The notes under the pieces: model-generated
Database searches by the model: none
Told to the model about the DNA's origin: nothing
What the model saw: the letters and a program-made list of their open reading frames with translations, nothing else
Origin: a virus
Direction: 5' to 3' (one strand)
Virus record (IMG/VR): IMGVR_UViG_3300046001_004501
Span: 1-20,894 of that record
Length of the DNA: 20,894 nt
Program-made: the position numbers and the translations under genes
Shown here: positions 1 through 20,894 of the stretch, in pieces
Position numbering within the stretch: position 1 is the first letter of the stretch
Layout: each line of letters opens with the position of its first letter

Positions 1-8
1 TAATTGAG

Positions 9-251
9 ATGACGTTTGATAGGCCGCTCGGCAAAAATGAAAAGGCTTGGCTGGAAGGCCAAGACGTCTACATCGAGGACGATCAAGAAGCCAACAGGCA
101 TATAAATCTGCAGAAGATAATGCCCGTTGAATATGTAAAGACACAGCTCAATATCCTCGAGGATGTTGCAAACGATCTGCGCCGACAATCGGATGAACTG
201 CGCAACAGGATAAAAGAGATGCGTAAGTTGATCAGCGAGGATGATTTCTGA
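9..251 (+). CDS. Small hypothetical protein upstream of terminase small subunit
   Basis: An 80-residue protein that I do not recognise. The first half is acidic and polar. Residues from about 43 to the end look like one long amphipathic helix or short coiled coil, with regularly spaced Leu and Ile and many Arg, Glu and Asp. No membrane segment or cysteine is seen. Its TGA overlaps the ATG of the terminase small subunit by one base (TGATG), so the two are probably translationally coupled. The ATG at 9 follows a weak GAG, and the frame stays open back to the window edge, so the true start may lie further upstream. By position it could be a packaging accessory protein, but nothing in the sequence proves that. 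Confidence 0.6.
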   Translation: MTFDRPLGKNEKAWLEGQDVYIEDDQEANRHINLQKIMPVEYVKTQLNILEDVANDLRRQSDELRNRIKEMRKLISEDDF

Positions 252-709
252 TGGCTGAGGAAGCCCCCAAAAAGCGCCCTGTGGGCCGTCCGAGCAAGTA
301 TAAGCCGGAGTTCTGCGAGCGCGTTCTTGAGATGGCTGCAGAAGGATGTAGCTGGGCAGAATATGCTGCAGAGTTCGGAATTGATCGAACGACGCTCTAT
401 GATTGGGCGGCTTCACATGAAGAATTTTCCACAGCTCTTACGCGAGCGAAAGCTCTCGAGCAGGCTTGGTGGGAGCGCGAGGCGCGGCTTGGTGTTAGAA
501 GCAAAGAGTTCAACGCCAACCTTTGGGGCAAGTCCGTCGCCGCGAGATTCCGCGACGATTACACCGAGCGCAAGGTGACTGAGGTCACTGGCGCGGACGG
601 TGGCGCGATCAAGACAGAAACAGTCGCCCGGATCGATACTAAGGCTCTCGACGCAGAACAGCGTGAAGCGCTGAAGGCGGCGCTCATGGCTGTGGCGGAC
701 GATAAATGA
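251..709 (+). CDS. terS: Terminase small subunit
   Basis: A 152-residue protein, within the usual size range of phage small terminases. It should bind the packaging site on concatemeric phage DNA and hand it to the large subunit. The N-terminus is basic with a VGRPSKY stretch resembling an AT-hook. Residues about 33-53 form a helix-turn-helix (WAEYAAEFGIDRTTLYDW), where the TTLYDW recognition-helix pattern is common in phage small terminases. A helical, Trp-rich segment (residues about 64-80, ALEQAWWERE) probably drives oligomerisation, and the acidic C-terminal helix may contact the large subunit. It overlaps the upstream gene by one base and the next gene by four (ATGA at 706-709). Identity rests on the motif, the size and the position just before terL. 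I am confident of the family but not of the exact subfamily. Confidence 0.88.
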   Translation: MAEEAPKKRPVGRPSKYKPEFCERVLEMAAEGCSWAEYAAEFGIDRTTLYDWAASHEEFSTALTRAKALEQAWWEREARLGVRSKEFNANLWGKSVAARFRDDYTERKVTEVTGADGGAIKTETVARIDTKALDAEQREALKAALMAVADDK

Positions 710-975
710 ACGACAATGAAGGCGAGATCAGTGAAGAGCTGCGAGAGCTGGTTGAAGGCGTGAAAGACGTTATGGCTGTTTTGCAGAAGCAAGATGATGC
801 GCATTTCGCTCTGCAGATCTTGGCTTCAGCCGCTTCGTGTATGTTGTGCTCGATGGTTACGCAAGAGAAAGACGTCAAAGAAGAATTTGAAATGTTCACC
901 GAGGCGATAAATAGGTCGGTGATGCTCGCAAAGAAAAATAATATGACTGCGTGGATCGAAGGGACGCCGCATTGA
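706..975 (+). CDS. Small hypothetical protein between terminase subunits
   Basis: An 89-residue protein that I do not recognise. It is acidic and predicted to be almost wholly helical. A central stretch around residues 33-50 is rich in Ala, Leu, Ser and Cys and could be a buried helix, though it is not clearly long enough for a membrane span. The start overlaps the terS stop as ATGA, and its TGA (973-975) overlaps the proposed TTG start of terL, so it sits inside a coupled three-gene packaging cassette. A small gene between the two terminase subunits is somewhat unusual. Possible roles are a packaging regulator or an unrelated small passenger gene. Confidence 0.7.
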   Translation: MNDNEGEISEELRELVEGVKDVMAVLQKQDDAHFALQILASAASCMLCSMVTQEKDVKEEFEMFTEAINRSVMLAKKNNMTAWIEGTPH

Positions 976-2603
976 TCGTCGAATTATTCGGCAAAAAGAT
1001 CGACGCTCGTAAAACGCTAATTGATATCAGCCGCGACGAGTGCGAAGAAAGTCTTGCAGAGTTTATTCGTCAGGCGTGGCACATCGTCGAGCCCGGCGCA
1101 GACTACATTCATAACTGGCACGTCGACATCATCTGCGAGCACCTCGAGGCCATCACATACGGCGTCGAGTTCGACGACGGAACGAAATACAATCGTCTGC
1201 TGATCAACGTGCCGCCGGGCATGATGAAGTCGCTCCTCACCAACGTCTTTTGGCCGTCATGGGAATGGGGGCCGAAGAACATGCCGCACCTGCGCTATCT
1301 CTGCGCGTCGCACTCGATGGATCTCGCCATCCGTGATTCGACAAAGATGCGCCGGCTGATCGAATCAGAATGGTATCAGGAGCGCTGGGGCGACCGCGTC
1401 CAAATCACCAAGGATCAAAACCAAAAGACGAAGTTCGAGCTTACGTCGACTGGCTTTCGTCAGGCCGTCGCCGCCGGCTCTATCACCGGCGCGCGCGGCG
1501 ACCGAGTCATCATCGACGACCCGCACAGCGTTGAAGGCGCGAACTCTGACCAGCAACGCGCGAGCACGATTGAATGGTTTCTCGAGGCCGTCCCAACCCG
1601 TCTGAACAAGCCGCTCGAATCAGCCATCATCGTCATTATGCAGCGCCTGCACGAAGAGGACGTGTCAGGCGTCATCCTGAGCAAGGATCTCGGTTATGAC
1701 CATATTATGCTTCCGATGCGCTACGACCCGGGGCGAGCACATGAGACATTGCTCGGAACTGAAGACCCCAGAACCGAAGAGGGACAGCTTCTTTTTCCGG
1801 CTCGTTTTCCCGAGATTGTGGTCGATAGGGATGAAAACTCTCTGGGTCCCTACGCCACAGCCGGGCAGTTCCAGCAAAGCCCCGAGCCGCGCGGCGGCGG
1901 CGTCATCAAGCGCGACTGGTGGATCCGCTGGGATCAGCCGTCATACCCGCCCTTTGACTACGTCATAGCCTCAATCGACACTGCCTATACAACCAAGGCC
2001 GAGAACGATCCGAGCGCCATGACCGTCTGGGGCGTCTGGAAGGGCGGCGACCAGACAGCCGTCGTCACCCGAGCTCTCGACAAAGACGGCCAGATGGCGA
2101 TCTTGAATCGCCAATACAAGGAAGAGCACCCGAAATGCATGCTCATGTATGCATGGGCCGAGCGCCTCGAGCTGCACGAGCTGATCGACAAGGTGCAGGA
2201 GACGATGGACGCCTATGGCGTCGAGAAGCTTCTCATCGAAGGCAAGGCCAGCGGCCTTTCTGTCGCGCAGGAAATCCGCCGCGTCTATGGCTATGACGAG
2301 TTCGCCGTGCAGTTGATCGACCCGAAGGGTTTCGACAAGCTGGCCCGGCTTTATTCAATCCAGCATCTATTCGCCGAGGGCTTGATCTACGCGCCAGCCA
2401 ATCGCCCGTGGGCTGAGATGGTCATCAACCAAGCGGCGCAGTTCCCGCGTGGCAAGCATGACGATCTGGTCGACACCACATCGATGGCGCTGAAACATTT
2501 GCGCGAGATCGGCATCCTTGTGCGCGGCGCAGAATGGACGTCCAGTCTCGACGAGAGTAGAATGCATGAAGGCGCTGGCCCGCAGCCGCTCTATCCCGTT
2601 TAA
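972..2603 (+). CDS. terL: Terminase large subunit (packaging ATPase/nuclease)
   Basis: The packaging motor, 543 residues from the chosen start. The N-terminal ATPase shows a Walker A-type loop VPPGMMKS (K86, S87) and Walker B VIIDDP (D182, D183). The C-terminal RNase H-fold nuclease shows three acidic clusters: SIDTAY (D336), IEGKASG (E423) and KHDDLVD (D497, D498, D501). All expected catalytic residues are present, so both DNA translocation and headful or site cutting should work. For the start, a GTG at 951 is possible, but GAAGGGA at 959-965 sits seven bases before a TTG at 972 that overlaps the previous stop as TTGA, so I prefer 972. The PPGMMKS form of Walker A is shared by many phage large terminases. 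The stop is followed by a short gap and another small gene before the portal, the usual terS-terL-portal order. Confidence 0.95.
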   Translation: MIVELFGKKIDARKTLIDISRDECEESLAEFIRQAWHIVEPGADYIHNWHVDIICEHLEAITYGVEFDDGTKYNRLLINVPPGMMKSLLTNVFWPSWEWGPKNMPHLRYLCASHSMDLAIRDSTKMRRLIESEWYQERWGDRVQITKDQNQKTKFELTSTGFRQAVAAGSITGARGDRVIIDDPHSVEGANSDQQRASTIEWFLEAVPTRLNKPLESAIIVIMQRLHEEDVSGVILSKDLGYDHIMLPMRYDPGRAHETLLGTEDPRTEEGQLLFPARFPEIVVDRDENSLGPYATAGQFQQSPEPRGGGVIKRDWWIRWDQPSYPPFDYVIASIDTAYTTKAENDPSAMTVWGVWKGGDQTAVVTRALDKDGQMAILNRQYKEEHPKCMLMYAWAERLELHELIDKVQETMDAYGVEKLLIEGKASGLSVAQEIRRVYGYDEFAVQLIDPKGFDKLARLYSIQHLFAEGLIYAPANRPWAEMVINQAAQFPRGKHDDLVDTTSMALKHLREIGILVRGAEWTSSLDESRMHEGAGPQPLYPV

Positions 2604-2614
2604 TTGGAATCAAG

Positions 2615-2833
2615 ATGATCTATGCAAATGCTGTCGTCGACGTGATCGACGAGCCGCCGGCCCACGGTCAGGGCCTTGGAAAATTCAGCGTCACTGTCTG
2701 GGGCAAGGAGCCCCACGATTATGTGCGCGTCTATGAGATCCAAGCCAAAGATGATAATATGGCTGCGCGCGAAGGCCTCGAGCGTTTCGTCGACGAAATT
2801 TCACGCCTCATCGATGAGGACAAGGAAGACTGA
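2615..2833 (+). CDS. Small hypothetical protein between terL and portal
   Basis: A 72-residue acidic protein of unknown function. The N-terminal two-thirds alternate short hydrophobic and polar residues, suggesting beta strands (FSVTVWG, YVRVYEIQA). The C-terminus is an amphipathic helix with many Glu and Asp. The ATG follows GGAATCAAG. It ends two bases before the portal ATG, and its last codons contain the AAGGAA that serves as the portal ribosome site, so the genes are probably co-translated. Many phages have a small alpha/beta protein here with no known job. Confidence 0.7.
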   Translation: MIYANAVVDVIDEPPAHGQGLGKFSVTVWGKEPHDYVRVYEIQAKDDNMAAREGLERFVDEISRLIDEDKED

Positions 2834-2835
2834 TC

Positions 2836-5232
2836 ATGCCATTGACGCCCGGGCTCACACCTTCACTCCGCCAGCAAGAAGGGGTGCCCACCGGCGGCCT
2901 CGGCGGCCTTGAAGACATCATGGTCGAGATCGAGCAGGGTCACGACAAGCCAGAGACCGACGACAAGGGTAACATTCTGCGCATCGAGCACGATGATGGC
3001 TCGGTGAGCGTTTCGCTAGATGGCAGTCCGGTCGAGCGCGCCGAAGGCGAAAATCCGCCCGGATGGTTCGACAATCTGGTCGACGACATCGACAACGGCG
3101 AGCTGTCGCGCATTGCCGAAGATCTTCTAAGCGGCATCGAGGACGATCTGACAAGCCGTCAGGATTGGATCGAAGACCGCGCGCAGGGCATTAAGCTGCT
3201 CGGCCTGAAGATTGAGATCCCGGGCCTGCAGGGCGCGTCTGACGGCGCTCCCGTCGAAGGCATGTCGAAGGTGCGCCACCCGCTTCTGCTTGAAGCGGTG
3301 CTGCGCTTTCAGGCAAATGCGCGCAGCGAGCTGTTGCCGACCGATGGTCCGGTGAAGGTGCGCAGCGAAGCTGATGGCACGACGATTGAAGAAGACGAGC
3401 GCGCCAATGCGCTCGAGTCAGATCTCAATCATTATCTGACAGCCGTCGCGAAGGAGTATTACCCTGACACGGATCGAATGCTTCTCATGCTGGGCTTTGG
3501 CGGAACGGCTTTCAAGAAAGTCTATTTCTGTCCGCTTAGAGGACGCCCGGTTTCCGAATCTGTTGATGCTGATGATCTCATCGTCAATAACGCGGCAACC
3601 GATCTCAGCACGGCTAAACGCATTACGCATCGCGTCAGCCTCAAGCCATCTACCGTCAAGCGACTTCAGATCCTTGGCGTTTATCGCGACGTTGATCTCG
3701 GAACGCCGAGCTTCGAAGAAGCCGACGCCGTAAAGCGCGAGAAGGCAGATCAGCAAGGCATTGCTGTCGAGGCGCGCAATCCTGATGACCGTGATCGCGA
3801 GATCTATGAGGTTTATTGCGAGTTAGACATTCGCGGCTTCGAACATAAATACAAAGGTAAGATAACGGGGCTCGAGATCCCGTATCGTGTAACAATCGAC
3901 AAAAGCTCAAGGGAAATCCTCTCAATCGTGAGGAACTACGATGAGCCCACAGGTGAAGAGGGCGACGAGCTGCCAGAGGCTCGCGTCAATTTTGTCAAAT
4001 ATCAGTTTGTTCCCGGTATGGGTTTTTACGATATCGGTCTACTTCATATTCTGGGTAATACCACAAATGCGGTTACTGCCGCGTGGCGCGAAATGCTGGA
4101 CGCCGGCATGTATGCGAACTTCCCCGGCTTCCTCATGGCGGACACAGGTGCGAGGCAGAACACAAATATATTCCGTGTGCCGCCCGGTGGTGGTGCGCTC
4201 GTAAAGACTGGCGGCATGCCGATCAATCAGGCTGTCATGCCGTTGCCCTACAAAGAGCCCGGCATGGCGCTGATGAACCTTGTGCAGAACATGGTTGAGA
4301 CAGGGCAGCGCGTCGGCACGACAAGCGAGCTGCAGGTTGGTGAAGGCCGCGCAGATGCGCCTGTCGGCACAACGCTCGCGTTGATCGATCAGGCGACGAA
4401 GATCCTGAACGCCGTGCACAAGCGCATGCATGTTGCGCAGGCGCAGGAGTTCCAGCTTCTGGTGCGTTGCTTCCGCGAGCATCCTGAAAGCTTCTGGGGC
4501 AAGAACAGCAAGCCGACGCGCCGTTGGGATGAGCAGAAGTTTATTGAGGCGCTTGACGATTACGACATCGTCCCGCAGGCTGACCCGAACACCGCATCGC
4601 AGACGCAACGCCTGATGAAGGTGATGGGCTTGAAGCAATTGCAGGCTTCTAATCCCAGCATGTTTGACAGCGAAAAGATCGACATCGTTTGCATGAAGGC
4701 GATGGGATGGAGCAATCCTGAGCAGTTCATTGTGCCGCCTGAGAAGCGCAATCAAGTGCCGCCTGAAATGCAGAAGGTCATTGAGGAAATTAATATCCTC
4801 AAGCAGGAAGCCGACGCGAAGAGCTTGGTCGCCAATGCTTCCGTGCAGGAAGCGCAGGTCGAAGGCCAGACGAAGATGATGGACGCGCAGACGCGCCGTC
4901 TTCTTGCAGAGGCAAAGATGGCTGAAGCGCAGGCGAAGATGGGCGGCGATGGCGGCGAAGACTATCGCAGCGTAGATGCAGAAGCGAAGATGATGGATGC
5001 GGAGACGCGCCGTCAGGACGTCGAGCTCAAGGCCATGAAAATGGGTATCGACGTGCACAAGCTGCGCGAAGATTCAGAGCATCGAGAAGCGGATCGCATG
5101 ATGGATGCGCATCATCGCCGCATGGATCGCGAGATAGATTCGTCGCATCGTGATGCGGATCGTCAAAGCCAGCAGGCATTAGAGCTTGCAAGAACATTGC
5201 AGCAGGGCGCGGGCCAGCAGGAGACTGAATAA
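2836..5232 (+). CDS. Portal protein (P22-like head-to-tail connector)
   Basis: A 798-residue protein following terL. Twelve copies should form the ring through which DNA enters and leaves the head and onto which neck proteins dock. The central part has P22-type portal hallmarks: a LGFGGTAFKKVYF segment, then a DDLIVNNAATDLSTA loop and an ITHRV strand, followed by the long helical stem and wing regions. From about residue 640 to the end it becomes Glu/Lys/Arg/Met-rich coiled coil. In this part a KMMDA-x-TRR unit occurs at residues 680 and 718, 38 residues apart, and the tail is His/Arg/Asp-rich (DAHHRRMDRE). This resembles the C-terminal helical barrel of P22 gp1, although here it is low-complexity. 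The protein is slightly longer than P22 portal. Start: ATG after AAGGAAGAC. Its TAA overlaps the ATG of the next gene (TAATG). Confidence 0.88.
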   Translation: MPLTPGLTPSLRQQEGVPTGGLGGLEDIMVEIEQGHDKPETDDKGNILRIEHDDGSVSVSLDGSPVERAEGENPPGWFDNLVDDIDNGELSRIAEDLLSGIEDDLTSRQDWIEDRAQGIKLLGLKIEIPGLQGASDGAPVEGMSKVRHPLLLEAVLRFQANARSELLPTDGPVKVRSEADGTTIEEDERANALESDLNHYLTAVAKEYYPDTDRMLLMLGFGGTAFKKVYFCPLRGRPVSESVDADDLIVNNAATDLSTAKRITHRVSLKPSTVKRLQILGVYRDVDLGTPSFEEADAVKREKADQQGIAVEARNPDDRDREIYEVYCELDIRGFEHKYKGKITGLEIPYRVTIDKSSREILSIVRNYDEPTGEEGDELPEARVNFVKYQFVPGMGFYDIGLLHILGNTTNAVTAAWREMLDAGMYANFPGFLMADTGARQNTNIFRVPPGGGALVKTGGMPINQAVMPLPYKEPGMALMNLVQNMVETGQRVGTTSELQVGEGRADAPVGTTLALIDQATKILNAVHKRMHVAQAQEFQLLVRCFREHPESFWGKNSKPTRRWDEQKFIEALDDYDIVPQADPNTASQTQRLMKVMGLKQLQASNPSMFDSEKIDIVCMKAMGWSNPEQFIVPPEKRNQVPPEMQKVIEEINILKQEADAKSLVANASVQEAQVEGQTKMMDAQTRRLLAEAKMAEAQAKMGGDGGEDYRSVDAEAKMMDAETRRQDVELKAMKMGIDVHKLREDSEHREADRMMDAHHRRMDREIDSSHRDADRQSQQALELARTLQQGAGQQETE

Positions 5233-8200
5233 TGGGCAGCATCATTGATCGCGCTCTCGACATCATCAATGATCACCTAAAAGATCAGACGTCGTCGTTT
5301 CAGGTCAGCTCGCCAATGTCGATGGGCAAGGCGATGGCGCGAGGCGGTCACGTCCTCGAGGATGATTACCCGACGCATTATCTCCCGAACGTCGGTCGTC
5401 AGGTGATGGCTGTCGGCGGCATGCCCGAAGAGCCGATTGGCGGCGCATTAAACGTCGCACGTTCGATTCCTGAAGAAGGTGCTGCTATCCCCGGCCCGGT
5501 CGCCCCGAGGCCGCCTGTGAGCCCGTTTGAGGGCCGTGTGCAGTCTTCTAAGCTGGCTGAGACATTTGCGCGTGAAAATCTGCCGGGCACCATTGTTTCG
5601 CCGCGCCCCGGCAAAGGTTACGGCCCCGCCATCACACCGGAGCATGGCGTCAGATACGATGAGCCCGAATATACGGGCGTCGGCGAGCGTGGCGAAGAGC
5701 CTTCGTCGCACACAGAATTTTCTTATGCGACGCCAGATATTGGCGGCATGAAGTTGCCGCCGCCTGTTCAGCATCCTGTTCTCAATAATCCGCGCATGGA
5801 TCGGCTAACCGATAGCACAGCCGCCATCATGAAAAGCAAAGGCTTCAAGGATCTCTTCCGCGACCATGTTGGCCTTGATCCTGCGAAGCTAAAAATCACG
5901 CCGACTGTCGGATCTTTCCGTGGCGAGCTGGAGCCGTCGTTCTATATCGATCATCCCGATATGCAGCCGGAACACGCACAGAAGATCGGCAACTTGCTGG
6001 GCTTTGGTTTCCAGCAGGATCAGACCGTCAGAACGTCGCACAACCCCAATATTCAGGAAGGCACCCTTGCCGCACTGGTCGGGCATGGACGCAAGCTTTC
6101 GTCCGAAGATATTGATAATATTATGAAATCAGCCGACAAAGAGGGGCTAGATTTTACGGTAACAAAAGACGGAAAGGCTGCGAAATTTCTTCACTTCGGC
6201 GACGATGAGGAGTATCCTGACTTCCTCGACAAGGTCGGGCGCATTGCTGATTCGAATAAACTGAAGGAAAGATATCATGCCCGCACGGAAGGCTCGCTTA
6301 TCGATGCACAGGACTACCTCTCTGGACTCTTTGGAGGCCATAGCGGAGGCGAAGGGGTTCAAGAAGGCACCGGCAGATCACCCGATTTATTCGGAAGGGT
6401 CGTCGATCACGTTCTTGCGCCATTCGCCAAAGCAGTCGCAGGAGAGGGATACAGGCTCTCACCAGAGCGCCTTCAAGAAGCATATGGATTAACGGACGAC
6501 GAAACCGACAAGGTTCGTCAATCGTTACTGCCGACATCTAAGGGGGACCGCACAACGGTTCCCCTTATGACAGGCGAAGAACAGCTCGACATTCGTCCGA
6601 CAGGCGCGCACGGCAAATCAACAGTCGATGACGTTCTGTATGCTCTGCAGAATAGAGCTGCACAAAAGGGTCAGATTGAGCCCGGCGATTACAGCGACGA
6701 AGCGAAAAAGCTCATCGCCAATGACATCGCGAAGGAAGTTAAATATCACGTCGATAATTCATCTAAGTCGGCGATTGGTTGGTATGACACTGCGCTGAAG
6801 AAGGCGAAGAATGTCTATCACCAGATTTTCCCAGAGCTGAAAACAAACAAAGATAATGAGCTTCTGTTCGATGCATTGCTTGGCATCACGTCGCAGGGCA
6901 ATGACGTCTATAACAACTCTGTGCATGCTGCGCGTCTTTACGACAAGATCCGCAATGGCGCTTCTGTCAAAGACGCAACGCAAAGCCTGCGCGGCACGTT
7001 CGGCGACAAGACAAGAGCGATTGAGCAGAACCTGAATAAGTTCCACCATCTTATCGAAACCAATGGCTACGATAAGATGCGCGACATGTTCAATCAGACG
7101 AAGACCGTGTCTGAGTGGCGCAAGATCCTCAATTCTGATCCGAACATGCGCGGCCCCAACGGTGAGAAGCTCACCGTCAAAGGCGCGTCGGATCAGAAGA
7201 TCACAGGTTGGTCGGTGTTTGGTCCGAAGATTGGATCGTTCATCAATAACCTGCATGGCGATTATTCGACGCTGACAGCCGATCTTTGGTTCAGCCGCAC
7301 ATGGAATCGTTTACTTGGTCACAACTTTATCCATGCGCCGTTGAACGAGCAGAAACAGTATCAGGACTTCAGAGACGCATTTAAGCAAGAGTTCTTGCAC
7401 AACAATGGATTCCCGTTCGAGCGCATTCCGTATGCGCTTGAAGGCGGCCAGCCGAAATATAAAAGCGGCAAGCTTGTTCCGTGGGAGCATGGGCGCGACA
7501 CAAAGGGCATGACTTACGGTGAGTTCGAGGACATCTACAATGATCCCGACAAGCTGAAGGATTATGCGCAGGGCATCTACAAAAAGTTTTCCACCGCATC
7601 TAAGGGCGTCCCGGCGTTCTCTGAGAAATCAGATCTTCGCCGCCGTGCAAAGAACTGGATGGAGAACCGCGAGCTGTCGCAGGCCGCGCCGCGTGGAGAT
7701 TCTGAAAGAAGCTTCCAGCAGAATACTGTCGAAGAAGCGCAGAAGCTTCTGAAGAAAAAGTATGGTTTGAATATTAGCGTCGCTGATATTCAGGCTGCGC
7801 TGTGGTTCCACGAAAAGGAAATGTTCGGCAAGTTCGGCGTTGCTTCTGAACGGGCAAAGCCTGCCGACTATGAAGACGCAGCCGCGAAGACGATGGAGCT
7901 GATCAACAAAGGTGAGCTGTATCGTGTTAAATCGAAGGAAAAAACAGGCAAAGCTTTCGGCGGCGCGATTACGCCAATCGAGCTTGGCGGTCGCGATCTC
8001 GACGACGAGGCGCGTCGTCTGATACTCTGGTCTTATGCTGCGGCCCCAATCGTTCGCCCGCTTTCTCGCGCTGAGGGCGGTTCAGTTGATGATCCTGTCG
8101 ATAAAGCTCTCAACATTGTTGGAGCGGGATCGACGCCCGCCTCGGCGGTAGAAACAGCTCGCAATCTGACGCCGATGGGTTTTTACAGCGCCGCTGCTGA

Positions 8201-9824
8201 GGCGGCCAGCAAAATACCTCAGCGCGCGCCCATCGATCAGATCCTGAATAAGCTGAAGGGGTCGCCCAATGTCAAAGCGGAGGAGCTTGATCTATCAGGC
8301 GCTCGAGATGCTTTTGCTGGGCAGAAGAGCGTGGATCCGAAAGAGGTTGCGTCGCATCTACAAGCGAAGCTCCCACAAATTAAGGAGACTGTTTACGGGG
8401 GGAAACCGCCGGTAAATCATCAAGCCCAATGGGACGAAGACGAAGAGGGGCGCGAGAATTATATTGTTGGTCCGTCTTATCTTGGTGATTTTCATAGAAT
8501 CTACGAAGACGCGCGGAGACAGGGTCAAACTACATACGAATTATATGAGCCGACTGGCCGCCATATGGGCGATTATAATAGCATGGAGGAAGCAGAAGAA
8601 GCCGCCAATCGCAGCATTTCGAACATGCCGGAGACAAGATACGACGAATACAAAATTCCGGGTGGAAGCAATTATCGCGAAGTTGTGATGCATCTCCCTG
8701 AGAATAAGCCAACAATAAAATATCGCGTTCACTTCCCCAACGGTCGTTCGGTTATGGTGGATAGCGAAGAGCGAGCAAGAGGCGTTGCAAATGTTTTTGA
8801 AGGGTCAACCATTGAAGAACGCCCACAGACGAGTAATCTTGATTATAAATCTTCTCATTGGGATGAAATGAACCCCGTAGCCCATCTTCGCCTAGCAGAC
8901 CGCGACAACGGAAAAACTTTGCATGTTGAAGAACTTCAAAGCGATTGGGGTCAGGCCGCGCAACAAGCGCGCAAAAAGGAAATCAAAAGAATTGCAAAAG
9001 AGCAGGGCATAAAGAAGGAAGAGGCCGCCAAAGCTGTCCCGCAAGATTTCGCCTTCTCGTCTGGCAAGCTTCCTGTTGGCCCGCATGTGACCGATACGAA
9101 AAGCTGGGTAGATCTTGGCATCAAACGCGCTCTGATGGAGGCGGCAAAGGGCGGCTATGACCGTGTTGTATTTACTCCCGGCGAAGAGCAGGCGAATAGA
9201 TATAGCCTGAGTAAGCACATAAAGGGCGTCTCCTACGACCCTGAAGAAAAAACTCTGTCAATTATGCATCACAACAGCAACAGAGGGTATCGCGATATCC
9301 CCGGCGATATAGAGCCGGAAGATCTTGAGGAGCATATCGGCAAAGAAGCGGCAGAAAAGCTTCTTGCAACAGAGCCGCATCCTTTGAGCGGAAATCACAT
9401 TCTTGAAGGCCAAGACCTTGAAGTCGGCGGCGAAGGAATGAAAAAGTTCTATGATAGTTTGCTTCCTAATCAGATCCGCAATCTTGTCGGAAAATATGAC
9501 AAGGAAGCAAAATTATCGCTATTTGGTCATGAAATAAATACGGGCAAGCACACAGGATTTGTCTCTGGCGACAAGGTTATGGAAGATCTTCCTGAAACAA
9601 AACACATGCGCCCAGACGACAAGGCCGATTGGTGGCGCAATCTTACGCAAGATAAGCGAGACCAACTGATTAGTGATTTTAGAAAAGGACGAACTTTTAA
9701 GGTCCATTCGCTCGAGATCACGCCAAAGCTGCGCGCCGCGATCCTCAAGGGTCTGCCGGCTTTCGAGCATGGTGGAGCTGTCGTTGACCGGGCTTTTGAT
9801 GTATTATCCAAGCTTCCGCGCTAA
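5232..9824 (+). CDS. Giant multidomain phage protein with polyvalent-type domains
   Basis: A 1530-residue protein, the largest in the window, translationally coupled to the portal and preceded by GGAG. Residues 1-65 are a glycine-rich leader. Residues about 185-420 form an unidentified domain (SFRGELEPSFYID, FGFQQDQTV). Residues about 450-700 are a helical domain with LLGITSQGND and FGPKIGSFINNLHGDY, resembling a domain repeatedly seen in phage structural polyproteins. A glycine-rich junction at 905-965 leads to a linker starting MGFYSAAAEAA (982). Residues about 1140-1512 form a second domain with NYREVVMHLP (1147), SHWDE, VEELQSDW (1232-1239), GYDRVVFTPG (1309) and a terminal ITPKLRA...GLPAF. 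That order matches the large polyvalent-protein-associated domains found in phages and conjugative elements. The activity is unknown. Conserved H1209, E1233/E1234, D1238 and D1310 look enzyme-like. It is probably a virion passenger, and that is inference. No signal peptide or membrane span is seen. Confidence 0.82.
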   Translation: MGSIIDRALDIINDHLKDQTSSFQVSSPMSMGKAMARGGHVLEDDYPTHYLPNVGRQVMAVGGMPEEPIGGALNVARSIPEEGAAIPGPVAPRPPVSPFEGRVQSSKLAETFARENLPGTIVSPRPGKGYGPAITPEHGVRYDEPEYTGVGERGEEPSSHTEFSYATPDIGGMKLPPPVQHPVLNNPRMDRLTDSTAAIMKSKGFKDLFRDHVGLDPAKLKITPTVGSFRGELEPSFYIDHPDMQPEHAQKIGNLLGFGFQQDQTVRTSHNPNIQEGTLAALVGHGRKLSSEDIDNIMKSADKEGLDFTVTKDGKAAKFLHFGDDEEYPDFLDKVGRIADSNKLKERYHARTEGSLIDAQDYLSGLFGGHSGGEGVQEGTGRSPDLFGRVVDHVLAPFAKAVAGEGYRLSPERLQEAYGLTDDETDKVRQSLLPTSKGDRTTVPLMTGEEQLDIRPTGAHGKSTVDDVLYALQNRAAQKGQIEPGDYSDEAKKLIANDIAKEVKYHVDNSSKSAIGWYDTALKKAKNVYHQIFPELKTNKDNELLFDALLGITSQGNDVYNNSVHAARLYDKIRNGASVKDATQSLRGTFGDKTRAIEQNLNKFHHLIETNGYDKMRDMFNQTKTVSEWRKILNSDPNMRGPNGEKLTVKGASDQKITGWSVFGPKIGSFINNLHGDYSTLTADLWFSRTWNRLLGHNFIHAPLNEQKQYQDFRDAFKQEFLHNNGFPFERIPYALEGGQPKYKSGKLVPWEHGRDTKGMTYGEFEDIYNDPDKLKDYAQGIYKKFSTASKGVPAFSEKSDLRRRAKNWMENRELSQAAPRGDSERSFQQNTVEEAQKLLKKKYGLNISVADIQAALWFHEKEMFGKFGVASERAKPADYEDAAAKTMELINKGELYRVKSKEKTGKAFGGAITPIELGGRDLDDEARRLILWSYAAAPIVRPLSRAEGGSVDDPVDKALNIVGAGSTPASAVETARNLTPMGFYSAAAEAASKIPQRAPIDQILNKLKGSPNVKAEELDLSGARDAFAGQKSVDPKEVASHLQAKLPQIKETVYGGKPPVNHQAQWDEDEEGRENYIVGPSYLGDFHRIYEDARRQGQTTYELYEPTGRHMGDYNSMEEAEEAANRSISNMPETRYDEYKIPGGSNYREVVMHLPENKPTIKYRVHFPNGRSVMVDSEERARGVANVFEGSTIEERPQTSNLDYKSSHWDEMNPVAHLRLADRDNGKTLHVEELQSDWGQAAQQARKKEIKRIAKEQGIKKEEAAKAVPQDFAFSSGKLPVGPHVTDTKSWVDLGIKRALMEAAKGGYDRVVFTPGEEQANRYSLSKHIKGVSYDPEEKTLSIMHHNSNRGYRDIPGDIEPEDLEEHIGKEAAEKLLATEPHPLSGNHILEGQDLEVGGEGMKKFYDSLLPNQIRNLVGKYDKEAKLSLFGHEINTGKHTGFVSGDKVMEDLPETKHMRPDDKADWWRNLTQDKRDQLISDFRKGRTFKVHSLEITPKLRAAILKGLPAFEHGGAVVDRAFDVLSKLPR
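6539..6567 (+). repeat. 12-bp intragenic hairpin in the giant gene
   Basis: TAAGGGGGACCG (6539-6550) pairs with CGGTTCCCCTTA (6556-6567) over a five-base CACAA loop. There are 12 pairs, of which one is G-U. It lies inside coding sequence (around residues 436-446) between the first unidentified domain and the helical domain. No T-run follows, so it is not a standard terminator. The core GGGGACCG is shared with the terminator hairpin at 11262-11296. A role in RNA stability or translation pausing is possible but unproven. Confidence 0.5.
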
Positions 9825-9868
9825 TGCGGGAGCAGGGACGCCTGCATAATTCCGGCTGGAGTTTTAAA

Positions 9869-11236
9869 ATGTCCGAATATTCCGCAAAGAGCTTGCGCGA
9901 GAAGATGAAGGCGAAAGCCCGTTCGCTCGCCGGCGAGAAAGACCAGAAGACTGATTCGAGCGATTGGACCCCTGCGAAGCCGCTGAACGCCAGCGTCAAG
10001 ACAGGCGCGCGTCCGATCATGAAGCCGTCCGCCAAGGGCGTTGGCGAATCAAACGCCGCCCGCGACACCAAGGCCGCCATCGGCAAGGATCTGAAGCGCG
10101 GCGGCTTTAAGCGCGGTGGCGCTGTGAAAGACGCCGGCGTGAAGGAAAAGAAGGCGCTCGGCGCTATCGATCCGTCGCCGAAGCGCGGCGCTGCCCAGCA
10201 TTACAAGAAGGGCGGCAAAATCAAGAAAGAGGGCGGCGGCTGGATCGATAACATCGCCAATGCGCTCGCCGGTAAGGGCTACATCGATGGCTCGACGTGG
10301 ATGCAGAAAGAAGAGCCGATGACGGCCTCTGACGCTGCTGCGCCGGTCTCGCCGCGTCGCGCTGCTGAGCCTGTTCGTCGTGCTGCTCCGAAGCCTGTTC
10401 GCCGCGCTGCTGCGCCGGTAAAGCGCGTTGAGGATCCGCAGTATCCTTATGGCGACAAGACCATTTCCGGTGCTGAATCGCCGATGGCTTCCGGCTCCTT
10501 TATGAAAAAGGGCGGTCGTGCAAAGCGCGCTGATGGTGGCGGCAGCTGGCTCGAGAAGATGGTCGGCAAGCCGAAATCGACAAGCGATCTTAGCCAAGTC
10601 GGCAAGGGCCGCACGTCGTCCTATTCGAGCAGCGACAAGGCGGCTTTGGGCGATATCGCCAAGGGCGGCAGCGGCAGCACACTTCCGTCTGATGAGACAG
10701 AGTTCGGCAAATCGCAGAACTACAAGAAGGGTGGACGTGCAAAGCGCGCGACTGGCGGCTTGATTAACGCTCTGAAGGGCGGCAAGAAAGCGAAAAGCAA
10801 AGGCGCGAAAACCGACATTGTCATCAACATCAATGCTGGACATAAGACACCGATGAAACATCCATCTGAAGCTCCGATGCCGCCGGTTGGCGGTGATGGT
10901 ATGCCGCCGATGCCGACTGCTGGCGCTCCTGCGCCGGCTATGCCGATGGGCGCTCCTCCGATGCCGCCCGGCGCTGGTCTGCTTCCTCCGGGTCGCAAGG
11001 CCGGTGGTCGAATCACCAAGAAGGCTTCGTCCTATAAGGACATGGAAGCTGGCGCTGCGAGCGGCGAAGGCCGTCTGCAGAAGACCGAAATTGCGAGCAA
11101 GCACAAGGATGCTCCGGCCCGCAAAGAAGGTGGCCGAATCACCAAGGTCGCCAAGTCCTATAAGGACATGGAAGCCGGTGCCGCCAGCGGCGAAGGTCGT
11201 CTACAGAAGACAGACATCGCGAAAGGCAAAAAGTAA
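9869..11236 (+). CDS. Basic glycine-rich repeat protein, likely virion-associated
   Basis: A Lys/Arg/Gly/Ala-rich, probably disordered protein of 455 residues. Three copies of a KKGG-(R/K)-x-K-(R/K)-x-x-GG motif occur (near nucleotides 10205, 10505 and 10725). An Ala/Pro/Arg stretch (RRAAPKPVRRAA) follows the first, and a short hydrophobic strand (TDIVININAG) and a Met/Pro/Gly-rich segment follow the third. The C-terminus carries two tandem 42-residue repeats. The charge suggests binding to nucleic acid or packing against DNA in the head, but this is inference. For the start, an ATG at 9824 overlaps the previous stop yet lacks a ribosome site, while ATG 9869 has GGAG seven bases upstream, so I chose 9869. 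Similar low-complexity proteins occur in many phage head modules without known function. A strong terminator hairpin follows. Confidence 0.72.
   Translation: MSEYSAKSLREKMKAKARSLAGEKDQKTDSSDWTPAKPLNASVKTGARPIMKPSAKGVGESNAARDTKAAIGKDLKRGGFKRGGAVKDAGVKEKKALGAIDPSPKRGAAQHYKKGGKIKKEGGGWIDNIANALAGKGYIDGSTWMQKEEPMTASDAAAPVSPRRAAEPVRRAAPKPVRRAAAPVKRVEDPQYPYGDKTISGAESPMASGSFMKKGGRAKRADGGGSWLEKMVGKPKSTSDLSQVGKGRTSSYSSSDKAALGDIAKGGSGSTLPSDETEFGKSQNYKKGGRAKRATGGLINALKGGKKAKSKGAKTDIVININAGHKTPMKHPSEAPMPPVGGDGMPPMPTAGAPAPAMPMGAPPMPPGAGLLPPGRKAGGRITKKASSYKDMEAGAASGEGRLQKTEIASKHKDAPARKEGGRITKVAKSYKDMEAGAASGEGRLQKTDIAKGKK
10994..11233 (+). repeat. Tandem 126-bp coding repeat
   Basis: Two direct repeats of period 126 bp (42 residues) sit at the 3' end of the basic protein gene, at 10994-11119 and 11120-11233. 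The second is cut short by the stop codon. Each encodes GGRITK, then SYKDMEAGAASGEGRLQKT. The protein copies are nearly identical through that block, while the DNA copies differ at several third positions, so the duplication is not recent or has been held by selection on the protein. Confidence 0.8.
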
Positions 11237-11261
11237 TTCGCGTTGAGCAATTAGCGCGATA

Positions 11262-11296
11262 GGGGACCGCTTCGCCCCTTCCTTGAAGCGGTCCCC
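11262..11296 (+). terminator. Strong hairpin, likely transcription terminator
   Basis: GGGGACCGCTTC (11262-11273) pairs perfectly with GAAGCGGTCCCC (11285-11296) over an 11-base loop, giving a 12-bp GC-rich stem. It is followed by GTTATTACATT, a weak U-tract. It sits 25 bases after the stop of the basic protein and before the next gene, in one of the few real gaps. Termination may be partial because the T-run is poor. Confidence 0.65.
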
Positions 11297-11333
11297 GTTA
11301 TTACATTAGGAAGGCCAGTGAAGGGGACTGGAT

Positions 11334-11540
11334 ATGGCGTTGACGACAACGCAGCTTTATCAAAACGAGCTGCGAAAATTAGTTCAGATTGAGATTGAGA
11401 GACTGTTAGAGCCTATGGCTAACGGATACGTCGAATCAATCGAAGAATATAAGCATTTGGCTGGCAGAATTGCCGGCCTCAAAGCTGTAGCCGATCTTAT
11501 TGATGAAGCTGATAAGATTTGCGCAGAGAAGTATCGGTAA
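11334..11540 (+). CDS. Small helical phage protein
   Basis: A 68-residue, wholly helical protein preceded by AAGGGGACTGGAT. The pattern EYKHLAGRIAGLKAVADLIDEA is typical of small proteins found in many phage head modules, whose function is unknown. It opens the transcription unit after the 11262-11296 hairpin and lies 14 bases before the GroES-like gene. No cysteine or membrane segment is seen. It may be an assembly accessory protein, but this is only inferred from position. Confidence 0.75.
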   Translation: MALTTTQLYQNELRKLVQIEIERLLEPMANGYVESIEEYKHLAGRIAGLKAVADLIDEADKICAEKYR

Positions 11541-11554
11541 GGAAGGGAAAAGAT

Positions 11555-11947
11555 ATGCCTCCTATGGTTATGGAACATGAAATCGATCCGAAAGAAAAAC
11601 TGCTGACGGATCTCGGTGATCTCTCTGGTATTGAAATCTTCAACAATCAGGTGCTCGTTGCGGTCTATATCCGGCCAAACAAAACCAAGAGCGGAATCAT
11701 TCTGACGGACGAAACGGTCAATGAAGATCGATATCAGGGTAAGGTTGGCTTGCTTGTGGGCATGGGTCCGGCTGCATTCCAAGACGATAACGGTCAGTGG
11801 TTCAACAACGCCAGCTTTGCGCTGCATGATTGGCTTGTTTTCCGCCCGTCCGATGGTTGGAGCATCACAGTGAATGGCGTTCTTTGCAGAATGCTATCCG
11901 ATACGCAGGTGAAAATGCGCATCCCGACGCCAGACACTGCTTGGTAA
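11555..11947 (+). CDS. GroES-like co-chaperonin (capsid folding)
   Basis: A 130-residue protein with the Cpn10 fold pattern: a first strand NNQVLVAVYIRP, then the mobile-loop equivalent NKTKSGIILTDETV, then YQGKVGLLVGMGPAAF, then DWLVFRP, and a final VLCRMLSDTQVKMRI. In bacterial GroES the SGGIVL loop contacts GroEL, and here KSGIILTD occupies that place. An N-terminal extension of about 25 residues and an insert after GMGP make it longer than host GroES (about 97 residues). T4 gp31 is the known precedent, replacing GroES so host GroEL can fold the phage capsid protein. The position just before the scaffold and capsid genes fits that role. Start: ATG 11555 after AAGGAAGGG; an upstream in-frame GTG/ATG would overlap the previous gene and lacks such a site. 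No GroEL gene is in the window, so host GroEL is implied. Confidence 0.8.
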   Translation: MPPMVMEHEIDPKEKLLTDLGDLSGIEIFNNQVLVAVYIRPNKTKSGIILTDETVNEDRYQGKVGLLVGMGPAAFQDDNGQWFNNASFALHDWLVFRPSDGWSITVNGVLCRMLSDTQVKMRIPTPDTAW

Positions 11948-11958
11948 GGAGAAAATCT

Positions 11959-12882
11959 ATGGCTGAAGATGAAAATGGTATTGATGTCGTGCTTGACGAC
12001 GCGAAGAATCAGGACGAAACGCTGCCGGAAGTCGAAATTGCTGATGAAAAAGTAGAAAAATCAGCAAAAAAAGAAGAAAAGCAGGAAGTTTCGCCTGAAG
12101 AAGGCATTCTTGAGCTGAAAAAGAACCTCGAGCGCGAGAAAAATGCGCGCATAGAGGCTGAACGTCGTGCTCAAGAGGCTCAAACGCGCGCTCAAAAGGC
12201 TCATGTTGAGAAATCCGACTCGGATTATCAGCTCGTCGTCAACGCAATCGAGACGGTGAAGGGCAGAAAAGAGCAACTGAAGAATGCATATGCTGAAGCG
12301 ATGAATCTTCAGGATTATGCGCGCGCTGCTGAGATCCAATCGGATCTCAACATGAATGCGCAGCAGCTTTCTGAGCTGAAGAAGGGCGAAAAGGCGATGA
12401 AAGAGCGCCTTGAAGCCGCTGAAAAAGAGCCGCTGCAGCCTGTCCCGCAGGGTGATCTTGTCGATCAGCTTGCTGCGCAGGTTTCACCGCGCTCGGCCAC
12501 TTGGATGCGCGAATCTCGCGAACATCTGAAGAGCGAGCGAGAGATCCGCAAGATGTTCCGCGCGCACGAAGACGCCATCGATGACGGCATTGCGCCTGAT
12601 TCGGATGAATACTTTGCATTCATCGATCAGCGTCTTGGCATTCGCAGGAACATGGATGAGCAAGGCACGGGCGCATCGGCTGAAAGCCCGATGTCTACTG
12701 CCGCTGCGCCAAAGCGCGCTGTGCAGCCTTCGCCGGCACCTGTGTCGCGTGGATCTTCGCGTCCGAATGTCATGCGCCTGACGGCGGCAGAAGCTGAAAC
12801 GGCGGCTGCGCTTGGCATGAAGCCTGAAGAATACGCGAAGAATAAAGCTCTACTGCAGAAAGAAGGCCGTTACGGCCATTAA
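11959..12882 (+). CDS. Scaffold-like head assembly protein
   Basis: A 307-residue protein. Residues 1-50 are strongly acidic. About 48-170 is a long Glu/Lys/Ala/Arg coiled coil. About 190-235 is a helical domain (HLKSEREIRKMFRAHEDAI). Residues 240-275 are a Pro/Ala/Ser linker. The C-terminus is a conserved helix-turn-helix-like tail (LTAAEAETAAALGMKPEEYAK) ending in basic residues. Acidic, coiled-coil proteins ending in a short basic helix just upstream of the capsid gene are typical phage scaffolds, whose C-terminal helix binds the capsid protein during procapsid assembly. Start: ATG 11959 with a perfect AAGGAG seven bases upstream. The final codons contain a small GGCCG-TTA-CGGCC hairpin. 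Function is inferred from architecture and position; no protease motif is seen. Confidence 0.75.
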   Translation: MAEDENGIDVVLDDAKNQDETLPEVEIADEKVEKSAKKEEKQEVSPEEGILELKKNLEREKNARIEAERRAQEAQTRAQKAHVEKSDSDYQLVVNAIETVKGRKEQLKNAYAEAMNLQDYARAAEIQSDLNMNAQQLSELKKGEKAMKERLEAAEKEPLQPVPQGDLVDQLAAQVSPRSATWMRESREHLKSEREIRKMFRAHEDAIDDGIAPDSDEYFAFIDQRLGIRRNMDEQGTGASAESPMSTAAAPKRAVQPSPAPVSRGSSRPNVMRLTAAEAETAAALGMKPEEYAKNKALLQKEGRYGH

Positions 12883-12891
12883 GGATTGAAA

Positions 12892-13488
12892 ATGGAAACT
12901 ATCTCTCGTCGTCCCGGCAAGTTCGCTTCCGCCGCCAAAGTGAAGCGTGAAGCCGTCGAAGAATCAGTCACAGAAGTCACAGTGACTGCAAATGAAAACC
13001 CGATGAGACCGCCTATGCGCGAAGAAGATTCCCGCGCTGCAGCCGCCAAGCGCGCCGCCCAGCTCCGAGAGCATCTTGGCGACGTTGTCGAAGGTCAGGA
13101 TGACTTCTACATCCCGCTAGATGAGATCCCTGATGGCTGGACGTATGAATGGAAGCGTCACACTACGATGGGTCAGGAAGATCCGGCCTATCAGATCCAG
13201 CTTTTGCGTTCGGGCTGGGAGCCTGTCCCAGCGGCTCGCCATCCTTGGATGATGCCGCATAAAACAGACAGCCAGACGATTCTGCGCAAGGGCATGATCC
13301 TGATGCAGTGCCCGACCGAGATTATCGACGAGCGTCGCGCGGCTGAATTGCGCAAGGCTCGTCTGCAGGTGCGGCATAAGGAGCAGCAGATTGCAGGAAC
13401 ACCGGATGGCACGATGACCCGTGACGACGCTCGCGTCAGGCCGAACATCAAGAAGTCCTACGAGGCTATGCCTATACCAGAGAAGTGA
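12892..13488 (+). CDS. Conserved phage head-module protein of unknown function
   Basis: A 198-residue protein. The first 70 residues are charged and probably flexible. A compact conserved part follows (YIPLDEIPDGWTYEWKRHTTMG, then GWEPVPAARHPWM and MILMQCPTEI). Residues 150-198 are a basic helix and tail. The DEIPDGWTYEWKR and GWEPVPA-x-RHP signatures recur in a widespread phage family encoded just before capsid genes. I know of no proven function for it; a virion or assembly role is likely. Start: ATG 12892 with AAGGA six bases upstream, while a TTG two codons earlier is also in frame. It directly precedes the hairpin/tRNA/HNH island, which separates it from the decoration and capsid genes. 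Confidence 0.72.
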   Translation: METISRRPGKFASAAKVKREAVEESVTEVTVTANENPMRPPMREEDSRAAAAKRAAQLREHLGDVVEGQDDFYIPLDEIPDGWTYEWKRHTTMGQEDPAYQIQLLRSGWEPVPAARHPWMMPHKTDSQTILRKGMILMQCPTEIIDERRAAELRKARLQVRHKEQQIAGTPDGTMTRDDARVRPNIKKSYEAMPIPEK

Positions 13489-13497
13489 TTTAATAGT

Positions 13498-13526
13498 AGA
13501 GCTCTCGATGGTAAATTGAGAGCTCT
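13498..13526 (+). terminator. 9-bp hairpin upstream of the tRNA
   Basis: AGAGCTCTC (13498-13506) pairs perfectly with GAGAGCTCT (13518-13526) over an 11-base loop. It starts ten bases after the preceding stop and ends six bases before the tRNA 5' end. The T-run after it is minimal, so it may be a weak terminator, an RNA-processing element in front of the tRNA, or a boundary of the inserted island. Confidence 0.45.
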
Positions 13527-13532
13527 TGACGC

Positions 13533-13607
13533 GCCCTCAAAACATAGGTAGCGATGTAACCGCCTTGTAAGCGGTAAAGCTCGGCGCAAATCCGGGTGGG
13601 GGCTCCA
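13533..13607 (+). tRNA. tRNA-Thr (anticodon TGT), non-canonical
   Basis: A full cloverleaf can be drawn. The acceptor is GCCCTCA/TGGGGGC (7 pairs, one G-U) and the D-stem ACAT/ATGT. The anticodon stem ACCGC/GCGGT carries loop CTTGTAA with anticodon TGT at 13566-13568. The variable loop is AAAG. The T-stem is CTCGG/CCGGG, one wobble pair, with loop CGCAAAT. Discriminator T and an encoded CCA at 13605-13607 complete it. The anticodon loop is identical to that of E. coli tRNA-Thr(UGU), as I recall it, and should read ACA. Oddities: position 8 is A rather than U, the T-loop starts CGC rather than TTC, and the D-loop is atypical. It may be degenerate, specialised, or a tRNA-like control element. 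The HNH ATG follows the CCA with no gap. Confidence 0.72.
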
Positions 13608-14012
13608 ATGTCGTTAAGACCAGAAACTTTTATTTGTTTAGGTTGCGGTATCGAAAAACGATATCACTATTCTTCATTTGGAAAATTCTGTTCAAATGCA
13701 TGTCAGCGTGAATATACCACCTCTAATTTAGATCGTCTTTTTACGGCTGGAGAGCCAGATATTTATAAGACTAATGCCTCGAGACGTAAGGCTTTAACTA
13801 GAATTAGAGGTCATAAGTGCCAAACATGCGGAATTGAAAATTGGAATAATAAACCTATTATTTTGGAATTAGAGCATATAGATGGAAATTATAATAATAA
13901 TATAATTACTAATCTTGAGCTAATTTGCCCTAACTGCCACAGCCAGACAGATACATACAAAAATAAAAATAAGGGCCACGGACGTCCTTGGAGACGTAAA
14001 TCGGCTGAATAG
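13608..14012 (+). CDS. HNH endonuclease (free-standing, homing-type)
   Basis: A 134-residue HNH nuclease with two zinc sites. The N-terminal treble-clef-like motif uses C10, C13, C28 and C32 (CLGCG, FCSNAC). The HNH core has C71-x-x-C74, LELEHIDGN (E89, H90), N102 and CPNCH (C107, C110, H111). All metal and catalytic residues are present, so it should nick or cut DNA. It is very AT-rich: only 13 of the 60 bases at 13861-13920 are G or C, against 40 of 60 at 14521-14580 in the decoration gene. That points to recent arrival. The ATG abuts the tRNA CCA, and the G-rich strand of the tRNA T-arm and acceptor (13594-13602) is the only ribosome-site-like stretch upstream. It sits between head genes, as homing endonucleases of phages often do. 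Its target is unknown. Confidence 0.9.
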   Translation: MSLRPETFICLGCGIEKRYHYSSFGKFCSNACQREYTTSNLDRLFTAGEPDIYKTNASRRKALTRIRGHKCQTCGIENWNNKPIILELEHIDGNYNNNIITNLELICPNCHSQTDTYKNKNKGHGRPWRRKSAE

Positions 14013-14022
14013 CCGGCACCAT

Positions 14023-14051
14023 TTTACTTTTATGCCTTGTCAATATATAAT
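14023..14051 (+). promoter_or_regulatory. Candidate promoter before the capsid genes
   Basis: TTTACT (14023-14028) and a perfect TATAAT (14046-14051) are spaced by 17 bases in the AT-rich part of the 155-base gap between the HNH gene and the decoration gene. This would drive the decoration and major capsid genes independently of upstream transcription. A second TATAAT at 14114-14119 lacks a convincing partner. AT-rich DNA gives such matches by chance, so support is modest. The rest of the gap holds no credible gene. Confidence 0.35.
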
Positions 14052-14143
14052 TACGCCAAGTCTGAAAAATGGCCTGAGCTCCCCCGGCGTGGAGCATTAA
14101 CTTTTCCCGGTTCTATAATCGCCCCGGCGCGCGATGACAGAGC

Positions 14144-14159
14144 CTCCTGTAAAAAGGAG
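14144..14159 (+). promoter_or_regulatory. Hairpin that could mask the decoration gene ribosome site
   Basis: CTCCT (14144-14148) can pair with AGGAG (14155-14159) across a six-base loop. AGGAG is the core of the ribosome site AAGGAG, eight bases before the ATG at 14168. Such pairing would hide the site and lower or regulate translation of a gene expected to be highly expressed. The stem is only five pairs, so it may be fortuitous. Confidence 0.35.
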
Positions 14160-14167
14160 ATTCCGTT

Positions 14168-14785
14168 ATGGCGAATACAGATGCGCCTTTCGGTTTCCGT
14201 CAATACAGCGGTAACGGGTCTGCCCCGACGTATGAGCAGATCGCCGTTAGCATTGCTTACAATGCTACCGCTATTTTCTTCGGTGATCCGGTAATTCCGA
14301 CTGCCGGTGGCGGTGTGGCGATTGCTCCGAGCACCTCTGCGAGCCGCCCTGATCAGGATACCCCGATCATCGGCGTTTTCGTTGGCTGCAAGTATCTCTC
14401 GACGTCGCAGAAGCGCACTGTTTGGTCGAACTATTGGCCGGGCAGCGATGTTGCTTCCAACCAGACGGTTGAGGGCTACATCATCAACGATCCGAACGCC
14501 AAGTTCGTTGTCCAGACAGACTCCACCGGCCTTGCGCTGGGCGCGGTCAATGGCACGATTGGCTTCACCACAGGTTCGGGCAACACGGCCAATGGCCTGT
14601 CGACCACCTACCTCAACTCGAGCACCCTCAACACGGCGACATACTCTTCTTACAACCCCTTCCGGGTTGTGAGCATTGTTGATGCTCCGCCCGGTTCGCA
14701 GGGCACGTTGTCGAACGGTCAGGCCTACGACTGGGCGATTGTCCAGTTTAACTGGGTTCTGCCGCGTAACTTCAACGGCATTTAA
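14168..14785 (+). CDS. Capsid decoration/stabilisation-type protein
   Basis: A 205-residue beta-rich protein encoded directly before the major capsid gene, opening MANTDAPFGF, a start common in a widespread family of phage head proteins. It is rich in Gly, Ser, Thr, Asn and Val with few Lys. Segments such as AIFFGDPVIPTAGG and IIGVFVGCKYLS look like the beta-barrel of head decoration or cement proteins. It probably coats the outside of the capsid shell at high copy number; this is family and position knowledge, not proof. AAGGAG lies eight bases before the ATG. The stop overlaps the capsid-gene ribosome site (TTTAAGGAG), so the two are co-translated. Composition is GC-rich like the capsid gene and unlike the HNH gene upstream. 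Confidence 0.72.
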   Translation: MANTDAPFGFRQYSGNGSAPTYEQIAVSIAYNATAIFFGDPVIPTAGGGVAIAPSTSASRPDQDTPIIGVFVGCKYLSTSQKRTVWSNYWPGSDVASNQTVEGYIINDPNAKFVVQTDSTGLALGAVNGTIGFTTGSGNTANGLSTTYLNSSTLNTATYSSYNPFRVVSIVDAPPGSQGTLSNGQAYDWAIVQFNWVLPRNFNGI

Positions 14786-14798
14786 GGAGTAAGGACCA

Positions 14799-15713
14799 AT
14801 GGCTGTTAATCTCTCGGCTATTAAAGACCTTCTCCTCCCCGGCCTGCGGGGTATTGAAGGCAAGTATGAGATGATCCCATCTCAATACGACAAGATCTTC
14901 ACGAAGCACGATTCCAAGATGGCGCTCGAGCGCACCGCTGAAATGCGTTTCTTGGGTCTGGCTCAGCTGAAGACCGAAGGTGCGCAGACGGCGTTTGATA
15001 ACGCTGCCGGCGAGCGTTACGTCTATAACCAAGAGCACACAGAAATTGCTCTGGGTTATTCGATTACACGCAAGGCCATCGACGATAACCTGTATAAGTC
15101 ACAGTTTATGCCGTCGAACCTCGGCCTCATCGAGTCGTTCCAGCAGACCAAGGAAATCTACGGCGCGAACGTGCTCAACACGGCCACGACGTATAATGCT
15201 TCCATTGGTGGTGACGGCGTCTCGCTCTGCGCGACGAACCATCCGATTGATGGCGGCACTGTTGCGAACAAGCCCACAGTCGACGTTGATCTTAACGAAA
15301 GCACGCTGCTGAACGCGATGATCGCGATCCGCACGAACTTCAAAGATCAGGCCGGCCTGAAGGTCTTCGCTCGTGGCCGTCGTCTTGTTGTGCCGCCGGC
15401 TCTCGAGCCGACAGCGATCCGTCTGACAAAGACGGAACTGCGTCCCGGCACAGCGGACAACGACGTCAACGCGATCATGATGACTGCCGGCGGTCTGCCG
15501 GAAGGCTACATGGTCAACGACTTCTTGACGTCCGCCTATGCGTGGTTCTTGCTGACGAACATCGACGGCCTGAGCTACATGGAGCGCGTGAAGTTCGAAA
15601 CCGATATGCAGGTCGATTTTGTTACCGACAATCTGCTTGTCAAAGGTTACGAGCGTTACAGCTTCGGCTACTACAACTGGCGTTCGATTTTCGGCTCCTT
15701 CCCGGTGGCGTAA
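14799..15713 (+). CDS. Major capsid protein (HK97 fold, gpT-like)
   Basis: A 304-residue major capsid protein. The N-terminal helix (LLLPGLRGIEGKYEMIPSQY) leads into FTKHDSKMALERTAEMRFLGLAQ, then an E-loop-like region. The central LCATNHPIDGG (residues 143-153) matches the FST-x-HP-xx-GG motif of Mu gpT-like capsid proteins. Further conserved parts are FARGRRLVVPPALEP, then LTSAYAWFLLTNIDGLSYMERVKFE and a final YERYSFGYYNWRSIFGS. Hundreds of copies should build the icosahedral shell. It is short with no N-terminal scaffold (delta) domain, consistent with the separate scaffold gene upstream. Two ribosome sites (AAGGAG and AAGGA) lie in the 13-base gap from the decoration gene, fitting very high expression. 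A strong terminator follows immediately. Confidence 0.93.
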   Translation: MAVNLSAIKDLLLPGLRGIEGKYEMIPSQYDKIFTKHDSKMALERTAEMRFLGLAQLKTEGAQTAFDNAAGERYVYNQEHTEIALGYSITRKAIDDNLYKSQFMPSNLGLIESFQQTKEIYGANVLNTATTYNASIGGDGVSLCATNHPIDGGTVANKPTVDVDLNESTLLNAMIAIRTNFKDQAGLKVFARGRRLVVPPALEPTAIRLTKTELRPGTADNDVNAIMMTAGGLPEGYMVNDFLTSAYAWFLLTNIDGLSYMERVKFETDMQVDFVTDNLLVKGYERYSFGYYNWRSIFGSFPVA

Positions 15714-15723
15714 TCGATCCAAC

Positions 15724-15745
15724 GGCGGGGGCGAAAGCCCCCGTC
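15724..15745 (+). terminator. Intrinsic terminator after the capsid gene
   Basis: CGGGGGC (15726-15732) pairs with GCCCCCG (15737-15743) over a GAAA tetraloop, extended by a G-U and a G-C pair to nine pairs. It is followed by TTTGCTTTG. It lies ten bases after the capsid stop and would separate capsid mRNA from the downstream unit. Confidence 0.8.
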
Positions 15746-15821
15746 TTTGCTTTGTGGGTTGGTGTTTCGCAGTAGGTAGCCCGACCTCAGAATCGCTGCG
15801 AACAACTAAGCGGAGGGCCTC

Positions 15822-16460
15822 ATGGCCGATACACATTTTTCAGGACCGGTATGGTCTGCGAACGGCTTCTACATCGGCGACGGCACTTCTGCTGCTGCCG
15901 GCTCGTTAGGTGGCGTTGGCACAAATGCCGCTCCCTACAGCATGGGCACAACAGCTGATCAGAAGCTGTTCGCCAATTATGCGACTGTTGCTGCGACAAG
16001 CGGCGACACGCGTCTCACCTACGACAAGCTGACCTTCACGGGCGCTGGTGGTTCGGGTGAAACACTGCGTGCGTTCTCGGTTGTGACCGGTGTCGGCGCT
16101 GCTGCTGGCGGCACGATCAACGGTGCGCATATTAGCGCCGAAATTGATTCGACCGGCACAATCTCCGGCGCTGCTAACGCTCTGCGCGCGACAATTGGCG
16201 GCACGGCTACATCGCCGGGCGGCACTCTTGCGGCTCTGCAACTGGACAGCAACTTCGCCTCTGGCGTTACGCTCCCGGCTTCTGCGGCGTTTATCCGCGT
16301 GACTGACAGCAACACGACAAAGGTTGGTTCGCTTCTGAATCTTCCGGCTCCGTCTGCTGGCACGATCTTCCGTGCTCAGTCGTCTGCGGCTGTTTCGCAT
16401 GTGATCAAGATTGTTGCGGCTGGAACGCCGTATTACATCATGGTCTCGAACGCGGCGTAA
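15822..16460 (+). CDS. Beta-rich virion protein (possible head or neck decoration)
   Basis: A 212-residue protein rich in Gly, Ala, Ser and Thr with alternating hydrophobic residues, typical of a secreted-like beta structure, but with no signal peptide. It begins with a pattern common to phage virion proteins (ADTHFSGPVWSANGFYIGDGT). The middle has many Gly-Ala-Gly turns. The end has a compact strand pair (VIKIVAAGTPYYIMVSNAA) that often closes phage surface proteins. It is probably a head fibre or decoration protein, but I cannot assign a specific one. GGAGG precedes the ATG, and it is the first gene after the capsid terminator. The 76-base stretch between terminator and start shows no convincing promoter. 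Confidence 0.65.
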   Translation: MADTHFSGPVWSANGFYIGDGTSAAAGSLGGVGTNAAPYSMGTTADQKLFANYATVAATSGDTRLTYDKLTFTGAGGSGETLRAFSVVTGVGAAAGGTINGAHISAEIDSTGTISGAANALRATIGGTATSPGGTLAALQLDSNFASGVTLPASAAFIRVTDSNTTKVGSLLNLPAPSAGTIFRAQSSAAVSHVIKIVAAGTPYYIMVSNAA

Positions 16461-16461
16461 C

Positions 16462-16668
16462 ATGATCACGAAACAATCTTTGCTCGCTAAGAAAGAAGAT
16501 ATCGTCCGTCAGCGCGATAATGCGTTTGCTGTTCATCAGCAGGCTATTGGCGCTCTGGCTTTGATCGATCATCTGATAGAATTAGCGACTGACGAAGACG
16601 GTTTAAGTTTGGACGAACTTGCGAAATCATTAGGCGCGGACAGCGCAGAGATTTCGCCGATAGAGTGA
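16462..16668 (+). CDS. Small helical hypothetical protein
   Basis: A 68-residue protein predicted as two helices: a basic first half (LLAKKEDIVRQRDNAFAVHQQ) and an acidic second half (LSLDELAKSLG). It starts one base after the previous stop without a clear ribosome site, so translation probably depends on coupling. It ends 11 bases before the next ATG. It resembles small phage proteins in which a chaperone-like helical hairpin is common, but I do not recognise the family. Confidence 0.65.
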   Translation: MITKQSLLAKKEDIVRQRDNAFAVHQQAIGALALIDHLIELATDEDGLSLDELAKSLGADSAEISPIE

Positions 16669-16679
16669 TGGAGGCTACA

Positions 16680-16889
16680 ATGGGTGCTTACAAAGGTCCG
16701 GCTTCGACAATCAAGGACGCCGATGACAAGACTGACGGCTTCAAGAAGGGCGGAAGCTGCATGAAGAAGGGCGGCAAGGCCGTCATGTCGACTGCGGCTA
16801 AGGGCAAGAAGCCGGCCCGCGCTTCGGGCGGCGGCGTTTTCTCGTCGGCTAAGGCCGGCACGCCGCGCGGTAAGGCGTCGCACTACTAA
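16680..16889 (+). CDS. Small basic Lys-Gly-Gly protein
   Basis: A 69-residue, very basic protein containing FKKGG and MKKGGKAV, then a Ser/Ala/Gly-rich tail (SSAKAGTPRGKASHY). It shares the KKGG motif with the basic repeat protein at 9869-11236, suggesting a common ligand or a shared virion-targeting signal. It is probably disordered, and nucleic-acid or virion binding is inferred from charge. Start: ATG 16680 with GGAGG five bases upstream; a GTG at 16665 and an ATG at 16668 are in frame but lack a site. A strong terminator starts eight bases after the stop. Confidence 0.68.
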   Translation: MGAYKGPASTIKDADDKTDGFKKGGSCMKKGGKAVMSTAAKGKKPARASGGGVFSSAKAGTPRGKASHY

Positions 16890-16896
16890 GATCGAT

Positions 16897-16916
16897 GGCG
16901 GGGCTTCGGCCCCGCC
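16897..16916 (+). terminator. Intrinsic terminator with UUCG loop
   Basis: GGCGGGGC (16897-16904) pairs perfectly with GCCCCGCC (16909-16916) over a TTCG tetraloop, one of the most stable hairpin types. It is followed by TATCTCTC. It ends the unit that starts at 15822. Confidence 0.8.
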
Positions 16917-16935
16917 TATCTCTCAGGAGACGGTT

Positions 16936-17205
16936 ATGGCGAAGAGCCCTGCTTGGCAGCGTAAGGCTGGTAAAAATCCTGAAGGCGGATTGAACGCCAA
17001 GGGCCGCGCATCGGCGAAGGCTGAAGGCCATAATCTCAAGCCACCTGTTTCAAAAGAACAGGCTGCGAAAAGCGAAAAATCCGCATCGCGCCGTTCTTCA
17101 TTTTGTGCCCGCATGACTGGCATGAAAAAGAAATTAACCGGCTCCGCAAAAGCCGCAGATCCGAATAGTCGGATCAATAAATCTCTCAGAAAGTGGGATT
17201 GCTGA
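16936..17205 (+). CDS. Small basic protein, DUF6321-like
   Basis: An 89-residue, strongly basic protein. It has the signature of a widespread small phage family (DUF6321 as I recall the name): AWQRKAGKNPEGGLNAKGR, GHNLKPP, then SFCARMTGMKKKL and DPNSRINKSLRKWDC. The two cysteines (in FCARM and the final WDC) are conserved in that family and could be paired or bind metal. Its function is unknown; a role in the virion or in host takeover is speculative. AGGAG precedes the ATG. Its TGA overlaps the next ATG as TGATG. It is the first gene after the UUCG terminator. Confidence 0.78.
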   Translation: MAKSPAWQRKAGKNPEGGLNAKGRASAKAEGHNLKPPVSKEQAAKSEKSASRRSSFCARMTGMKKKLTGSAKAADPNSRINKSLRKWDC

Positions 17206-17378
17206 TGAGCAAGCCATTTTGGGAAAAAGATGCACCTAAAGACGTAAAGCACAAGGCTTTAAGCGCAAAAGGTGTTAAGATGGCGAAAGCTAGGGCTCGC
17301 GCTGCTGGCCGCCCATATCCGAATTTAGTTGATAACGCTGCGGCTGCGAGAGCCGGGCGCACGAAAGGAAAAAGCTAA
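17205..17378 (+). CDS. Small basic hypothetical protein
   Basis: A 57-residue, Lys/Arg/Ala-rich protein starting MSKPFWEKDAPKD and containing RARAAGRPYPNLVDN. The pair of this gene and the DUF6321-like gene is a common phage combination. No known function. It is coupled at both ends: the ATG overlaps the previous TGA, and its TAA overlaps the next ATG (TAATG). A GTG at 17193 is in frame but overlaps the previous gene further without a ribosome site. Confidence 0.7.
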   Translation: MSKPFWEKDAPKDVKHKALSAKGVKMAKARARAAGRPYPNLVDNAAAARAGRTKGKS

Positions 17379-18034
17379 TGCGCCCTGTTATTGTGACCGT
17401 TGGTCCTCTTGCTTCTGCTTCGGCCAACAACATTGCCACAAGTCAGACGGTGACTGGTGCGGCGGCTGTAACTCTTAACGGATCTCTTGTCACCGGCGGC
17501 GTCGCATATCTCGATACGCCTCGACGTGTTCTCATCACCAATGTCGGTAACGACAGCGGCATCACATTCACCGTGACTGGCACAAGCTTCACTGGCGGAT
17601 CGATCAGCGAAACGCTGACGGGCACAAGCGGCAGCACTGTCGCCACGACGCTCGATTTCGCGACAGTGACGTCTATTGTCACAAGCGGCTCGACAAGCGC
17701 CTCCGGTATCACTGTCGGCACAAACGGCGTTGCTGGCAGCTCTTGGATCCGCCTCGACGATTGGGCCCCGGCGACATGGAGCATTCAGGTCGACGTCAGT
17801 GGCACTGTCAATTACACCGTGCAGACGACGCTTGATGACCCGAACGATCCGACAGATCCTGTCGCTATCGGTAGCGTCACTTGGTTGAGTTCTTCTGACT
17901 CAAATCTTGTTGGCGCGGCTGCGGCGAAGTATGGAGTTTTCACCGGCGCTCCGAGATATGTTCGCGTTCTTCTGAATAGCGGATCCGGGTCGGCTACGGC
18001 GACCGTTCTGCAGTCCAGCAACGGCCCGATCTAA
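17378..18034 (+). CDS. Beta-rich structural protein
   Basis: A 218-residue protein composed mostly of Ser, Thr, Gly, Val and Ala with clear beta alternation (RRVLITNVGND, ITFTVTGTSF, TWSIQVDVSGTVNYTVQT). It looks like one or two beta-sandwich domains ending in YVRVLLNSGSGSATATVLQ, a close often seen in phage virion proteins. No signal peptide, cysteine or membrane segment. AAGGA precedes the ATG. Directly upstream of the head-tail adaptor, it may be a neck or decoration protein. The specific role is unknown. Confidence 0.65.
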   Translation: MRPVIVTVGPLASASANNIATSQTVTGAAAVTLNGSLVTGGVAYLDTPRRVLITNVGNDSGITFTVTGTSFTGGSISETLTGTSGSTVATTLDFATVTSIVTSGSTSASGITVGTNGVAGSSWIRLDDWAPATWSIQVDVSGTVNYTVQTTLDDPNDPTDPVAIGSVTWLSSSDSNLVGAAAAKYGVFTGAPRYVRVLLNSGSGSATATVLQSSNGPI

Positions 18035-18048
18035 TATAAGGGGCTCGC

Positions 18049-18731
18049 ATGTCAACGAGCGGCACATACACGTTTAATCCGTCGCTCGGCGAGCTTACGA
18101 TCTATGCCTATCAGTTGATCGGCGTTCGCCCGACAGCTCTGCTTCAAGAACATATGGATTCGGCGCGTCTCGCGACGAATATGATGTTCACGCGCTGGAG
18201 CAATCAAGGCGTCAATCTCTGGCAGGTTGAGCTTGTCCAAACGTCATTAACGGCTGGGGACGCCATTTATCCTGTTGACCCGAGCGTTGTCGTTATCCTT
18301 GATGCTTTTATCAGAACTGTTGATGGGAACAGCATTACTGATCGAATCATTATGCCGATCAGCCGCACGGAATATGCGTCGTATCCAAATAAAGGTCAGC
18401 AGGGATTTCCTACTGTATTTTGGTTTGATCGCCTTCTTTCTCCGACTATTACTCTGTGGCCTGTGCCAACTGGGGCTCAAACATATCTGGAATACTATGC
18501 TGTTCAGCGCATTCAAGATGCCAATATGAACGGCACACAGCAATTAAATATTCCGCCAATTTGGCTAGAAGCAATGGCCTATGGTTTAGCACAGCGTCTT
18601 GCGGTTATCTGGGCCCCTGACAAAGTCGCCCCCATGAAAGCGATGGCTGACGAAGCATATCAGATTGCCGCGACACAAAACGTCGAAACGGCGAATCAAT
18701 ATATTTCGCCTCAAATTAGTGGGTATTGGAG

Positions 18732-18735
<4 letters not shown>
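18049..18735 (+). CDS. Head-tail adaptor, P22 gp4-like connector protein
   Basis: A 228-residue protein of the family that docks under the portal to close the head and receive the tail. Conserved parts include FNPSLGELTIYAYQLIGVRPTAL, EHMDSARLATNMM, WSNQGVNLWQVE, then a beta part (YPVDPSVVVILDAFIR, RIIMPISRTEYASYPNK, PTVFWFDRLLSPTITLWPVP) and helical NIPPIWLEAMAYGLAQRLA. The helix-beta-helix arrangement fits P22 gp4-type adaptors, and the pattern is common in phages with P22-like portals, agreeing with the portal here. AAGGGG precedes the ATG. The stop overlaps the zinc-ribbon gene as ATGA. Confidence 0.8.

Positions 18736-20894
<2,159 letters not shown>

Follow-up and report, generated by a model that had tools for sequence, protein, structure and literature searches.

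The T4 endonuclease SegB, a GIY-YIG enzyme, homes in the tRNA region of its phage and cuts inside tRNA genes; it has a late promoter, and a hairpin covers its ribosome site (PMC2988022, PMC13096335). Experiments showed that SegB spreads itself together with tRNA genes, and the placement of a TAAATA late promoter and the ribosome site in one hairpin has been published for I-TevI, segB and mobE (PMC2988022). HNH genes also lie among mycobacteriophage tRNA clusters, where the source passages on them propose that they spread those clusters (PMC6409571). The DNA analysed here, a 20.9-kb virus record referred to as the window, encodes terminase, portal, capsid and adaptor proteins, and in it a tRNA-Thr(UGU) and an HNH endonuclease gene occupy the space between a conserved gene A (12886-13488, plus strand) and the capsid module, whose gene B begins at 14168. 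Like SegB, the enzyme is intergenic and sits in a tRNA region; unlike SegB, it was classed as HNH by PHROGs (E 2e-24) and matched Pfam HNH weakly, below the cut-off. Its zinc-finger HNH family is linked to tRNA-Thr(UGU), its members occurring directly against a complete tRNA and often next to a truncated one. It resembles MobA to MobE and Aeh1 MobE in being an intron-free HNH gene, sporadic in occurrence and placed between phage genes. The targets of MobA and MobE are protein genes (39 and nrdB); in the window a tRNA gene adjoins HNH and is its presumed target, and where the MobE ribosome site is hidden by a hairpin, the hiding structure would be the tRNA. The mycobacteriophage HNH genes are likewise situated among tRNA genes, although a target tRNA, a scar or an allele linkage is not described in the passages that concern them (PMC6409571). 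In the open-access literature searched, we found neither a link of this HNH family to tRNA-Thr(UGU) nor half-tRNA scars nor anticodon-arm alleles.

The tRNA gene at 13533-13607 (plus strand) was left uncalled by default ARAGORN and by Rfam, whose scan of the window returned no match of any kind, while relaxed ARAGORN reported a tRNA-Thr(TGT) at exactly these positions. This call was strengthened by a covariance model, R1, trained on 24 other phage tRNA-Thr genes with strong stem covariation and with the window left out, which gave a single match across the whole window, again precisely at 13533-13607 (61.1 bits, E 7.8e-16). Fold energy was uninformative as proof of the tRNA (z -0.7). The gene lacks the canonical U8 (A8 instead) and the TTCRA T-loop (CGCAAAT instead), and standard tools overlook it because of these two unusual features. 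Such departures, together with the failed calls, could be taken to mean that the tRNA is a dead relic retained only as a leader for HNH; yet all four stems of the cloverleaf pair, the UGU anticodon sits in a normal loop, and a related T-loop, CGCGCAT, occurs in a phage tRNA-Thr(CGT) (L372:4748), which makes a relic quite improbable. It is most closely related to other phage tRNA-Thr genes, with 73% identity to the tRNA-Thr(tgt) of Aeromonas phage TS3, and its CCA is encoded. Judged by its sequence, 13533-13607 is a real but aberrant tRNA-Thr(UGU). The CGCGCAT-bearing tRNA is called by ARAGORN and not by Rfam, and phage tRNAs with loops of this kind may be under-annotated. The idea that a changed T-loop confers self-immunity in general, taken from the SegB motif RAWTSGAAC, was set aside given that most HNH-adjacent tRNA-Thr genes have normal T-loops.

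The HNH gene (13608-14012, plus strand, 134 aa) retains every zinc and HNH residue that is invariant across its family, has an intact motif and contains no intron or intein. Its AT-rich composition (35% GC, GC3 26%) is foreign to that of the neighbouring genes (52-58% GC, GC3 55-73%). The earlier note had reported that the tRNA CCA (13605-13607) abuts the HNH ATG (13608-13610) with no gap, and this was confirmed in the sequence; an in-frame GTG at 13596 is unlikely as an alternative start, having a weak ribosome site. An assembly artefact was ruled out because two metagenome contigs, L002 and L003, share the identical junction, with 100% identity over 6.4 and 5.1 kb. Apart from these identical contigs, no near relative has the junction, and its conservation among related phages is unsupported. 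In mitochondrial tRNA punctuation an mRNA begins directly after a tRNA; the window departs from that scheme in that the CCA is encoded and the tRNA itself contains a ribosome site that could be used.

Roughly 160 related loci were collected through capsid and gene A searches, and in most of them only a terminator, a promoter and a leader separate gene A from gene B. A normal tRNA-Thr(TGT) without HNH was found at the same locus in L094, L099, L129/L130/L021 and L152/L153, and HNH is thus present or absent at one site among close relatives, as it is among isolates. L094, the closest relative by gene A (86%) and a relative rather than an ancestor, matches the window up to the last base of the gene A stop codon at 13488, where nucleotide identity stops, and then again from 14011 onward, with 97.6% identity over 164 nt. 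In L094 the base aligned with 14011 is position 66 of the tRNA-Thr, where the acceptor 3' strand begins; behind HNH the window reads AGCCGGCACCA (14011-14021, plus strand) and L094, which retains the whole gene here, reads AGCGGGCACCA, with the joint pattern AGC[C/G]GGCACCA. Because identity resumes at tRNA position 66, the last 11 nt of the tRNA sit directly behind HNH as a scar, the first two bases of which complete the HNH stop codon TAG (14010-14012). By this alignment, 13489-14010 replaced what in L094-like relatives runs from gene A to position 65 of a tRNA-Thr(UGU). That the scar is instead the remnant of a second tRNA, deleted from a tandem array, needs an extra step. The exchange boundaries in the window are consistent with co-conversion of flanking markers, for which the T5-like isolates described below give a strong pattern.

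Within the incoming block, 5' of the tRNA, lies a 12-bp hairpin, AGAGCTCTCGAT-GGTAA-ATTGAGAGCTCT (13498-13526, plus strand), for which RNAfold gives -18.6 kcal/mol over 13489-13534; no counterpart was seen in the relatives compared at the locus, and a role as terminator was ruled out by the absence of a T run. It recalls the late-promoter hairpins of the HNH family (GTAGAGC-TAAATA...GAGCTCTAC), but its position is upstream of the tRNA. Beyond the scar, the recipient flank (14022-14167, plus strand), common to the window and L094, carries the capsid-module leader and a promoter-like region. Two hairpins in this leader (14078-14095 and 14118-14135) share the loop C[CT]CGG[CT]G[CT]; both are present in 67 of 87 nonredundant relatives, where stem bases vary and pairing is maintained, and the Rfam scan of the window matched neither. 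The pair has the appearance of a conserved and so far undescribed RNA element. Elsewhere in the window, a long Lys/Ala/Gly-rich ORF (9824-11236) contains two copies of a 111-bp repeat (10986-11222) with 81% identity.

The site before the capsid module, with gene A lying just upstream, is an insertion hot-spot. In L109-L120, L131 and L078 the same gap holds HNH-type endonucleases on the opposite strand (HNH_3-AP2 where tested), in L017/L142-L145 it holds a longer methyltransferase-like ORF, and in other relatives it holds unrelated ORFs.

Occupied and empty sites could also be compared in phage isolates, and these contrasts serve, as read from their genomes, as natural experiments. In the T5-like phages HdH2, PMBT27 and MET_P1-88 the last base of the HNH gene is the first of tRNA-Thr, and HNH is absent from the T5-like BF23, saus111K and Seafire. 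The tRNA-Thr genes of the two groups differ at position 5 and throughout the anticodon arm (ACGGT-CTTGTAA-ACCGT with HNH, GTTGC-CTTGTAA-GCATC without it), while differences beyond about position 47 do not track the presence of HNH. Across the phage collection the changed arm was found in 7 of 7 HNH-bearing phages and in three without HNH, and the usual arm in 301 records, counts that are not independent since the T5-like records are related. In the Klebsiella phages B01 and EK80, HNH begins 15 nt after tRNA-Thr (its frame is broken in EK80), and a comparison of their tRNA-Thr with the one in GlastoCabaret and Sugarland again places the difference at the anticodon arm. In Salmonella phage SP1a a different HNH and its own unrelated tRNA-Thr replace the BF23-type tRNA-Thr, an arrangement that parallels the window. 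The T5-like anticodon-arm pattern is not simply transferable to the window itself, since the scar there starts at position 66 rather than at the anticodon and the donor tRNA has CGCCTTGTAAGCG where L094 has TGATTTGTAATCA.

The HNH family, comprising 93 nonredundant relatives from viral contigs and phages, is found mainly within the tRNA arrays of other phages. With direct neighbours defined as lying within 150 nt and expectation obtained by shuffling tRNA labels inside each locus, tRNA-Thr(TGT) was the direct neighbour of 37 of the 93 members, against 19.8 expected (none of 5000 shuffles was as high, p<1/5000); more than half of the members lie beside other tRNAs or none. The HNH stop frequently lies in the following tRNA or only a few bases away from it, and partial tRNAs are enriched at HNH flanks (20/186 versus 29/930 control stretches, p 3e-5). 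Upstream of HNH, the 5' tRNA halves mostly break off at positions 25-37 (L420, L292, L472 and L011 among them); downstream, the 3' halves in most cases have their first base at 35-45 (L431, L456 and L484 among them). Short CCA-end scars after the HNH stop, as in the window, were also seen in L438 and L426.

A tRNA CCA directly before an HNH ATG, which the earlier note suggested looking for in phage genomes, does recur, but such starts are not confined to HNH. In a survey of viral contigs for ORFs of at least 80 aa starting exactly at a tRNA CCA, three of eight were HNH, the others including DNA methyltransferase and RusA genes, and at a 6-nt spacer after the CCA, where ORFs are common, two of 17 were homing-type endonucleases; specificity of the CCA-ATG junction for HNH is unsupported by these figures (3/8 versus 2/17). 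In the tRNA arrays of L233 (reverse strand), L221 and L205, the space from one tRNA to the next is taken up by ORFs that start on the CCA of the first and end in or beside the second, and several of these are HNH genes of other families. The methyltransferase and RusA starts and the common 6-nt ORFs would be expected if only packing were at work, with gene edges meeting tRNA edges in compact arrays by chance or deletion and with no relation to homing. Packing leaves unexplained the tRNA-Thr(tgt) excess, the tRNA scars and the allele linkage, and we consider it improbable as a full account. The strong departure from chance lies in the linkage of the HNH family to tRNA-Thr(TGT), not in the CCA-ATG adjacency itself.

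The claim that the only ribosome-site-like bases lie within the tRNA was borne out, as the only strong Shine-Dalgarno (SD) sequence is GGGGG at 13598-13602 (plus strand) in the acceptor 3' strand, the best anti-SD match for the HNH ATG (-8.4 kcal/mol, 5 nt from the ATG). In the predicted fold with the tRNA present, the GGGGG has an unpaired probability of at most 0.04, whereas in an RNA beginning at 13594 four of its five bases are unpaired with a probability of 0.76-0.97. By folding, then, the window has the I-TevI/mobE-type feature of a ribosome site locked in stable RNA structure. Among the 93 family members, 57 have a TAAATA late-promoter-like site within 70 nt before the first ATG, against a background of 4.7%, and in the examples inspected by eye TAAATA shares a hairpin with the SD; taken with the I-TevI, segB and mobE cases (PMC2988022), these hairpins indicate that genes of this type usually have their ribosome site covered by a structured leader. 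Between tRNA and ATG the window has no TAAATA that could act as a late promoter freeing the site, the spacer being zero; a few others (L447, L424, L446, L431 and L421) also have no TAAATA spacer, their starts lying 0-7 nt beyond a tRNA. In these flush members the tRNA may substitute for the ribosome-site hairpin.

Seven of the 93 members start flush, counted as 0-7 nt beyond a tRNA end, and this trait requires six changes on the tree, compared with a shuffled mean of 6.9; well-supported branches force only two, and the inner branches are weak. That the flush junction arose once and was then conserved is unsupported (six changes for seven members), and because they are scattered on the tree, flush starts look recurrent rather than inherited.

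These results bear on the control model of the earlier note, in which the nuclease is switched, under selection, by the folding or maturation of the tRNA, the fold hiding the ribosome site or 3' processing yielding a hypothetical leaderless AUG message. The part concerning the hidden site stands as a prediction, with the GGGGG locked in the acceptor stem, and it fits both the recurrence of flush starts within the family and the established use of structure-hidden ribosome sites by phage homing endonucleases (PMC2988022). The junction, however, is not conserved, its recurrence is unclustered on the tree, and unrelated genes start at CCA-ATG in the same way. Moreover, the sequence beyond the CCA is coding, so that cuts there would destroy the message. 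Such cuts past the CCA are the mode of RNase E-type 3' processing. A selected switch is in our judgement unlikely, though hardly negligible; control through the tRNA fold is plausible on the folding predictions, is not needed to explain the arrangement and may be a consequence of homing insertion.

The flush start is better explained, as far as the comparisons of sequences reach, as the edge of a homing insertion than by tRNA control, and the tRNA-Thr and the HNH gene probably arrived as one homing unit. HNH would act as a free-standing homing endonuclease on tRNA-Thr genes that have no HNH, cutting them, and repair from the donor would copy HNH and the complete tRNA-Thr together, so that the recipient would never be without the tRNA, while a leftover of the recipient's own tRNA would stay behind as the scar. 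The ATG would lie flush on the CCA because HNH and the donor tRNA are packed tightly into one unit. For its translation HNH would rely on the ribosome site inside the acceptor stem, and since that site is part of the stem, each RNA could be either a folded tRNA or a readable HNH mRNA, which predicts low nuclease output. More tentatively, we suggest that the HNH family homes to tRNA-Thr(UGU), cutting near the anticodon arm and supplying a complete, resistant tRNA-Thr, such that target and replacement are the same gene, and that in flush members, the window included, the tRNA replaces the hairpin that hides the ribosome site, so that a transcript would serve as tRNA or as nuclease message.

Homing replacement of this kind would provide a concrete route by which phage tRNAs are swapped and spread, with a selfish nuclease overwriting one tRNA-Thr with another and leaving tRNA halves behind. 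It would offer one possible reason for the odd, diverged tRNAs and the fragments found in phage tRNA arrays, and it makes testable a model of control in which one RNA is either tRNA or message.
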